This document shows, piece after piece, positions 1 through 64,000 of a stretch of DNA of 64,000 nucleotides. Source of the DNA: Megamonas funiformis (GTDB taxonomy: Bacteria; Bacillota; Negativicutes; Selenomonadales; Selenomonadaceae). Below the pieces are notes generated by a model. That model saw nothing but the letters and a program-made list of their open reading frames with translations. It ran no database searches and was not told the origin of the DNA. Position numbers and translations under genes: made by a program. The first letter of the stretch is position 1. Every line of letters begins with the position of its first letter. Location of the stretch: positions 2,369,292 through 2,433,291 of the forward strand of contig NZ_CP048627.1 of assembly GCF_010669225.1 (NCBI RefSeq), written 5' to 3'.

Positions 1-711
1 AAAGAAATTGGCGCTACTAATACACATTTTAATAATCCTCATGGATTGACAGACCCAAATCATTATACAACAGCTAGAGATTTAGCTAAGATTGCAAGAT
101 ATACATATCAAAATGAAAAATTCCGTAAGATAGTATCAACAAAAGAACAAGAGATACAGTGGGTAAATCCAGCGGAACGAAAAGATATCTATGGTAGTAC
201 AAATCGTTTATTGTGGAATTATGATGATGTAACTGGTATAAAAACAGGGTATACTGATGCTGCTGGTGGCTGTTTAGTAGCTTCTGCACAAAAAAATGGT
301 GTTACACTTATTGCCGTAGTATTGAAAACATCAGATAGTAGAGCTCGTTTTGTTGAAGGCAGAGCTTTATTGGATTATGGATTTAAACATATAAAAGAAA
401 TGAAAACTGTTGATGAACAGAAATTAATTTCTAGTATATATACGCATAATAGCACTAATTATAAGACTACAGTAAAACCTATACAGCCTTTTACTTATTT
501 AGTCATGGATACAGATAATGTAGATGATTTTTCCTGGAAAATGAATTTACCAGCATATATAGATGCTCCATTAAAACAAGGTGCTAAAGTGGGAACAGTT
601 GATTTATTATATCAGGGAAATGTTGTTGGTAGTGTAGATATGGTAACGACAGAAGAAGTAACAGAAGGATTTAATCTTTTAGGTTTTTTACACAAATTAT
701 TTTTTAGTTAA
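1..711 (+). CDS. D-alanyl-D-alanine carboxypeptidase (PBP5/DacF type), 3' part only
   Basis: The 5' end lies outside the window; the frame is open from base 1 (K-E-I-G-A-T-N-T-H-F-N-N-P-H-G-L), so the TTG at 46 is an internal Leu codon, not a start. The visible part holds the family signature around N-P-H-G-L-T-D-P-N-H-Y-T-T-A and the KTG triad in GIKTGYTDAAGG, which lines the penicillin-binding active site. The last ~100 residues match the C-terminal beta domain of PBP5-type enzymes, which trim the terminal D-Ala of peptidoglycan stem peptides outside the membrane. The SxxK and SxN motifs must lie upstream. It ends in a hydrophobic stretch (FNLLGFLHKLFFS), consistent with membrane-edge attachment. 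Confidence 0.93.
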   Translation, partial: KEIGATNTHFNNPHGLTDPNHYTTARDLAKIARYTYQNEKFRKIVSTKEQEIQWVNPAERKDIYGSTNRLLWNYDDVTGIKTGYTDAAGGCLVASAQKNGVTLIAVVLKTSDSRARFVEGRALLDYGFKHIKEMKTVDEQKLISSIYTHNSTNYKTTVKPIQPFTYLVMDTDNVDDFSWKMNLPAYIDAPLKQGAKVGTVDLLYQGNVVGSVDMVTTEEVTEGFNLLGFLHKLFFS

Positions 712-747
712 TAAAGAGAAAACTTAATAAATGAAGGGAATGATAAT

Positions 748-1689
748 ATGCAAGCATTACTACACGCTATCAGTGGTGTTTTGACTTTGATTTTTATGGG
801 GCTGATAGGTTGCTATCTAGCTAAGATTGGTTGGATAAACAAAGATAATAAAGCTCTATTGCCGAAATTGGTAACAAATATATCATTGCCTTTGTTTTTT
901 ATCTATAATATTACACATGCTTTTAGTCATGACCAATTATTGCATTTAATAACTGGTTCTATCGTGCCATTTATTTCTATTGGTGTATGTTTTATTTTAA
1001 GTGTGTTTTTGGCAAGATTTATGTCTAAAAAAGGTCATAGAGGAATTTTTCAATCTACATTTACAACTTCAAATACTATTTTTGTAGGTTTACCAGTAAC
1101 TATGGCATTATTTGGTGAGGAAGCAATACCTTATACTTTATTGTATTTTTTTGCTAATACTACATTCTTTTGGACTTTAGGAAATGCTTGTATTCAGGCT
1201 GATTCAAAAGAATTTTCTTATCAGCAAATGTTTACTTTAAAAACATTGAGAAGAATTTTTTCTCCACCGATTTTAGGGTTTTTAGCTTCATTGATTATTT
1301 TAATTTTAGACATTCCTTTACCTAAATTTTTTATGGATACAGCTCAATATATGGGGAATTTAACAACACCACTTGCTTTGATTTTTATAGGTGTAACACT
1401 TTATTCCATGGGTTTGAAAAAAATTCGTTTTGATTTAGGTTTAATAGGTATATGTTTAGGTAGATTTATAATTGCACCGCTTAGCATGTACTTATTGTCT
1501 TTTATCTTCCCTATACCAGAATTGATGTTTAAAGTATTTGTAATCATGGCGTCATTACCTGCGATGATTCAAACAGTAGTATTATCTAGTCTTTATAATA
1601 CAGATACAGAATATGCAACATTAGTAGTTTCTGCGACTACATTATTATCTATAATTACAATTCCAATATATATGGTATTATTATCGTAA
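748..1689 (+). CDS. AEC family transporter (auxin efflux carrier type)
   Basis: A 313-residue, almost wholly hydrophobic protein with about ten predicted membrane spans in two halves, as in the AEC/BASS-fold family of organic anion or malate-type permeases. Family features include the conserved segment STFTTSNTIFVGLPV at about residue 105 and the C-terminal ASLPAMIQTVVLSSLY. The ATG at 748 follows a GAAGGGA ribosome site. It lies 36 bases after the carboxypeptidase gene and may be co-transcribed. The substrate cannot be told from sequence; members move malate, malonate or other carboxylates. Confidence 0.85.
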   Translation: MQALLHAISGVLTLIFMGLIGCYLAKIGWINKDNKALLPKLVTNISLPLFFIYNITHAFSHDQLLHLITGSIVPFISIGVCFILSVFLARFMSKKGHRGIFQSTFTTSNTIFVGLPVTMALFGEEAIPYTLLYFFANTTFFWTLGNACIQADSKEFSYQQMFTLKTLRRIFSPPILGFLASLIILILDIPLPKFFMDTAQYMGNLTTPLALIFIGVTLYSMGLKKIRFDLGLIGICLGRFIIAPLSMYLLSFIFPIPELMFKVFVIMASLPAMIQTVVLSSLYNTDTEYATLVVSATTLLSIITIPIYMVLLS

Positions 1690-1695
1690 GTTTTT

Positions 1696-1880
1696 GTTCA
1701 TTTCTTTGATGACAAAGAAACGAACCAAAGAAATCACCGCAGATAAAATTTTAATTTTGAAAATAATTATCGCTTCATACAACGCTTAGAAACTCGCTAC
1801 GCTCAAACATTCAGACTAAAACCGTATTCAGCGATAATTATTTTCAATAACCTTGCGGTTACCTTTAAAATTTTATAATG
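1696..1880. repeat. structured intergenic repeat-like element
   Basis: Two nested inverted repeats fill most of the gap after the AEC gene. First, a 13-bp hairpin (1696-1708 with 1713-1725, one mismatch, loop ATGA). Second, a large imperfect palindrome: 1755-1774 pairs with 1830-1849 (18 of 20), and outside it 1743-1754 pairs with about 1866-1877. The base composition is richer in CG steps than the neighbours (CTCGCTACGCTC). No ORF runs through it. It looks like a dispersed intergenic repeat or small non-autonomous element, and may also act as a terminator. The remaining bases to 2094 hold only the promoter and leader of the next gene. Confidence 0.5.
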
Positions 1881-2094
1881 CGGGAAATAAAAATACGTAT
1901 TATTTAATTGTAATTAATGTTTATATTAGTTTATGAATAAGAAAAATTATGTGAAATGTTGTACCTATTAGTGGATTTTACAGCAATAAAAAATTGTTTT
2001 TATCAGAGTAAAATCAGTATCATAGGGCGATTTTCTTTTTTTACATTTTTATTTAAAAGAAGACAAACATTGCACATATTGAGGAGAAATTTTT

Positions 2095-2730
2095 ATGTCC
2101 TATAAGGTTTATTTATTTGATTTTGATTACACTTTGGCAAATTCAGAAGTTGGTATTGTGAAGTGTTTTGAGTTGCTTATGGAGCAGGAGGGGTATCCAC
2201 TTCGTCCTAAAGATGAGATAAAAAGAACTATTGGTCTGCCTATGAGTGAGGCTTTGTCTATATTGACTGGAGAGGTTGATGAAGCAAAAATACAGGAATT
2301 AAAAGATAAATATACTGTTTTTGCTGATTTATATATGACAGAGAATACATATTTATATAATGATACAAAAATGGTATTGAAGACTTTAAAAGAACGTGGG
2401 GCTAAAATAGCAATTATCTCTAGTAAAACACGTCGTCGTATTATGCAGACTTTGACTAGGGATAAAATAGATGATTTGGTAGAGTTTATTATCGGTAGTG
2501 AGGATAAATATGCGTATAAACCTGCTCCAGATGGAATTTTAGAAGCTGTTAAGCGTTTAAATGTAGATAAAAAAGATGTAATTTACATTGGTGATAATAT
2601 TGTAGATGCTCAAGCTGCTCAAAATGCGCAGGTGGATTTTGCAGGGGTATTAACAGGAAATAATATTAAAGCAGATTTTGCAAAATTTCCTCATGTTAAA
2701 ATAATGAATTGTTTACAAGAATTAATATAA
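2095..2730 (+). CDS. HAD-superfamily phosphatase (phosphoglycolate phosphatase/PpaX-like)
   Basis: A 211-residue HAD hydrolase. Motif I is DFDYTLANS (residues 9-17), with the nucleophile Asp9 and acid Asp11; motif II is the IISSKT region at ~102; motif III Lys is in EDKYAYKPAP; motif IV is IGDNIVDAQAA at ~162. A helical cap sits between motif I and II, as in subfamily IA enzymes such as Gph and PpaX. The likely reaction is hydrolysis of a small phosphomonoester or pyrophosphate; the exact substrate is not readable. The ATG at 2095 has GAGGAG nine bases upstream. It ends 42 bases before a strong hairpin. Confidence 0.88.
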   Translation: MSYKVYLFDFDYTLANSEVGIVKCFELLMEQEGYPLRPKDEIKRTIGLPMSEALSILTGEVDEAKIQELKDKYTVFADLYMTENTYLYNDTKMVLKTLKERGAKIAIISSKTRRRIMQTLTRDKIDDLVEFIIGSEDKYAYKPAPDGILEAVKRLNVDKKDVIYIGDNIVDAQAAQNAQVDFAGVLTGNNIKADFAKFPHVKIMNCLQELI

Positions 2731-2772
2731 TGTCTTAGATATAAAATTTAAAATAATTATGTAGATAAAAAG

Positions 2773-2843
2773 AAAAAGTAGTCAACTAAAATATATTAAA
2801 CGGAAAGGGGAAATTTAATATATTTTTAGATTGACTACTTTTT
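2773..2843. terminator. long bidirectional hairpin (terminator or MITE-like palindrome)
   Basis: Left arm 2773-2800 and right arm 2814-2843 pair over about 28 bp with two single-base bulges around a 13-base loop. The arms begin AAAAAG and end CTTTTT, so it can terminate both the HAD gene (+) and the queD remnant (-). It is unusually long for a plain terminator, and the queD remnant stops exactly at its edge, so an inserted palindromic element is possible. Confidence 0.75.
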
Positions 2844-3079
2844 GGCTATAAGTAATGGATCATCTTCACGCAAAATTAAAGCATGATCAAAATTCAAAAA
2901 ACTTCCCATGCAGTTTTTTGAATTTCATTACAAGGGAATACCATATTTACGCCAGAATTAATAGAACCTTCTACTTCAATAGTAAGAACACCTGTATGCC
3001 CATGAAGATATTGAGCTTCGCCCTTGAAACCATAAAAACGATGTGCATACTGTAAATCAAGTTTTGTAATACTTCTCAT
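2835..3079 (-). pseudogene. queD: 6-carboxytetrahydropterin synthase (QueD)-like remnant, frameshifted and truncated
   Basis: Starting at the ATG at 3079, the frame encodes a QueD/6-pyruvoyltetrahydropterin synthase N-terminus: KLDLQYAHRFYGFKGEAQYL then LHGHTGVLTIEVEG, with the zinc-ligand His residues of AHRF and HGH. It stops at 2894. Dropping into the next frame restores family sequence (NFDHALILREDDPLL) to a stop at 2835, inside the long palindrome. The intact enzyme of this subfamily would be expected to run well beyond the ~85 residues seen, so the C-terminal part is lost. The break lies at a T6 run (2896-2901) that is one arm of a perfect 13-bp inverted repeat. A nonfunctional relic is the likeliest reading. 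Confidence 0.7.
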
Positions 3080-3278
3080 AAATAACACTTTCTTTGTAAT
3101 TTTTATTAATCAATAATCTTTATCCATTAATACTGCATCAACACTTCTATAAAATATCAATATTTTTTAGAAATTTTTATTATTTTTTTACATTTACTTC
3201 ATTATCCTTTAAAATATACCATTTATAATAAAAGCATATCAGTTAGGAAATAGCACCTCTGGTTATTAGATACATTTA

Positions 3279-3321
3279 TAGAAGAAGAAGACTTGCTATG
3301 CGTGGTAGCTTCTATCTTCTA
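3279..3321. other. imperfect hairpin in the leader of the following HAD gene
   Basis: 3279-3290 can pair with 3309-3321 with one bulge, leaving an 18-base loop that itself has a CTA/TAG pair. No T-run follows, so it is not an obvious terminator. It ends 30 bases before the start codon at 3352. Function unknown; the rest of the 3080-3351 gap is AT-rich with no ORF I can support. Confidence 0.3.
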
Positions 3322-3351
3322 CAAAATTAACTCCATTTTGAGGTAATAATT

Positions 3352-4203
3352 ATGACAGATTTTAGTAATGTTTTCTTAATCAGTGATATGGATGGCACAT
3401 TAATTAATTCTAAATCGCAAATTTCCACTATTAACAAATATGCTTTAAATGAATTCACTAAAGCCGGTGGTACATTTGCAGTAGCTACTGGAAGAACCCT
3501 CCACAGTTGTAAACAATATATTCCAGAGCTTCCTATAAATGCACCTAGCATATTTTATAATGGCACAATCTTGCAAGATACGAATAATAATGTAGTCTTA
3601 AAAACATTATCACTGCAAACAAAAATTCTTTTCAATTTTCTCAAACAATGTTTAATTCATTGTCCTAACACTTGTATAGAACTTCATACTAAAGATACTT
3701 TTTACATCATCACTAAAGAAGAATTTGATGACCCTGTTATCAAACGTGAAAATTTATCTTATATCAGAAGTAATCTAGATGACCTTTATGATTTAGATAT
3801 CTTAAAAGTCCAATTCTATACAACAAATACTCATACGATATCATGGCTCCATAATTTCGCCAAATCTATGGAGATGGATAAAATTGCCAAATATTTTACT
3901 TCTTGGTATAGTTATTTTGAATTAATTCCTAAAAATGCTTCTAAAGGTATTATGTTGGATAATTTACGCAAAATGCCTATGTACAAGGATAAAATATTTA
4001 TCGCTGTTGGTGATTTTGACAATGATATAGAAATGCTTCTCTTTGCCGACTACGGCATTGCTGCTCAAAATGCTACGCAAAACCTTAAACAAGTAGCAGA
4101 CATCATCGGCGTAAGCTGTGATGAACACCTTCTTTTTCATGTTATCAACAAAATTATTCCTAATTTGGATAAACTGATGATAACAACTCTTCAAACTGCA
4201 TAA
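3352..4203 (+). CDS. Cof-type HAD-IIB family hydrolase
   Basis: A 283-residue sugar-phosphatase-like HAD protein. Motif I is SDMDGTLINSK (about residues 11-21), motif II is AVATGRT (~45), the motif III Lys lies in KNASKGIM, and motif IV is GDFDNDIEML (~220). The long middle region is the alpha/beta C2B cap that sets substrate choice in Cof/YidA enzymes. In this family motif IV is usually GDxxND, and here it is GDFDND, so catalysis should be intact. The ATG follows GAGGTAATAATT. It ends at a shared terminator with the aminotransferase on the other strand. Substrate not determinable. Confidence 0.9.
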   Translation: MTDFSNVFLISDMDGTLINSKSQISTINKYALNEFTKAGGTFAVATGRTLHSCKQYIPELPINAPSIFYNGTILQDTNNNVVLKTLSLQTKILFNFLKQCLIHCPNTCIELHTKDTFYIITKEEFDDPVIKRENLSYIRSNLDDLYDLDILKVQFYTTNTHTISWLHNFAKSMEMDKIAKYFTSWYSYFELIPKNASKGIMLDNLRKMPMYKDKIFIAVGDFDNDIEMLLFADYGIAAQNATQNLKQVADIIGVSCDEHLLFHVINKIIPNLDKLMITTLQTA

Positions 4204-4204
4204 G

Positions 4205-4243
4205 AAAAACCTTCTATGTATAGCCCTAACATAGAAGGTTTTT
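4205..4243. terminator. bidirectional rho-independent terminator
   Basis: Perfect 15-bp stem, 4205-4219 with 4229-4243, nine-base loop, T-tract on the plus side and A-tract on the other. It serves the convergent HAD gene (+) and PatB-type gene (-). Confidence 0.9.
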
Positions 4244-4261
4244 CTTTTTTTATCTATAAAT

Positions 4262-5449
4262 TTATTTCACAGCAAACTCTTTATAAGCCTGATATAAACG
4301 CTCTAATGCCCAATAAATATATTTTGTTGGACAAGCCAAATTCCAACGCTCAAACCCACTACCTGCTTTACCAAATATATAACCTTCATCAAAATAAAGG
4401 CACGCTTTTTGGCGATTACGCATTTCTAATTCTTCATTAGTTAAATTAAATGCTCTAAAATCAAGCCATAATAAATATGTCGCTTGAAGCTGTGTTATTT
4501 TCACTTGTGGAAAATACTCTTGCATAAAATCCATAATTGTTTTTTTATTTGTATCAATGATATTTATGACCTCTGTCAACCATTCTTCACCATATTCATA
4601 AGCTAGGCGACAAGCTTCATAACTCAAAATACTACAAGCAAAATCTGCATCAGTTGCTTGTTCTGCTTTAAATAAATTGCGATAATTTTCATTAGCTATA
4701 AATACATTAGAAAGTTGCATACCTGCTAAATTAAATGTTTTACTTGGTGCTGTGCAAATAATTGAATGTTCTAATGCTTCTTTAGAAATCGTACCATAGG
4801 AAACATGTTTAAATCCCGGCATGATTAAATCTGCATGAATTTCATCTGCTACTACTAAAATATCATTTGCTAAACAAATTTCACTGATTTTAGTTAATTC
4901 TTCTCTTGTCCAAATACGACCGCAAGGATTATGTGGACTACAAAGTATCAACATTTTTGTATCTATTGCTTTAGCTTTTTTTGTAAATAAGTCCCAATCA
5001 ATATCATATGTCATACCATTATTAATCAAAGGTATTTCCACTAATTTTCTTTGATTGATTTCTATAGCTTTATACATAGGATAATAAACAGGTGTAAATA
5101 ACATCACACCATCGCCTTTTTGCGTAAATGCTTTTACAGCAGTGAAAAAAGCATTTACTACACTATGTGTTTCTACAAGCCATTTTTCATCAACTGTAAA
5201 ATCATGATGTTTTTGTTGCCATTTACAAACGTTTTCACGATATTTTTTATTCGTGCCTGCATAGCCTAAGATATTATCATCTATAAATTTCTTTAATCCT
5301 TCTGTGATTTCTGGGGCAAGTTTAAATTCCATATCAGCTACAGAAAAAGGAATTACTTTTTCATCTACTAAAGGATTATTTTTCATTTCCTGCCATTTTT
5401 GACTGCCAATGCCAAAGCGAGCATTAATATTTTCTAAATCGTATTTCAT
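4262..5449 (-). CDS. patB: MalY/PatB family aminotransferase (cystathionine beta-lyase)
   Basis: A 395-residue PLP enzyme of fold type I. The PLP lysine is in CTAPSKTFNLAGMQLSN, and the cofactor-binding motifs SPHNPCGRIW and VVADEIHADL are in place. MalY/PatB enzymes cleave C-S bonds in cystathionine or cysteine conjugates, giving homocysteine or thiols, pyruvate and ammonia. I chose the ATG at 5449 because AGAGGTG lies seven bases upstream; the earlier in-frame ATG at 5467 overlaps that ribosome site. It is a single gene between a terminator and the divergent cbiM promoter region. Aminotransferase activity toward other substrates is possible. Confidence 0.9.
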   Translation of the reverse strand: MKYDLENINARFGIGSQKWQEMKNNPLVDEKVIPFSVADMEFKLAPEITEGLKKFIDDNILGYAGTNKKYRENVCKWQQKHHDFTVDEKWLVETHSVVNAFFTAVKAFTQKGDGVMLFTPVYYPMYKAIEINQRKLVEIPLINNGMTYDIDWDLFTKKAKAIDTKMLILCSPHNPCGRIWTREELTKISEICLANDILVVADEIHADLIMPGFKHVSYGTISKEALEHSIICTAPSKTFNLAGMQLSNVFIANENYRNLFKAEQATDADFACSILSYEACRLAYEYGEEWLTEVINIIDTNKKTIMDFMQEYFPQVKITQLQATYLLWLDFRAFNLTNEELEMRNRQKACLYFDEGYIFGKAGSGFERWNLACPTKYIYWALERLYQAYKEFAVK

Positions 5450-5603
5450 AAAATACACCTCTTTCATTTTTAATTATCATATTCCCCCATACCCCCATAT
5501 AAAAATATTTTTACTTTCCTAAATTATAGCTTAATGCTTTGATATCCATGATTTTATTTTAATTTTTATTTCTATCCTATACATAGGCTTATATTTATCA
5601 TTT

Positions 5604-5639
5604 ATAAATAATATAATGATGGCAAATAATATTATTTAT
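5604..5639. promoter_or_regulatory. palindrome just upstream of the cbiM ribosome site (candidate operator)
   Basis: Perfect 11-bp arms, 5604-5614 and 5629-5639, separated by 14 bases and ending two bases before the AGGAGG of cbiM at 5641. Dyad operators at this place are common for metal-dependent repressors (NikR, Fur, MntR families). No cobalamin riboswitch is present in this leader. Regulator unknown; the arms are pure AT, so chance symmetry is possible. Confidence 0.4.
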
Positions 5640-5654
5640 AAGGAGGATTTCATC

Positions 5655-6650
5655 ATGCATATTCCTGATAATTATTTAAGCCCTTCCACTTGTGCTACTT
5701 TATTTGTAGCTATGACACCTATCTGGTACTATTCTATCCGCAAGATAAATAAAACTTTATCTGCTGATAAAATCCCTTTAATTGGTATAGGTGGCGCATT
5801 TGCTTTTATTTTAATGATGTTTAATCTGCCCATTCCTGATGGCACTACAGCCCACGCTGTCGGTGGAACACTCATTGCTTTACTGCTAGGACCCTATGCT
5901 GCCTGTATAGCTATCAGTGTAGCACTTTTCATTCAAGCTATAATCTTTGGTGATGGTGGTATTTTATCTTTTGGGGCTAATTGTTTTAATATAGCATTTA
6001 TTTTACCTTTCACAGGCTTTTTTATTTATAAAATTTTAAATAAAATTCATTTATCTCCGTTTTATCATAAATGCACTATTTTTCTATCTGCCTATATCAG
6101 TATAAATTTAGCTGCTTTTTTCACAGCTTTAGAACTTGGTATTCAGCCATTATTATTTGTAGATAATTTAGCTCAACCGCTTTATTGTCCGTATCCTCTT
6201 TGGATATCCATACCTGCCATGGCTTTATCTCATTTGACAATTGCCGGCATAGCAGAAGGTTTATTTACTTTATCTTTATATCTTTTTATCCTCAAGACAT
6301 CTCCAAATATAATTTATGACAGCCAACAAATAAAATTAAATTCTATTTTTTCTTTATTAGCATTTTTAATTATCATTTCTCCAATTGGACTCATAGCTGA
6401 AGGTACTGCATGGGGTGAATGGGCTCCAGAAGAAATTTTAAATGATACTTCTTCAGGGGTTTCTCTTGGATTTATTCCAGAAAAATTATTAAATGGATTT
6501 AATTATGAAGCTTTTTTCCCTGATTATACTATGAGTGGGACAACTGATATTTTAGCTTATATAGCTTCAGCTATTATTGGTGTCGCTCTTTTAATCATTA
6601 TCTTTAAAATACTTGGAAGTATTATTTATGCAAAAAAACAATCACTTTGA
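5655..6650 (+). CDS. cbiM: cobalt/nickel ECF transporter substrate component CbiM with CbiN-like PDGLE domain
   Basis: A 331-residue membrane protein. The N-terminus MHIPDNYLSP is the CbiM/NikM signature in which Met1, His2 and the following residues bind the metal ion; this fixes the start at 5655, behind AAGGAGG. Residues ~15-225 carry the CbiM core with the conserved HAVGGTL and FGDGGI-like motifs. The last ~90 residues match the PDGLE/CbiN accessory domain (SPIGLIAEGTAWGEW, then GFNYEAFFPDY), so M and N functions are fused. It imports Co2+ or Ni2+ together with CbiQ and CbiO, whose genes follow with overlaps. B12 genes nearby favour cobalt, but nickel cannot be excluded. Confidence 0.93.
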   Translation: MHIPDNYLSPSTCATLFVAMTPIWYYSIRKINKTLSADKIPLIGIGGAFAFILMMFNLPIPDGTTAHAVGGTLIALLLGPYAACIAISVALFIQAIIFGDGGILSFGANCFNIAFILPFTGFFIYKILNKIHLSPFYHKCTIFLSAYISINLAAFFTALELGIQPLLFVDNLAQPLYCPYPLWISIPAMALSHLTIAGIAEGLFTLSLYLFILKTSPNIIYDSQQIKLNSIFSLLAFLIIISPIGLIAEGTAWGEWAPEEILNDTSSGVSLGFIPEKLLNGFNYEAFFPDYTMSGTTDILAYIASAIIGVALLIIIFKILGSIIYAKKQSL

Positions 6651-7458
6651 TAATTCTGCTAAAATTCCTAAATGGCTTTTAACTACAGATGAGTACACAC
6701 CCCCAAAGGATAAAGATAAATTTTGGCAAAAAACTTTATTTTCCATTACTACTAAATTAATTTTTCTTCGCCATCATAATTATCCCCATAAAAACAGTTG
6801 GCTAAATCCCAGTGAAAAATTATTACTCATTTTTCTCACCATAATTTTAATAAATTCTGCACAAAAAATATTTTTTCCTTTAATTCTCTTAGCTTTTAGT
6901 CTAATTTATTTATCGACTTTAAATACTAAACTCATCATTTCTATATTAAAACCGACTTTGATATCAACTTTATTCTCTTTGATAATAATTTTACCTTCTC
7001 TATTACTAAATAATACTCGCCTTTTCTATCTGCCTTTTAAAATTTTTATAACTGTTCTTCTTTTAGCTTATATCGCTCAAACTATCCCTTTTTATAGACT
7101 AAGTAAAATTCTTCGCCTATTTCATATTCCTGCGATATTTATTTTAACCTTAGATTTAACACTAAAATATATCGTGATTTTAGGAGATACCATTACCAAT
7201 TTATTAATTTCTCTAAAATTGCGCTCTGTAGGTAAAAATAATTTTAAGTATCAAAGTCTAGCCTCTATATCAGGCACTACATTTCTAAAATCACAGATTT
7301 ATACTAAAGAAACTTATCATGCTATGATATGTCGTTGTTTTGATGAAAATTACACGCCAGTTATTAAACATAAATTTAAATTAAAATATATTTGGCATAT
7401 TATCGTAATTATCATCTATCTATTATTTTATTTTTTCAGTGAAGGATATTTTCTATGA
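6628..7458 (+). CDS. cbiQ: ECF transporter transmembrane component CbiQ
   Basis: A 276-residue protein with a cytoplasmic N-terminus followed by about five membrane spans. The family coupling motif region lies around SLKLRSVGKNN, with AMICRCFDE further on, corresponding to the CbiQ A-x-x-x-R-G-type ATPase-contact helices. The ATG at 6628 has GGAAG upstream and overlaps the end of cbiM by 23 bases, implying translational coupling. It is the EcfT scaffold that links CbiM to the ATPase CbiO. The N-terminal ~50 hydrophilic residues are longer than usual for CbiQ. Confidence 0.87.
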   Translation: MQKNNHFDNSAKIPKWLLTTDEYTPPKDKDKFWQKTLFSITTKLIFLRHHNYPHKNSWLNPSEKLLLIFLTIILINSAQKIFFPLILLAFSLIYLSTLNTKLIISILKPTLISTLFSLIIILPSLLLNNTRLFYLPFKIFITVLLLAYIAQTIPFYRLSKILRLFHIPAIFILTLDLTLKYIVILGDTITNLLISLKLRSVGKNNFKYQSLASISGTTFLKSQIYTKETYHAMICRCFDENYTPVIKHKFKLKYIWHIIVIIIYLLFYFFSEGYFL

Positions 7459-8129
7459 CACCAATTATAAATCTATCTCATATAAGCTATAACTATGAAG
7501 AAGTTTCTGCTTTAAATGATATCTCTCTTGAAATTTATGCTGGAGAATTAATCTTTTTTACGGGTCCTAATGGTTGTGGTAAATCCACTTTATTTAAACT
7601 TTTAAATGGTCTAATCTTTCCCACTAAAGGTGAATATTACTTTGATAATAAGAAAATCGATAAAAATACTTTGCAAGATAATATATTTGCTAAAAACTTT
7701 CATAAACGCATTGGCTATATTTTTCAAAATCCAGATGTGCAATTATTCAATGCTACAGTATATGATGAAATCGCCTTTGCCCCAAGGCAAATGAATTTAG
7801 ATGAAGACATCATTCATCAACGTGTAAATGAGCTTTTAATTTATTTAAATATACAACATTTACAAAATAGACCATCTTATCATCTAAGTGGTGGCGAACA
7901 GAAAAAAGTGGCTCTTGCTGCAATCTTAGCTCTAAATCCAGATATACTTATGATTGATGAGCCTTTAAATGGGCTTGATAATAAAACTAGACAATGGTTT
8001 AAAGATTTTCTCATAGATTTTATCAAAGCTAATAAGACTATTTTGATTTCTACGCATGAACAAGAATTATTATCCCTACCTCATAGTCGCATTATAAAAT
8101 TCAATGATGAGCATACAATTTTAAATTAA
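7455..8129 (+). CDS. cbiO: ECF transporter ATP-binding protein CbiO
   Basis: A 224-residue ABC ATPase. Walker A is GPNGCGKST (~36-44), the Q-loop is IFQNPDVQLF, the signature is LSGGEQKKVALA, Walker B is ILMIDEPLNGLD, and the switch His is in ISTHEQE. FQNPDVQLF is typical of the CbiO/EcfA branch. Its ATG overlaps the cbiQ stop (ATGA). It powers cobalt or nickel uptake through CbiM/CbiQ. At 224 residues it is shorter than many EcfA proteins (~270), lacking most of the C-terminal extension. Confidence 0.93.
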   Translation: MTPIINLSHISYNYEEVSALNDISLEIYAGELIFFTGPNGCGKSTLFKLLNGLIFPTKGEYYFDNKKIDKNTLQDNIFAKNFHKRIGYIFQNPDVQLFNATVYDEIAFAPRQMNLDEDIIHQRVNELLIYLNIQHLQNRPSYHLSGGEQKKVALAAILALNPDILMIDEPLNGLDNKTRQWFKDFLIDFIKANKTILISTHEQELLSLPHSRIIKFNDEHTILN

Positions 8130-8139
8130 AATCAACTAA

Positions 8140-8179
8140 AAAAGTGTTGTATATAGCCTAGACCATATACAACACTTTT
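8140..8179. terminator. bidirectional rho-independent terminator
   Basis: Perfect 15-bp stem, 8140-8154 with 8165-8179, between the convergent ends of cbiO and ahbD. A and T runs flank it on both sides. Confidence 0.9.
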
Positions 8180-8180
8180 A

Positions 8181-9167
8181 TTATTTATGACTATATAAAC
8201 ACCATGGTTCTTCTGCCATATAATTGCCATCATTATAATAAGCAGCTCTAGCTCTACAGCCACCACAGCTGAATTTATATTTACATTTACCACAATTACC
8301 TTCAAATTCAAAAGTACGCAATTTATTCAATACTTCGCTGTTTTTCCAGATTTCATCAAATGGAGTTTTGCGAACATCGCCAAGTTCCATATTTAAATAA
8401 GCACATGGCTGTACTTTTCCGCGAGGGCTGATAATGCAATAAGATGTGCCAGCCAAGCAACCACGACGGAAACGAAGTTTCATACCCATCTGATCAGCTA
8501 TACGCATAAATTGAGGTGCACAAGTAGGTTTTAATTCGATATCCACTTCTTGCTGTTTTTTCATAATTCTTGTGATAACATCTTCATATTCTTTAGCGCG
8601 AAGTGTTTCTGCTTCGATATTTTTTCCTCTACCTGTTGGCACTAAAAAGAAAATATGGTGAGCCACAGCGCCTTCTTTAACGGCAAAATCTGTTAAAGCT
8701 TCCAATTCATGTTGGTTCCAATCCATCACTGTTGTATGAATTTGAAATGGCAATCCTACTTTACGACAATTTCTCATACCACGAACAGCGCCTTCCCAAG
8801 CATTAGGAAATTTACGGAAATTATTATGTTTTTCTGCGTCCATGGAGTCAAGAGAAATTCCCATGCCCATAGCGCCAGCATTTTTTAATTTTAAAGCCAT
8901 TTCTTCTGTGATAAGCGTGCCATTTGTACCAAATACAGAGCGAAGACCTAATTTTGTAGCGTATTCCACAAGTTCTACGATATCTGGACGCATAAGTGGC
9001 TCTCCACCAGAAAAAATCATGATTTTAAAGCCAGCTTTTGCAATCTGCTCTAAAAGCGTTTTCGCTTCTTGCGTATTTAATTCTTCATCTGCTTTACAAC
9101 CAGCATCACGATAACAATGGTCGCAAAACATATTACAAGCATTTGTTGTATTCCATGAAATAATCAT
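8181..9167 (-). CDS. ahbD: radical SAM heme synthase AhbD (NirJ2 type)
   Basis: A 328-residue radical SAM protein. The CxxxCxxC cluster motif is CNMFCDHC (residues 11-18), followed by the SAM-binding FSGGEPL. The C-terminal SPASM-type region has several Cys (RGCLAGTSYC, CGKCKYKFSCGGCRA) for auxiliary 4Fe-4S clusters. This matches the NirJ2/AhbD group, which decarboxylates the two propionates of iron-coproporphyrin III to vinyls to give heme in the siroheme-dependent route. Its ATG overlaps the ahbC stop by one base (TAATG). AhbA/AhbB siroheme decarboxylases are not in this window. NirJ versus AhbD naming rests on neighbourhood and family length. Confidence 0.88.
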   Translation of the reverse strand: MIISWNTTNACNMFCDHCYRDAGCKADEELNTQEAKTLLEQIAKAGFKIMIFSGGEPLMRPDIVELVEYATKLGLRSVFGTNGTLITEEMALKLKNAGAMGMGISLDSMDAEKHNNFRKFPNAWEGAVRGMRNCRKVGLPFQIHTTVMDWNQHELEALTDFAVKEGAVAHHIFFLVPTGRGKNIEAETLRAKEYEDVITRIMKKQQEVDIELKPTCAPQFMRIADQMGMKLRFRRGCLAGTSYCIISPRGKVQPCAYLNMELGDVRKTPFDEIWKNSEVLNKLRTFEFEGNCGKCKYKFSCGGCRARAAYYNDGNYMAEEPWCLYSHK

Positions 9168-10357
9168 TATTTTTCAGCTCCTGTAATACCAATTTCTTCA
9201 TCAGTTAAATAACAAGAAGGGTCTGATTCCCAAAAATCTCCAGTGCGAGCTTCAGCACGTGTTCTAAAATTACCATTACAATTATCTAAGAATTTGCATT
9301 TACTGCAACGACCTTTTAATAATGGTTTTCTATCTTTCAATCCTGCCATAATAGGATTTGTTGTATCTTGCCAAATATCACCAAATTTACGTTCACGAAC
9401 ATTGCCAAAAGTATGGTGTTGTGTAAATTGGTCAGGATGTACATATCCAAGTGGGTCAACTTCGGCAAAAGCCATACCAGAACGGTTACCACCATTCATT
9501 GCGATATATTTTTTAATCTGCTGAGCAAGTTCATCTTTGCCTTCTTGAAGTGCTTTTAAATACATATATACACCATCGCAATGATTATCTACAGTCAAGA
9601 TTTCTTTTTTCAAACCACGTTCTTCAAAATCACGAGTGCGACGAATGATTATATCCATAGCACGGCGAGATTCTTCAGCTGTTACATCTTCATCCATCAT
9701 TTGATTGCCACGACCAGAATATACTAAATGATAGAAGCACACACGATTGATATTTTCTTCTTCAATGAAATCAAAGATATTTTCTAATTCTTGGATATTA
9801 TGATGATTGATAGTGAAGCGAAGCCCTACGCGTTGGTCAACTGCTACACAGTTTTTAATACCATTCATAGCAGCTTCAAAAGCTCCAGCTTTTCCGCGAA
9901 ATTTATCATTTACTTCACGAAGACCATCTAAGGAAATGCCCACATAACCTACACCAATATCTTTGATTTTGCGAGCTACTTCTGGTGTAATCAAAGTACC
10001 ATTAGTAGATAATGTAGGACGTACACCTTTTTTCGCTGCATAGTCTGCAAGTTCAAAGAAATCTGGACGAATTAATGGTTCTCCACCAGAAAATAATAAT
10101 ACTGGCACATTGAAATCTGCTAAATCATCAATGAATTGTTTTGCTTCTGCTGTAGTCAATTCATTTTGATATTTTTTAGCATCAGAACTCATATAACAAT
10201 GGCGACATTTTAAATTACATGTACGTGTAGAGTTCCAAACTACTACTGGTCCCATGCCTTCTCTTACGCCATTTCTTGCTTTATGAGCATTATCTGTATA
10301 ACGAAGAGAGTCTCCAAAATATTCTGTTGCAAATAATAATTTCGTTACGCTTATCAA
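9167..10357 (-). CDS. ahbC: radical SAM protein AhbC (NirJ1 type), 12,18-didecarboxysiroheme deacetylase
   Basis: A 396-residue radical SAM protein with the cluster motif CNLKCRHC at about residues 49-56, FSGGEPL after it, and a C-terminal CSKCKFLDNCNGN segment plus a last Cys in DPSCYL. It fits the AhbC/NirJ1 family, which removes the acetate side chains of 12,18-didecarboxysiroheme to give iron-coproporphyrin III. The start is a TTG at 10357: AGGTG lies eight bases upstream and the family N-terminus (MISVTKLLFATEYFG) begins there. It is upstream of and translationally coupled to ahbD. The 176-base upstream gap holds no ORF. Confidence 0.87.
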   Translation of the reverse strand: MISVTKLLFATEYFGDSLRYTDNAHKARNGVREGMGPVVVWNSTRTCNLKCRHCYMSSDAKKYQNELTTAEAKQFIDDLADFNVPVLLFSGGEPLIRPDFFELADYAAKKGVRPTLSTNGTLITPEVARKIKDIGVGYVGISLDGLREVNDKFRGKAGAFEAAMNGIKNCVAVDQRVGLRFTINHHNIQELENIFDFIEEENINRVCFYHLVYSGRGNQMMDEDVTAEESRRAMDIIIRRTRDFEERGLKKEILTVDNHCDGVYMYLKALQEGKDELAQQIKKYIAMNGGNRSGMAFAEVDPLGYVHPDQFTQHHTFGNVRERKFGDIWQDTTNPIMAGLKDRKPLLKGRCSKCKFLDNCNGNFRTRAEARTGDFWESDPSCYLTDEEIGITGAEK

Positions 10358-10533
10358 GTTATTTCACCTATTCCTTATTTTAATTCTAGTTTATACAAGC
10401 AAATATTTATATATTCAATATATGTATAAGTAATTATGAACGACATTCACATTTACAATATATTTATAATAACAATATAAAGGTTAAAGGTCAATAAAAA
10501 GCTTTTATAATAATTTTTCTATTTTGACCAAAA

Positions 10534-10580
10534 AAATATCTTTTTATCCCCATATATTCTACAGAGATAAAAAGATATTT
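10534..10580 (-). terminator. rho-independent terminator of the AT-hook gene
   Basis: Perfect 15-bp stem, 10534-10548 with 10566-10580, just after the stop at 10586 on the minus strand, followed on that strand by a seven-base T run. Confidence 0.85.
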
Positions 10581-10585
10581 ACATC

Positions 10586-11536
10586 TTAATAATTTATTCT
10601 TTTTTTACCAGCGACTAAACGTTTTAAAGAATTTACTTCACGTGTAAGTCTATTGATAGCTTTTACTAAAGCAGCTACTGGATTTGCTTGTTCTACAGTT
10701 TCTACTTTTTCCACTTTTTCTACTTTAGAAATGCTTTCTTCTTTTGCTTTAACTACTGGTTTTACTTCGATATTTTCTTTTTTCTGTACTGGTGTTTCAT
10801 CTACATTTTGTACAATTTTACGAGGACGACCTCTTCTTTTCTTTGCTACTTGTTCATTTGTTTTTACTTGTGTTTCTACTTTTTCTACCTTAGTTTCCAC
10901 TTTTGTTTCTACTGCTTTTTGTGCATTTTTTGGTGGACGGCCTCTTCTTTTTTTCTGTGGTGCTTCTTCTTCTTTTACTTCTTTTTTAACCACAGGTTCA
11001 GCTAATTTTATATTTTGCGCCATAGCAGCAATTTTATTTACACGTTTTTTAACTGTTTTTGCTTTATTTTCTGTAGCTTCTACTTGTGATACAACTTCTG
11101 GATTTTTACGAGGACGACCGCTTTTTTTCTTTGGCATATCCACTGTATATTCTTCTTTTTTTGTTTCTACTACTGTTTCTACCACAGGATTTTTACGAGG
11201 ACGACCTCTTCTTTTTTTTGTTGGTTCACTATTCATTATTTTTTCTTCCTTTGTTTCTACTGATATATTTTCTTTAGTATCTATGATTAATTGACCATCA
11301 GCATATAATTTTCTCCATCTTGCTGAAGCTCTTTCTATGCGTTTATTGCCTAAAATTGATGGGTCAAAACCTGCTTCAATAAAAATTTCTGTAGGTTTTT
11401 TCCCTGCTAAATAATTTTTTACATAATAAGATTTAAATGCTTCTGTATAAATAATTCTTGTTTTTTCTACTGACTCTACATTAGGGTTTTTACTGAGAAT
11501 TTTTCTTTGTTCTTCGGTAAATACTTTTGCTGCCAA
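10586..11536 (-). CDS. AT-hook DNA-binding protein with transposase-type HTH N-terminus
   Basis: A 316-residue, very Lys-rich protein. Residues ~10-82 (FTEEQRKILSKNPNV, then AGKKPTEIFIEAGFDPSILG and RWRKLYADG) resemble the HTH_Tnp-type helix-turn-helix found in the small orfA helpers of IS3/IS150-like transposases. Residues 100-245 carry four AT-hook motifs (cores RGRPRK at ~110-115, SGRPRK at ~139-144, RGRPPK at ~198-203 and RGRPRK at ~235-240) in Lys/Glu/Val-rich linkers. The last ~35 residues (AALVKAINRLTREVNSLKRL) look like a short amphipathic or coiled-coil helix. It probably binds AT-rich DNA as a nucleoid protein or global regulator; that role is inference. Own terminator, no operon partner. 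Confidence 0.82.
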   Translation of the reverse strand: MAAKVFTEEQRKILSKNPNVESVEKTRIIYTEAFKSYYVKNYLAGKKPTEIFIEAGFDPSILGNKRIERASARWRKLYADGQLIIDTKENISVETKEEKIMNSEPTKKRRGRPRKNPVVETVVETKKEEYTVDMPKKKSGRPRKNPEVVSQVEATENKAKTVKKRVNKIAAMAQNIKLAEPVVKKEVKEEEAPQKKRRGRPPKNAQKAVETKVETKVEKVETQVKTNEQVAKKRRGRPRKIVQNVDETPVQKKENIEVKPVVKAKEESISKVEKVEKVETVEQANPVAALVKAINRLTREVNSLKRLVAGKKRINY

Positions 11537-11626
11537 TTCATTTCGCCTCTTTCATATGTATATATCTTATTTATAATCATAATATATACCATTGATAAAT
11601 TCAATATATTATGCTAAAAAATCCCC

Positions 11627-12193
11627 CTAAAATTTTCCAATTAGTCCTAAAATAAGTCCTAATACACCAGAACCAGCCAAAATTTTTATAATTCCCACTT
11701 TTTTTCTAACAGCAATAAAAGCTACAATTAATACAAATAAACCTAAATAATCAATATCTGCTACATTTATTGGCATTTTTTCTGTATTGAACAAAGCTAA
11801 AAATATAAAACTCATACCAGCAGAACAAATTAATGCTACTACAGCTGGTCTTAAGCCATTTAATATACCTTTAATCACCCCAATATTTCCATATTTAAAA
11901 AATAATTTTGCTAAAATAATACCTAAAATAAACGATGGCGTTACAAATCCCAATGTTGCCACAATAGCACCTAAAAACCCTGCTACTTTCATGCCGACAA
12001 AAGTCGCTGCATTAATACCAATAGGGCCAGGAGTCATCTGAGAAATTGTAAAAATATCTATAAATTCACTCATGCTAAGCCAGCCATGTACATCTATTAC
12101 TTGTGCTTGGATTAATGGCATGGAAGCATATCCACCACCAACACAAAATAAACCTACTTGAACAAAGCTCCAAAATAATTCTAAATAAATCAT
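11627..12193 (-). CDS. chrA: chromate transporter subunit (short-chain ChrA type)
   Basis: A 188-residue single-domain CHR protein. It has the N-terminal GGGYASMPLIQ and the TPGPIGINAATFVG motif that define each half of ChrA. About six membrane spans are expected. It pairs with the gene 43 bases upstream, another single-domain CHR protein, so the two probably make the heterodimer that larger ChrA proteins make in one chain. Chromate efflux is the annotated family function, but many members have no tested substrate. The ATG at 12193 is followed directly by the hydrophobic first helix. Confidence 0.87.
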   Translation of the reverse strand: MIYLELFWSFVQVGLFCVGGGYASMPLIQAQVIDVHGWLSMSEFIDIFTISQMTPGPIGINAATFVGMKVAGFLGAIVATLGFVTPSFILGIILAKLFFKYGNIGVIKGILNGLRPAVVALICSAGMSFIFLALFNTEKMPINVADIDYLGLFVLIVAFIAVRKKVGIIKILAGSGVLGLILGLIGKF

Positions 12194-12236
12194 GGTAAAA
12201 ATCCTTTGCTATTTTTCTATCACTAAATTAATTATT

Positions 12237-12794
12237 TTAATTATATTTTTTATCCCTCATTAAAATTAAACCAATAATTCCATCAATAACGATTAAATAC
12301 ATTACATTTATATCCGTAAAAAAACTCATGCCAAAGGTAAAACAAATAATAAATAAGGATAATATATATTTTTTCTTTAATTCTTTTTTCAATAAATCGT
12401 AGGCTACATTGATAATCAATGCTGTAGCACCACATTGCATACCTTTTAATAGCAATTTCACATATGGATTTGTAGCAAATAAATTATAAAAAATACAAAT
12501 TAAAGATAAAGTGATAAGCGGTGGCAATACAGTAGCTAGTAAAGCTGTCAAAGTTCCTTTTACGCCACGCATTTTATATCCTAAAATTACAGCAGAATTA
12601 ATCGCCACTACCCCTGGCATAGATTGAGCTATAGCTACTAAGTCTAAGGCATCTTTTTCTTTTATCCATTTATATTCATCGACATATTTTGCCTTCAATA
12701 GCGGTATGATTACAAAACCGCCACCCACAGTAAAAGCACTGATAATAAATGTGGATTTAAATAATTTCCAATAAAAATTCTCTGCCTTTTCCAT
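12237..12794 (-). CDS. chrA: chromate transporter subunit (short-chain ChrA type)
   Basis: A 185-residue partner of the next gene, with GGGFVIIPLLKAKYVDEYKWI near the N-terminus and the variant proline motif SMPGVVAINSAVILGY. In it the usual P-G-P is P-G-V, as in one partner of other short-chain CHR pairs. It is first in the two-gene unit. The two proteins are clearly homologous but divergent, as expected for obligate antiparallel heterodimers. Substrate assignment to chromate is by family only. Confidence 0.86.
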   Translation of the reverse strand: MEKAENFYWKLFKSTFIISAFTVGGGFVIIPLLKAKYVDEYKWIKEKDALDLVAIAQSMPGVVAINSAVILGYKMRGVKGTLTALLATVLPPLITLSLICIFYNLFATNPYVKLLLKGMQCGATALIINVAYDLLKKELKKKYILSLFIICFTFGMSFFTDINVMYLIVIDGIIGLILMRDKKYN

Positions 12795-12821
12795 TTCAAC
12801 ATTCCTTTTACATAAAATAAA

Positions 12822-12863
12822 GAAATCACTATTATCGATTGAATATACAATAATAGTGATTTC
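12822..12863 (-). terminator. hairpin after the asparaginase gene
   Basis: Perfect 14-bp stem, 12822-12835 with 12850-12863, beginning 20 bases after the asparaginase stop. The T-run beyond it on the minus strand is short and mixed, so termination strength is uncertain. Confidence 0.65.
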
Positions 12864-12883
12864 AAATTAACTTAAAATACTAT

Positions 12884-13879
12884 TTAAAAAACAGCTTTAA
12901 TTTCACCAATGATATCACCACGATGATTTTTCAATACAGGTGGATACATTGACAATAATTTATTATATTCTTCTTCATTAATATAATTAAAATGTTTGAG
13001 CATTGCAATTACCATTGGAGTTACTGCTGCATAGCTTCCATCTTCGATTTTAAAAGCCATACCAGATTTTAATTCACGAGAAGCTAAGCAATATACTGCA
13101 TCTGCACCAATTTTAGCCAATACTCGTCCATTTGTTACTTCTGCTACTGCTTTATCAATTCTACCTGTTCCAGAAACCATCTGCGGATATGCACACATAG
13201 CATCACGAATTTTTATTGCAGCTTCTGTGTATTCGCCCCAATTTCCTTCCTCTGCATTCATCAAACGAGCATAAGCATATGCCATTTTATCAAGTGGTAA
13301 ATAAAATACAGGCACACCACAACCATCAATACCAATATCCAATTCATCTTCAGGAATACCAGCTGACATAGCTACTATTTGATGAATGATTTTTTGAGCT
13401 TCATGGTCTGGTTTTATATAATCTTCCACCGGTATATTCAACAACTGACAAAGAGCTATGATTGCTGAATGTTTACCAGAACAAGGATTATGCAATGCTG
13501 ATGGTTTTAAATTATTTTTTACTAATTCTTTGAAAGCTTTTCCACTCATAGGACGAGCAGAACCACAGTTTAATACTTCTTCAGTTAAACCTAATTTATG
13601 CAAAATAGATTTTACTGTTTCTACATGAATATCTTCACCGCTATGAGAAGAAGCAAGTATTGCTAATTCTTGTTGTGTTAAATTATATTGTTCAACGCCA
13701 CCTAATTTTACGAACTGTAATAATTGAAAAGGTTTCGCTGCACTGCGCCAAAACATTGGTAGGTGAGCATTGCCTACTTTATCAATAATATTGCCATCAA
13801 CGCCAACACAAACAGCATCGCCTCGATGAATATTTTCTACATATTTTCCTCTTGTGTAATGTAATAATTCTACACTCAT
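12884..13879 (-). CDS. asparaginase, Rhizobium etli type II-like (PF06089 family)
   Basis: A 331-residue protein of the ReAII-type asparaginase family, unrelated to the AnsA/AnsB fold. It has the Ser-x-x-Lys motif in RSAAKPFQ (~46), the SSHSGE motif (~78), the Cys-containing NPCSGKHSA (~131) and GIDGCGVPVF (~184). These enzymes use a Ser-Lys tandem and a zinc-binding Cys to hydrolyse L-asparagine to aspartate and ammonia. Full length for the family. The divergent cbiB gene starts 145 bases away. A second, unrelated asparaginase is encoded at 47.2-48.1 kb. Confidence 0.88.
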   Translation of the reverse strand: MSVELLHYTRGKYVENIHRGDAVCVGVDGNIIDKVGNAHLPMFWRSAAKPFQLLQFVKLGGVEQYNLTQQELAILASSHSGEDIHVETVKSILHKLGLTEEVLNCGSARPMSGKAFKELVKNNLKPSALHNPCSGKHSAIIALCQLLNIPVEDYIKPDHEAQKIIHQIVAMSAGIPEDELDIGIDGCGVPVFYLPLDKMAYAYARLMNAEEGNWGEYTEAAIKIRDAMCAYPQMVSGTGRIDKAVAEVTNGRVLAKIGADAVYCLASRELKSGMAFKIEDGSYAAVTPMVIAMLKHFNYINEEEYNKLLSMYPPVLKNHRGDIIGEIKAVF

Positions 13880-14024
13880 TTTCTCACCTCAATAATAAAA
13901 TCTTTAGATTATATTTTATCATACCATAGCACTTTATTTTTTTGTAGTAATTTATTGATTTTAAAATATCTAGCTTCTATAATTAATATGCATAGAAAAA
14001 TTTTAAAAATGTGAGTTGAATGTA

Positions 14025-15005
14025 ATGGAAATAGCTTTAATTGCTTTTTTAGCCTTCGTCATTGATTGCATAATTGGCGACCCTAATTCTAAATATCATC
14101 CTGTAGCTTTGATGGGAAAATTAATTGATATCCTCGATAAATTATTGCGTAAAGATAATGCTACTGAACCTACAAAATTAGTCTGTGGCTTTATTTTGGT
14201 GGCTATATTATTGTGCTTCAGCTATGGCATAACTTATGGCATAATCACACTTCTTGATATATTTAATTGTCCTAGTTGGCTCAATATCTTTATCCAGGCT
14301 GTAATCTTAAGCTTTATGATTTCACCAAAATCTCTAGCTAAAGCAGGCAAAGATATTTATGATGAATTAATCAATCACAATCTTGATGAAGCTCGCAAAA
14401 AAGTAAATTATATCGTAAGTCGCGATGCCAATCGCATGAATGAACAAGATATCACTCGTGCCACTGTAGAAACGGTAGCGGAAAATATTGTAGATGGTAT
14501 TATCTCACCTTTATTTTATTTCTTTATCGGTGGACTACCACTCGCTGTACTTTACCGCATGAGCAATACCATGGACGCTATGATTGGCTATAAAAATGAT
14601 AAATATCTTTATTTTGGCAGAACAGCTGCCCGCATTGATGATGTTTTGAATTTCATTCCTGCGCGCATAACAGGACTTTTATTAATCATTGTAGCTTTTT
14701 ATTCAAAATTAAATGCCAAAGGCGCTTTAAAAATGATGATGCGTGATGCTAAAAAACATCCTAGCCCTAATGGTGGTTATACAGAAGCTACAGTAGCTGG
14801 CGCACTAGATATTCGCCTAGGCGGTATAAACTATTATTTTGGTCGTCAATCTTTCCGAGCTTATATGGGCGAAGCTATCAATGAGTTAAATGCTCAACAT
14901 ATTCAACAAACCATAAAATTAATGTACAATGTTTCTACTTTATTTTTAATCATTATGTGCATTGGTTATATCATAATCACAAAATATCAAGAACTTAGTC
15001 TCTAA
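14025..15005 (+). CDS. cbiB: adenosylcobinamide-phosphate synthase CbiB/CobD
   Basis: A 326-residue inner-membrane enzyme that attaches (R)-1-amino-2-propanol phosphate or its analogue to adenosylcobyric acid. Family marks are DCIIGDPNSKYHPVALMG near the N-terminus, SRDANRMNEQDITRATVETVAENIVDG in the middle (here spanning ~127-152) and HPSPNGGYTEATVAGAL near ~246. About five membrane spans. I chose the ATG at 14025, nine bases after GTGAG; an in-frame TTG at 14016 is too close to that site. It sits 25 bases before cobO and faces the riboswitch-controlled B12 operon. No riboswitch is visible in its own short leader. Confidence 0.92.
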   Translation: MEIALIAFLAFVIDCIIGDPNSKYHPVALMGKLIDILDKLLRKDNATEPTKLVCGFILVAILLCFSYGITYGIITLLDIFNCPSWLNIFIQAVILSFMISPKSLAKAGKDIYDELINHNLDEARKKVNYIVSRDANRMNEQDITRATVETVAENIVDGIISPLFYFFIGGLPLAVLYRMSNTMDAMIGYKNDKYLYFGRTAARIDDVLNFIPARITGLLLIIVAFYSKLNAKGALKMMMRDAKKHPSPNGGYTEATVAGALDIRLGGINYYFGRQSFRAYMGEAINELNAQHIQQTIKLMYNVSTLFLIIMCIGYIIITKYQELSL

Positions 15006-15030
15006 ATCATAAGTAGGTGAATAATAGATA

Positions 15031-15570
15031 ATGCAAGATACTCAATATAAAAAAGGATTAGTAATCGTTCACACTGGAAACGGAAAAGGAAAAACTACAG
15101 CAGCTTTAGGGCTTGCAATCCGTGCATGGGGCGAAGGCTTAAAAGTTTTAATTCTCCAATTCATCAAAGGCAGTTGGAAATATGGCGAATTAAAAGCCTT
15201 AGCCAAATTTGCTCCAGATATCACAGTGAAACAATGCGGTGAAGGTTTTACTCGCCGAGGCAATACAGATATAAAAATCCATCAAGAAGCTGCTAAAAAA
15301 GCACTTCAAGAAGCCAAAATGGAAATGATAAGTAATAAATGGGATATGATTATCTTAGATGAAATAAATTATGCTATTGATTTTAATTTAGTCGATTTAA
15401 AAGATGTCTTAGATTTAATCGCCGAAAAACCTGCTGATTTACATCTCGTTATGACTGGACGAAACGCTAAAGAAGAAATCATTCAAAAGGCTAATTTAGT
15501 AACGGAAATGAAAGAAATCAAACACCCTTATAAAGAAGGCATCAAAGCCCAAAAAGGTATTGAATTTTAA
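15031..15570 (+). CDS. cobO: cob(I)yrinic acid a,c-diamide adenosyltransferase CobO/BtuR
   Basis: A 179-residue CobA/CobO-family enzyme. The P-loop is HTGNGKGKTTAALG (~12-25), followed by ILQFIKGSWKYGE and the Walker-B-like MIILDEINYAID. It transfers the adenosyl group from ATP to the cobalt of corrinoids, making the cofactor form. It follows cbiB closely and ends at a strong terminator shared with the ABC-2 permease gene on the other strand. AGGTGAATAATAG precedes the ATG. Confidence 0.93.
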   Translation: MQDTQYKKGLVIVHTGNGKGKTTAALGLAIRAWGEGLKVLILQFIKGSWKYGELKALAKFAPDITVKQCGEGFTRRGNTDIKIHQEAAKKALQEAKMEMISNKWDMIILDEINYAIDFNLVDLKDVLDLIAEKPADLHLVMTGRNAKEEIIQKANLVTEMKEIKHPYKEGIKAQKGIEF

Positions 15571-15578
15571 ATTTAAAT

Positions 15579-15623
15579 AAAAATGCACTCCAAGGAAAAA
15601 TTTTCCCATTGGAGTGCATTTTT
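15579..15623. terminator. bidirectional rho-independent terminator
   Basis: Perfect 15-bp stem, 15579-15593 with 15609-15623, closing both the cbiB-cobO unit (+) and the long B12 operon (-). The stop codon of the minus-strand permease gene (15623-15625) touches it. Confidence 0.9.
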
Positions 15624-16360
15624 TAATTTTTTATCTTACCTAAAATGCGATTGCAAATAATAAATAATACAATCATATATAAGCATAAAATACCAATAGA
15701 TAATATGGAAATCTCTTGATTATGTGTGATAGCACGCAACAAAGTCGATGTATGCGTCAATGGCAAAGCTTCAATAAAATAATGCAGTAATAATGGCAAT
15801 TTATCCGTAGAGAAAAATGTGCCACATAAAAATGACATCGGCAATAAAATATACGTATTAAATCTTGCCATATCTTCAAAAGTCTGTACTGTCATTGCTG
15901 CTGAAAAACCAATTTCAGCAAAGATGATACAATTTATAATCAATATGATTATAAATAATGGCGTAATCGCAAATTTTGCACCAAATAAATAAGCTAAAAC
16001 AACGATAATAGCCGAAGAAATCATGCCACGAAGCACAGCAGCCAAAATCTTTCCTGCTACAAAAGCTATTGGTCGAATAGGTGATACTAAATATTCCTCT
16101 AAAGATTTATGATATATGCGCTCTGCATGTACAGGAGTTAAACTATTAAAAGCTATATTCATGGAATTCAAAGCCAAAATCCCTGGAACTAAAAAATCTA
16201 AATACGAACCAGTCCCTGTATTAATACTTCTACCTAAGCCCCAGCCAAAAGCCACCATATATAAAATAGGTGCTACCATACGGCTTAAGATGAATTTTAT
16301 CATACGATGTTTCAAGACTACCCAGTCTCGCCAAAAAACAGTCCAAATATCATATAGCAT
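15623..16360 (-). CDS. ABC-2 type transporter permease
   Basis: A 245-residue membrane protein with about six spans and the ABC-2 family profile (VPGILALNSMNIAFNS, then LSVPLYISPIRPIA-like YLVSPIRPIAFVAGK and PLSFLCGTFFS-like PMSFLCGTFFSTDKLP). It is two bases after the partner ATPase gene and last in the riboswitch-headed operon. ABC-2 permeases export drugs, polysaccharides or lipids. Its place behind B12 uptake and synthesis genes hints at a corrinoid- or metal-linked export role, but nothing in the sequence names the substrate. Confidence 0.87.
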   Translation of the reverse strand: MLYDIWTVFWRDWVVLKHRMIKFILSRMVAPILYMVAFGWGLGRSINTGTGSYLDFLVPGILALNSMNIAFNSLTPVHAERIYHKSLEEYLVSPIRPIAFVAGKILAAVLRGMISSAIIVVLAYLFGAKFAITPLFIIILIINCIIFAEIGFSAAMTVQTFEDMARFNTYILLPMSFLCGTFFSTDKLPLLLHYFIEALPLTHTSTLLRAITHNQEISILSIGILCLYMIVLFIICNRILGKIKN

Positions 16361-16362
16361 AA

Positions 16363-17226
16363 TCAGCTCACCGTCCTTCCTGTCAATTCTACGAAGACAT
16401 CTTCTAAATTAGAATGACGTATAGTTGTCGCTACATCTAAAGTTCCAGCAAAATCTGCGCATTCTTTACGAGAATTAAAGAATTTATACTCTCTAGACTC
16501 TTCGCTATCCCATTCTACAACATATTTGCCAATTTGCTCACAAAGAGCCTTTGGCGTATCCAATTTTATTAAACTACCTTTATTTAAAATAGCCACTCTA
16601 TTACATAGATTTTCTGCTTCTTCAATGTAATGTGTAGTCAAAACTACAGTAACACCATCTTTTGGCAATCGACGTATTAAATCCCAAATACGTCGGCGCA
16701 CCTGTGGGTCTAAAGCCACCGTTGGCTCATCTAAAAATAAGATTTTAGGATTATGCATCAAAGCTCGCACAATCAATAAACGTCTTTTCATACCACCAGA
16801 TAAACTTTTTACTTTATCATTAACTCTATCTTGAAGCTCTACATAATTTAATAATTCTTCAATGCGAGCATGGCGCTCACTTTTGGGAATGTGATGCAAT
16901 CTTCCATGCAATTCCATATTTTCCCAAACAGTCAAATCCTGATCGAAATTTATATGTTGCGGTACTACTCCTATATATTTTTTTACATTTAATTCATCGC
17001 TGAATATATCTTTTCCCTTATATAAAATTTCTCCAGCTGTAGGCTTTGTAAGCATGGTAAGCATGCGAATAGTTGTCGTCTTACCTGCTCCATTTGGCCC
17101 TAAAAGCCCAAAGATTTCACCTTCATCAATCGTCAAATTTAAATCTCTTACAGCCGTTTTTTCTATATTTTTACCTTGTTTATTTTTAGAAACAAAATTT
17201 TTCTTTAGGGATTTTATTTCAAGCAT
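16363..17226 (-). CDS. ABC transporter ATP-binding protein (ABC-2/DrrA type)
   Basis: A 287-residue ABC ATPase. Walker A is GPNGAGKTT (~45), the Q-loop region is GVVPQHINFD, the signature is LSGGMKRRLLI, Walker B is ILFLDEPTVALDP and the switch is TTHYIEEAE. The C-terminal ~60 residues (TLDVATTIRHSNLEDVFVELTGR) are the extension found in DrrA/CcmA-like exporters. It pairs with the permease that follows. It lies 19 bases after btuD, so it is probably co-transcribed with the B12 importer. Confidence 0.9.
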   Translation of the reverse strand: MLEIKSLKKNFVSKNKQGKNIEKTAVRDLNLTIDEGEIFGLLGPNGAGKTTTIRMLTMLTKPTAGEILYKGKDIFSDELNVKKYIGVVPQHINFDQDLTVWENMELHGRLHHIPKSERHARIEELLNYVELQDRVNDKVKSLSGGMKRRLLIVRALMHNPKILFLDEPTVALDPQVRRRIWDLIRRLPKDGVTVVLTTHYIEEAENLCNRVAILNKGSLIKLDTPKALCEQIGKYVVEWDSEESREYKFFNSRKECADFAGTLDVATTIRHSNLEDVFVELTGRTVS

Positions 17227-17245
17227 ATTTATTCCCCTTATTATA

Positions 17246-18040
17246 TTAATTTTTAACTAAAGATACTGGAAAAATTATTTTATCTTCTGGATTTTGACAG
17301 TTTTGATACATCTTAGCATTCACACCAAATACTTTAGCTAAATTTTCTACATCAAGTACAGTATTTGGCTCACCTTGCTCAAATACATGTTTATCTTTCA
17401 AGATAACTATATCATCAGCATACATACGAGCATGATTTATATCGTGTAAGACCATAATCACTGTCATTTTTTCGCGTTTATTCAATTCATCTACTATCTG
17501 CATGACTTCTATTTGATGAGCAATATCTAAATAAGTAGTTGGCTCATCTAATAATAAAATCTTTGGCTGTTGAGCAAGTGCCATTGCAATCCATGTACGC
17601 TGTCTTTCACCGCCAGATAAAGTGCTGACTAAGCGATGAGAAAAAGATGTAATATGCGTTTTTTCCATTGCTTCTTCAATAACCGCTTGCTCTTTTCTAC
17701 TATTCAATGATTTAAACATGGAGCGATAAGGAAATCTGCCATAACTCACAAGCTCTTTTACCGTCAAATCTGTTGGTGTTGTCGCTCCCTGTGGTAATAT
17801 TGCCATTTTCTTCGCTAGATTTTTTCTGGATAAATGCAAAATATTTTCTCCATCAATCAAGATTTCGCCTTTATATTGACGATTTAATCCTGAGATAGCT
17901 TTTAATAAAGTCGATTTACCACAACCGTTTGGCCCTATGATAGCTGTCTTTTTTTCAGCTTTAAAATCAATATTAATTCCATCTAAAATCAATTTATCAT
18001 ATATTTTTATCATTAAATCAGATACTTTTAAATTAACCAT
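17246..18040 (-). CDS. btuD: corrinoid/iron-siderophore ABC transporter ATPase (BtuD/FecE type)
   Basis: A 264-residue FecE/BtuD-branch ATPase: Walker A GPNGCGKST (~36), the family-typical ILPQG Q-loop, signature LSGGERQRTWIAMALAQ, Walker B ILLLDEPTTYLDIAHQ and switch VLHDINHA. It abuts the BtuC-type permease (one base between), which follows the BtuF-type lipoprotein. BtuD rather than siderophore naming is inferred from the cobalamin riboswitch and the cbiK and cbiL genes upstream in the same operon. Confidence 0.87.
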   Translation of the reverse strand: MVNLKVSDLMIKIYDKLILDGINIDFKAEKKTAIIGPNGCGKSTLLKAISGLNRQYKGEILIDGENILHLSRKNLAKKMAILPQGATTPTDLTVKELVSYGRFPYRSMFKSLNSRKEQAVIEEAMEKTHITSFSHRLVSTLSGGERQRTWIAMALAQQPKILLLDEPTTYLDIAHQIEVMQIVDELNKREKMTVIMVLHDINHARMYADDIVILKDKHVFEQGEPNTVLDVENLAKVFGVNAKMYQNCQNPEDKIIFPVSLVKN

Positions 18041-18041
18041 A

Positions 18042-19067
18042 TCAAAGCTCCTTTCTAAGTAAAAATAAAAAGAATGGAGCTCCTAATATCGCCATGAAAA
18101 TTCCCACAGGCAATTCCAGTGGAGCAAATGCTACACGGGCGAAAGTATCACTATAAGTAACTACAGCTATTCCCAAAAGTGCCGACGAAGGTATCAAATA
18201 GCGATAATCTGAACCTACAAGCAAACGAGCTGTATGTGGCACTATAAGTCCTACAAAACCTAATAAACCTGCTACAGATACAGCACTTGCTGCCAATAAT
18301 GCTCCTATAGCAGTCAAATAAATGCGTGTTAATTCTACATTAACCCCTAGAGCCTTTGCTATATCATCACCCAATTGCAAAATATTTAAATGGCGTGAAC
18401 CCAACATTGCTAAAATAAATCCAATTAAAGCATAAGGCCAAATAATATCTACATGTGGCCATGAACGAGCCGATAAGCCCCCTACCATCCACATCAAAGC
18501 ACCATGTATTCTATCACTATATAAAACTAAAATAGCGGAAATACCTGCACCTAAAAATGCTGATACTGCCACCCCTGCTAAAATAATACGCAACGGTCTT
18601 ATACCATTTTTCCATGCCAATAAATAAATGCAAATAGCTGCAATCATAGCACCAACAAAAGCTATAGGCGTTATTAGATATTCCATAGCAGGAAATAATA
18701 CAATCACTAAAATACCTGTAAGCCCTGCCCCAGAAGAAATCCCTATGATATGTGGATCAGCTAAAGGATTTTTCATCACAGCTTGTAAAATAGCTCCTGC
18801 CATAGCCAAATTCATGCCTACTAATCCTGCTACTATCGTTCTTGGCAATCTAATATTATATAAAATCTGCTGATGAGGACTATTTACACCATCGATAAAA
18901 ATATTTTTCAATTCACTTATTGGAATAGCTACTGCTCCACTTATTATACTGCATATAATGCCCGAGCAAGCTAAAATGGCGAATACTATCATCATTAGTA
19001 TTCGCCATTTATTAATCGCTATGCCAAATTTTGTGGTTTGTAAAACTTCTTGTTTTTGCATAGTCAT
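18042..19067 (-). CDS. btuC: corrinoid/iron-siderophore ABC transporter permease (BtuC/FecCD type)
   Basis: A 341-residue FecCD-family permease with about ten membrane spans. Typical motifs are RLPRTIVAGLVGMNLAMAGAILQAVMKNPLADPHIIGISSGA (at ~73-114) and GLLGFVGLIVPHTARLLVG (at ~264-282), the latter containing the ATPase-contact loop. The ATG at 19067 has GGTGA six bases upstream; a second ATG three codons on is also possible. Twelve bases separate it from the binding-protein gene. Confidence 0.88.
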   Translation of the reverse strand: MTMQKQEVLQTTKFGIAINKWRILMMIVFAILACSGIICSIISGAVAIPISELKNIFIDGVNSPHQQILYNIRLPRTIVAGLVGMNLAMAGAILQAVMKNPLADPHIIGISSGAGLTGILVIVLFPAMEYLITPIAFVGAMIAAICIYLLAWKNGIRPLRIILAGVAVSAFLGAGISAILVLYSDRIHGALMWMVGGLSARSWPHVDIIWPYALIGFILAMLGSRHLNILQLGDDIAKALGVNVELTRIYLTAIGALLAASAVSVAGLLGFVGLIVPHTARLLVGSDYRYLIPSSALLGIAVVTYSDTFARVAFAPLELPVGIFMAILGAPFFLFLLRKEL

Positions 19068-19079
19068 ATCAATTCACCA

Positions 19080-20042
19080 TCAATTAAATTTATCTGGATA
19101 AACAAGCTTAGCCATAGCTTCAACCGCTTCTGGATAATGAATGCCTGGACTTAGTAAAAATAATTCCTGTGGCAAGAAATATACTTTCTTTTCTTTTACT
19201 GCTGGAAGAGTCTGCCATGCTGGATTATTTTCTACATTCTCCATCATAGATTTCTTTATAGTTTCTAGTTTTCCCATACTTGTAACAAAGATAACATCTG
19301 GATTTGCTGATACTAATGTTTCCAAACTATATGGCGCAGAAGTTGGATTGCTTTCCAGTGGAGTCAATCCCTTAGCAATATTTTCAAATTCCAAAATCTC
19401 TGCCGTTGAACCTGCAATACTACCTTCTAATTGTACAGTTACATTTTGAGCTGTACTATGTAGTATCGCTATACGTTTATGTTCATTTGGCAATTTGGCT
19501 TTTATTTCTGCTATTTTATTATCCATATCTTGTATCAAAGTTTTGGCTTTATCGGTATTTCCTGCAATCTGTCCTAAAACATCTACAGTATGTTTTACTT
19601 GGTCATACGTACGCATTTCAAGAACAACTACAGGAATACCATTTTCTTCAAATGTAGATACAAATTTATCATTCATACCCTTATAAGCAATTACTAAATC
19701 TGGTTGAGCTTCTATTACTTTCTCAATATTAATATTATAGACATTTCCTACTTGTGGTAGATTTTCATCTTCTTTGGGAATACCTGTTTTTGCTGATACC
19801 CTAGCCACTATTTTTCCATCAACAGCATGAAGTGGCTCTAAAAAAGATGCTGATAATGGTACTATTCTTTCTGGTTTTTTCGTCAAAACTACTTGTCTAT
19901 CAGCATCATCTGTAATAGTTAAATAACTATCAGTTCCACTCGAAGCATTTTTTTCCTCTGTTTGACTACCACAACCAACTAATATTACTGAAAAACATAT
20001 TACTAAAGCTAATATACAAAACAAACCATTTAATTTTTTCAT
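19080..20042 (-). CDS. btuF: corrinoid/iron-siderophore substrate-binding lipoprotein (BtuF/FecB type)
   Basis: A 320-residue class III solute-binding protein. The N-terminus has a lipoprotein signal (positively charged MKKLN, hydrophobic core, lipobox LVGC with Cys24), so the mature protein is anchored on the outer face of the inner membrane. The body follows the two-lobe helical-backbone fold, with PERIVPLSASFLEPLHAV near the start and QPDLVIAYKG and NPDVIFVTSMGK marking the lobes. It delivers ligand to the BtuC/BtuD-like pair. Vitamin B12 or its precursors is the likeliest ligand given the riboswitch; a siderophore cannot be excluded. Confidence 0.87.
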   Translation of the reverse strand: MKKLNGLFCILALVICFSVILVGCGSQTEEKNASSGTDSYLTITDDADRQVVLTKKPERIVPLSASFLEPLHAVDGKIVARVSAKTGIPKEDENLPQVGNVYNINIEKVIEAQPDLVIAYKGMNDKFVSTFEENGIPVVVLEMRTYDQVKHTVDVLGQIAGNTDKAKTLIQDMDNKIAEIKAKLPNEHKRIAILHSTAQNVTVQLEGSIAGSTAEILEFENIAKGLTPLESNPTSAPYSLETLVSANPDVIFVTSMGKLETIKKSMMENVENNPAWQTLPAVKEKKVYFLPQELFLLSPGIHYPEAVEAMAKLVYPDKFN

Positions 20043-20062
20043 AGTAACATTATCTAAGGCAA

Positions 20063-20770
20063 TTAAATACCTTTACTCCTTCTAGTCAAAATAGTTGATA
20101 AATAATTTAATTTTTTATCTTTTTGAGCTTGTAAGTCATTTATAATTTCTTCATCTGGAAGACCACAACGGCTTACAAGTACAGCATTATCCACCATATC
20201 ATTTTCAGCTAAAGCATCTACTACTTCAGGATAATTTTTATAAACTTTCATCATTACCACATTATTAGAAACAGCTAAAGCTTTATCAATAGTTTCTTTA
20301 TCAGCAGTTGCTGGAATTACACTGATGATATCATTGCCTTCAACTAAAGGATAACCTAATTTACTACCAATCGCACAAAATGCTGGCACACCTGGGATAG
20401 TTTCAATATTTATATCTTTTTCTTTTGCTAAAAGACGATATACATAAATATATGTACTGTAAAACATTGGATCGCCTAATGTTAAAAATACTACATTTTT
20501 TCCAGCTTGTAATAAAGCTAAAATCTCTTCTTTATTTTTCTGCCATGCATCAGTAGTTTCAAAATTAACTACCATTGGAAAAACTTGATATACAATTTCA
20601 ATATCATCTTTTAAATAAGGTTTAGCTATGCTTAAAGCTACGCTACCATCTTTTTTTTCTGTTTTTGGTGCAATGAGTACATCAGCTTTTTCAATAGCTT
20701 TAATAGCTTTCATTGTCAATAATTCTGGGTCTCCAGGACCTACACCAATACCATAAAAAGTTCCTGCCAT
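20063..20770 (-). CDS. cbiL: precorrin-2/cobalt-factor II C20-methyltransferase CbiL/CobI
   Basis: A 235-residue tetrapyrrole methylase. It has the N-terminal GIGVGPGDPELLTMKA SAM-binding loop (~7-22), the LTLGDPMFYSTYIYV motif (~97) and the IPGVPAFCAIGSKLG segment (~124), which are typical of the C20 enzyme. It adds the C-20 methyl group in corrin-ring synthesis, after CbiK inserts cobalt in the anaerobic route. The start ATG follows CAGGAGGATTTTTAATC. Between it and cbiK lies a 172-base gap with a hairpin. Confidence 0.92.
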   Translation of the reverse strand: MAGTFYGIGVGPGDPELLTMKAIKAIEKADVLIAPKTEKKDGSVALSIAKPYLKDDIEIVYQVFPMVVNFETTDAWQKNKEEILALLQAGKNVVFLTLGDPMFYSTYIYVYRLLAKEKDINIETIPGVPAFCAIGSKLGYPLVEGNDIISVIPATADKETIDKALAVSNNVVMMKVYKNYPEVVDALAENDMVDNAVLVSRCGLPDEEIINDLQAQKDKKLNYLSTILTRRSKGI

Positions 20771-20793
20771 GATTAAAAATCCTCCTGCATAAA

Positions 20794-20824
20794 AAGGTAT
20801 GTGACAAAATTTGCCACATACCTT
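20794..20824 (-). terminator. intra-operon hairpin between cbiK and cbiL
   Basis: 20794-20803 pairs with 20815-20824 (10 bp), followed on the minus strand by a short T run and then the ribosome site of cbiL. It could be an internal terminator or processing site that lowers expression of the genes after cbiK. The rest of the 20771-20942 gap shows no ORF. Confidence 0.6.
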
Positions 20825-20942
20825 ACTGTATTACATTTTGCATATTTTAGTAGAAACTAAATTACTTAATAAAATAATGCTCTTATTTATTTTACACTTG
20901 GCATATAAAAGCGTCAAGCATACAGGATTTATTCAAAATCTA

Positions 20943-21950
20943 TTATTTTTCTGCTTCAAGAGCGTTCCATGCTTCATTTGCTCTATCTACAAATAATTGA
21001 CGAACGTTTTGGTTTTCACCAAGACCATGAATGTATGCGTCTACTTTAATACCTTCTTTTTCTAAGATGGATTTATGAGAATCTTCTTCTGCACCAGCCA
21101 TATCATTATTTGCATGATCACCTGCAACCATCATAAGAGGCATCATTGTAACATGATTGATACCTTTTGCTTTTAATTGAGGAATAATATCTTCAAGAGA
21201 TGGCCAGCCTTCAACTGTATAAATCATTACTTTACCATCATAAAGTTTATTTAAACGATCTTGCATTACAGAATAATAAGCATTAGATGGATCTGGTGTA
21301 CCATGTGCCATCACTAATACTGCATCTTTTTTACCTAATTTTGGCATTTGAGAACCAATTGCTTGCATTACTGCTTCAACGTCATCTCTTTGACCTTCTT
21401 GACCCATCCAATACATAAGAGGTGTACCAATAGTCATTTTTTTGAATTGTGTTTTATAGATATCATATACAGCTGTTTTATAAGCATATTCCATACCAGG
21501 AATGATATCTAAGGAAGTAAGTGCTATACGATTATAGCCTTCAGCTTTTAATTGAGCTAATGCTTCTTCTGGTGTAGGAATAGTAATACCTTCATTTGCT
21601 TTTACACGGTCAATAATAATATGAGAAGTAAATGCTAATACAACTTTTGTATTTGGATGTGCTTTTTGAATTTCTTCTACAGTAGCTTCAATTGTTTTTG
21701 CACGAGTATCTTTGTATGTTGTACCAAAGCTCATTACTACAATAGCATCTTTATTTGGAGCTTTTTGAAGTTCTGCATCAGTTGTATTATATGTACGTAC
21801 ACCGATTTCAGAAGCTTGTAAAAGTGCAGGAGTTGCTGTTTTTACTTCTGGATTTAAACTATATCCTGCTGCAAAAGATGTTGCAGATACTCCTGTTAAA
21901 GCTACACATGCCATAGATGCGATTAACATTTTTTTCCAATTAGATTTCAT
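20943..21950 (-). CDS. cbiK: sirohydrochlorin cobaltochelatase CbiK, exported form
   Basis: A 335-residue class II chelatase. Metal-binding His residues sit in VLVMAHGTPDPSNAYY and in MMVAGDHANNDMAG, the pattern of CbiK. The N-terminal ~28 residues (MKSNWKKMLIASMACVALTG, then VSATSFAAG) form a clear Sec signal peptide with an AxA-type cleavage site, so the enzyme should be outside the cytoplasm, like CbiKP of Desulfovibrio. It inserts Co2+ into sirohydrochlorin at the start of anaerobic B12 synthesis; what an exported copy chelates is unclear. It is the first gene after the cobalamin riboswitch. Confidence 0.92.
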   Translation of the reverse strand: MKSNWKKMLIASMACVALTGVSATSFAAGYSLNPEVKTATPALLQASEIGVRTYNTTDAELQKAPNKDAIVVMSFGTTYKDTRAKTIEATVEEIQKAHPNTKVVLAFTSHIIIDRVKANEGITIPTPEEALAQLKAEGYNRIALTSLDIIPGMEYAYKTAVYDIYKTQFKKMTIGTPLMYWMGQEGQRDDVEAVMQAIGSQMPKLGKKDAVLVMAHGTPDPSNAYYSVMQDRLNKLYDGKVMIYTVEGWPSLEDIIPQLKAKGINHVTMMPLMMVAGDHANNDMAGAEEDSHKSILEKEGIKVDAYIHGLGENQNVRQLFVDRANEAWNALEAEK

Positions 21951-22086
21951 AATATCGTTCCTCTCTTAATTTATTTATAATGTCCTAAATTTGATATTTA
22001 AATAAATATTAAATACTTCATCTATTCGATTATAAAGTCATTATTGAGTATCACTTATTTCCATGAGAATATTATGGCTTATAGAT

Positions 22087-22124
22087 AAAAAAAATCTCTA
22101 CAAAATAAATATTCTTGTAGAGAT
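22087..22124 (-). terminator. riboswitch expression-platform terminator
   Basis: 22094-22103 pairs with 22115-22124 (10 bp) followed on the minus strand by an eight-base T run at 22087-22094. It lies between the cobalamin aptamer and cbiK, the position expected for ligand-controlled transcription termination. Confidence 0.88.
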
Positions 22125-22144
22125 AGTGTTTACTATAATAAATC

Positions 22145-22345
22145 TCCTACCTATCTCTCGCAGGTCATAACGGTGATTGACAAATAGGCAGTTCTTCTGA
22201 CTCAAGTTCATCGCTTCTTCAAGCCTTCCCAAGAAATATCTCAGTGACATAAATTTGAAGTTGCTCACTTTCACAGCGGCGGGACCGTAGCAGCTTTTAC
22301 TGCTTTCTCTATTAAGCCCAAAAGGGGCACCTATTCCACTCAATA
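22145..22345 (-). promoter_or_regulatory. cobalamin riboswitch controlling the cbiK operon
   Basis: Read on the minus strand, the region has the aptamer landmarks in order: GGTGCC near 22332, the conserved core GCTGCTACGGTCCCGCCGC at ~22270-22290, GTCACTG, GGGAAGGC, and the B12 box (AGTCAGAAGAACTGCC) at ~22187-22203. It precedes an exported cobaltochelatase, CbiL and a BtuFCD-like importer, and a terminator follows it, so binding of adenosylcobalamin should switch transcription off. Outer limits are approximate. Confidence 0.95.
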
Positions 22346-22412
22346 AATATAAAATTGTTAGAAAAATAATTTCATTTTTACAATAACACTTAAGAATATA
22401 TCTGTCAAGACA

Positions 22413-22832
22413 TTATTTATGTTCATCTACCATAGTCTCTGTAGCCAAACCAAATTTAGTTATCCCCGCAGCTTTAAATTTATCTAATAATACCATAATT
22501 TTTCCATAATCTACATTTTCATCAGCACGAATTACTACAGCAAAATTATTATTTTCTTCATATTTTTCTTTTGCACCTTGAAGTAATGTATCTTCATCTA
22601 TCAATTTATTTTCTAAATACAAAGTGCCATCAGCTTTCATAGTGACTAAATAATTAACATTTGTCTGACTTTGGGCATTTTGCACCTTAGGCATATTTAC
22701 AGGAATAGTTTTTAAATCCACCATGTATAGCGTGCTGAGCATAAAAAATACCAATAAGAAAAACATAATATCAATCATTGGTATAATCATGACTTCAGGC
22801 TTAGAAAACGCTCTTCTATCTTTTAAACGCAT
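22413..22832 (-). CDS. exbD: biopolymer transport protein ExbD/TolR
   Basis: A 139-residue ExbD-family protein. A short cytoplasmic tail leads into a single membrane helix (IPMIDIMFFLLVFFMLST, residues ~17-34) that carries the essential Asp21 of the proton path; the rest is periplasmic. It starts two bases after exbB. ExbB/ExbD use the proton motive force to drive TonB-dependent outer-membrane receptors. No tonB or receptor gene is in the window. Their place just before the B12 riboswitch fits a role in vitamin B12 or metal uptake across the outer membrane. Confidence 0.92.
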   Translation of the reverse strand: MRLKDRRAFSKPEVMIIPMIDIMFFLLVFFMLSTLYMVDLKTIPVNMPKVQNAQSQTNVNYLVTMKADGTLYLENKLIDEDTLLQGAKEKYEENNNFAVVIRADENVDYGKIMVLLDKFKAAGITKFGLATETMVDEHK

Positions 22833-22834
22833 TG

Positions 22835-23452
22835 TTATTCACCTCTAGTTATATAACCTTCAATTAGTGAAAAAACCTGTTCCATATCAGTTACGATACG
22901 GTCTATTCTCTGCACAAAATATGCATGAATAGCCAAAGAAACAATAGCTACACAAAGTCCTGTAGCTGTTGCGATTAATGCTTCACCTACACCCCCAGTG
23001 ATAGCAATAGCTTGACCTTCTTCTAAATTAAATACGCTAAAAGCTGAAATCATACCAATTATTGTCCCCAATAAACCTAACAAAGGAGCCATAGTGACAA
23101 TTACATTTAAATAATAAAGTCTTTCTCTAAATTTAGAAATACTTATCCCTGATTGAACTTCCAACAACATCATCAAATTAATATTTTTATTTTGCATTTT
23201 ATTGAAAGCAAAATCGACTAAAGAAGCTAAATCCCCCTTGCTATTTTGTGCTAAATTTCTAGCTTCTTCAATTTTATTATTAATCATCAATTTATAAAAA
23301 TTCTGTGCAAAAGCTCTTCCTGAATCAGCTTTCATAAAATATAATAAACGTTCTATACCAATAGTGATAATAAAAATTGAGCATATTAATAATATGTACA
23401 TTACTAATCCGCCCTTATGAAAATACTCTACACCTTGCATCAATAAGTCCAT
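22835..23452 (-). CDS. exbB: biopolymer transport protein ExbB/TolQ
   Basis: A 205-residue MotA/TolQ/ExbB family proton channel protein with three membrane spans (~16-36, ~105-130 and ~150-175). The segment APLLGLLGTIIGMISAF is the family signature, and GGVGEALIATATGLCVAI holds the conserved pore Thr residues. It pairs with ExbD. The presence of this pair supports a diderm cell envelope. AGGAGGTCTTTTC precedes the ATG at 23452. Confidence 0.93.
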   Translation of the reverse strand: MDLLMQGVEYFHKGGLVMYILLICSIFIITIGIERLLYFMKADSGRAFAQNFYKLMINNKIEEARNLAQNSKGDLASLVDFAFNKMQNKNINLMMLLEVQSGISISKFRERLYYLNVIVTMAPLLGLLGTIIGMISAFSVFNLEEGQAIAITGGVGEALIATATGLCVAIVSLAIHAYFVQRIDRIVTDMEQVFSLIEGYITRGE

Positions 23453-23574
23453 GAAAAGACCTCCTATAAAAATCTCACTTCTTGTATTATAATTTATTCA
23501 TACTAATAATAAGCTTATCAAATATAGCTGTCAAACCTAAAATCAAAAAAATTAACAATTAAGGAAGTGCTTTT

Positions 23575-24168
23575 ATGTTTACTACAAAAGTCCAAGTCGC
23601 CCATCATGATATGCAGGATTTTATTTCTAATTATCAAGACATAGACAAATTTTTGACTTATTGCCAACAATGTAATAATTATAATCATAAATGGTCTTGT
23701 CCACCACTTAGCTTTAATCCTAAAACTTATTTGAGCCAATATAAATCTATTTATTTAGTGGCTGTACAAATAAATTACAGTGAAGATACTATAAATAGCT
23801 TAACTACTAAAGAAGAAATTAGTACATTTACTCGCAAAACTTTGCGCAAACTAAAAAATGAAATAGCTACTGCTCTACTAAATTTAGAAAATGATAATAC
23901 AATTTCCTTATCTTCTGGTGGCTGTAGTTACTGTTGCAAATGCAGTAGAACTGTTAATCAACCTTGTAAAAAACCAGATAAAATGCGTCATTCTCTTGAT
24001 TCTTTTGGCGTAGATTTAGGAAAAGTAATGGAAGATATATTTAATATAAAATTACTTTGGGGCTTAGATAAATTACCAAAATATCATGTATTAATTCATG
24101 CTTTAATCTCTAACGAAACTATTTCTGCTACAACTATATCTGACATAATAAGCAAAAACAGCGTATAA
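23575..24168 (+). CDS. DUF2284 family predicted metal-binding protein
   Basis: A 197-residue Cys-rich cytoplasmic protein. Cys clusters are CQQCNNYNHKWSCPP (residues ~30-44) and GGCSYCCKCSR (~119-129) with a further Cys at NQPCKKP, the pattern of DUF2284. Six to eight Cys in such pairs suggest a bound iron-sulfur cluster or zinc. Function of the family is not established. It is a single gene with GGAAGTGCTTTT before the ATG and a terminator that overlaps its own stop codon. Confidence 0.83.
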   Translation: MFTTKVQVAHHDMQDFISNYQDIDKFLTYCQQCNNYNHKWSCPPLSFNPKTYLSQYKSIYLVAVQINYSEDTINSLTTKEEISTFTRKTLRKLKNEIATALLNLENDNTISLSSGGCSYCCKCSRTVNQPCKKPDKMRHSLDSFGVDLGKVMEDIFNIKLLWGLDKLPKYHVLIHALISNETISATTISDIISKNSV

Positions 24169-24189
24169 CTATAATAGTTATACGCTGTT
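24157..24189. terminator. bidirectional terminator overlapping the DUF2284 stop codon
   Basis: Perfect 16-bp stem, 24157-24172 with 24174-24189, with almost no loop as drawn (inner pairs will open). The stop codon of the plus-strand gene (24166-24168) is in the left arm. Confidence 0.85.
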
Positions 24190-24266
24190 GTTTTAAAAAA
24201 TATTCTTTCCCCCTCAGTTAAGGGAAAATATATAAAGTTATGGGGGAAAGAGAGAGAGTTAACAAA

Positions 24267-25751
24267 TTATTTTAATTTCCACATAATGTCGGAAAGCATG
24301 AGCTGATCTTTAAATTTATCCATATCTAAGTCTTTAGTGATATGAACGAATTCAATACCCATCATATTAGCCCAATCGCGAAGTTGTTCAGCAGTTACAG
24401 TGTAGCTGATAACGCTATGATGTGCACCACCTGCTAAAATCCAAGCTTCACCAGCTTCTTCAAGGCTTGGCATTGGTTTCCACATTACACGAGCTACAGG
24501 AAGATTTGGCATTGGCATAATAGGTTTTACGCATTCTACATCGTTAACGATAAGACGCATTCTACCACCCATATCTACAAGAGTAGCTACAATAGCACCG
24601 CCTGCTTTACCTTCAAATACAAGACGAGCTGGAGCATCTTTGCCACCAATTCCAAGTTCATGAACTTCAATTTTTGGAGTTCCTTCTGCAACGCTAGGGC
24701 AAACTTCGAGCATATGTGCACCAAGGTTATAGCTATCTTCGCCATCTTTACCGAAATGATAAGTGTAGTCTTCCATTAAAGCAGTACCTTTATCAACGCC
24801 CTGTGCCATAGTTTTCATAACTGCAGTGAGGCAAGCAATTTTCCAATCACCTTCTGGACCGAAACCATATCCTTGACCTGTTAAATCTTGAGTTGCAAGA
24901 CCTGGAAGTTGATCCATACCATAAAGGTCTTCAAATGTATTTACAAAACCATCTGCTTTGTTATCTTCTAAGAATTTTTTGATAGCAACTTCAACTTTTG
25001 CTTGATAACGTACAGATGCAATGTTATCTGTATTCATTTCATATTTAGTTTGATATTCAGCAACTTGAGCATCAATTTGTTCTTCAGTTACTGCGTTGAT
25101 GTACTGTACTAAATCTCCTACTGCATGAGTATTTACAGACCAACCAAATTTGATTTCTGCTTCTACTTTATCGCCTTCAGTAACAGCAACATTTCTCATG
25201 TTATCGCCAAAGCGAATAACTTTTAAATCAGCACTAGCGATTACGCCAATTGCAGTACGCATCCAAGTTGCGATTTTGTTTTGAACAGCTTCTGTTTCCC
25301 AATAACCAACAACAATTTTACGAGCAAGACGCATACGAGTACCAATGAAACCATGTTCACGGTCACCATGTGCAGACTGATTTAAGTTCATGAAATCCAT
25401 ATCGATTTCTTCATTTGGAATTTCTCTATTATATTGTGTATGAAGGTGAAGATATGGTTTTTGTAATTTTTTAAGACCTCTAATCCACATTTTGGATGGG
25501 GAGAAAGTATGCATCCATGTGATAATACCAGCACAAGTATCATCATAGTTTGCATCCATTACAAATCTATCGATTACTTCAGCAGTAGTACCTACAGCTT
25601 TAAATTCAATTTTTGCAGGAAGTTTGCCAGAAGCATTTAAGCCTTCTACCATTTTTTTAGCGTCTTCTTCAACAGCTTTTAAAGCTTCTGGGCCATATAA
25701 GAACTGGCTACCTACGATAAACCAAAATTTGTAGTCTTGTAATTTTTTCAT
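24267..25751 (-). CDS. araA: L-arabinose isomerase AraA
   Basis: A 494-residue isomerase converting L-arabinose to L-ribulose, the first step of arabinose use. The N-terminus MKKLQDYKFWFIVGSQFLYG is the family start, so I place the ATG at 25751 (ribosome site GGAAAGAAG) although the frame is open 90 bases further upstream. Motifs include WMHTFSPSKMWI (~80), GYGFGPEGDWKIAC (~305, with a metal-binding Glu) and GGAHHSVIS near the C-terminus (His of the active site). araB and araD are not next to it. The divergent sugar porter and nearby AraR complete the local regulon. Confidence 0.95.
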   Translation of the reverse strand: MKKLQDYKFWFIVGSQFLYGPEALKAVEEDAKKMVEGLNASGKLPAKIEFKAVGTTAEVIDRFVMDANYDDTCAGIITWMHTFSPSKMWIRGLKKLQKPYLHLHTQYNREIPNEEIDMDFMNLNQSAHGDREHGFIGTRMRLARKIVVGYWETEAVQNKIATWMRTAIGVIASADLKVIRFGDNMRNVAVTEGDKVEAEIKFGWSVNTHAVGDLVQYINAVTEEQIDAQVAEYQTKYEMNTDNIASVRYQAKVEVAIKKFLEDNKADGFVNTFEDLYGMDQLPGLATQDLTGQGYGFGPEGDWKIACLTAVMKTMAQGVDKGTALMEDYTYHFGKDGEDSYNLGAHMLEVCPSVAEGTPKIEVHELGIGGKDAPARLVFEGKAGGAIVATLVDMGGRMRLIVNDVECVKPIMPMPNLPVARVMWKPMPSLEEAGEAWILAGGAHHSVISYTVTAEQLRDWANMMGIEFVHITKDLDMDKFKDQLMLSDIMWKLK

Positions 25752-25819
25752 AAAAAAACAACTTCTTTCCTTAAAAATATAACTTATATTATTACTTGCA
25801 AATAATTCTATTATAATCT

Positions 25820-26175
25820 GTTGTATATTTAATATTACCATTTGTTTGAAAATTGTAATATATAATTGTCATACAACATGGTTTTATTATAGCATGTATG
25901 TTATACAAATTTCAATAGGCAAAAACATAAAATTTATAAAAATTTTTTCAATCTTTTCAACAATTCCACTATATAAATAATTTTTATAGTCATCTTTATC
26001 TATATAAAGGAAATTATTTTTTTGCCAATCTTTTTCCTAAATAAAAAAATTCAAAAAAATTTAAAATTATTTGCAATAAGCACTTGTCAAATAAAAAAAA
26101 CTATAGTACAATTCTTTTTGTCAACATATCATACAACTTCATTAAATTGTTTAAATTAGTATGATATTTATAATT
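25820..26175. promoter_or_regulatory. divergent araA/araE control region with repeated TTGTAT-type AraR operator candidates
   Basis: The 465-base gap between araA and the sugar porter holds no ORF. On the minus strand a promoter, TTGAAA (25910-25915) and TATAAT (25886-25891, 18-base spacer), reads toward araA. On the plus strand TTGTTT (26147-26152) and TATAAT (26169-26174, 16-base spacer) read toward araE. TTGTAT-related motifs, mostly TTGTATRAYA, occur in or beside both promoters: the dyad 25895-25907, 25866-25876, ~26128-26137 and ~26157-26166, plus a weaker one near 25821. These are likely AraR sites. Confidence 0.6.
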
Positions 26176-26216
26176 GTCTGTTAATTCTATAATAAAGAAA
26201 AGGTAGGTTTTATCTC

Positions 26217-27620
26217 ATGTCCACAGCTATTGACACTGAAGCGCTTCAACAAAGTAAACATATGCGCAAATTAGTATCTGTTGCAGCCGGTATGGCTGGT
26301 TTGTTGTTTGGTCTTGATATTGGGGTAATCGCTGGTGCATTGCCATTCATTACAGACCAATTATCACTCACAAGCCAAATGCAAGAATGGATCGTAAGTT
26401 CTATGATGTTTGGTGCGGCTATTGGTTCTATTATTACTTTATGGATTTCATCTAAATTAGGTCGTAAAAAATCTATTTTAACAGCAGGTCTCTTATTTAT
26501 TATTGGTTGTTTTGGTTCTTCATTCGCTCCTAATTATGAAATTTTATTAATCTCTCGTATAATCTTAGGTTTCTCCATTGGGGTTGCTTCTTATGTAGCA
26601 CCACTTTATCTTTCTGAAATGAGTGAAAAAGAACATCGTGGTCGTTTGATTTCTATGTATCAGCTCATGATTAACTTCGGTATCGTTATCGCATTCATCT
26701 CTGATACACTTCTTGCTCCAACAGAAAGCTGGAGACTTATGCTTGGTATCATCAGTATCCCTGCATTCTTATTAATAATCGCTGTTGCTAAATTACCAGA
26801 TAGCCCACGTTGGCTCGCTTCTAAAGGTTTTACAACTGAAGCTCAAAAAGTACTTAACGTTCTTCGTGGTAACAAAGAAAAAGCTCATGAAGAACTCCAA
26901 GATATCACAGATAGCTTAAAAGTTAAACAAGCTGGTTTCTCTTTATTCAGAGCAAATAAAAATGTTCGTCGTGTTGTTTTCCTTGGTATGTTCTTACAGT
27001 TCATGCAACAATTCACTGGTCAGAACATCATCATGTATTATGCTCCAAAAATCTTCAGTCTTGCTGGTTTTGAAAGCCACACAGACCAAATGTTCGCTAC
27101 TATCTTAGATGGTATGACATTCGTTATCTTCACTTGGATTTCCATGCAGTTCATTGATAAAACTGGTCGTAAAATCGCACTTAAAATTGGTTTCGGTATC
27201 ATGGCTTTAGCTCTTATCGTTCTTGGCTGGTGCCTCATGCAGTTTGAAGGCGGAAATACAGCTCAATGGATTTCTTACACTGCTGTTGGTATGACAATTC
27301 TTTCTATTGCTGGTTATGCTATGAGTGCTGCACCTGTTATCTGGATTTTATGCTCTGAAATTCAACCTCTTAAGAGCCGTGACTTCGGTATAGCTTGCTC
27401 TACTACTACAAACTGGGTATCCAATATGATTATCGGTGCTACATTCCTTTCCCTTCTCGAAGGTATTGGTTCCGCTCAAACATTCTGGTTATATGGTATT
27501 TTGAACGTAATCTTCATTTTCTGCACAATCTACATTGTTCCAGAAACAAAAGGTGTTTCTCTTGAAAAAATTGAAAGCAATCTTATGGAAGGTAAAAAAC
27601 TTCGCGATATTGGTTGCTAA
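26217..27620 (+). CDS. araE: sugar porter family MFS transporter (arabinose/xylose:H+ symporter, AraE-like)
   Basis: A 467-residue MFS sugar porter with 12 expected spans. Signatures are [14 protein letters not shown] in helix 1, SSKLGRKKS between helices 2 and 3 (the RxGRR-type loop), [21 protein letters not shown] (the PESPR-adjacent motif), [13 protein letters not shown], and [17 protein letters not shown] in helix 7, which binds sugar. [13 protein letters not shown] closes the family pattern. It is divergent from araA and near araR, so L-arabinose is the likely substrate; the sequence alone would also fit xylose. Confidence 0.93.
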
Positions 27621-27659
27621 TGTTGCTAATAATGAGATAAGTTCAAGGAGGAAAATATT

Positions 27660-28238
27660 ATGTTAATTACAATAGGTCGTCAATATGGTGCTGGCGGACG
27701 CGAAGTAGCAGAAATTCTAGCTAAAGAACTTCAAATCCCTCTTTATGATAGAAAATTAGTTGCTTTGATTGCTGAACATCTTGAAAAAGGTTGTAAATTA
27801 GAAGAATTAAATCTCACTTATACTAATCTTTATGGTGATGAATCTCCATATGAACATATCTTTGATAATGTTGTTCAAAATGATGATATGTTTATGTTTA
27901 AACCTCAATCTAACGCTATAAAACAATTAGCTGATTACTATAAATCTGGTATTTTTGTAGGTCGTTGTGCTAATTATATCTTAAATGACTATAATGCTTA
28001 TAGCTTCTTTATCGTTGCTGACGATGATTTCAGAACTACTAGAGGTCAACTTGTTTATCATAAATCTTTATCTGAATTAAAAAAAGAAGACCAAAAACGT
28101 GCTTCTTACTATAATTACTATACAGGACTTAACTGGGGCGAACCTAAAGATTATGATTTAATAATCAATATAGCTCGTACAGGCATTGAAGGTGCTGTAA
28201 AAGTTATTAAAGAATACGTTGCTAATAATCCTAAATAA
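27660..28238 (+). CDS. cytidylate kinase-like family protein
   Basis: A 192-residue P-loop protein of the Cytidylate_kin2 family: ITIGRQYGAGGREVAEILAKEL at the N-terminus is a modified Walker A (GRQYGAGG), and GRCANYIL at ~100 and RTTRGQLVYHKSL at ~130 match the lid region. True CMP kinases carry a fuller NMP-binding domain, so the substrate is uncertain. It starts 39 bases after the sugar porter, behind AAGGAGG, so it may be in the same transcript. It ends just before a hairpin that overlaps the next gene's ribosome site. Confidence 0.85.
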   Translation: MLITIGRQYGAGGREVAEILAKELQIPLYDRKLVALIAEHLEKGCKLEELNLTYTNLYGDESPYEHIFDNVVQNDDMFMFKPQSNAIKQLADYYKSGIFVGRCANYILNDYNAYSFFIVADDDFRTTRGQLVYHKSLSELKKEDQKRASYYNYYTGLNWGEPKDYDLIINIARTGIEGAVKVIKEYVANNPK

Positions 28239-28244
28239 TCTTGC

Positions 28245-28306
28245 TTGACATCAACACTCCTTTTATGTTAAAGTATCATATCTTTTTCATAAAAGGAGTG
28301 TTTTTT
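28245..28306 (+). promoter_or_regulatory. terminator-like hairpin containing the Shine-Dalgarno of the DUF554 gene
   Basis: 28253-28267 pairs perfectly (15 bp) with 28288-28302, followed by TTTTTT up to the ATG at 28307. The right arm contains AAAGGAGTG, the ribosome site of the next gene. A TTGACA (28245-28250) lies at the left edge, with TTAAAG 17 bases downstream, so a promoter inside the hairpin could give transcripts that lack the left arm and leave the ribosome site open. Confidence 0.65.
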
Positions 28307-29021
28307 ATGCCTTATGGTGTCCTAGCTGATATTTTTTGCATTATTCTTAGAGGTATTATCGGTCCTAATTTGAATATTAAAATTACATATAAGTATAGAG
28401 AACCTCTAATTAAAATTTTCGGCATAAGTGCTTTAGCTATCGGTATTGTATCTTTTATTAAGGTAAATTGTTTACCTTGTGTTATTTTAGCTTTAATTTT
28501 AGGATTTATATTAGGAGAATTTTTCGATTTAGATACTAAATTAAAAAATTTACTAGCTAAAATAATCTATAAATTAAATTTTAAGCATAAATTTAAAAAT
28601 GAAGAAAAAAAATCTATATATGGATTTTTACTTATTAGTCGCTGCTACTTTTTGCGCTAGTGGCACTAATATCTTTGGTGCATTTAATGAAGGTCTATCT
28701 GGTGATGCTACGATTTTATTTTCCAAAGCTGTAATTGATATTTTCGCCTCTATCATATTTGCCACTAGATTGGGCTATCCTATGCTTTTGATTACTATAC
28801 CTCAATTTATCATCATGGGCGGTCTTTTCTTTTGTTCGCAATTTTTAATGGTATTTATCTCTAATACTATGATTTTAGATTTTATCTCTATCGGTGGATT
28901 ATTGACTATTATTTTAAGCTTGAATATGATTGGCATTTCTATTGTCAGCATTGTTAATATCTTGCCTGCTCTTGTCATTATTTTCCCTATATCTTATTTA
29001 TTTTCTTTTATTTTTCTATAA
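28307..29021 (+). pseudogene. DUF554 family membrane protein, split by a one-base frameshift in an A8 run
   Basis: From the ATG at 28307 (ribosome site AAAGGAGTG) the frame encodes the DUF554 N-terminal half (MPYGVLADIFCIILRGIIGP, then ALILGFILGEFFDLD) and runs out at 28660. The second half, in the frame beginning near 28599, is the DUF554 C-terminal half (FCASGTNIFGAFNEGLSGD, then LFSKAVIDIFASIIFATRLG). Removing one A from the eight at 28605-28612 joins them into a single 237-residue protein, the usual family length. The second frame has an ATG at 28599 but no ribosome site. It may be a pseudogene, a phase-variable gene, or a gene rescued by slippage. DUF554 function is unknown. Confidence 0.78.
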
Positions 29022-29037
29022 TATTTTTCTATAAAAA

Positions 29038-29059
29038 AAGCGAGTCATATGACTCGCTT
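29038..29059. terminator. bidirectional rho-independent terminator
   Basis: A 22-base perfect palindrome flanked by A7 on the left, between the convergent DUF554 gene and araR. The right arm overlaps the last codons of araR (stop at 29058). Confidence 0.85.
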
Positions 29060-30140
29060 AAAATGTTTTTACAGATTCTCTTTCTACTAGATTTGGTGGG
29101 AATTTCACACTGACATTCAAACTTGGATTTTCCATCAGTTTTAAAAGTTGTATAGCCACTGTTTTTCCCATTTCTTTCTTAGGATGAGCAAAAGTTGTTA
29201 AACCAATAGCTGACTCTAATTCCAAATCATCAAAACTTATGATCGAAATATCATCTGGTATTTTTTTATCAATCTTAGTAAATAAATCGACTAAATATCT
29301 TGCTATCTGGTCATTATAACAAATAATGGCTGTAGCATCATTTAGACGTCTTAAGATTTCACGGTCTAATTCACCATTCATAATAAGTTTGATATCCTCT
29401 GTTGTATACCAAAACATATTTTTTTCTGATTGCAATAAATTATGTTTTTTCAAAGCATTAATCGCACCTGAATAACGCAATTGACCTTGCATATCATCAG
29501 ATTTAAAAATACCAGCAATTTTTTCATGACCATGTTTTATGAGATATTCACCAGCAGATTGCCCTGCTAGATAATCGTCCATACGCACACTTGGTATATT
29601 CATTGGCGGATTAGTATCAGCATGGATAAACACACATGGTATTCCTGCTGATTTTATTTTTTGATAAAAATCTGTATTGATATATGGTATACCACTTTTT
29701 GATGGCTCAATAATTAAGCCATCAATATTGTTTTTCAACATAGTATCTAAAATATATGCTTCTTTTTCCACTCTATTATAGGTAAAAGCTAACTGCATGA
29801 AATAGCCGTTTTTAGTCAATACTTTCTCTATTCCTTGTACAATACTTGGGAAAATATAATCATCTAAATAAGTTAGAACAACACCTATATTTCTTGTTTT
29901 TTTCTTTATTGCTGATTTTGAAGCACATACATATGTTCCGCTACCACGTCTTCTCTCTAGCAATCCTTCGCTTTCTAGTACACTAGTTGCCTGTCTTACT
30001 GTTTGACGACTAATTGAGAATTTTTTTCCCAACTCATTTTCAGAAGGCAATCTCATGCCTACACTAAATTCTCCGCTTAAAATTTGCTCTCTTATCCAAT
30101 TCATTAAATCTATATATTTCGGAGCATCTGCCGTTGCCAT
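29058..30140 (-). CDS. araR: arabinose-responsive repressor AraR (GntR/LacI chimera)
   Basis: About 360 residues. Residues ~5-70 form a GntR winged helix (MRLPSENELGKKFSISRQTV), and ~85-360 a LacI/GalR-type sugar-binding domain (NIGVVLTYLDDYIFPSIVQG, later DDISIISFDDLELES). This domain swap defines AraR, which releases its operators on binding L-arabinose. Location 3-4 kb from araA/araE fits. The start is either the ATG at 30140 or a GTG two codons earlier; GGAAGGA lies upstream of both. Two TTGTAT motifs in its own upstream gap (30232-30237 and 30251-30256 as ATACAA on the plus strand) suggest autoregulation. Confidence 0.9.
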   Translation of the reverse strand: MATADAPKYIDLMNWIREQILSGEFSVGMRLPSENELGKKFSISRQTVRQATSVLESEGLLERRRGSGTYVCASKSAIKKKTRNIGVVLTYLDDYIFPSIVQGIEKVLTKNGYFMQLAFTYNRVEKEAYILDTMLKNNIDGLIIEPSKSGIPYINTDFYQKIKSAGIPCVFIHADTNPPMNIPSVRMDDYLAGQSAGEYLIKHGHEKIAGIFKSDDMQGQLRYSGAINALKKHNLLQSEKNMFWYTTEDIKLIMNGELDREILRRLNDATAIICYNDQIARYLVDLFTKIDKKIPDDISIISFDDLELESAIGLTTFAHPKKEMGKTVAIQLLKLMENPSLNVSVKFPPNLVERESVKTF

Positions 30141-30265
30141 TTCCACACCGTCCTTCCTTTTATAAATATAACAACTTCTTTTTTTATATTTATATGTGTA
30201 TCTATATAGTTTACCAAATAACCTCTATATAATACAACTAATATCCTAAAATACAACTTTTATTA

Positions 30266-31060
30266 CTACATATTATCTAATAACATTTCACCTACGCTAT
30301 CATACAACTTTGTTGCAACATTTTTAGCATGCATAGTTGCTGAATTTAAACTATATCCTTCAAATTCTTTTATCATAGGCACATCATTTTGAGCATCGCC
30401 TATTGTTAAAACCTGTTCAAAGCATTTATCTTTTTGTAAATTCAATAATTCTTTGACTCCTTGAGCTTTATTTATTCCCTTAGCACATATATCTATACAA
30501 TTTAAATTCATATTAGCTAAGAAAGCTCCTTCAAATTCATTATTTATACGTTTAGCATAATTGTTAGCAATTTCTTCTGTCTCATAGGCTAAACTAATTT
30601 GTATTACATTCATTTCAGATAAAGCTTGTTCTACAGTTATTTTTTGAATGATATCTTGATTTTTATATTTTTCAGACTCAAAATACTTTAATAACTGTGA
30701 TTTAGGGCTATTTATCGTTGTTCTCATTTTTTCTGTTGATGAAAATAAAATATGCCAACTTTCTTTGGCAATATCACTATGAACAAGTTTTTCTAATTGT
30801 ATTTTATCTAGAGGAAATGATTTTATTAATTTTAAATTCTTATCAAAAATTGTTCCACCATTATTACAAATTACAAAATCATAAGTAAGCTCTTGATTAT
30901 TTACTTCATGCATTAAAGAATGAACATCTCTACCACTACATAAAACAAAGATATTGCCTTTGCATCTCCATTCATTTACAGCTTCTATATTTATTTGCGG
31001 TATGATATCTTCATGGTGAAAATATAATGTCCCATCAAAATCACTAAATGCAATCTTCAC
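30266..31060 (-). CDS. Cof-type HAD-IIB family hydrolase
   Basis: A 264-residue HAD-IIB phosphatase: motif I FSDFDGTLYFH (~5-15), motif II FVLCSGRDVHS (~38), Lys in the AKGINKAQGV region (~195) and motif IV TIGDAQNDVPMI (~218). The middle region is the C2B cap. It lies between araR and gnd, with its own leader and a terminator in front, so it may belong to sugar-phosphate metabolism; substrate unknown. Confidence 0.88.
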   Translation of the reverse strand: MKIAFSDFDGTLYFHHEDIIPQINIEAVNEWRCKGNIFVLCSGRDVHSLMHEVNNQELTYDFVICNNGGTIFDKNLKLIKSFPLDKIQLEKLVHSDIAKESWHILFSSTEKMRTTINSPKSQLLKYFESEKYKNQDIIQKITVEQALSEMNVIQISLAYETEEIANNYAKRINNEFEGAFLANMNLNCIDICAKGINKAQGVKELLNLQKDKCFEQVLTIGDAQNDVPMIKEFEGYSLNSATMHAKNVATKLYDSVGEMLLDNM

Positions 31061-31107
31061 TAAAAACGCCTCACTTTTAATTCATTCCAATACTTTATAT
31101 TATAAAA

Positions 31108-31133
31108 AAAAAGCAGACAAAAGTCTGCTTTTT
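31108..31133. terminator. bidirectional rho-independent terminator after gnd
   Basis: 11-bp stem, 31108-31118 with 31123-31133, four-base loop AAAA, with A and T runs on both sides. It ends the gnd transcript on the minus strand. Confidence 0.88.
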
Positions 31134-31144
31134 CTTTTTATATT

Positions 31145-32560
31145 TTATCTATCAAAATGTTTTTGCCATTGATGATGGAAAGAACCTTCTCTATCAATGC
31201 GTTTATACGTATGAGCACCAAAATAATCTCTTTGAGCTTGAATAAGATTTGCACCTACAACTTTTGTACTCAAACCATCAATATAAGAAATTGCATTGGC
31301 AAAAGCTGGTACTGGTACACCTGCTAAAATAGCTTTAGCTACAATTTTTCTTAAACATTGCTGATTATTTTTTACTTTTTCAGCAAAGAATTCATTTTCA
31401 ATTAAATTATCTAAATTAGGTTCTTGCTGATAAGCATTAGTTATATTATTTAAAAATCTCGCTTGAATGATACAACCAGCTCTGAAAATAGAAGCAATAT
31501 CACCTAAGTTTAAATTCCAATCATATGTTTCAGAAGCACTTTTATAAAGAGCAAGACCTTGAGCATATGCTGCAATTTTAGCTGTATATAAAGAGCGTCT
31601 TACATCTTCTACAAAATCTGCATCAATTTCTACAGGTAATACTTTTTTCAAACCACTTTCTGCTAATTGTTGACGTTTTTCATAGAAAGAACTGATATTT
31701 CTAGCATTGCAAGCACTTGTCATAATAGATGTATTCACACCTTGTTCTAAAGCAGCTAAACTTGTCCAACGACCTGTACCTTTTTGCCCTGCACTATCTA
31801 AGATTTTATCTACTAATTCGCCTTCGCCTAAATCATCTTTTTCTTTAAAGATATCTGCTGTAATACCAATTAAGAAGCTATTTAATTCACCTTGGTTCCA
31901 TTCATTGAAAATATCTGCAATCTGAAAATTTTCATATCCACTAACATGTTTTAATAATAAATAAGCTTCAGCAATAAGTTGCATATCTGCATATTCAATA
32001 CCGTTATGCACCATTTTTACATAATGACCTGCACCATTTTCACCAATATATGTGCAACAAGGTTTACCATCTTCAGCTTTAGCGGAGATAGCTTCTAAAA
32101 CTTCTTTGATTTCTTTATAGCTTTCTTTATTACCACCTGGCATTAATGCTGGGCCATTGAGTGCTCCCTCTTCACCGCCAGATACACCAACACCAAAATA
32201 TTTAAATCCTTTAGAAGTTACATATTCATATCTTCTTTGTGTATCTTTAAAGAAGGAATTACCACCGTCCATGATGATATCTTCTTTATCTAAATAAGGT
32301 AAAAGACTTTCAATTACACTATCTACTGCTTTACCTGCTGTTACCATGATAAAGAATTTACGAGGACGAGTCATACCTTCCACTAAAGATTTTACATCAT
32401 AAAAAGCTGTTATATTATCATGTGGATGATTTTTAACAAAAGCTTCTGTTAAATCTGGAGTGTAATTATATACGGCTACTTTGAAATTATGATTTGCCAT
32501 ATTTAAAGCTAAACAGCTTCCCATTACACCCATACCAATAACTGCTATATTTGATTTCAT
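31145..32560 (-). CDS. gnd: 6-phosphogluconate dehydrogenase, decarboxylating
   Basis: A 471-residue enzyme oxidising 6-phosphogluconate to ribulose-5-phosphate and CO2 with reduction of NAD(P)+. It has the Rossmann motif GMGVMGSCLALNMA (~8), the substrate-binding VSGGEEGALNGPALMPGG (~129, usual family motif) and the catalytic GHYVKMVHNGIEYADMQL (~187, with the active Lys). Full length for the long form. It lies downstream of gntK-gntP, so product of gluconokinase feeds it directly. A terminator upstream implies that gnd also has its own promoter. Confidence 0.96.
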   Translation of the reverse strand: MKSNIAVIGMGVMGSCLALNMANHNFKVAVYNYTPDLTEAFVKNHPHDNITAFYDVKSLVEGMTRPRKFFIMVTAGKAVDSVIESLLPYLDKEDIIMDGGNSFFKDTQRRYEYVTSKGFKYFGVGVSGGEEGALNGPALMPGGNKESYKEIKEVLEAISAKAEDGKPCCTYIGENGAGHYVKMVHNGIEYADMQLIAEAYLLLKHVSGYENFQIADIFNEWNQGELNSFLIGITADIFKEKDDLGEGELVDKILDSAGQKGTGRWTSLAALEQGVNTSIMTSACNARNISSFYEKRQQLAESGLKKVLPVEIDADFVEDVRRSLYTAKIAAYAQGLALYKSASETYDWNLNLGDIASIFRAGCIIQARFLNNITNAYQQEPNLDNLIENEFFAEKVKNNQQCLRKIVAKAILAGVPVPAFANAISYIDGLSTKVVGANLIQAQRDYFGAHTYKRIDREGSFHHQWQKHFDR

Positions 32561-32622
32561 AAATTTTATTTTCCCCCATTAAAAATTAAAAAAATATATC
32601 TATATTGTACAACTGTCTATCA

Positions 32623-32651
32623 AAAAAAGCTACCAATAAGGTAGCTTTTTT
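32623..32651 (-). terminator. rho-independent terminator between gntP and gnd
   Basis: 12-bp stem, 32623-32634 with 32640-32651, and A/T runs on both sides. The surrounding 32561-32764 gap also contains a TTGTAC-type motif near 32605-32611 but no ORF. Confidence 0.85.
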
Positions 32652-32764
32652 ATTTTTCTCGTACAATATATTATCGCATGTCTAAAATTCAGCTACTAAA
32701 TTATTCATAAAATACAATTATCTTCTTTATTTATAATTTATTTGCATAAAATCTTCAAAAACTA

Positions 32765-34090
32765 TCAAAATAAGATTGCATTTAAAATCATTACACCAAT
32801 AATACCTGCAACGGAAATAATAGTTTCTAAAGCACACCATGTGCGAATTGTTCCCTTTATAGTTAAACCAAAGAACTCTTTAAATAACCAAAATCCTGGG
32901 TCATTTGGTGGACTGAAAATTACACTACCTGCACCAACTGCCAATACCATAAGTTCTGGACTTACACCAGTGAGTGGAATTAAAGGTGCTACGATACCAC
33001 CTGCTGTGAGTGCTGCTACAGTTGCAGACCCAACAGAAGTTCTGATAACAGCAGCAATCAACCATGCCATCAATAATGGAGACATATCTGAACCATGAAT
33101 TAAACTACCGATATATGTTCCCAATCCACTATCAATTAAAATCTGTTTTAAAACACCGCCACCTGCAACAACAAGTAAAATCATCGCAATAGTTTTTACT
33201 GCATCTTCTACGCTTGTCATTATTTCTTTCATGGATTTTCCACGATTTAAGCCAAAAGTAAAAATGGCAATGATTACAGAAATAGTAAGCGCTATATCTG
33301 GATTTCCTAAAAATACTAAAATATGGTAAATATTATACGTATCATCTAAAGTCATCTTTACAATAGCAGAAGCTGCCATCAATACTACTGGTACTAATGC
33401 AGTAAAAATACTAATTGCAAAAGAAGGCATTTCATCTTCTTTGAAAATTTTAGGATTGTATAAACCTTTTGGAATTTCCGGTTTCAAATCTTTAACAAAA
33501 TTATAATAAAGTGGTCCTGCTAAGATAACTGTTGGCACTGCAATGATAAAGCCATAAATCAAAGTAGTCCCTAAATCTGCATTAAAAATAACTGCAATCG
33601 CTGTTGGCCCTGGATGTGGTGGTAAAAATCCATGTGCTACAGATAAAGAAGCTGCCATCGGAATACCAACTTCTAAAAGATTAACCTTTGCTTCCGCTGC
33701 AATCGTAAATACTAATGGAATTAAAAGTACAAAGCCGATTTCATAAAAAAGTGCAATACCTACGACAAAACCTGTTAAGCAAACAGCCCAACGAACATTT
33801 TTTACCCCGAACATAGAAATCAATGTAGTGGCAATTCTTTGTGCTCCCCCACTATCAGCCATCAATTTACCAAGCATAGCCCCAAAACTTACGACTATTG
33901 CCAGACCTCCTAATGTACCGCCTAACCCCTTAGTTATAGATGGTACGATAGCATCTACTGGTAAACCTAAAGCAAAGCCCATAAAAATTGCTACAAAAAT
34001 TAAAGATAAAAAACTATTTAATTTACACTTTACAATAAGTATAAATAAAATAATAATCCCCACAGCCAATATAGCTAATGGCATAATCAA
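32765..34090 (-). CDS. gntP: gluconate:H+ symporter, GntP family
   Basis: A 441-residue permease with about 12-14 spans. GntP family marks are FVVGIALFYEIGFVLLIPLVF (at ~109-129), VAHGFLPPHPGPTAIAVIF (~152) and NDPGFWLFKEFFGLT (~396). It imports gluconate or a related sugar acid. It lies 25 bases after gntK on the same strand, so the two are an operon. Substrate choice is supported by the neighbouring gluconokinase and 6-phosphogluconate dehydrogenase genes. Confidence 0.93.
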   Translation of the reverse strand: MIMPLAILAVGIIILFILIVKCKLNSFLSLIFVAIFMGFALGLPVDAIVPSITKGLGGTLGGLAIVVSFGAMLGKLMADSGGAQRIATTLISMFGVKNVRWAVCLTGFVVGIALFYEIGFVLLIPLVFTIAAEAKVNLLEVGIPMAASLSVAHGFLPPHPGPTAIAVIFNADLGTTLIYGFIIAVPTVILAGPLYYNFVKDLKPEIPKGLYNPKIFKEDEMPSFAISIFTALVPVVLMAASAIVKMTLDDTYNIYHILVFLGNPDIALTISVIIAIFTFGLNRGKSMKEIMTSVEDAVKTIAMILLVVAGGGVLKQILIDSGLGTYIGSLIHGSDMSPLLMAWLIAAVIRTSVGSATVAALTAGGIVAPLIPLTGVSPELMVLAVGAGSVIFSPPNDPGFWLFKEFFGLTIKGTIRTWCALETIISVAGIIGVMILNAILF

Positions 34091-34115
34091 AACCCTCTCT
34101 CTTTATATATTTTTA

Positions 34116-35672
34116 TTATTTATACATTTTATTTTGATACGTAGTTATGCGTGCAAAATCAGGTTGTAATTTTTCATATAAACTGCTATAGATATCAAAA
34201 AGTTCTTCATAGACTTCTTTATTTTCTGCTTGTGGTTTATATACTTTCTTCGGTTTAATTAAATTTGCAGTATCTGATATATCTTTCATCTCACCACTAG
34301 CTATGAAACCTAAAACAGCTGCCCCAAAAGCTGCTCCCTCACTATTTTGAGGTAAAGTTATATGTTCGCCAAAGATATCAGCCATAATTTGTAACCATAA
34401 TGGTGATTTTGTAAAACTACCACTGACGCGAATATCTTTTACCTGACCAAAATCTTTTAAAGCACTTAATACACAGTTTAAACTAAAACATATACCTTCC
34501 ATGCCAGCTCTAATCATATGCGAACGACTGTGATTTAAAGATAAGCCAAAAAACATTCCACGAAGTTCAGAATTCCAATATGGTGCACGTTCGCCTGTAA
34601 AAAATGGCAACAACAATAATCCTTCTGCTCCAGCTGGAATTTTAGAAGCTTTAAGCGTCATTAAATCATATGGATCAATATCAATATCTTCTAAACGATG
34701 ATTGCTATAATGGCAAACTTTATCGCGAAGCCATCTCATGATGATGCCACCATTATTTATAGCACCACCTGCAACCCACATATCATCAGTCAAGTTATAA
34801 CACCATGTGCGTCCCAAACTATCCACCTTTGGTGTTTTGGTGAGCATTCTAATCGCTCCGCTTGTACCGATTGTCGCACTTAACTGACCATCTTCAATAG
34901 CACCAATTCCCACATTTACCAATACACCATCAGTAGCACCAATAACTACAGGTAAATTTTCTGGTAAATTCAATCTTTGCGCTGCACTATCTGTCAATTT
35001 ACTCTGATAAGTTGTAGATACAACAGGTGGTAATTGTTCTCTTGTTATTCCCGCATAATTTAAAATTTCTTCGTCCCAATCCATTTTATGCGCATTATAT
35101 AAACCACTTGCAGAAGCTGAAGATTTATCAACTACCCACTCACCTGTCATTTTTTCAAAAATATAATCTTTTAAAGAATAGATATATCTCATTTTGGCAA
35201 ATACATCAGGATAATTTTTTCTCACCCATAAAATTTTCAAAAATGGATAACAAGAATGAGTTGGACAACATGTCCTTTCATAAAAACCTTTTACTAAGGC
35301 TTCATCTTTTTTTAATTCATTAACAATACCTACTGAACGACTATCTGCCCAAGTTATCATATTGCTCAATAATTCACGATTTTCATTAGCCGGTGCAAAG
35401 CTATGCATAACAGTACTAATAGCTATACCAGATACATTTTTACCTTTATAAATTAAAGTATTAGCTACTTCACGTACAACTTTTTCAATTGCTTTATAGA
35501 TAATCTCAGGATTTTGCTCAGCCCAATCTGGATATGGTGTTTCTAACGGATAAAATTCATCTGCACTACATAAACTCAATCCATCTTTTTGATAAGCAAT
35601 CGCTCTAACTCCTGTAGTACCTACATCTACCCCAATCCAAATACAACTTCTTGTATTACTAAAATCCAACAT
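34116..35672 (-). CDS. gntK: gluconokinase, FGGY family
   Basis: A 518-residue sugar kinase of the FGGY fold (two ribonuclease-H-like domains). Motifs: WIGVDVGTTGVRAIAYQ at ~12 (phosphate 1), VIGATDGVLVNVGIGAI (~252), ATIGTSGAIRML (~275), and SGSFTKSPLWLQIMADIFG followed by EGAAFGAAVLG near the C-terminus. In this length class GntK-type gluconokinases phosphorylate gluconate at C6. The operon with gntP and the downstream gnd support this over xylulokinase. First gene of its operon; 225 bases separate it from the divergent RpiR regulator. Confidence 0.9.
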   Translation of the reverse strand: MLDFSNTRSCIWIGVDVGTTGVRAIAYQKDGLSLCSADEFYPLETPYPDWAEQNPEIIYKAIEKVVREVANTLIYKGKNVSGIAISTVMHSFAPANENRELLSNMITWADSRSVGIVNELKKDEALVKGFYERTCCPTHSCYPFLKILWVRKNYPDVFAKMRYIYSLKDYIFEKMTGEWVVDKSSASASGLYNAHKMDWDEEILNYAGITREQLPPVVSTTYQSKLTDSAAQRLNLPENLPVVIGATDGVLVNVGIGAIEDGQLSATIGTSGAIRMLTKTPKVDSLGRTWCYNLTDDMWVAGGAINNGGIIMRWLRDKVCHYSNHRLEDIDIDPYDLMTLKASKIPAGAEGLLLLPFFTGERAPYWNSELRGMFFGLSLNHSRSHMIRAGMEGICFSLNCVLSALKDFGQVKDIRVSGSFTKSPLWLQIMADIFGEHITLPQNSEGAAFGAAVLGFIASGEMKDISDTANLIKPKKVYKPQAENKEVYEELFDIYSSLYEKLQPDFARITTYQNKMYK

Positions 35673-35906
35673 TAAAACCGCCCTTTCCCTAAATCATTAT
35701 AAATAAACTGAAAAATCATTAATTTATGTAATTTCTTTATTTACTAACACAAGCAAATTATAACAAATAAAACTTTATTATGCAATATATTTTTCATTTT
35801 ATTTTTTATTTTTGATATTTTTATATCATTTTTATCAATCTTATTCTATACTATCACTATATTTTGTTGTTATAATTACATTAAGAAAGATTTTGAGGTG
35901 AATATC

Positions 35907-36758
35907 ATGGAGACAAATACATCTATCTTAACATTAATGCGTAGCAATTATAATAATATGACAAAATCAGAAAAACGCATCATAGATTATATCCTTGCCA
36001 ATTTAAAAACTGTCATGAGTCAAACTATCTCCGATTTAGCCAGCAATACTCAAAGTTCGGAAATTACTATTTCTCGTTTTTGTAAAAAATTAGGTTTTAG
36101 CGGTCTACAAAGTTTAAAAATAGCCTTAGCTAGTGAAGTATATAGCCAAGATGAATTAGTATCTCAAGAAATAAATCCCAATGATTCCTATAAATTAATT
36201 GCTGAAAAACTTTTTTCTTCCATCACTGATGGACTGCAAGACACTTTAAAATTAATTGATTTTGAACAATTAGAAAAAGCTGTTCAGTTAATAAAAAATG
36301 CTCATCAAATCTGTGTATATGGCTTTGGCAATTCTTTTACAGTCTGCCAAGATATCGAAACACGTTTTATGCGTTTTGGCATTCCTATAAAAGCCTATAA
36401 TGATTTGCATATGCAAGTTACAGCTTCTTCTCTACTCACAGAAAAAGATTTAATCATCTGTGTATCTCATACAGGAGCCAATATTGACCTTCTACAAGCT
36501 ATAGAATTAGCTCACAATAATAATGTTCCTATAATTGCCATAACAAGTTATATGAACTCTCCACTTTGTAAATTATCTGATGTTGTATTGCATGGTATGG
36601 GTCGCGAAATCGCCTATAAATCTGAAGCTGTTGCTTCACGATTAATACACATGGCCATAGTAGATATTCTATATATGGGTGTATATCAAAAAAATGTTAC
36701 AAAAAACTTCACTAATATCAAAAAAATGCGTAATGCTATAGCTAAACGCAGATTATAA
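35907..36758 (+). CDS. RpiR family transcriptional regulator (probable gluconate regulator)
   Basis: A 283-residue regulator. The N-terminal ~75 residues are an RpiR-type HTH (MTKSEKRIIDYILANL, TISDLASNTQSSEITISRFC). Residues ~110-240 are a SIS domain (HQICVYGFGNSFTVCQDIET and LIICVSHTGANIDLLQAI) that binds phosphosugars. I chose the ATG at 35907 because GAGGTGA lies six bases upstream; the GTG nine bases earlier overlaps that site. It is divergent from gntK, so 6-phosphogluconate sensing for the gnt genes is a reasonable inference. Confidence 0.9.
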   Translation: METNTSILTLMRSNYNNMTKSEKRIIDYILANLKTVMSQTISDLASNTQSSEITISRFCKKLGFSGLQSLKIALASEVYSQDELVSQEINPNDSYKLIAEKLFSSITDGLQDTLKLIDFEQLEKAVQLIKNAHQICVYGFGNSFTVCQDIETRFMRFGIPIKAYNDLHMQVTASSLLTEKDLIICVSHTGANIDLLQAIELAHNNNVPIIAITSYMNSPLCKLSDVVLHGMGREIAYKSEAVASRLIHMAIVDILYMGVYQKNVTKNFTNIKKMRNAIAKRRL

Positions 36759-36894
36759 TGTACATTTACTTACACTTTTTTCTAAAAAATTTTATAAAAT
36801 ATGTAAAATAATAAAAAAACTACTTGCTAAATACCTATTTTGCTATATAATGTTGAATATTGATTTAGATTTTATATTATTTTAGAGGTATTTT

Positions 36895-37734
36895 ATGAAA
36901 AAATATATTATCCAGTATGCAATGATCGTCATTGGTGCTCTTATTTCTGCCATATCATGTAATTTGTTCCTAATTCCTAATCATTTTCTCTCTGGCGGAC
37001 TTACAGGGATTGCCATTATTCTCCACTATTTATTTGATTTACCTATCGGTATTCAAAATATCATCTTCAACATTCCAATTTTATATATTGCCTATCATTT
37101 TTTTGGAAGACTATATTTTTTCAACACAATATTAGGTACAAGTCTATACTCATTCTTCATTGATTTAACATCATTCTTAACACCATATACTCCACTACAT
37201 AATAATCCTATGTTGTCAGCTATCGTTGCTGGTGTAGTTTCTGGTATTGGCTTTGGTCTTATCTTACGTGCAAATGCTAATACTGGTGGTGCCGATGTAA
37301 TTGCAGCTTTAATCAAGAAACTTTATTCTTATAATATCGGTACAATGATTTTCGCTTTAAATTGTATCATCGTACTTTGTGGTCTTTGTCTATTCAATTT
37401 TGAAGTAGCTATTTACACTTTAATCTACATGTACATCATGGGTGAAGTTGATAACCGCATTGTTACTGGTTTCAATAAACGAAAATCCATCATGATTATT
37501 TCCGATAAGTCTGAACAAATTGCAGGGCTTATCATGCTTGAATTAGGACGTGGTGTTACCTTAATCAATGGTGAAGGTGGCTATACACATACTAAAAAGA
37601 AAATACTTTATATCGTAGTAAATCTTACGCAATTAAGTAAAATTAAAGAAATAGCTTTAAATATAGATAAAAAAGCCTTCTTTATTATCTCTAATGCTTC
37701 TGAAGTAAATGGTAAAGGCTTCTCTTACCATTAA
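36895..37734 (+). CDS. YitT family membrane protein (DUF161/DUF2179)
   Basis: A 279-residue protein with five to six N-terminal membrane spans (residues ~5-170) and a soluble C-terminal DUF2179 domain (~190-275, SIMIISDKSEQIAGLIMLEL to NASEVNGKGFSYH). The DUF161 repeats show as SGGLTGIAIILHYLF and NTGGADVIAALIKK. YitT proteins are widespread in Firmicutes and function is not firmly known. GAGGTATTTT precedes the ATG. A hairpin shared with uppP follows. Confidence 0.9.
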   Translation: MKKYIIQYAMIVIGALISAISCNLFLIPNHFLSGGLTGIAIILHYLFDLPIGIQNIIFNIPILYIAYHFFGRLYFFNTILGTSLYSFFIDLTSFLTPYTPLHNNPMLSAIVAGVVSGIGFGLILRANANTGGADVIAALIKKLYSYNIGTMIFALNCIIVLCGLCLFNFEVAIYTLIYMYIMGEVDNRIVTGFNKRKSIMIISDKSEQIAGLIMLELGRGVTLINGEGGYTHTKKKILYIVVNLTQLSKIKEIALNIDKKAFFIISNASEVNGKGFSYH

Positions 37735-37755
37735 ATAATAAATAATGACAAAATA

Positions 37756-37795
37756 AAAAGGATAAGAATTGATTTATTTCAACTCTTATCCTTTT
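37756..37795. terminator. bidirectional rho-independent terminator
   Basis: 12-bp outer stem, 37756-37767 with 37784-37795, plus inner TTGA/TCAA pairs, between the convergent yitT-like and uppP genes, with A and T runs on both sides. Confidence 0.85.
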
Positions 37796-37834
37796 ATTTA
37801 TATTCACTCTTATGCTTAAAAAGAAATTATCCTT

Positions 37835-38659
37835 TTATCCTTGGAAATAAAAATATACAAATACGATTAGACCTAAAATTATACGATACCAGCCAAACGC
37901 TTTAAAGTCATTTGTTCTCACATAACGAAGTAAGAATTTAATAGAAATAATAGAAACTATAAAAGCTACTACCATACCCACTAATAATAGAATAACTTCT
38001 TCAAAAGTATAATTTAAACCGAATTTAAATAGTTTTAACGCACTAGCACCAAACATAACAGGAATAGCTAAAAAGAATGTATATTCTGTGGCTACCACAC
38101 GAGAAGTTCCAAATAAAATACCACCTAAAATAGTGGAACCAGAACGAGATGTACCTGGCACTAAAGACAATACCTGAAAGAAACCTATTATCAATGCTGT
38201 TTTATAATCTAAATAGTCAATATCTTTGATGCTTGGTGTTCTATGTTTATTATAATTTTCAACTATAATAAATAATACCCCATATAAAATCAAAGTGAAT
38301 GCTACTACTTGTGCATTCATAAAATGCTCTTCCATATAATCATTAAAAGCTAAACCAATTACAGCAGCAGGAATACAGCCAACGATTACTTTTCCCCATA
38401 AAGAAATGGTTTGTCTTTTTTTCAAATATGTTTTTCTTTTTGAAAATGGATTTAGTCTATCAAAATTTAAAGCAACTACAGCTAAAATTGCACCTAACTG
38501 AATAACTACTAAGAACATATCCATAAATGCTTTACTTACATTTAAAGACATAAATTCATCAACTAAAATCATATGACCTGTACTACTTACAGGTAACCAT
38601 TCTGTTAGACCTTCAACAATCCCTAAAACAATAGCTTTTATAATTTCTAGGGTAAACAT
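37835..38659 (-). CDS. uppP: undecaprenyl-diphosphatase UppP (BacA)
   Basis: A 274-residue membrane phosphatase with about eight spans. Both catalytic signatures are present: [17 protein letters not shown] (~15-31) and [15 protein letters not shown] (~166). It dephosphorylates undecaprenyl pyrophosphate, recycling the lipid carrier for peptidoglycan and giving low-level bacitracin resistance. Full family length. It is a single gene between two terminators, beside cell-wall precursor genes. Confidence 0.96.
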
Positions 38660-38760
38660 AAATTATAAAATCCCTCCTATTTGTTTATTATTTTTCCAAT
38701 ATAAAATTTAAAACTGAATTTAAGCTGAAACAATTAATAAAAAAATTTATTCTAATTCGC

Positions 38761-38790
38761 AAAAGAGGTCTCTTTGTAGAGACCTCTTTT
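38761..38790. terminator. hairpin after prs
   Basis: Perfect 13-bp stem, 38761-38773 with 38778-38790, four-base loop. The T tract is better on the plus side, but the hairpin ends 18 bases after the prs stop on the minus strand. Confidence 0.8.
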
Positions 38791-38807
38791 ATATTTTTAT
38801 TTGATTA

Positions 38808-39782
38808 TCAGCCTTTACCTTTTACGATATCAATTGCATCGAAAAGTTTACTTACAGATTTTTTCTGATAAATACGGGAAATTACTTCACCTATAGGTGG
38901 AGCCATAGATACAGAAACAATTTTGCTAGAATGTTTTTCTTCAGGTAATGGAATAGTATTTGTAATAATTAACTCTTCCATTGGAGAATCTTCAATACGC
39001 TGAACTGCTGGATCACTTAAGATACCATGAGTACAACAAGCATAAACAGATTTTGCACCATGTTTAACAAGTGCTTTAGCACCTTCACATAAAGAACCTG
39101 CTGTATCTACGATATCATCAATGATAACGCAATTCTTATCTTTTACTTCACCAATTAAATTCATAACTTTAGCGCAACCTGGCATTGGACGGCGTTTTTC
39201 AATAATAGCAATAGGTGCTTTTAAACGGTCTGCTAAAGCACGAGCGCGTGTTACACCACCAAGGTCAGGAGAAACAACTACTACATCTTCAAGATTTTTA
39301 GCTTGGATATAAGCTGCAAGAAGTGGAGCTGCTGCAAGATGGTCTACTGGGATATCAAAGAAACCTTGGATTTGACCTGCATGTAAATCAACAGTGATTA
39401 CACGGTCAATACCAGCTGTAGTCATAAGATTAGCTACTAATTTTGCAGAAATAGGTTCGCGACCACGAGTTTTACGGTCTTGACGAGAATAAGCATAATA
39501 TGGTACAACCGCATTAATACTCTGTGCAGATGCACGACGGCAAGCATCAGCCATAACGAGTAATTCCATAAGATTGTCATTTACTGGTTGGCTAGTTGGC
39601 TGAATAATAAATACATCCTTACCACGAATACTGTCACTAATCATTACTTGAGTTTCACCATTATTGAAGTGACCTACAAAAGCATGACATAATTCCACAC
39701 CGATATACTGTGCTACTTCTTCTGCTAATTTTGGATTTGCATTACCAGTGAGAATACATAATTTTGAGGTATCGAAGTTCAT
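38808..39782 (-). CDS. prs: ribose-phosphate pyrophosphokinase (PRPP synthetase)
   Basis: A 324-residue PRPP synthetase making phosphoribosyl pyrophosphate from ribose-5-phosphate and ATP. It has [19 protein letters not shown] (~41), the [18 protein letters not shown] flexible loop (~98), [18 protein letters not shown] (metal and substrate site, ~131), and the PRPP loop [13 protein letters not shown] (~220). It follows glmU in the conserved Firmicute glmU-prs order, 125 bases downstream. GGAGGAG precedes the ATG. Confidence 0.96.
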
Positions 39783-39907
39783 TTTACTCCTCCTGAAATC
39801 TGTTAAAAATATAATAAATAATAATAATATATATAGAAATGTAGTTATGCTACATTGCTACCAAAATAAAATATAAATTAAACTATTATACTAACTAAAT
39901 TTCTTAG

Positions 39908-41278
39908 TTATTTTCTTTTGTCTTTCCAGCCTTCAATATTTTTCTGTCTTTCACGTGCGATTGCAAGTGCGTTTTCTGGAACTTCTTTAGTAATTGTAGA
40001 GCCTGCACCTACATAAGCACCATTATTTACTTTAACTGGAGCTACAAGATTTGAGTTGCAACCAATAAAGCAATCATCACCTATTATAGTACGGAATTTA
40101 TTTTTTCCATCATAATTTACAGTGATTGTACCACAACCCATATTTACACCAGAGCCCATATCAGTATCTCCAATATAGCTCAAGTGAGGTAATTTAGAGC
40201 CTTCACCAATATTAGAATTTTTAACTTCTACGAAGTTACCAATTTTTACTTTATGTGCAAGTTTTGTATTTGGACGAATGTGTACATATGGTCCCATTTT
40301 TACATCATCTGCGATTTCACAGTCTTCAGTAAAACTAAACATAGCTTCTACATTATCGCCCATAACTGTATTTTTGAAATGTGAATTTGGTCCAAGTTTG
40401 CAACCTTCACCAATTTTACTATTTCCTTCAATCCAAGTAGATGGATAGATTATAGTATCTTGTCCAATTTCAACGTCAACATCTACATAAGTGCTATTAG
40501 GGTCCATTAAAGTTACCCCTTGAGCCATTAATTCTTTATTTTTACGCTGACGAATGATTTTTTCAGCATTTGCTAATTGTTCACGAGAATTTATACCTAA
40601 TGTTTCTTCATAATTATCAGCAATAGAAGCATTTATTTTCTGTTTTTCTTTACGTAAAATAGATAAAACATCTGGTAAATAATATTCGCCTTGAGCGTTA
40701 TTGTTATTTACTTTTTTCAAGCTAGCAAATAAAGCTTCAGCATCAAAACAATAAATTCCTGTATTGATTTCATTGATTGCAAGTTCACGTTCGCTAGCAT
40801 CTTTTTGTTCTACGATTTTTTCTACAGAACCATCTACTAAACGAATTACACGTCCATAGCCAAATGGATCTGGCATAAATGTTGTAAGTACAGAAGCTTT
40901 AGCTCCTGATTGTACATGTTCTTCATAGAAATTTTTTAATGTAGCACCTGTAACAAGTGGAGTATCGCCACATAAAACCATTATAGCAGTATTTTTATCT
41001 TTGATTAATGGTTCTGCCTGCATTACAGCATGACCTGTACCTAATTGTTCTTCTTGTAAAACGATTTCAGCTTTATCGCCTAAAACAGCTTGTACTTGTT
41101 CACGACCAAAGCCTACTACGACTATATTACGTGTGGAACCAGCACTTTTAGCAGCATCAAGTACATGTTCTACCATTGGCTTTCCACCTGCACAATGGAG
41201 TACTTTTGGTAATTTAGATTTCATGCGAGTGCCTTTACCTGCGGCTAAAATTATGGTAATTAATCCTTCTGATTTCAC
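39908..41278 (-). CDS. glmU: bifunctional UDP-N-acetylglucosamine pyrophosphorylase/glucosamine-1-phosphate acetyltransferase
   Basis: About 456 residues. The N-terminal uridyltransferase domain opens with TIILAAGKGTRMKSKLPKVL, with LCGDTPL at ~97; the C-terminal half (~255-456) is a left-handed beta-helix of hexapeptide repeats with the acetyltransferase site near HLSYIGDTDMG and NYDGKNKFRT. It makes UDP-GlcNAc for peptidoglycan and outer-membrane lipids. The start is uncertain: a GTG at 41278 has GGAAAGTGA at good spacing, while a GTG at 41290 is closer to that site. prs follows. Confidence 0.95.
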   Translation of the reverse strand: MKSEGLITIILAAGKGTRMKSKLPKVLHCAGGKPMVEHVLDAAKSAGSTRNIVVVGFGREQVQAVLGDKAEIVLQEEQLGTGHAVMQAEPLIKDKNTAIMVLCGDTPLVTGATLKNFYEEHVQSGAKASVLTTFMPDPFGYGRVIRLVDGSVEKIVEQKDASERELAINEINTGIYCFDAEALFASLKKVNNNNAQGEYYLPDVLSILRKEKQKINASIADNYEETLGINSREQLANAEKIIRQRKNKELMAQGVTLMDPNSTYVDVDVEIGQDTIIYPSTWIEGNSKIGEGCKLGPNSHFKNTVMGDNVEAMFSFTEDCEIADDVKMGPYVHIRPNTKLAHKVKIGNFVEVKNSNIGEGSKLPHLSYIGDTDMGSGVNMGCGTITVNYDGKNKFRTIIGDDCFIGCNSNLVAPVKVNNGAYVGAGSTITKEVPENALAIARERQKNIEGWKDKRK

Positions 41279-41339
41279 CTTAAAATTCACTTTCCTTTAT
41301 TGTATATGTGATGTATTTCTATCTCATTTCATTTATAAT

Positions 41340-41400
41340 TATAAAATAGAAACTTCTTGATGTTTTCATATCAAGCAAACCCCATGCATCCCATGGTTTA
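41340..41400 (-). other. two small tandem hairpins in the glmU leader
   Basis: On the minus strand the 243-base gap before glmU contains two adjacent stems at about 41355-41400: one built on AAACCATG/CATGGGGTTT and one on CTTGAT/ATCAAG. No T-run follows either. They may form a regulatory leader; no known riboswitch class is recognised. Nothing else is seen in the gap. Confidence 0.3.
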
Positions 41401-41533
41401 TTATCTATAAAATTCATTTTGCTATTATCTTAGCAAAAAATCTTATACTGTATATCAAATAAAAACTTATCTAAGTTTATTATATCATATATAAATCATA
41501 TCTAAAAAAAATCTTTAGCATTTATTTTTTATT

Positions 41534-42220
41534 TTACATATTGCCATCTTTATCTTCCATACTAAGCAATAAAGTATGTTCAGAACGTTCCATGTGATAT
41601 TCAGAAGCTTTTTGTGCAGCAACTGCATCACCTTGAGCAATAGTATCTACAATACGACGATGTTCTTCTAAAGTTTCTTCCAAACGACCAGGATAAGCCA
41701 TGGATTTTGCACGGAAACTTGTCAATTGTTCGCGTAAATTATAAATAATACCTACTAAACGATTATTTCTGCTTGCTTGATATAAAATATCATGGAATTT
41801 CGTATCAGCTTCAACGATTTTTTCCATATTTTTTTCTTTTATAGCTTCACCAATGACAACTAATAATCTTTGTAAATGTTCAAGTTCTTCATCAGTGATA
41901 CGTTCAGCAGCAAGTCCACTAGCTAAAGAATCTAGTGAAGTTCTAATTTCAAAAACTTCATTAATATCTTTAATGGATAAATTGGATACATATGTACCAC
42001 GGCGAGGCATCATAATTACATAGCCTTCTAATTCCAATTTACGAATTGCCTCTCTAACAGGAGTACGACTAACACCTAGTTGTTCAGCTAAATGAATTTC
42101 CATTAAGCGTTCGCCTGGTTTTAAAATACCTTTTCTTATAGCATCACGCAAAGTTTCAAAAACTACTTCACGTAAAGGTTGATAACTATCTAACTTTATC
42201 GGTGTAAGTTTATTGCTCAT
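41534..42220 (-). CDS. GntR family regulator with FCD domain
   Basis: A 228-residue FadR-type regulator. Residues ~10-75 are a GntR winged helix (LREVVFETLRDAIRKGILKPG, then HLAEQLGVSRTPVREAIRKL). Residues ~85-215 are the FCD effector domain, with metal/ligand His at ADTKFHDILYQ, EEHRRIVDTI and ASEYHMERSE. FCD proteins bind carboxylic acids. It starts 13 bases after ispE and precedes glmU, the slot held by purR in Bacillus. No effector can be named. Confidence 0.92.
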   Translation of the reverse strand: MSNKLTPIKLDSYQPLREVVFETLRDAIRKGILKPGERLMEIHLAEQLGVSRTPVREAIRKLELEGYVIMMPRRGTYVSNLSIKDINEVFEIRTSLDSLASGLAAERITDEELEHLQRLLVVIGEAIKEKNMEKIVEADTKFHDILYQASRNNRLVGIIYNLREQLTSFRAKSMAYPGRLEETLEEHRRIVDTIAQGDAVAAQKASEYHMERSEHTLLLSMEDKDGNM

Positions 42221-42233
42221 GTTTATTCCTCCA

Positions 42234-43103
42234 TTAAAAATTTTTTTCTGCTGTTTCTACAGCAAATACATCTGCATCAAAATCCAACTGTATTTTACTT
42301 ACTATATCTTTTGCTTTTTGACTATCTTCTACAATGGCAAAAACTGTTGGACCACTGCCAGACATCATTGCAGCCATTGCTCCATAATCAGAAAGTTTTT
42401 GTTTTATTTTAGCTATCTCAGGATATTCTGGGATAGTTACATATTCTAAGACATTGCCTAAAGCTTTACAAATACCTTGTAAATCTTTTTTTATTAAAGA
42501 TTTGCGCATTGCTTTATTATCAGGATGAATTACACTATCTTGCACTTTATGATAATTTTTATATACCCATGCTGTAGATACATCTACTTTTGGTTTTACT
42601 AAAACAATATTTGTTTTTGGCATAGCTGAAATTTCTTGTAAAATCTCACCTCTACCAGTCGCTAACATTGTTCCACCCATCAAGCAAAATGATATATCTG
42701 AACCTAATTGTTCTGCCATCTTACATAAAGCATTAATGCCTAAATTCATTTCAAATAATTCATTTAATCCTCTAAATACAGCAGCAGCATCTGTGCTACC
42801 ACCAGCTAATCCAGCAGCTACAGGTATTCTTTTGATTAAATTAATTTCTACACCACTGTTTATCTTATATGTATCTAAAAATAATTTTGCTGCTTTATAA
42901 ATTAAATTATCTTCTGGCTTTGCTACACCTTTGACATCACCATGAAGTATAATACCTTCTTCTGCATCAAGTTTAGTAAAAGTCAATGTATCAAATAAAT
43001 TAATAGATTGCATAACCATACTAACTTCATGATAACCATCTGTTCTTTTGCCTAAAATATCCAAAGTAAGATTTATTTTCGCATTTGCATTTATTGTTAC
43101 CAT
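42234..43103 (-). CDS. ispE: 4-diphosphocytidyl-2-C-methyl-D-erythritol kinase
   Basis: A 289-residue GHMP kinase of the MEP isoprenoid pathway, phosphorylating the 2-hydroxyl of CDP-methylerythritol. It has the N-terminal AKINLTLDILGKRTDGYHEV, the GHMP motif PVAAGLAGGSTDAAAVFRGL (~90-109) and C-terminal MMSGSGPTVFAIV. I prefer the ATG at 43103, eight bases after AGGA, over the ATG three codons earlier, which overlaps that ribosome site. It heads the ispE-gntR unit. Confidence 0.95.
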   Translation of the reverse strand: MVTINANAKINLTLDILGKRTDGYHEVSMVMQSINLFDTLTFTKLDAEEGIILHGDVKGVAKPEDNLIYKAAKLFLDTYKINSGVEINLIKRIPVAAGLAGGSTDAAAVFRGLNELFEMNLGINALCKMAEQLGSDISFCLMGGTMLATGRGEILQEISAMPKTNIVLVKPKVDVSTAWVYKNYHKVQDSVIHPDNKAMRKSLIKKDLQGICKALGNVLEYVTIPEYPEIAKIKQKLSDYGAMAAMMSGSGPTVFAIVEDSQKAKDIVSKIQLDFDADVFAVETAEKNF

Positions 43104-43301
43104 CTTATTCATCCTATCAATATCTTGTACTTAAAATACATTACTCATTCTTAAAAGATTTTATCATTCTATCAATAAAAAGTCTACTATCTCATATATT
43201 ATTGTTAATTCTATCAATTCAAAAATCTTTTTTCTACTTGTACACGAATGTACTAAAAGTACAAAAGGCAAATATTTACCTTCATAAATACTTGCCCTTC
43301 A

Positions 43302-43652
43302 TTATTTTACAAATTTATCAATCGCTTCTTTTAATTTATCAATTGCCTCTTGGTCATTTTCCTTTACCGCTTCTACTAAACAATGTTCTATATGGTCTTG
43401 CAAAATTATCTTAGAGACATTTTTTATCGCTGAATTAACAGCTGATAATTGGATTAATACATCACTACAATCTCTATTTTGCTCCACCATACGTTTTACT
43501 GCACTTAAATGACCAATAGCTCTTGATAAGCGATTTAATACAGCTTTTGTCTGCGTATGCGTGTGTGTATGTCCATGATGAGCATGTACCGTTCCGTCTT
43601 CATGAACATGCCAAGCTGAATTTATTTCCTTATCATTATCATTTATTTCCAT
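43302..43652 (-). CDS. CsoR/RcnR/FrmR family metal-sensing repressor with His-rich N-terminus
   Basis: A 116-residue DUF156 repressor. The four-helix core spans ~35-115, with LNRLSRAIGHLSAVKRMVEQ, the first Cys in NRDCSDVL, and the His/Cys pair in LQDHIEHCL, matching the Cys-His-Cys copper site of CsoR. The first ~35 residues are unusual: WHVHEDGTVHAHHGHTHTHT has eight His in 20 residues and could bind nickel, cobalt, zinc or copper. The metal it senses is not certain. No adjacent metal efflux gene is seen; it sits 12 bases after an antitoxin-like gene. Confidence 0.88.
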   Translation of the reverse strand: MEINDNDKEINSAWHVHEDGTVHAHHGHTHTHTQTKAVLNRLSRAIGHLSAVKRMVEQNRDCSDVLIQLSAVNSAIKNVSKIILQDHIEHCLVEAVKENDQEAIDKLKEAIDKFVK

Positions 43653-43664
43653 TTAGCAAAAACC

Positions 43665-43853
43665 TCACTTTTTTTCTTGAGCATTCTTTGCCAAAAAAAT
43701 CTCTTTTTGTAATTCGTTAAATTGTTCCATAGACATTACTACAATGTTTTTACCACTACTGCGCTGTACAATCAATGTTTCTTTTTCATCAACAACTTTA
43801 TCAGCATAAATAGTAAATTCATTTAATAAATCAGAAGATGATATAGCCATCAT
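43665..43853 (-). CDS. Phd/YefM-family antitoxin-like protein (orphan)
   Basis: A 62-residue protein from the ATG at 43853 (ribosome site AAAGGATG). Its pattern matches the DNA-binding half of Phd/YefM antitoxins: SSDLLNEFTIYADKVVDE, then TLIVQRSSGKNIVVMSMEQF. No RelE/YoeB/Doc-type toxin lies beside it; the neighbours are a CsoR-like gene and a small unknown gene. It may be an orphan antitoxin or a repurposed regulator. Family assignment is from a short sequence and therefore moderate. Confidence 0.7.
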   Translation of the reverse strand: MMAISSSDLLNEFTIYADKVVDEKETLIVQRSSGKNIVVMSMEQFNELQKEIFLAKNAQEKK

Positions 43854-43903
43854 ATATATCACATCCTTTCCAACTAAAATAATAAAATATAACACAATTT
43901 ATA

Positions 43904-44134
43904 TTAACAAGAAGAAATTCCCAATCTAGGGTGCTTCACAGGTTTTAAACTGCGTTTACGAATAATCGTTAAAGCCTCACTCATGGAAATATCTTCTCGT
44001 GAAGAATTTTCTTCAAAAACACAAATAGGATTTTTCACACCTATCTCTGAAGCTGGCATATATACATATTCTAAATTGACATTATCTCCATAGATAACAC
44101 CATCACATAAATTAGCTTCAATCAAAGTTCTCAT
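43904..44134 (-). CDS. small protein of unknown function
   Basis: A 76-residue protein I do not recognise. It starts 15 bases after corA with a good ribosome site (GAGGTTTTT before the ATG), so it is probably translated from the corA transcript. It has two Cys near the ends and one in the middle, a basic C-terminal third (IIRKRSLKPVKHPRLGISSC) and no membrane segment or signal peptide. No function is proposed. Confidence 0.6.
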   Translation of the reverse strand: MRTLIEANLCDGVIYGDNVNLEYVYMPASEIGVKNPICVFEENSSREDISMSEALTIIRKRSLKPVKHPRLGISSC

Positions 44135-44149
44135 AAAAACCTCTTTACT

Positions 44150-45103
44150 CTAAAACATATTCTTTCGCCACAATACTGTCGCACAGATACCAGCTAAAAG
44201 CACGGCTAAAATACAAATATCCAAAAATGCCAATGGATTTTCTGACATAGGCACTTCCACATTCATGCCAAAAAAGCTAGAGATTACAGTCGGTATAGCT
44301 AAAATAATTGTCATAGCAGCTAAAAAACGCATTACTAAGTTCAAGTTATTCGACATTATCGAAGAAAAGGTATCAGCAAGCCTAGCCAAAATTGTACTAT
44401 ACATCTCAACCATTTCTCGAGCCTGTTTATTTTCAATAATTACATCTTCTAGTAAATCTTCATCTTCTTCGTATAACTTTATAATATTTTGCAAACTATG
44501 ATTAGAGCGCAAACGCATGAGTTTTTCAAGCACTGCACCATTAGAACGCAAAGAAGCATTAAAATAAGTAAGTGCTTTTTGTAATTCCAATAAACGTAAA
44601 ATCTCTCTATTTTCAGTGGACTCACGCAATCTAGCTTCAATTTCATCAGAAAGTTTATCTATTTGACGAAGATATTTCAAATAATATGTAACAGATTTGT
44701 ACAAAATTTGAAATAAAAAGCGTGTTTTCTTGAAGGTGCGAAAAGAACGATATGTTCTTTCATTAAAATCTGAAATCACAGGCGTATCTTCTAAGCATAC
44801 AGTGATAATATAATCTGGAGTCAAGATAATCGCTAATGGCAAAGTATCATAAGATTCAAATGTTCTCATCACTGGCACATTAGTCAAAATCATAATCGAA
44901 TTATCTTCTATATCTGTATGTGAACGTTCCTCATTATCTAGTGCTGAACGCAAAAAATCTGGTTCTACTTGAGTTAAATTACCTACTACTTTCAATTCAT
45001 AAGGAGTAGGCGCCACTATATTTATCCATGCTCCTTTTTCCAATGATTTTAATGTCAATTCCTTTAAAGGACCTGTTTCCATGGATTTATAGATTTTCAA
45101 CAT
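44150..45103 (-). CDS. corA: CorA family magnesium/divalent cation transporter
   Basis: A 317-residue CorA protein. The large cytoplasmic N-terminal domain is followed by two C-terminal membrane helices (~255-280 and ~290-310). The pore signature FFGMNVEVPM (GMN motif) sits between them. CorA pentamers carry Mg2+ and some Co2+ or Ni2+ down the electrochemical gradient. Its 5' leader encodes a short peptide and a terminator, suggesting attenuation control. Two small genes and a CsoR-like gene follow on the same strand. Confidence 0.93.
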   Translation of the reverse strand: MLKIYKSMETGPLKELTLKSLEKGAWINIVAPTPYELKVVGNLTQVEPDFLRSALDNEERSHTDIEDNSIMILTNVPVMRTFESYDTLPLAIILTPDYIITVCLEDTPVISDFNERTYRSFRTFKKTRFLFQILYKSVTYYLKYLRQIDKLSDEIEARLRESTENREILRLLELQKALTYFNASLRSNGAVLEKLMRLRSNHSLQNIIKLYEEDEDLLEDVIIENKQAREMVEMYSTILARLADTFSSIMSNNLNLVMRFLAAMTIILAIPTVISSFFGMNVEVPMSENPLAFLDICILAVLLAGICATVLWRKNMF

Positions 45104-45126
45104 TGCGATAGATTTCTCCCTTCTCT

Positions 45127-45195
45127 AAAAAACCTACCACAATTTATTATTTAACTAAAAATTTTGTAATATCTTTGATAAATAATCGGGTAGGT
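45127..45195 (-). terminator. leader attenuator terminator upstream of corA
   Basis: On the minus strand, ACCTACC (from 45189-45195) pairs with GGTAGGT (from 45132-45138), and inside them ATTATTTA pairs with TAAATAAT across an asymmetric internal loop; six T follow at once (45127-45132). The left arm lies inside the small leader ORF (45155-45253), so a ribosome there would block the hairpin. It stands 24 bases before the corA start. Confidence 0.75.
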
Positions 45196-45253
45196 ATCCT
45201 CTATATTTATTTTCTTGATAATTTAACTTGTTACTCTCCGGATACTCGTCCAT
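45155..45253 (-). CDS. putative corA leader peptide (32 residues)
   Basis: A 32-codon ORF in the corA 5' leader, starting at an ATG with GGTTGGTGA upstream and stopping at TAG. The peptide begins MDEYPESNK (two acids and a Pro close to the start) and later reads YRGYLPDYL; it has five Tyr and two Pro. Its codons 19-25 form the left arm of the terminator that precedes corA. Upstream GTATCC (codons 3-5) can pair with GGATAC (codons 19-20), a possible alternative structure. It resembles in design the MgtL-type leaders of Mg2+ transporters, but no sequence family is recognised. Confidence 0.6.
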   Translation of the reverse strand: MDEYPESNKLNYQENKYRGYLPDYLSKILQNF

Positions 45254-45295
45254 AATTATTCACCAACCTTTATAATTTAAGATATTGCATAATTA

Positions 45296-45324
45296 AGTAT
45301 AATTCATATGATATAACTTATCAA
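45296..45324 (-). promoter_or_regulatory. promoter of the corA leader transcript
   Basis: Minus strand: TTGATA at 45319-45324 and TATACT at 45296-45301 with a 17-base spacer. Transcription would start near 45289, giving a leader of ~185 bases before corA. Confidence 0.6.
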
Positions 45325-45375
45325 GCATATCAATAACTATAGTTTTTCCTCTCACTTAACTTTTTAAATTAATAG

Positions 45376-45405
45376 TTGACAACTATAAAAAAAACTTGCT
45401 ATACT
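45376..45405 (+). promoter_or_regulatory. promoter of tRNA-Ser
   Basis: TTGACA (45376-45381) and TATACT (45400-45405), 18-base spacer, reading into the tRNA at 45421. A dyad TTGCTAT/ATAGCAA (45396-45415) overlaps the -10 region. Confidence 0.75.
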
Positions 45406-45420
45406 TATATAGCAACTAAT

Positions 45421-45509
<89 letters not shown>

Positions 45510-45527
45510 TTAAATTAAATGATACAG

Positions 45528-45609
45528 GGAAATATTTCAAAGTGTTTCAAAGTCTTGATAAATCTAGTATTTAAAGGCTTTTTAGTAGTTTGAAGTATTT
45601 CCTTTTTTT
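45528..45609 (+). terminator. terminator-like inverted repeat after tRNA-Ser
   Basis: 45528-45541 pairs with 45589-45602 (13 of 14), followed by T7. The intervening 47 bases are AT-rich. It probably ends the tRNA transcript; the long loop is unusual. The rest of the gap to 45801 holds the next promoter and no ORF. Confidence 0.55.
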
Positions 45610-45738
45610 ATTGCTTTTAAAAAGTTTGCCCCTTTTTTTAACAGACTCTTATCATTTAATAATTTATATAATACAATCATTAATTATAGAATTAAACTTA
45701 TTGTACAAAAATAGATAAAATCTTTTTCTAAAAACAGA

Positions 45739-45769
45739 TTGACTATAGGGCGACACTATACTTTATAAT
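45739..45769 (+). promoter_or_regulatory. promoter of the MATE transporter gene
   Basis: TTGACT at 45739-45744, with TTTATA at 17 bases or TATAAT (45764-45769) at 19 bases downstream. The ATG at 45802 has CGAGG nine to ten bases upstream. Confidence 0.5.
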
Positions 45770-45801
45770 AGAAAAAAATATTTCAAACCGAGGTTTTTTC
45801 T

Positions 45802-47136
45802 ATGTTAAACTTACGTACAATGTATAGATTACGCCGACTTATTAATGTTATGTTACCTGTATTAGCTACGCAATTAGCAATCATTGGCATGAACTTTTTT
45901 GATGCTACAATGTCTGGTCATGCTGGTGCAGAACAACTTGCTGGTTCATCTATCGGTGGAAGCCTTATGATGCCTATTATTGCAAGTTCTACAGGTATTT
46001 TAATGGCTGCTACGCCTATAATTGCCCATTTGATTGGTAAAAATGAAAAAGATAGCATAGCTACCGTTATTCATTCCGGACTGATTTTATCTATTATTAT
46101 CGAATTGATTTTACTTTTAGCTTATTTCTTCTTTATTGATGATATTTTAGCTATCTTAACACTTGAACCTGATGTATATTATATAGCTAAATACTATATG
46201 TTAGCTTTAATCATTGGTTTAAGTGGTGGCTTATTGACTTTCCCACTTCGTTCTTTAACAGATACTGTAGCAGGCACTGCTGTTTCCATGAAAATTTATC
46301 TATTAGCATTACCTATCAATGCCTTTTTAAACTATTGTTTCATCTATGGTAATTTTGGTGCCCCTAAATTAGGTGGTATCGGTGCAGGTGTAGCAACTGC
46401 TATCACTTATTATATTTTACTATTTATTTTTATCGCTATAATTATCAATAATCCTCAATTTAAAAATCTAGCTTTATTCAATTTTAAATTTTCCTTAAAA
46501 AGTATCAAAGAATACTTAGGCATTGGTATTCCTAATGGCATGGGTATTTTTATGGAAGCTAGTTTATTTGGTTTCATCATCATCTTCATCAGTAAATTCG
46601 GTACAAATTATATAGCAGCTCATCAAGCGGCTATGAGTTTTTCTAGTGTTTTATATATGTTGCCATTGAGCTTTTCTCTAGCTTTAACAATCATTATTGG
46701 TATTGAAGTAGGGGCTAAGCGATACTTAGAGGCTAAAAAATATGCTTATCTAGGTTTGATTGTATCCTTCCTTTGCGTATTATCAATTGTCGGCTTAGTA
46801 TTTTACTTCCGTGATTATATAGCACTTTTATATGCTACAGATACTACTTTATTAACATATATTGCTCATTTCTTAATTTATACGGCAGCATGGCAATTAT
46901 TCGATGCGATTGCTTGTCCAATCCAAGGTATCTTGCGTGGTTACAAAGATGTAAAAGCTGCCTTTTATGTAAGTATGCTTGCTTATTGGGGTATTTGCTT
47001 ACCTTTAGGTATGTTTCTTGATTATTTCATGACTCAAGGAGCATTTGCTTATTGGCAAAGTATGGTACTTGGTGTTGCTACTTCTGCTGTATTATTATTT
47101 TTTAGACTCCGTTACATTGAAAAACGATTTATTTAA
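45802..47136 (+). CDS. MATE family multidrug/metabolite efflux transporter
   Basis: A 444-residue protein with 12 expected membrane spans in two MatE repeats (~10-215 and ~235-440). Typical MATE features are the N-terminal MLPVLATQLAIIGMNFFDATMSGHAGAEQLAG and the repeat-2 segment FGTNYIAAHQAAMSFSSVLYMLPLSFSLALTIIIG. The first helix pattern is closest to the NorM branch, which exports cationic drugs using Na+ or H+. Own promoter and terminator, so a single-gene unit. Substrate unknown. Confidence 0.92.
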   Translation: MLNLRTMYRLRRLINVMLPVLATQLAIIGMNFFDATMSGHAGAEQLAGSSIGGSLMMPIIASSTGILMAATPIIAHLIGKNEKDSIATVIHSGLILSIIIELILLLAYFFFIDDILAILTLEPDVYYIAKYYMLALIIGLSGGLLTFPLRSLTDTVAGTAVSMKIYLLALPINAFLNYCFIYGNFGAPKLGGIGAGVATAITYYILLFIFIAIIINNPQFKNLALFNFKFSLKSIKEYLGIGIPNGMGIFMEASLFGFIIIFISKFGTNYIAAHQAAMSFSSVLYMLPLSFSLALTIIIGIEVGAKRYLEAKKYAYLGLIVSFLCVLSIVGLVFYFRDYIALLYATDTTLLTYIAHFLIYTAAWQLFDAIACPIQGILRGYKDVKAAFYVSMLAYWGICLPLGMFLDYFMTQGAFAYWQSMVLGVATSAVLLFFRLRYIEKRFI

Positions 47137-47145
47137 TAATCGTAT

Positions 47146-47185
47146 AAAAAAGGAGAAATTGAATTTAAATTCAATTTCTCCTTTT
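47146..47185. terminator. bidirectional rho-independent terminator
   Basis: A 40-base near-perfect palindrome with A and T runs at its ends, between the convergent MATE and asparaginase genes. Confidence 0.92.
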
Positions 47186-47206
47186 TTTATTTGTCTTTTA
47201 TAGCTC

Positions 47207-48148
47207 TTATTTTTTTGCTAAATCTACCATTAATTTTACTGTAGCTGCTTCTACTGATAATTTTCCTGCTGGTATTACGCCTGCCTTACAAGCTTTTATA
47301 CCAACTTCATATCTATCCATATGCACTCCATCAAATAAACATTGTGTAGTACAAACAATTTTTACACCTTGTTTACTAAGTTCTTCAATAGCGCCTACAA
47401 TATCTCTTTGTTTCTCTTTAGCAAAAGGTATTCCACCTGCACCATATGCTTCGATAACTATACCTTTATAACCCATTTTAGCTAAATTAAATAAAAGTTC
47501 ACTATCTAATCCTGGCATGATTTTTATTTGTGCTACTTTTAATTCTAAATCACTATGAACTTTAAAACTTCCATTCACTTGAGGATTTTCATATTCATTC
47601 CATTTTATATTATTTCCTTCAAAAGTAGCTACTGGCATTTTATTTATACTTTGAATTGAACGCATATCTTTACTGTATAATTTTTTAGCCCATAAACCTT
47701 CTATTATTTGACCGCCACAAACAGCAAATACACCTATTTTTTCTGAACTTGCCATCGCAAAAGCTGCGTTTAAATTAAATTTTGCATCAGTATTTTCTTC
47801 TTCAATAGTTAATTGTGAACCAATTACTACTACAGGTTTTGCTAAATTCTCCAACATATAATGAAGTGCACAACATGTCCAATTCAATGTATCTGTACCA
47901 TGAGTTATTACAAAACCATCATATTGTTCATATAATTTTTCAATATAACCTGCGATATATTGCCAATCTTCTGGTTGTAAATTCGTGCTATCTAACTGCA
48001 TGATATCATAACAATCTATATGAGCATAATCTTTTAAATTCGGTACCATATCTAACATTTCTTTAGCTGTAAATCCTGGCACAAGTCCATTTTCACTAGG
48101 ACGTGAAGCTATAGTACCGCCTGTTGCTAACCAACAAATTTTCTTCAT
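47207..48148 (-). CDS. L-asparaginase (AnsA/AnsB fold)
   Basis: A 313-residue asparaginase/glutaminase-family enzyme. It has the two catalytic Thr motifs: WLATGGTIASRPSE (~6-19) and ITHGTDTLNWT (~80-90). A Lys in the TDAKFNLN segment completes the site. No signal peptide, so it is cytoplasmic. It hydrolyses L-asparagine to aspartate and ammonia. Full length for a compact type I enzyme. It is unrelated to the PF06089-type asparaginase at 12.9 kb. Last in a run with a small Cys-rich protein gene 13 bases upstream. Confidence 0.93.
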   Translation of the reverse strand: MKKICWLATGGTIASRPSENGLVPGFTAKEMLDMVPNLKDYAHIDCYDIMQLDSTNLQPEDWQYIAGYIEKLYEQYDGFVITHGTDTLNWTCCALHYMLENLAKPVVVIGSQLTIEEENTDAKFNLNAAFAMASSEKIGVFAVCGGQIIEGLWAKKLYSKDMRSIQSINKMPVATFEGNNIKWNEYENPQVNGSFKVHSDLELKVAQIKIMPGLDSELLFNLAKMGYKGIVIEAYGAGGIPFAKEKQRDIVGAIEELSKQGVKIVCTTQCLFDGVHMDRYEVGIKACKAGVIPAGKLSVEAATVKLMVDLAKK

Positions 48149-48161
48149 AAAATCCTCACCA

Positions 48162-48353
48162 TCATTTTAATTCATTATTCATTTCATTATCCAATTCACT
48201 TTGATATTGTTCATACGCTTCTATATCATATTTTAGACCAGACAAAGCTCTTTTCGCTATTGCTACAGGGCAATCAGGCGTACAAACTGGACATTTTCCG
48301 CATAATTCTTCTACAGCTACTAAAGCTTTTTTTACTTGTTCTACAGTTGCCAT
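48162..48353 (-). CDS. small Cys-rich protein of unknown function
   Basis: A 63-residue cytoplasmic protein with four Cys in ELCGKCPVCTPDCPVAIAK (residues ~17-35), spaced CxxCxxCxxxC, which could hold a 4Fe-4S cluster or zinc. The rest is helical and acidic. The ATG follows AGGAGCAAATAT. It lies 13 bases before the asparaginase gene and 26 after the SGNH hydrolase gene, so co-transcription is likely. I do not recognise a family. Confidence 0.65.
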   Translation of the reverse strand: MATVEQVKKALVAVEELCGKCPVCTPDCPVAIAKRALSGLKYDIEAYEQYQSELDNEMNNELK

Positions 48354-48379
48354 ATATTTGCTCCTAAATTAAATTTCCA

Positions 48380-49885
48380 TCAATTATTTACAATATCTGG
48401 AAAATTAGCTCGTAAATAATCACCTACTAATTCTCCGATATGTTTTTTACCTTCAAAATCAGGATGCAGACCATCAGTTGTCATATTATCTGCTAAATAA
48501 CCTTGCTCGTCCATCAAACCTGATGCCACATCTACATGATACGGTTGTTTTTCTATCCATTCATTTATTTTTAGACGTTCTTTATCCCACCCTTCACTGA
48601 TATCTAAATTTATAACAGATTTCATTCTTGGTGGATTTACAGAAGTTACTGTTAAAAATACAGGAATAATATTATGTTGCTGACATTTTTGTTTTATCGA
48701 TGTTAAATTATTAATTACAGTTTCCGCTTTCACCCCTGTACGTATATCATTTACACCCCCCATAACAACCAATATCTTAGGATTAAATGATAATACATCA
48801 TTATCAAAACGATTTAACATATTTGAGGTTAAATTTCCACTAAAACCAATATTTAATACAGGTAAATTAGCATAAGTTTCCCAATTATATAAAGTCGCAC
48901 TAGGTGGAGTGCTTACAGCTCCCCCTCCATGAGTGATACTATCGCCTAATGCTGCCACTTTTACATTATCTTGTTTTACAGTGAAATAACTATTTTTAGC
49001 TTCAGCTAATTTATGGTTATTCTTGTCATATGCCTGTACATTGAAAAAATAAAGTCCTTTTTTTGTATAAGCTTTATTATCATAATAATCCATGCCTTGT
49101 GGGCAAGTATATGATGCTATTTTTTCTATATTATTAAAATCATATTTAGGCACATAAAATACATCTATTTTATAATGGTCTGCATTTTTTACAGGCACCC
49201 ATGAATATACAGGATAAACTGGCATATAATCCATTTTATCAAAATGAGTAGTGATTTTTAGCGGTGATATTTCTACATCTTTTGCCACCAAATATGTAGC
49301 ATATTCACGTCTAGTAAAATCTTCTAATTTATATTCATCACCCTTGTTTTGCCAATTGAGTTTATACATTTCCCCCTTGTGTAATAATCTAGGTTTTGTA
49401 TAATCTGATACTGGCACTTTATTTTCATCTAAACCTCTGACTTGCCATTTTAAATTCTGTGATAAATTCACTTCACTATTATCTAATTGATAGCCAGATG
49501 CATAGATATTGTATTTTGTAAATAATACTTCTTGCGTATCTATATTTTTTACAATTAATTCATACATAACAGCATTTGGGATTTCTGGCCAATTTAAAAT
49601 AGCTGACTTAAACTCTACATTTTCGACTTTATTTTCAGTAGCATTATCTAAAGTTTTACTTGGTATGATATTTTCTTCTTTAGCTAATATTGTAGTTTTT
49701 TCTTTTTTATCCGTATTTTTATCAATATTACCTGTATTATCCATTTTATCTGTTTTTATTTTAGCCTCTTTTGTTTGCACTAAAGCTTGTTTAGAAGGAA
49801 CTTGTGCAAAGGTTAAATTTACATTCATAAAATTTAAAATGCTTACAGCTAACACAGTTCTTATAAAAAATTTTTTTAATTTCAC
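48380..49885 (-). CDS. secreted SGNH/GDSL-type hydrolase
   Basis: About 501 residues. The start is a GTG at 49885, seven bases after AGGGAGA; it gives a normal Sec signal peptide (KLKKFFIRTVLAVSILNFMN to TFA). Residues ~30-300 are an N-terminal region with two fibronectin-like or Ig-like segments (ILNWPEIPNAVMYELIV, YPVYSWVPVKNADHYKI). Residues ~310-500 are the SGNH domain: GDSITHGGG (block I, Ser), GGVNDIRTG (block III, Asn) and DGLHPDFEGKKHI (block V, Asp-His). It likely removes acyl groups from an envelope glycan or lipid; substrate unknown. Confidence 0.88.
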   Translation of the reverse strand: MKLKKFFIRTVLAVSILNFMNVNLTFAQVPSKQALVQTKEAKIKTDKMDNTGNIDKNTDKKEKTTILAKEENIIPSKTLDNATENKVENVEFKSAILNWPEIPNAVMYELIVKNIDTQEVLFTKYNIYASGYQLDNSEVNLSQNLKWQVRGLDENKVPVSDYTKPRLLHKGEMYKLNWQNKGDEYKLEDFTRREYATYLVAKDVEISPLKITTHFDKMDYMPVYPVYSWVPVKNADHYKIDVFYVPKYDFNNIEKIASYTCPQGMDYYDNKAYTKKGLYFFNVQAYDKNNHKLAEAKNSYFTVKQDNVKVAALGDSITHGGGAVSTPPSATLYNWETYANLPVLNIGFSGNLTSNMLNRFDNDVLSFNPKILVVMGGVNDIRTGVKAETVINNLTSIKQKCQQHNIIPVFLTVTSVNPPRMKSVINLDISEGWDKERLKINEWIEKQPYHVDVASGLMDEQGYLADNMTTDGLHPDFEGKKHIGELVGDYLRANFPDIVNN

Positions 49886-49905
49886 TTTATTCTCCCTACT
49901 AAATA

Positions 49906-49941
49906 AAACAGATAGAAAATTCTTCAATCTTCTATCTGTTT
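49906..49941 (-). terminator. rho-independent terminator after rpoN
   Basis: 12-bp stem, 49906-49917 with 49930-49941, downstream of the rpoN stop (49958) on the minus strand with T-rich sequence beyond. It also lies within the SGNH hydrolase leader. Confidence 0.8.
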
Positions 49942-49957
49942 AAAATATTTTTAAGTT

Positions 49958-51310
49958 CTAATATCTTTTGCGTTTAGATGAAGAAGCAAAACCCAATTGT
50001 TCCCTATATTTCATAACTGTTCTTCGTGATATTTTCATACCATTTTCATTCAAAATATTTGTTAATTGTTGGTCACTAAGCGGTTTTGCTTTATTTTCAT
50101 TTTCAATGAGTTCTTTTATTTTTGCTTTTACCTTATCAGCGATTATGTCTTCTTCTCCGTTTTGTTTGCTTACACTACCTGCAAAAAACTTCTTTAAAGC
50201 CACTATACCATAAGGCATTTCCATATATTTATTAGCAACTGTTCTACTAACAGTTGATTCATGTACACCAATATTTTCAGCAACAGTTTTCATAAGTAAA
50301 GGCTTCATATAGGATAAGCCTTTATAAAATACCATTTCTTGTTGTTTTACAATCTCATTTACTACTTTCAATAAAGTTATACGTCTTTGTTCTATACTTT
50401 TAATCAACCAAATGGCAGAATTTACATGTTGTTCAATATATTTTTTACTATGCGTATCTAATATATCTCTTTTATAGCAAAGACTGTTTACTCGTAATTT
50501 AGGTACATTCGTTTCATTTATAATTACTTCTAACTGTCCGTTAATATCCCTAACTACTACATCAGGTACAATATATTCTAAATTTTCTTTACCAAAAGAT
50601 GCTCCTGGTTTTGGGTTAAAAGTGCGAATTATATCTATCGCTTCTTGTACTTGTATAGGTTCTACATTTTCTAATGTAGCTATCTCTTTTATTTTTCCCT
50701 CAGCTACTTTTGGTAAATATTTATCTATAATAGCTTTCATAATTCCGTCATATACATTAATTTTCTTTGCCTGTATAGCTAAACACTCTGGTAAATCTCT
50801 CGCCGCAATTCCTATTGGTTCTAATATTTGAATTTTTGCCAAAACATTTTCTATTATCTTTTCATTTATTTTCAATAATGATGATATTTCAGCTGTACTC
50901 ACTCTTAAATATCCTGCTGCATCTAATAATCCAATGATATATCTAGCTACTTTTATCTCTTGTTTATCGTTAAAAGTAAAATCCACTTGTTCTGATAAAT
51001 ATTCTTCTAATGTCTGATTATTTCTCGTGAACTCTTTTACTTTAAAATCATCGTCATTTGCTACAGGTTCAGGCTTTTCATCATCTTTGTTTAAGTATTC
51101 TAAAAAATCCATAGTTTTATCAAAGTTAGAAGCAGGCTCAAGCTCATGTTCTGAGCTTGAGTCTATTTCTAAAGTCGGATTTTCCATATATTCTTTTTCG
51201 ATGAGTTCGCCTAATTCATGGGCAGATAATTGTAAAATATTTATGGATTGCTGAAGTTTTGGTGTCATTAACAATTTTTGTTTTAAATTTAACGATAATG
51301 ACTGCTTCAT
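49958..51310 (-). CDS. rpoN: RNA polymerase sigma-54 factor RpoN
   Basis: A 450-residue sigma-54. Region I is the Gln/Leu-rich N-terminus (KQKLLMTPKLQQSINILQLS, residues 10-29) that contacts enhancer-binding activators. The core-binding domain spans ~95-260, an HTH near ~355-380 (VAENIGVHESTVSRTVANKY) reads the -12 element, and the RpoN box near the C-terminus (ISRRTVMKYREQLG) reads the -24 element. Full length. It starts 18 bases after the hexokinase gene, an unusual operon partner. No sigma-54 activator is encoded in the window. Confidence 0.96.
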   Translation of the reverse strand: MKQSLSLNLKQKLLMTPKLQQSINILQLSAHELGELIEKEYMENPTLEIDSSSEHELEPASNFDKTMDFLEYLNKDDEKPEPVANDDDFKVKEFTRNNQTLEEYLSEQVDFTFNDKQEIKVARYIIGLLDAAGYLRVSTAEISSLLKINEKIIENVLAKIQILEPIGIAARDLPECLAIQAKKINVYDGIMKAIIDKYLPKVAEGKIKEIATLENVEPIQVQEAIDIIRTFNPKPGASFGKENLEYIVPDVVVRDINGQLEVIINETNVPKLRVNSLCYKRDILDTHSKKYIEQHVNSAIWLIKSIEQRRITLLKVVNEIVKQQEMVFYKGLSYMKPLLMKTVAENIGVHESTVSRTVANKYMEMPYGIVALKKFFAGSVSKQNGEEDIIADKVKAKIKELIENENKAKPLSDQQLTNILNENGMKISRRTVMKYREQLGFASSSKRKRY

Positions 51311-51328
51311 TGTTTTTTCCTCTTTAAA

Positions 51329-52612
51329 TTAGCATTCAACAGGTTCCATAGCTGCAGCGAGTGCTGCACCAAGTGCAGAACCACCATTTTCTAATACAAG
51401 TTCTAATTTGTCAGCTTCTTCGCCTAAAATTTCATAAATAGCTTTTTGCATATTGTCTTTTATTGTAGGCATTTTTTCATATACAGAACCATCTACAGCT
51501 ACAAATTGTTTTGGAATACCACCATTTGGATATAAATGCCACATAATACCGCAATAAGTAGCAACTACTAATCTTGCAGAACGGCTAGCGATTGTTTCAG
51601 CTAAAGCTTTTACCCAAATAGCATCATCTGTAGTTATATCTGCATTGGTTTTTGCTTTTAATAAATCACATACTCCATCTAAACTATCGCTGTTATCAGC
51701 TAAAATAGTGGATATATCAATACTTGTGAATTCTACTTTGCCAATATTCCAAGCATCATCTAAGCAATAAGATAATAATTCACCCATATAACGACCAGAA
51801 ACCATTTTTTCTAAACGTTGTTCATATTGTTTTTCAGATTCCATATCTAATTTGTAATCATATTTATTGATAGCGAGTTTATTAAATCCGCCAGATTCCA
51901 TATTTATAACCATTGCAGGTTTGCCCATACCAGTGAATGTTTCATAATAGCATGTATTATGACCTGTAGCATAGATAGAACCAATATTTACATTACCTAA
52001 TTTGTATGCAGCTGCTAATAAAACTGCTACTGTATCATTGATAACTGCTGTTGGTTCAACATTTGTAAGATTTTTACGAGCTAAAGCTGCTTTTAATAAA
52101 TCATTTACAACTTCACCTTCAACACCTTTTGTTGCAAATTCTTTAGTCCAAATGATAAGACGTGCATTATAAATATTTGTCTGAGAAGAAGGGAAAGAGA
52201 AAGTATGTCCTAATAAATATTTTTTATCGCGATTGCCATCAACAGCTTCTTCTATCATATCAGCAATAAAATCAAATAATTCATCAGCATTTGCATCAGC
52301 GCAAATAAAATCATATTCGCCTGGCACTACTAATGGTTTAGCAACTTTTTTAATAACTTCGAATTTGCCTTCACCATCTAAACGAATTAAAACTACACGA
52401 AGATTTGTGCCACCAAAATCAAGTGCTAAGTATTCTCCTGTTTCTTTACCAGTAGGTAAACCGATATAAGATGGTAACATACGTAAAGAAGATTCTCCTG
52501 TTTCTTTTACGCCATGTTCTATATCATAGCGAAAAGATGCTGCTACATCTTTTATGGCATCGCTATCAAGTGTAAATTCATCAATCATTTCTTGAAATTT
52601 TTTGTTATCCAT
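51329..52612 (-). CDS. hexokinase of the eukaryotic type (PF00349/PF03727)
   Basis: A 427-residue sugar kinase that aligns in pattern with eukaryotic hexokinases rather than bacterial glucokinases: LALDFGGTNLRVVLIRL (phosphate 1), LGHTFSFPSSQ (substrate loop), VINDTVAVLLAAAY (catalytic Asp), VINMESGGFN, and KMVSGRYMGELL. The adenosine motif near the C-terminus is LVLENGGSALGAALAA. The usual GTGxNxxY phosphate-2 motif is ATGHNTCYYE, a mild deviation. It phosphorylates glucose or another hexose at C6. It lies before rpoN in a probable two-gene operon, with an RNA-like element upstream. Confidence 0.9.
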   Translation of the reverse strand: MDNKKFQEMIDEFTLDSDAIKDVAASFRYDIEHGVKETGESSLRMLPSYIGLPTGKETGEYLALDFGGTNLRVVLIRLDGEGKFEVIKKVAKPLVVPGEYDFICADANADELFDFIADMIEEAVDGNRDKKYLLGHTFSFPSSQTNIYNARLIIWTKEFATKGVEGEVVNDLLKAALARKNLTNVEPTAVINDTVAVLLAAAYKLGNVNIGSIYATGHNTCYYETFTGMGKPAMVINMESGGFNKLAINKYDYKLDMESEKQYEQRLEKMVSGRYMGELLSYCLDDAWNIGKVEFTSIDISTILADNSDSLDGVCDLLKAKTNADITTDDAIWVKALAETIASRSARLVVATYCGIMWHLYPNGGIPKQFVAVDGSVYEKMPTIKDNMQKAIYEILGEEADKLELVLENGGSALGAALAAAMEPVEC

Positions 52613-52642
52613 CGAATTATTTTGCCCCTTTTTTATCTAAAA

Positions 52643-52745
52643 GTGAACTACTCTTCATTTGTAAATGAGAGCTTCTTGGGAAATAATTAGCAATCTAACT
52701 ATATCTGCCAAGCACTACGGCTAGTCCCTAACCTGAATTTATATA
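52643..52745 (+). ncRNA. structured RNA-like element, possible HEARO/omega-RNA-type remnant
   Basis: About 100 bases, in a gap with no ORF, fold into several helices: 52651-52660 with 52663-52671 (one bulge); 52675-52679 with 52708-52712; 52684-52690 with 52695-52701 (one mismatch); and ACTA/TAGT at 52714-52725. It begins directly after GTGA (52643-52646) with ACTACTC, then a hairpin, GAGCTTCTTGGG and CTAGTCCCTAACC, a layout I associate with HEARO RNAs, the non-coding part of IscB-type elements. No HNH or TnpB ORF is present. Alternatively it is a minus-strand leader structure of hexokinase. Confidence 0.4.
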
Positions 52746-52804
52746 ATGATTTACATTTTATTTATCAATATTTTGCATAAATTAGGCGATTTTCGCCCAT
52801 TAAA

Positions 52805-53173
52805 TTAAAATCTTCCTTTAGGAATTACTTCCATCCAGTTTCCATCTGGGTCATTGATAAAATAAATACCCATTTCTTTATTTTCATAGCAAATGCAGCC
52901 CATTTTTTCATGGAGTTCATGCGCTTTTTCATAATCGTCTACTTCAAAAGCTATATGGAATGTATTATCACCTAAATTATAAGCTTCTTTTTGACCTTTT
53001 ATCCATGATAATTCTAATTGATGAGTTGTTTCATCATCGCCCATATAAACTAAAGTAAATTCTGGTGTATCTAAACAGTCTACTTCTTTCAAGCCTAAGG
53101 CTTTATTATAAAAATCAATTGATTTTTCTAAATCTAAAACATATATATTACTATGCAAAAATTTGAAATTCAT
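52805..53173 (-). CDS. VOC family protein (glyoxalase I/lactoylglutathione lyase-like)
   Basis: A 122-residue protein of two beta-alpha-beta-beta-beta modules. Metal-site positions include His9 region (FLHSNIYVLDLEKSIDFY), Glu in THQLELSW, His in NTFHIAFEV, and Glu in PDGNWMEVIP, as in GloA enzymes that isomerise the methylglyoxal-thiol adduct. I chose the ATG at 53173, five bases after GGGGTGTGGGT; a GTG two codons earlier overlaps this site. Single gene. GloA-like function is likely but other VOC activities are possible. Confidence 0.87.
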   Translation of the reverse strand: MNFKFLHSNIYVLDLEKSIDFYNKALGLKEVDCLDTPEFTLVYMGDDETTHQLELSWIKGQKEAYNLGDNTFHIAFEVDDYEKAHELHEKMGCICYENKEMGIYFINDPDGNWMEVIPKGRF

Positions 53174-53402
53174 ACCCACACCCCATATCTATTGATCTTT
53201 TTATATCTTATTTTAGCATAGATTAGAAAGTTGAACAAATACGCTTTGCCTACATAAAAATAAAATAAAATCACTATTTCCAATATATATCTTCTACTTT
53301 TTTTGCTATGATATAATTAATAGTTATGAAATAAATCACAAAAATGACATATTCTTGAGAAGATTAATTAATACAAAAAATAAAATTCTAGGAGGCTTTT
53401 TT

Positions 53403-54362
53403 ATGAATATATCTGTTCTTGGCTGTGGTCGTTGGGCAAGCTTTCATGCTTGGTATGCCAATCATATTGGTCATAATGTAAAAATCTGGGGTAGAGAAGG
53501 CTCTAAACATCTAGAACATCTACAAACTACACATCAAAATGAATACCTTAGTCTATCTCCTGATATTACTTATACAAATGATTTGAAACTCGCATTAAAT
53601 TTTGCTGATACAATCATCATCTCCATCAGCTCTCAACAATTGCGAAACCTAGCTAAGGAAATCAAAAAGACTGATTTATATATGCAAAAAACATTTATTC
53701 TATGTATGAAAGGTCTTGAAATTTCAACAGGAAAGCGTCTATCTGAAGTATTCACTGAAGAAATTGGCGAAGATTGCAATGTAGGTGTTTGGGTAGGTCC
53801 TGGTCATGTTCAAGATTTCTTAAAAGGCATTCCTAATTGCATGGTCATTTCAGCCAAAAATACAGATATCAGTAAACATATTATCAATATTTTTAGCAGT
53901 GATTTAATTCGTTTTTACTATAGCGAAGATTTAATCGGTACAGAGATTGGAGCTGCTGCCAAAAATGTAGTAGGTATTGCTGCCGGTATGCTCGACGGTA
54001 TGCACTACACTAGCTTAAAAGGCGCACTAATGGCACGTGGTACTTATGAATTATCCAATTTAATCAAAGCTTTAGGCGGAAATAATATGACAGTATATGG
54101 TCTTAGCCATCTTGGCGATTATGAAGCCACTTTATTTTCAGCATATAGCAATAATCGTTGTTTCGGTGAAGATTTTGTCTTAAACAAACCATTCAGCAAA
54201 TTAGCCGAAGGTATTTACACTATGCAAGCTCTCTTAAAACTTGCTGATAAACATCATATAGAATTACCAATTTGCGCTGTCATCAATGAAATTGTAATCA
54301 ATCATAAAAATCCTAAAGAAGAATTATTAAATTTATTCATGCGACCTTTAAAGGCTGAATAA
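53403..54362 (+). CDS. gpsA: NAD(P)H-dependent glycerol-3-phosphate dehydrogenase
   Basis: A 319-residue GpsA-type enzyme. The start at 53403 follows AGGAGGCTTTTTT; the nucleotide loop is SVLGCGRWASFHAW, where most GpsA proteins have GxGSWG. Other marks are CMKGLEISTGKRLSE (with the Lys), VGPGHVQDFLKG, and the catalytic IGAAAKNVVGIAAGMLDGM region followed by the substrate-binding LMARGTYELSNL. It reduces dihydroxyacetone phosphate to sn-glycerol-3-phosphate for phospholipids. An S24 repressor-like gene follows after 16 bases. Confidence 0.88.
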   Translation: MNISVLGCGRWASFHAWYANHIGHNVKIWGREGSKHLEHLQTTHQNEYLSLSPDITYTNDLKLALNFADTIIISISSQQLRNLAKEIKKTDLYMQKTFILCMKGLEISTGKRLSEVFTEEIGEDCNVGVWVGPGHVQDFLKGIPNCMVISAKNTDISKHIINIFSSDLIRFYYSEDLIGTEIGAAAKNVVGIAAGMLDGMHYTSLKGALMARGTYELSNLIKALGGNNMTVYGLSHLGDYEATLFSAYSNNRCFGEDFVLNKPFSKLAEGIYTMQALLKLADKHHIELPICAVINEIVINHKNPKEELLNLFMRPLKAE

Positions 54363-54378
54363 TACAGGTGGTGAAGCT

Positions 54379-54966
54379 ATGTCAACATTTGCGATTACTT
54401 TAAAAAAATTACTTCAAGAAAAAAACATGAAACAAAATGAACTAGCACGTTTAACTAAAATTAATAAATCTTCTATCAGCGAATACTTATCGGGAAATTA
54501 TCAGCCCAAATATAAAAATATCCTAAAAATAGCTGAAGTCTTAAATGTATCTCCAAATATTTTCTTGGAAGATACTTCTAGCGAAGAAAATATTAAACGA
54601 CTTCCTATCTTAGGCAAAATCGCTGCTGGTATTCCCATCTTAGCTCAAGAAAATATTGAAGGTTATTTGCCTTATGATGATAATGATGCTGATTTTTGTC
54701 TACGTATCCATGGTGATAGCATGATTAACGCTCGCATCAATGATGGTGATATCGTTTTTATCAAACAACAATCAACTGTAGAAAATGGAGAAATCGCTGC
54801 TGTCTTAGTCAATGATAGTGCTACTCTAAAGCGTGTTTATTTCGTAGATGATACAGTGCAACTACGCTCTGAAAATCCTAAATATAAACCGATGGTTTTC
54901 TCAAAAAATAATTGCGATAATTTCCGCATACTAGGAAAAGCTATCGCTTTATACACTAAATTTTAA
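54379..54966 (+). CDS. XRE-family repressor with S24 LexA-like self-cleavage domain
   Basis: A 195-residue regulator. Residues ~5-60 are an XRE HTH (MKQNELARLTKINKSSISEY). Residues ~75-190 are an S24 peptidase domain: Ala-Gly cleavage site in GKIAAGIPI, catalytic Ser in IHGDSMINARI and Lys in ATLKRVYF. This is the plan of phage CI-type repressors and of some host stress regulators; LexA itself has a winged helix instead. It would be inactivated by RecA-stimulated self-cleavage. GGTGGTGAAGCT precedes the ATG. No prophage genes surround it. Confidence 0.9.
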   Translation: MSTFAITLKKLLQEKNMKQNELARLTKINKSSISEYLSGNYQPKYKNILKIAEVLNVSPNIFLEDTSSEENIKRLPILGKIAAGIPILAQENIEGYLPYDDNDADFCLRIHGDSMINARINDGDIVFIKQQSTVENGEIAAVLVNDSATLKRVYFVDDTVQLRSENPKYKPMVFSKNNCDNFRILGKAIALYTKF

Positions 54967-54968
54967 AT

Positions 54969-55011
54969 AAAAAAGATGCTTTGAGAATATATATCTCAAA
55001 ACATCTTTTTT
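54969..55011. terminator. bidirectional rho-independent terminator
   Basis: 18-bp stem with one mismatch, 54969-54986 with 54994-55011, between the convergent S24 repressor and gltA-type genes, with A and T runs on both sides. Confidence 0.88.
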
Positions 55012-55043
55012 TATTTCATCAAAATAGATTAAATTACAATATA

Positions 55044-56405
55044 TTAATCAACCATTTTCATGCCACATTCTTCCATGAGTTTCTTGGCTTCTACATATTG
55101 AGCTATACCTTGAGCTACTTTTTGAGCATCTTTCATAGCTACAACTACAGTAGCTGGTCCATTAACTACATCTCCACCAGAGAAAACTCCATGTCGCATA
55201 GTCATACCATATGGTTTTTCACGAGTTTTCACAAACCCATTTTCATCTACATCAATACCGCTTGTAGAGTCTACAATTCTGCTAGCAGGTTTTTGTCCTA
55301 TAGCAATGATTATTTTATTTGCAGAGAAATATTCACGTCCATCTGTATCTACGACTTTGTCTAATGCTTCATCAAATTCACGTACCGAACATTTTATACC
55401 TGTTACTGCATCTTCTCCTATGATTTCTACAGGACCTCTTAAAGCGTGTATTTCTACACCTTCTTCTTTAGCTGCATCTATTTCAGATTTTAAAGCTGCC
55501 ATATCTTCTTCACGACGACGATTTACAACTTTTACAGATTTTGCACCGCAACGCATAGCTGTACGCGCAGCGTCCATAGCAGTATTACCACCACCAATTA
55601 CCACTACTTCATCGCCTTCTTTGATTGGCACTTCATTAGGGTCAACGCTATTGCTATTGGATAATTCCACCATCTGCAAGAAATATGTTGCTTGAATTAC
55701 ACCTTTTAATTTAGCACCATCTATTGGTAAAGATTTAGATAAAGCATTACCAGTACCAATAAAAATAGCATCAAAGCCCTGATTAAATAATTCATCTACT
55801 GTAATTTCTGTGCCTACCATGATATTTAATTTAAAATCTACGCCTAATTTTTTAATGCGTTTTACTTCACGACGAACTACTTGTTTTGGTAAGCGAAATT
55901 CAGGAATACCGTACATCAATACTCCACCAGCTTCTGGCTGAGAATCAAATACTGTTACCTTAAATCCCATTTTAGCTAAATCCCCAGCTACTGTAAGACC
56001 AGCAGGGCCTGAACCAATTACTGCAATATTTCCAGGCTGAGATTTCGCCACATTTGGAGCCACTAATTCAAGTTCTCCGTCCATGTCGGCAATGAATCGC
56101 TCTAATTTACCAATTTTTATTCCTTGACCTTTACGTCCCAAAATACAAGAACCTTCACACTGACGTTCATGCGGGCAAACTCTACCACAAACTGCTGGTA
56201 AATTACTACGCTGAGCAATAATCATACTAGCCTTACCTAAATCACCATGCGATAATGCATCTATAAATTCTGGAATATTATTACTAATTGGGCACCCCGT
56301 ACGACACATTGGCTTTTTACAGTTCAAGCAACGTTTTGCTTCAACAATAGCTTCTCTAAGCGTATAGCCATTTGTCTCGTATCCTACATCAGCTGTATTT
56401 GACAT
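55044..56405 (-). CDS. gltA: NADPH-dependent glutamate synthase small-chain family protein (GltA/GltD/SudA type)
   Basis: A 453-residue flavoprotein. The N-terminal ~130 residues hold Cys clusters for two 4Fe-4S centres (CLNCKKPMCRTGCPI and CGRVCPHERQCEGSC). Then follow an FAD motif (GSGPAGLTVAGDLAKMG, ~135) and an NADPH motif (VVVIGGGNTAMDAARTAMRCG, ~270). The length fits the homotetrameric glutamate synthase or the NfnB/SudA family. No large subunit or NfnA gene is adjacent, so the electron acceptor is uncertain. Start at 56405, where GAGGTGA lies five bases upstream. Confidence 0.88.
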   Translation of the reverse strand: MSNTADVGYETNGYTLREAIVEAKRCLNCKKPMCRTGCPISNNIPEFIDALSHGDLGKASMIIAQRSNLPAVCGRVCPHERQCEGSCILGRKGQGIKIGKLERFIADMDGELELVAPNVAKSQPGNIAVIGSGPAGLTVAGDLAKMGFKVTVFDSQPEAGGVLMYGIPEFRLPKQVVRREVKRIKKLGVDFKLNIMVGTEITVDELFNQGFDAIFIGTGNALSKSLPIDGAKLKGVIQATYFLQMVELSNSNSVDPNEVPIKEGDEVVVIGGGNTAMDAARTAMRCGAKSVKVVNRRREEDMAALKSEIDAAKEEGVEIHALRGPVEIIGEDAVTGIKCSVREFDEALDKVVDTDGREYFSANKIIIAIGQKPASRIVDSTSGIDVDENGFVKTREKPYGMTMRHGVFSGGDVVNGPATVVVAMKDAQKVAQGIAQYVEAKKLMEECGMKMVD

Positions 56406-56489
56406 ATAATTCACCTCTATGGTTTTAGTACTAAATTATTTATATTAATTATATCATTAAATCAAACTAATATACAATTATTTTAACAA

Positions 56490-56525
56490 AAAAAGCCATC
56501 AGTTATAAGAACTAATAGCTTTTCT
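56490..56525. terminator. weak terminator-like hairpin
   Basis: An imperfect stem with A6/GC pairs (about 56490-56504 with 56509-56523, bulges at two places) lies after the BOF gene stop (56548, minus strand). Low stability makes this tentative. Confidence 0.45.
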
Positions 56526-56547
56526 TCGTGAAATTTATATTTTATTT

Positions 56548-56898
56548 TTAACGTTTTTCAATATTTTTAACTTCTAATTCGATACCGCCATGCCAATCTT
56601 TATCTACTTCAGCATAAATGCGTACAGGTGTATCCATGGATAATTGATACCATATATCATCATCAACTTCTACTGTCATAGAATTTCCTTCATTATCAGT
56701 AAATGTATATAAATCTTTGTAGATATGTTCAGTGAATTCGCCATCTACTAATACACGTTGTTCGTCCCAACCGTTAGCTTTAATATCTGCAATTGTCGTT
56801 ACTTGAGCACTATTGTGGTGCTTAGCTGCGAATACAACAGCTGTACCTAAAACAAAAACAGTTACTAAACTCAATACTACCGCTAACATTTTTTTCAT
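56548..56898 (-). CDS. YgiW/BOF family exported OB-fold protein
   Basis: A 116-residue exported protein. The signal peptide is MKKMLAVVLSLVTVFVLGTA to VFA; the mature ~90 residues follow the bacterial OB-fold pattern (TIADIKANGWDEQRVLVDG, later YTFTDNEGNSMTVEVDDDIW and YAEVDKDWHGGIELEVKNI). In enterobacteria ygiW lies next to the qseBC two-component genes; here it is divergent from a two-component pair, a comparable arrangement. BOF proteins are stress-linked and may bind small cationic molecules, but their role is not settled. Confidence 0.88.
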   Translation of the reverse strand: MKKMLAVVLSLVTVFVLGTAVVFAAKHHNSAQVTTIADIKANGWDEQRVLVDGEFTEHIYKDLYTFTDNEGNSMTVEVDDDIWYQLSMDTPVRIYAEVDKDWHGGIELEVKNIEKR

Positions 56899-57022
56899 AT
56901 TATCACTCCTATATATTTATTAAAAATAAAATCCTTATTTATTATTTTTATCAGGTAAATAAACTCCAACATTTTACACTTATATAATAAACAATTATTA
57001 TTAAAGAATAATTATATCCAAA

Positions 57023-57039
57023 TTAAAATTAGATTAAAA
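57023..57039. promoter_or_regulatory. direct-repeat operator candidate for the OmpR-type regulator
   Basis: TTAAAA at 57023-57028 is repeated at 57034-57039, one helical turn apart (TTAA-N7-TTAA), the layout bound by PmrA/QseB-type response regulators. It lies in the 216-base gap between the BOF gene and the response regulator gene. AT-rich background weakens the evidence. Confidence 0.4.
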
Positions 57040-57114
57040 ATAGACGCTAGGACTTTTTATTTACTAAAAAAAATGGTTTTATATATGTAAGAAGTATTTT
57101 TAGGAGGAATTTTT

Positions 57115-57801
57115 ATGAGCAAAATTTTAATTGTAGAAGATGAACACCGCATTGCTCGTTTTTTACAAATGGAACTAGAGCATGAAGGTTTTTCAACTGC
57201 CAGTGAGAGTAATGGGCTACGAGCATACGAGCGTATTATTCAGGAAGATTATGATTTAGTCTTACTAGATATTATGCTACCAGATATGGACGGATTGACC
57301 ATCTGCCAAAATGTGCGCAAATTATCCGATATCCCTATCATCATGCTCACAGCAAAAGATGAAATAAATGATAAAGTAACAGGTCTTGATATCGGTGCTG
57401 ATGACTATATTACTAAACCATTTGCTATTCAAGAACTTCTAGCTAGAATACGTGCTACCCTTCGCAAGCATAATAATTCTACTACTAAACCTGCAGAAGA
57501 ACCTTCAGTGTTCAAATTTAAAAATATCCATGTATATCTTGACCGTCATGAAGTAAAAGTTCATAACCAATTAGTTGAACTCACTAAAAAAGAATATGAT
57601 TTACTTTTATATTTATTACACAATCATGACCATGTTTTATCTAGAGAGCAAATCCTCCAATCCATCTGGGGTTATGAATATATGGGTGATACCAATGTAG
57701 TCGATGTTTATATTCGCTATTTACGCGCCAAAATTGATGATTATTTCAATGAAAAATACATTCATACAGTAAGAGGCATCGGCTATGTTATCAAAACTTA
57801 A
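57115..57801 (+). CDS. OmpR family response regulator
   Basis: A 228-residue response regulator. The receiver domain (1-120) has the acidic pair in VEDEHRI, phosphorylation Asp52 in VLLDIMLPDMDG, Thr79 region MLTAKD and Lys101 in YITKPF. The C-terminal winged helix (~130-226) includes KEYDLLLYLLHNHDHVLSR and VVDVYIRYLRAKID. AGGAGG lies eight bases before the ATG. Its 3' end overlaps the histidine kinase gene by 17 bases, so both come from one transcript. Divergence from the BOF gene suggests that gene as a target. Confidence 0.95.
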   Translation: MSKILIVEDEHRIARFLQMELEHEGFSTASESNGLRAYERIIQEDYDLVLLDIMLPDMDGLTICQNVRKLSDIPIIMLTAKDEINDKVTGLDIGADDYITKPFAIQELLARIRATLRKHNNSTTKPAEEPSVFKFKNIHVYLDRHEVKVHNQLVELTKKEYDLLLYLLHNHDHVLSREQILQSIWGYEYMGDTNVVDVYIRYLRAKIDDYFNEKYIHTVRGIGYVIKT

Positions 57802-59248
57802 AACTTATTTAAATATGTGTATTCACCCTCGTTTAAAATATATGCCTATTTCCCTAAAATTAGCTTTTATCTACAGCATCATGCTCTGCTTAATTTTAAT
57901 TGTAACTTTAAGCAGTACCTTGATTGGCATACATTACGTTCTCTTTCATGAAGCTGAAGTATCCATCAATTTATCTGCTAATTATGTAGAGAAAAAAGCT
58001 AATAATGAAACAGTGCCAGAATTACTACAAGATGTAAAAAGTTCTGCCCTTATCCCTGGCGTTGTCATGCGTGTAACAGATAGCAATAATAATATAGTTT
58101 ATGATAGTTTGCCAATGTATATATCTATCAATCACGTTCAGGACTCACTTGCTAGACAAGAAAAACATCCTCAAATTGAAGATTACATTCGCAACGCTCT
58201 TTTACCTTCAGATTTAAAATTTGTCAATTTTAAACATTTTTGGATTTTCTATACACAAAGAACTATTGTCAAAAATGATGAAACGTATACACTTCATTTC
58301 TTGCGAACGATTACAGCAGAAAAAGTATTTTTAGAAGAATTATCCGAAACTATTTTTTATGCTGGAATTGCAGGGGTAATAATCTCCATTATCTGTGGTT
58401 TTCTCCTCAGTAGAAGATTATTAAAACCATTAAGAGATATTACCACGACTGTAAAAAATATTGAAATCCAAGATTTAAATCAACGCATCAAAGTACAGCC
58501 AACTAGAGATGAATTAGAAGAACTTTCTAATACCTTTAATTTAATGTTAGAGCGTTTACAAAAAGGTTTTGAGCAACAGCGTCAATTCATATCCGACGCC
58601 TCTCATGAGCTTCGCACGCCTGCCACTGTAATTTGCGGTTATTCAGATATGCTTGCTCGTTGGGGTAAAGATGACCCTCAAACTGCTGATGAATGTATCA
58701 CAGCTATTCATTCTGAAGCCATCAATATGCAACGTTTAATTGAAAAGCTCTTATTCTTGGCTAGAGCAGACCAAAAACGTCAAGTATTGCATAAAGAGTC
58801 ATTGAATTTAAAACCTTTAATTGCCGATATTGCCAAAGATACGCAATTAATCGCACCTCAACATACTATCACTTGCACTCATAATGATGATGGATATATC
58901 TTTGCTGATGAATTAGTGATGCGTCAAATGCTTCGTATCTTTTTAGATAATAGTATAAAATACACGCCAGATGGCGGAAAAATCACCATTTCCTCAGAAA
59001 ATAAAGTCAAACATATGATTGTAAAAATCTCAGATACTGGTATCGGTATCGCTAAAGATAAACAAGATAAAATCTTTGAGCGTTTTTATCGCGTAGATAG
59101 TGCTAGAACAAGAAACGGCGTCGGTGGTACAGGTCTTGGTCTTTCCATTGCCAAATGGATAGCTGATGCCCATGATATCGAAATCAGATTATCTAGCAAA
59201 TTAAATAAAGGAACAACAATTATTTTAATCATTCCTAAAGATAACTAA
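57785..59248 (+). CDS. sensor histidine kinase
   Basis: A 487-residue membrane kinase. Two spans (~22-50 and ~188-210) bracket an extracytoplasmic sensor domain of ~135 residues; HAMP ~210-262; HisKA with phospho-His274 in SDASHELRTPATV; and an HATPase domain with N box LRIFLDNSIKYTP, G1 SDTGIGIAKDK and G2 GVGGTGLGLSI. The layout is that of the EnvZ/QseC-type classical kinases. The sensor domain has no motif I recognise. It phosphorylates the OmpR-type partner encoded just upstream. Confidence 0.94.
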   Translation: MLSKLKTYLNMCIHPRLKYMPISLKLAFIYSIMLCLILIVTLSSTLIGIHYVLFHEAEVSINLSANYVEKKANNETVPELLQDVKSSALIPGVVMRVTDSNNNIVYDSLPMYISINHVQDSLARQEKHPQIEDYIRNALLPSDLKFVNFKHFWIFYTQRTIVKNDETYTLHFLRTITAEKVFLEELSETIFYAGIAGVIISIICGFLLSRRLLKPLRDITTTVKNIEIQDLNQRIKVQPTRDELEELSNTFNLMLERLQKGFEQQRQFISDASHELRTPATVICGYSDMLARWGKDDPQTADECITAIHSEAINMQRLIEKLLFLARADQKRQVLHKESLNLKPLIADIAKDTQLIAPQHTITCTHNDDGYIFADELVMRQMLRIFLDNSIKYTPDGGKITISSENKVKHMIVKISDTGIGIAKDKQDKIFERFYRVDSARTRNGVGGTGLGLSIAKWIADAHDIEIRLSSKLNKGTTIILIIPKDN

Positions 59249-59250
59249 AT

Positions 59251-59293
59251 AAAGCACCTTAGGCTTAAATCTATGAGCTTAAGGTGCTTTTTT
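59251..59293 (+). terminator. rho-independent terminator of the two-component operon
   Basis: 11-bp outer stem, 59251-59261 with 59280-59290, with some inner pairs, followed by further T. It starts two bases after the kinase stop codon. Confidence 0.88.
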
Positions 59294-59317
59294 CGTATTT
59301 TATTTATGAAATTTTAA

Positions 59318-60070
59318 TCAATATCTAGCTTGTCCGTTAATAAAAGAAATCATTGTTTTAGCTGGCAAAGTTACCATTGTACCATCGGGTTGTTGCCAAG
59401 AAATAGATTTTTTCAATACTCCAGAAGTTACATATCCTTCCTTAGAAAAGCTTATATCTTTACCACCTGCAAATTCTACAAATCCAGCCATTTCATCGCC
59501 AGCTAAACCTGTTTTAAAACCATATGGTCTTAAAAGAGCATTATCTCTCAAGCGACCATTTTTCACTGAACCATCAGGATAAAAACCTAATTCATATTGG
59601 TCTTCAAATGTAATCAGACCATATTTATCTTTATTTACACTTACAGTTACTTCTTCATCAATAGTACCAGATAATACAGTACCATCGGTCGCAAAAGTTA
59701 CAGGCTTATTGCCTTTATAGCGTACATGAGCATAAGTTGGGAAAGGAATAGAAACACTTGTAAACGGATGGAAAATACGAGGATAGAAAATACTATTATT
59801 ACTTTCCTCATAATAATCATTGATTACATTTCTCCAGCCAGTAGGACGAAGTGCAATATCACGATTTAATACACCTGTTATCACTTCATTATTCTCATTT
59901 AATTCCACTACTGTACCTTTTTTGAATTTCAAATCATCATTTGCCACGCTAAAACCTTGAGGAACTAATACTTTCGTCTTATCTAAAGTCATAGTTTTTG
60001 CCTCTGCCATAGACATAGATAAGCCACAACATAATAAACCTACTGCTAAAAATACTTTTAATTTTTTCAT
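59318..60070 (-). CDS. exported protein with four degenerate repeats, function unknown
   Basis: A 250-residue protein with a Sec signal peptide (MKKLKVFLAVGLLCCGLSMS to AEA). The mature part holds four copies of a ~25-residue unit with the theme x-F/L-x-x-D/N-G-x-V-x-x-G-x-L: VELNENNEVITGVL (~55), TFATDGTVLSGTI (~125), GFYPDGSVKNGRL (~165) and SFSKEGYVTSGVL (~210). The pattern recalls MORN or YwqK-type beta repeats, but I cannot assign a family. Single gene between terminators; likely periplasmic or surface located. Confidence 0.75.
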   Translation of the reverse strand: MKKLKVFLAVGLLCCGLSMSMAEAKTMTLDKTKVLVPQGFSVANDDLKFKKGTVVELNENNEVITGVLNRDIALRPTGWRNVINDYYEESNNSIFYPRIFHPFTSVSIPFPTYAHVRYKGNKPVTFATDGTVLSGTIDEEVTVSVNKDKYGLITFEDQYELGFYPDGSVKNGRLRDNALLRPYGFKTGLAGDEMAGFVEFAGGKDISFSKEGYVTSGVLKKSISWQQPDGTMVTLPAKTMISFINGQARY

Positions 60071-60097
60071 TTTATCACCTCTTATATTTAATATGAC

Positions 60098-60125
60098 AAA
60101 AGCTCATCAAAATTGATGAGCTTTT
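60098..60125 (-). terminator. rho-independent terminator after serS
   Basis: Perfect 13-bp stem, 60098-60110 with 60113-60125, 28 bases past the serS stop on the minus strand. Confidence 0.85.
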
Positions 60126-60152
60126 ATTTATCTTATTATTTTAGCACTAAAA

Positions 60153-61442
<1,290 letters not shown>

Positions 61443-61567
61443 CTACCTTTTTTTGTAACTAAATATGTAGTAATCTTAATTTTACAACATAATCCATTAA
61501 ATTAAAAGTTTACCACATAATTATTTCATTTTCTATGGATATATATTTCAAAATCCATCAATATTTA

Positions 61568-63367
61568 TTAGTTTTTAGCTTCTGTTCCCTTGATATCATC
61601 TAATAAACTTTGATTGCCATTTATTGGTTTTACATTAGCATATCTAAATAATTGTAAAAATATATCATGCGCTATTGGTGCTGCTACTTGACCACCATAG
61701 TACTCGCCACCAGCTGGGTCATTGATGATTACAAGCACTGTGAATTGAGGGTCTTCCACTGGTCCAAAACCACAAAATGAAGCGATATAATGTCCTGGCA
61801 AATATCCACCATTTACCATATCAATTTTTTGTGCTGTACCTGTTTTACCAGCAATATGATAACCTTCAATACTTGCTTTAGAACCACCACCTGTGGAAAC
61901 TACTTGTTCTAATACAGATTTCAAAGTCTTATCCACATCAGAGTCAATACAACGGCGAACTTCTTCGCGTTCCATTTGCTGATATACTGTGCCATCAGCA
62001 TTATAAATAGCCTTCACAATATGAGGTTTTAACAATACACCATCATTTGCTATAGCAGACATAGCAGTGATCATCTGAAGTGGTGTTACCGCGATACTTT
62101 GCCCAATAGAAGAAGTCGCTACGTCAGAAGCAACCATATCTTTTGGATTGAATAAAATCCCAGATTCTTCACCTGGAAGCTCAATACCTGTACGTTCGCC
62201 AAAACCAAATTTACGAGCATAATTCATCAAGCGCTCGCCACCTAATTCCAAACCTAATTGAGCAAAACCTGTATTGATAGAATTTTTTACGACATCAAGG
62301 AATGTAACTGTACCAAAGCTATCGCCACTCCAGTTTTGAATAGTTCTACCTGAAACTTCAATAGTTCCTGGATCAACAAAAATATCTGTTGGTGATACTA
62401 ATTTTTCCTGAAAACCAGCAGCCGCTACAATAGATTTAAATGTAGAGCCTGGTTCATAGATATCTGATACAGCTCTATTTTTCCAAACATTAGGATCGTA
62501 TTTATGGAAATTATTTGGGTCATATGATGGTCGAGATGCCATAGCCAAGATATCGCCATTTTTCGGGTTCATTACTATAGCTGTTACTGATTCAGCACCA
62601 TGATCCATCATCGCCTTATCCAAAGCTTTCTCAATGATAAATTGATACTGTGCATTGATAGTCAGCTGGATATTTTTACAATTAGCATCTACAGGTGAAT
62701 TTTTCAAAAATACAGAGTCCATAATTGGCCTAGCCAAAGCATCTGTAAAAATAGAAGAAGTTTGTTCTTCACCTTTTATCATACCATCAAATTGTTGCTC
62801 AATACCATCTAAACCTTTATCATCTGTACCCACAAAACCGATTACATTGGCAGCTAACATATCATTTGGATAATATCTTTTACTTTCTTGAATAAAACCA
62901 AGACAAGCTACATATTCAGGCTTTTCCTTCATTAAATTTTTCAAAGCCTTCGTTTCTTCCGGTTCCATCTGTCTTTTTACCCAGACGAAACCACCACCTT
63001 GAGCGATATCATCTAAAATATCTTTTTCTGTAAGCCCTATCAAAGGAGCTACATCTCTTGCCGTTTGTTCTGGATCTTCTACATGATTAGGGTCAATATA
63101 TAAAGAGCTAACCATTGTACTTATCGCTAGCTCTTTCATTTCCGCATCATAGATAGTACCACGAGGCACATGAAGCACAGATGACTCTTGAACTTGCGAC
63201 TCCAAACGAGATAACATTTCATCTCCACGAACTATTTGCACCCAAGCATATCTAGCCATAACGCCAATAATAAAAACGAGCAATCCTATGAATAAATAAA
63301 TTATATGCATTTGCACTTTATTTACTTTTTTTACTATCTTTTTATTTTGTCCACTATTTTTATCCAT
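61568..63367 (-). CDS. class B penicillin-binding protein (FtsI/SpoVD type)
   Basis: A 599-residue transpeptidase. A cytoplasmic N-terminus (~22 residues) and one membrane helix (~23-43) lead into the dimerisation domain (~60-210, with VPRGTIYD) and the transpeptidase domain (~245-580). Active-site motifs: SxxK in EPGSTFKSI, SxN in VKNSINTG, and KTGT in IAGKTGTAQK. It cross-links peptidoglycan at the septum or a related site. No C-terminal PASTA domain, so it is closer to FtsI than to full SpoVD. It stands alone, outside the division gene cluster, so its exact role is uncertain. Confidence 0.93.
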   Translation of the reverse strand: MDKNSGQNKKIVKKVNKVQMHIIYLFIGLLVFIIGVMARYAWVQIVRGDEMLSRLESQVQESSVLHVPRGTIYDAEMKELAISTMVSSLYIDPNHVEDPEQTARDVAPLIGLTEKDILDDIAQGGGFVWVKRQMEPEETKALKNLMKEKPEYVACLGFIQESKRYYPNDMLAANVIGFVGTDDKGLDGIEQQFDGMIKGEEQTSSIFTDALARPIMDSVFLKNSPVDANCKNIQLTINAQYQFIIEKALDKAMMDHGAESVTAIVMNPKNGDILAMASRPSYDPNNFHKYDPNVWKNRAVSDIYEPGSTFKSIVAAAGFQEKLVSPTDIFVDPGTIEVSGRTIQNWSGDSFGTVTFLDVVKNSINTGFAQLGLELGGERLMNYARKFGFGERTGIELPGEESGILFNPKDMVASDVATSSIGQSIAVTPLQMITAMSAIANDGVLLKPHIVKAIYNADGTVYQQMEREEVRRCIDSDVDKTLKSVLEQVVSTGGGSKASIEGYHIAGKTGTAQKIDMVNGGYLPGHYIASFCGFGPVEDPQFTVLVIINDPAGGEYYGGQVAAPIAHDIFLQLFRYANVKPINGNQSLLDDIKGTEAKN

Positions 63368-63576
63368 AATCTTCTTAGCCTAAAGACCTACGATAAAATA
63401 CCTCACTTTCCTTAAACATAACTCTAATTATATCAAATTTTACTATAAAGATATATTTCTAACCTTGAATTATCTAAAAAATTATTTCATAGGCAAACAA
63501 TCCATTTAATGATAAAATATTAATTGTATATAAGTATACATATTTACATTTACTAAAATCTATTGAGGTGAGTTTT

Positions 63577-63948
63577 ATGAAAGTAATTAAAACAACTAAT
63601 GCACCTGGTGCTGTAGGACCTTATTCCCAAGCTATCGAAATCGACAATCTTGTTTTCGCTTCTGGTCAAATCGCTTTAGACCCTGCTACTGGCGAAATGG
63701 CTGAAGGTATCGAAGCTCAAGCTCATCAAGCTTTAAAAAATGCTCAAGCAGTAATCAACGCTTCTGGCGCAAAATGGGAAAATGTAATCAAAACAACTGT
63801 ATTCATTACAAATATTGATGATTTTGCTAAAGTAAATGAAATCTATGCCACTTACTTTACACAACCATATCCTGCTCGCTCCTGTGTAGAAGTAAGTAAA
63901 TTACCAAAAGGTGCCTTGATTGAAATAGAAGTAATCGCTAAAAAATAA
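63577..63948 (+). CDS. ridA: RidA family 2-iminobutanoate/2-iminopropanoate deaminase
   Basis: A 123-residue RidA/YjgF protein. It has the N-terminal KTTNAPGAVGPYSQAIEID, the mid motif TVFITNIDDFAKVNEIYATYF and the C-terminal PARSCVEVSKLPKGALIEIE with the catalytic Arg. Trimers of RidA hydrolyse reactive imines released by PLP enzymes such as threonine dehydratase. I chose the ATG at 63577, preceded by GAGGTGA; an upstream in-frame GTG is part of that site. In Bacillus the homologue yabJ lies in the purR-spoVG-glmU group; here it is ~22 kb from glmU. Confidence 0.96.
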   Translation: MKVIKTTNAPGAVGPYSQAIEIDNLVFASGQIALDPATGEMAEGIEAQAHQALKNAQAVINASGAKWENVIKTTVFITNIDDFAKVNEIYATYFTQPYPARSCVEVSKLPKGALIEIEVIAKK

Positions 63949-63958
63949 GCTTTAACTT

Positions 63959-63998
63959 AAAAATAGGAATGATACAAAAATATCATTCCTATTTTTTT
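63959..63998 (+). terminator. rho-independent terminator of ridA
   Basis: A 16-bp stem (about 63959-63974 with 63981-63996) followed by T, ten bases after the ridA stop, at the window edge. Confidence 0.88.
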
Positions 63999-64000
63999 AT

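Follow-up and report, generated by a model that had tools for sequence, protein, structure and literature searches.

What controls corA in Megamonas funiformis, where a short upstream open reading frame (uORF) with its own ribosome-binding site lies between the promoter and the gene? Enterobacteria are known to use leader peptides that sense Mg2+ by way of destabilised ribosomes. We analysed the locus in a 64,000-nucleotide stretch of contig NZ_CP048627.1 (hereafter, the window) together with the corA upstream regions of related bacteria. We favour, with moderate confidence, the view that the element acts in cis as a leader-peptide switch, controlling initiation of corA translation and responding to Mg2+. 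Translation of the peptide is probably the magnesium sensor that sets corA expression, the sensing part is likely the first ~6 uORF codons, and the output of the switch is most likely translational.

The leader is encoded on the minus strand (Table 1). A preliminary description of this DNA had read a promoter (TTGATA-N17-TATACT), a 32-codon uORF with a Shine-Dalgarno (SD) sequence, and a corA start at 45103, all of which lie where it placed them; ACCTACC (45195-45189) is likewise complementary to GGTAGGT (45138-45132), with a T6 run at 45132-45127. Most relatives carry promoter-like pairs (best score of at least 9 of 12) ~40-80 nt 5' of the uORF, in excess of mononucleotide shuffles. A divergent tRNA-Ser(TGA) gene (45421-45509, plus strand) stands directly upstream of the leader, and the corA leaders of several relatives (eight recorded) likewise have tRNA genes close by.

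Table 1. Features of the corA leader and gene in the window (M. funiformis)
Feature	Position	Strand	Basis
Sigma-70 type promoter, TTGATA (45324-45319), 17-nt spacer, TATACT (45301-45296)	45296..45324	-	Sequence reading
uORF Shine-Dalgarno region, AAAGGTTGGTGA	45260..45271	-	GGTGA-type SD seen again in relatives
uORF, 32 aa, MDEYPESNKLNYQENKYRGYLPDYLSKILQNF	45155..45253	-	Equivalent uORF in 123/150 corA upstream regions
Acidic/Pro N-terminal codons M D E Y P E, conserved, proposed sensor	45236..45253	-	Conservation in relatives
Arm L, in uORF from codon 18, core ACCTACC 45195-45189	45179..45200	-	Folding
Arm R, core GGTAGGT 45138-45132 pairs with L; 45143-45127 pairs with S	45127..45153	-	Folding
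T6 run, read earlier as terminator tail	45127..45132	-	Not conserved
Arm S, between corA SD and first two start-codon bases	45102..45118	-	17 pairs with 45143-45127, -17.9 kcal/mol
corA Shine-Dalgarno region, GAAGGGAG, mostly within R:S hairpin loop	45116..45123	-	Sequence and folding
corA, 317 aa, CorA-family (PF01544) with GMN motif	44150..45103	-	Profile search

The corA product matches PF01544 above the gathering score (E 1.3e-47), its GMN motif (residues 279-281) is invariant in our alignment, and its sequence matches in the PDB are CorA entries only. Members of the CorA family can carry Co2+ or other metals, and this protein does not reach the TIGR00383 equivalog cut-off (100 bits vs 200.75); with that score below the cut-off, Mg2+ is its presumed substrate. 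CorA is single copy in 13 of 13 genomes and is the sole CorA of the window's genome too. MgtE was found in none of 31 sampled family genomes. The M-box, the second familiar Mg2+ sensor, was found in 3 of these 31 and is thus mostly missing; the window's genome is without it, and the window has no match to RF00380, the M-box (ykoK) Mg2+ riboswitch.

Other features of the window were recorded alongside. A 76-aa gene 3' of corA (43904-44134, minus strand) has no Pfam or NCBIfam match, and relatives of its product (YVYMPASEIG-like) seem to adjoin corA in several family loci. Further downstream are a gene resembling Phd/YefM-type antitoxins (43665-43895, minus strand), for which no toxin gene was identified, and one for a protein of 116 aa (43302-43652, minus strand), whose N-terminus, HVHEDGTVHAHHGHTHTHT, is rich in His and which we take to resemble a CsoR/FrmR-type metal-responsive repressor. 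A strong cobalamin riboswitch match (106 bits) occurs at 22170-22349 on the minus strand.

How widespread is the uORF? CorA orthologues are present in 141 of 151 family genomes and 217 of 250 class genomes, and we examined upstream DNA at 110 loci of the family (Selenomonadaceae) and 40 loci from 22 other families of the class. The search rule required a start of the form M-D/E-x(1-3)-P, which builds in an acidic residue 2. A uORF of this kind (M-D/E, early Pro, GGTGA-type SD) precedes corA at 98 of the 110 family loci; in 16 other Negativicutes families, 25 of the 26 loci have it, and it is missing in six families (14 loci). The finder scored 123 of 150 upstream regions, vs 0-4 of 150 (about 2) after dinucleotide shuffling and 6 when the reverse complement was scanned. 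Conservation of the uORF is far above chance, within one class and beyond.

Typical uORF starts are MDDHPSS, MDADHPR, MDGDHPS, MDAGPEP, MDTDYPSPEPP, MDDTPLQPEP, and MDVDRPS, with MDEYPES in the window and MDDYPES in its sister species. Searched as a DNA pattern, the MDDHP type matched once per genome in 43 of 151 genomes, each time directly 5' of corA by coordinates, with zero control matches. Control of other genes by the same leader was considered and rejected, as the pattern matches at corA only. Genera with such corA loci include Selenomonas, Mitsuokella, Pectinatus, Propionispira, Schwartzia, Anaerovibrio, and Centipeda. In a wider survey of the phylum, most corA loci outside the Negativicutes were without the uORF; three genera of one family have MDDPDAD or MDDPEAD uORFs, and MDSGPSNGES and MDDAGGSHS uORFs occur elsewhere. 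By inspection, these wider-phylum loci show the same complementarity of L, R, and SD. Leader peptides of the MDTDYP type contain a further Pro-rich motif, PSPEPP, a possible source of additional, EF-P-dependent pausing.

The preliminary description had proposed a leader peptide upstream of corA and named a conservation search in relatives as the trial of that idea. The idea has survived it: uORF and stems are conserved together, and the N-terminus is acidic and Pro-containing like those of Mg2+-sensing leaders.

Conservation of the peptide is limited to its first ~6 residues. Of 119 unique peptides, 109 carry a pair of acidic residues within positions 2-5 (the search rule itself makes residue 2 acidic), and 116 place their first Pro at position 5 or 6. 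Across 31 MDDHP leaders, a set grouped by that very motif, codons 2-5 vary at position 3 only (27%), and codons 17-22 vary at ~67% of sites. At residue 2, Asp is encoded by GAC in 54 cases and GAT in 36, with the residue kept; such free variation of the Asp codons points to selection on the peptide rather than on the DNA. The YRGYLPDYL stretch, to which sensing had earlier been assigned, is another matter: its residues are not conserved, and the stretch carries arm L. Attenuation by amino-acid starvation was also rejected, there being no run of a single residue and only the acidic residues and one Pro conserved.

The first Pro codon behaves differently from the Asp codons. CCT fills this position in 30 of 35 GC-rich leaders, vs 15 of 74 later Pro codons (p 1e-10) and 128 of 731 Pro codons of corA (p 3e-17), p-values that overstate independence because the leaders are related by descent. 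The Ser codon that follows is AGT in 18 of 21 GC-rich cases, and MDDHPS-type leaders nearly always have AGT there, GC-rich genomes included; the resulting CCTAGT puts a TAG stop in the -1 frame. The window uORF has CCG as its Pro codon, not CCT. A local hairpin at the uORF start (GGTGA with TCACC) does not explain the conserved CCT, since there is no excess structure (z 0.03). The pairing of GTATCC (45245-45240) with GGATAC (45199-45194), claimed earlier, is possible in the window and is not general (z 0.03 for the uORF 5' end plus L in 96 relatives).

These codon preferences bear on the nature of the signal. The same RNA switch could work with a uORF that reports something other than Mg2+, such as the status of the ribosome or of EF-P/tRNA-Pro, or another metal. 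The nucleotide-level constraint on the Pro codon and on the AGT codon after it fits such a role, many ribosome-destabilising conditions affect acidic/Pro motifs, and the possible cargo of CorA-family members extends to Co2+ and other metals. The strict association with corA and no other gene, with MgtE absent and the M-box mostly absent, favours Mg2+, and we regard a different signal as quite unlikely.

The conserved N-terminal codons are followed by RNA segments that can form two helices. In 96 non-redundant leaders, the L:R segment (codon 9 to just 5' of the corA SD) has a mean z of -2.60 and the R:S segment (around the corA SD and start) one of -2.33; control segments give +0.12 (without R) and +0.26 (first 45 nt of the uORF). 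Arm L starts at a median of codon 17.7 (IQR 16.7-18.7) and lies entirely inside the uORF in 94% of leaders, and the R arms of the two folds overlap by at least 50% in 90%. As folded from sequence, L:R and R:S are mutually exclusive, with R common to both, and each greatly exceeds shuffled sequence in stability. Their median energies are -27.2 and -21.8 kcal/mol. Genus-level alignments contain compensatory pairs in both helices. In a 12-sequence alignment, 96.5% of cells are paired for L:R and 87% for R:S, vs 56-74% and 44-66% for slid structures; the covariation scores, from modest counts, were equalled in 9 (L:R) and 5 (R:S) of 500 shuffles. In nearly all leaders R has a second potential partner in the corA SD/start region, which argues for control of translation initiation.

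The preliminary description had instead seen L:R as an intrinsic terminator, so that uORF translation would set its formation and thereby attenuate transcription. A T-run does follow or overlap R in the window and in the sister species (leader tail GTATTTTG). Yet the loop would be ~50 nt, a terminator scan finds no terminator in the leader, and a U-tract after the L:R hairpin (at least 5 T of 8) occurs in 1 of 96 leaders. In the window, the corA start region (17 pairs) is a better folding partner for R than the left arm of the supposed terminator. Termination would make L:R the OFF state, yet nearly all leaders share R with a helix that sequesters the SD and start. We consider attenuation by this terminator very unlikely, and a trp-type attenuator is rejected more generally, as there is no conserved hairpin plus U-tract between uORF and gene.

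Translational sequestration remains our preferred reading; equilibrium folding is one of its weak points. Its leader folding (z -3.3) pairs 45143-45127 with 45118-45102, the corA SD-to-start stretch. The two helices hardly differ in energy (-17.4 kcal/mol for L:R, -17.9 for R:S), and the full-length fold favours R:S. When equilibrium folding was simulated with a ribosome footprint, SD accessibility changed clearly in 17% of leaders vs 6% of shuffles, and not markedly in the window leader. The near-equal helices and the preference of the full-length fold for R:S account for the window result, and switching would have to depend on co-transcriptional kinetics.

We propose the following sequence of events. 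When Mg2+ is plentiful, ribosomes would pass the M-D-x-x-P codons and translate through L; with L covered, R would pair with S and corA initiation would be blocked. At low Mg2+, ribosomes would slow down or abort translation on reaching the acidic/Pro codons, roughly 12 codons 5' of L, owing to destabilisation by the acidic nascent chain and/or slow decoding of the conserved CCU Pro codon. Either event would let L:R form and release the corA start, and more CorA would be made. Mg2+ as the signal and peptide-driven abortion of translation are both suggested by analogy. The case for low Mg2+ draws on MgtL and mgtQ, the strict association with corA, the lack of MgtE, the single CorA, and the rarity of the M-box.

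How does this element compare with known leader peptides? It shares with MgtL, CorL, and mgtQ a short, conserved uORF with its own SD, an acidic/Pro N-terminus, and mutually exclusive RNA structures. For both MgtL and mgtQ, the step that depends on acidic residues has been established (PMC11282234, PMC8092293). The mgtQ uORF of the Salmonella mgtCBRU operon is likewise tiny and acidic/Pro, with its own Asp2, Pro4, and Glu5; its acidic codons were shown experimentally to act on uORF translation, reducing it and increasing translation of the Mg2+ transporter, and alternative stem-loops mask or free the transporter's ribosome-binding site, a translational effect (PMC8092293). We propose a likeness to the corA leader on both counts. 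There are differences: mgtQ has 8 codons, lies between operon genes, serves mgtB (a P-type ATPase), and belongs to Salmonella and relatives. The mgtQ uORF overlaps stem arm 1 of four segments that pair as 1:2/3:4 vs 2:3, whereas here L lies ~18 codons downstream. Expression of mgtB falls when the mgtQ start codon is lost; for the corA leader, the prediction is that corA rises if the uORF is not translated.

MgtL, the leader peptide of mgtA in E. coli and Salmonella, resembles the corA leader in its acidic/Pro N-terminus (EPDP motif), its two exclusive structures, and the Mg2+ transporter downstream (PMC11282234, PMC6335274). The conserved first-Pro CCT of the corA leaders matches the CC[C/U] Pro codons conserved in MgtL, which are m1G37-dependent (PMC6335274). 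As with MgtL and CorL, translation of the uORF is proposed to work against expression of the transporter. MgtL differs in acting through Rho-dependent transcription termination, in its enterobacterial range, and in having no sequence relation beyond the type of motif. CorL of Salmonella and E. coli is also a uORF in a corA leader, with its translation opposing corA expression (PMC11552253); it differs in its UUG start, in the single Pro of its conserved part (PMC11552253), and, with the published corA motif, in being Rho-dependent and confined to gamma-proteobacteria (PMC11552253 and, in its main text, PMC6429828). Might Rho-dependent termination coupled to uORF translation, as in MgtL/mgtA and CorL/corA, operate here as well? 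In Salmonella and E. coli the same genes are involved, and an inverse relation of corA expression to that of the uORF is established (PMC11552253). Rho would be unnecessary, since R:S directly sequesters the corA start region, and we judge its involvement unlikely.

The corA leader, with the translational output that we favour, appears to be new. The preliminary description knew of no such leader, and we likewise found no Rfam family or paper describing the element. The window leader has no Rfam match at the gathering threshold. Upstream regions of 14 relatives (E of at most 1) matched only neighbouring tRNAs or gave matches that overlapped these or fell far below the gathering score, and none of the corA leaders searched matched the Salmonella/E. 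coli CorL or corA-leader family. A riboswitch was rejected on the same ground of no Rfam match. The main texts of PMC6429828, PMC8632094 (a structured-RNA survey that includes Negativicutes motifs), and PMC11109978 do not mention the element. As judged by sequence, it has no visible relation to mgtQ, MgtL, or CorL, and it has another arm layout and sits in another part of the bacterial tree.

A broader proposal, which we rate at somewhat below an even chance, is that the Negativicutes and some further lineages of the phylum independently evolved a Mg2+ sensor in which an acidic/CCU-Pro leader peptide is the sole control, via translational sequestration, of the cell's only CorA/MgtE-type channel. 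Natural variation in these leaders, with acidic residues fixed, Asp codons free, and the first Pro CCU, can separate two explanations of MgtL-type sensing: the acidic nascent chain and m1G37-dependent proline decoding. The element would extend the enterobacterial sensing principle, here with translational output, to very distantly related bacteria, among them the rumen, gut, and oral anaerobes Selenomonas, Mitsuokella, Pectinatus, Anaerovibrio, and Centipeda, with one CorA, MgtE undetected, and the M-box mostly absent. If the proposal is true, this would be, as far as we have found, the first nascent-chain Mg2+ sensor outside the Proteobacteria, and the principle would be a general one.
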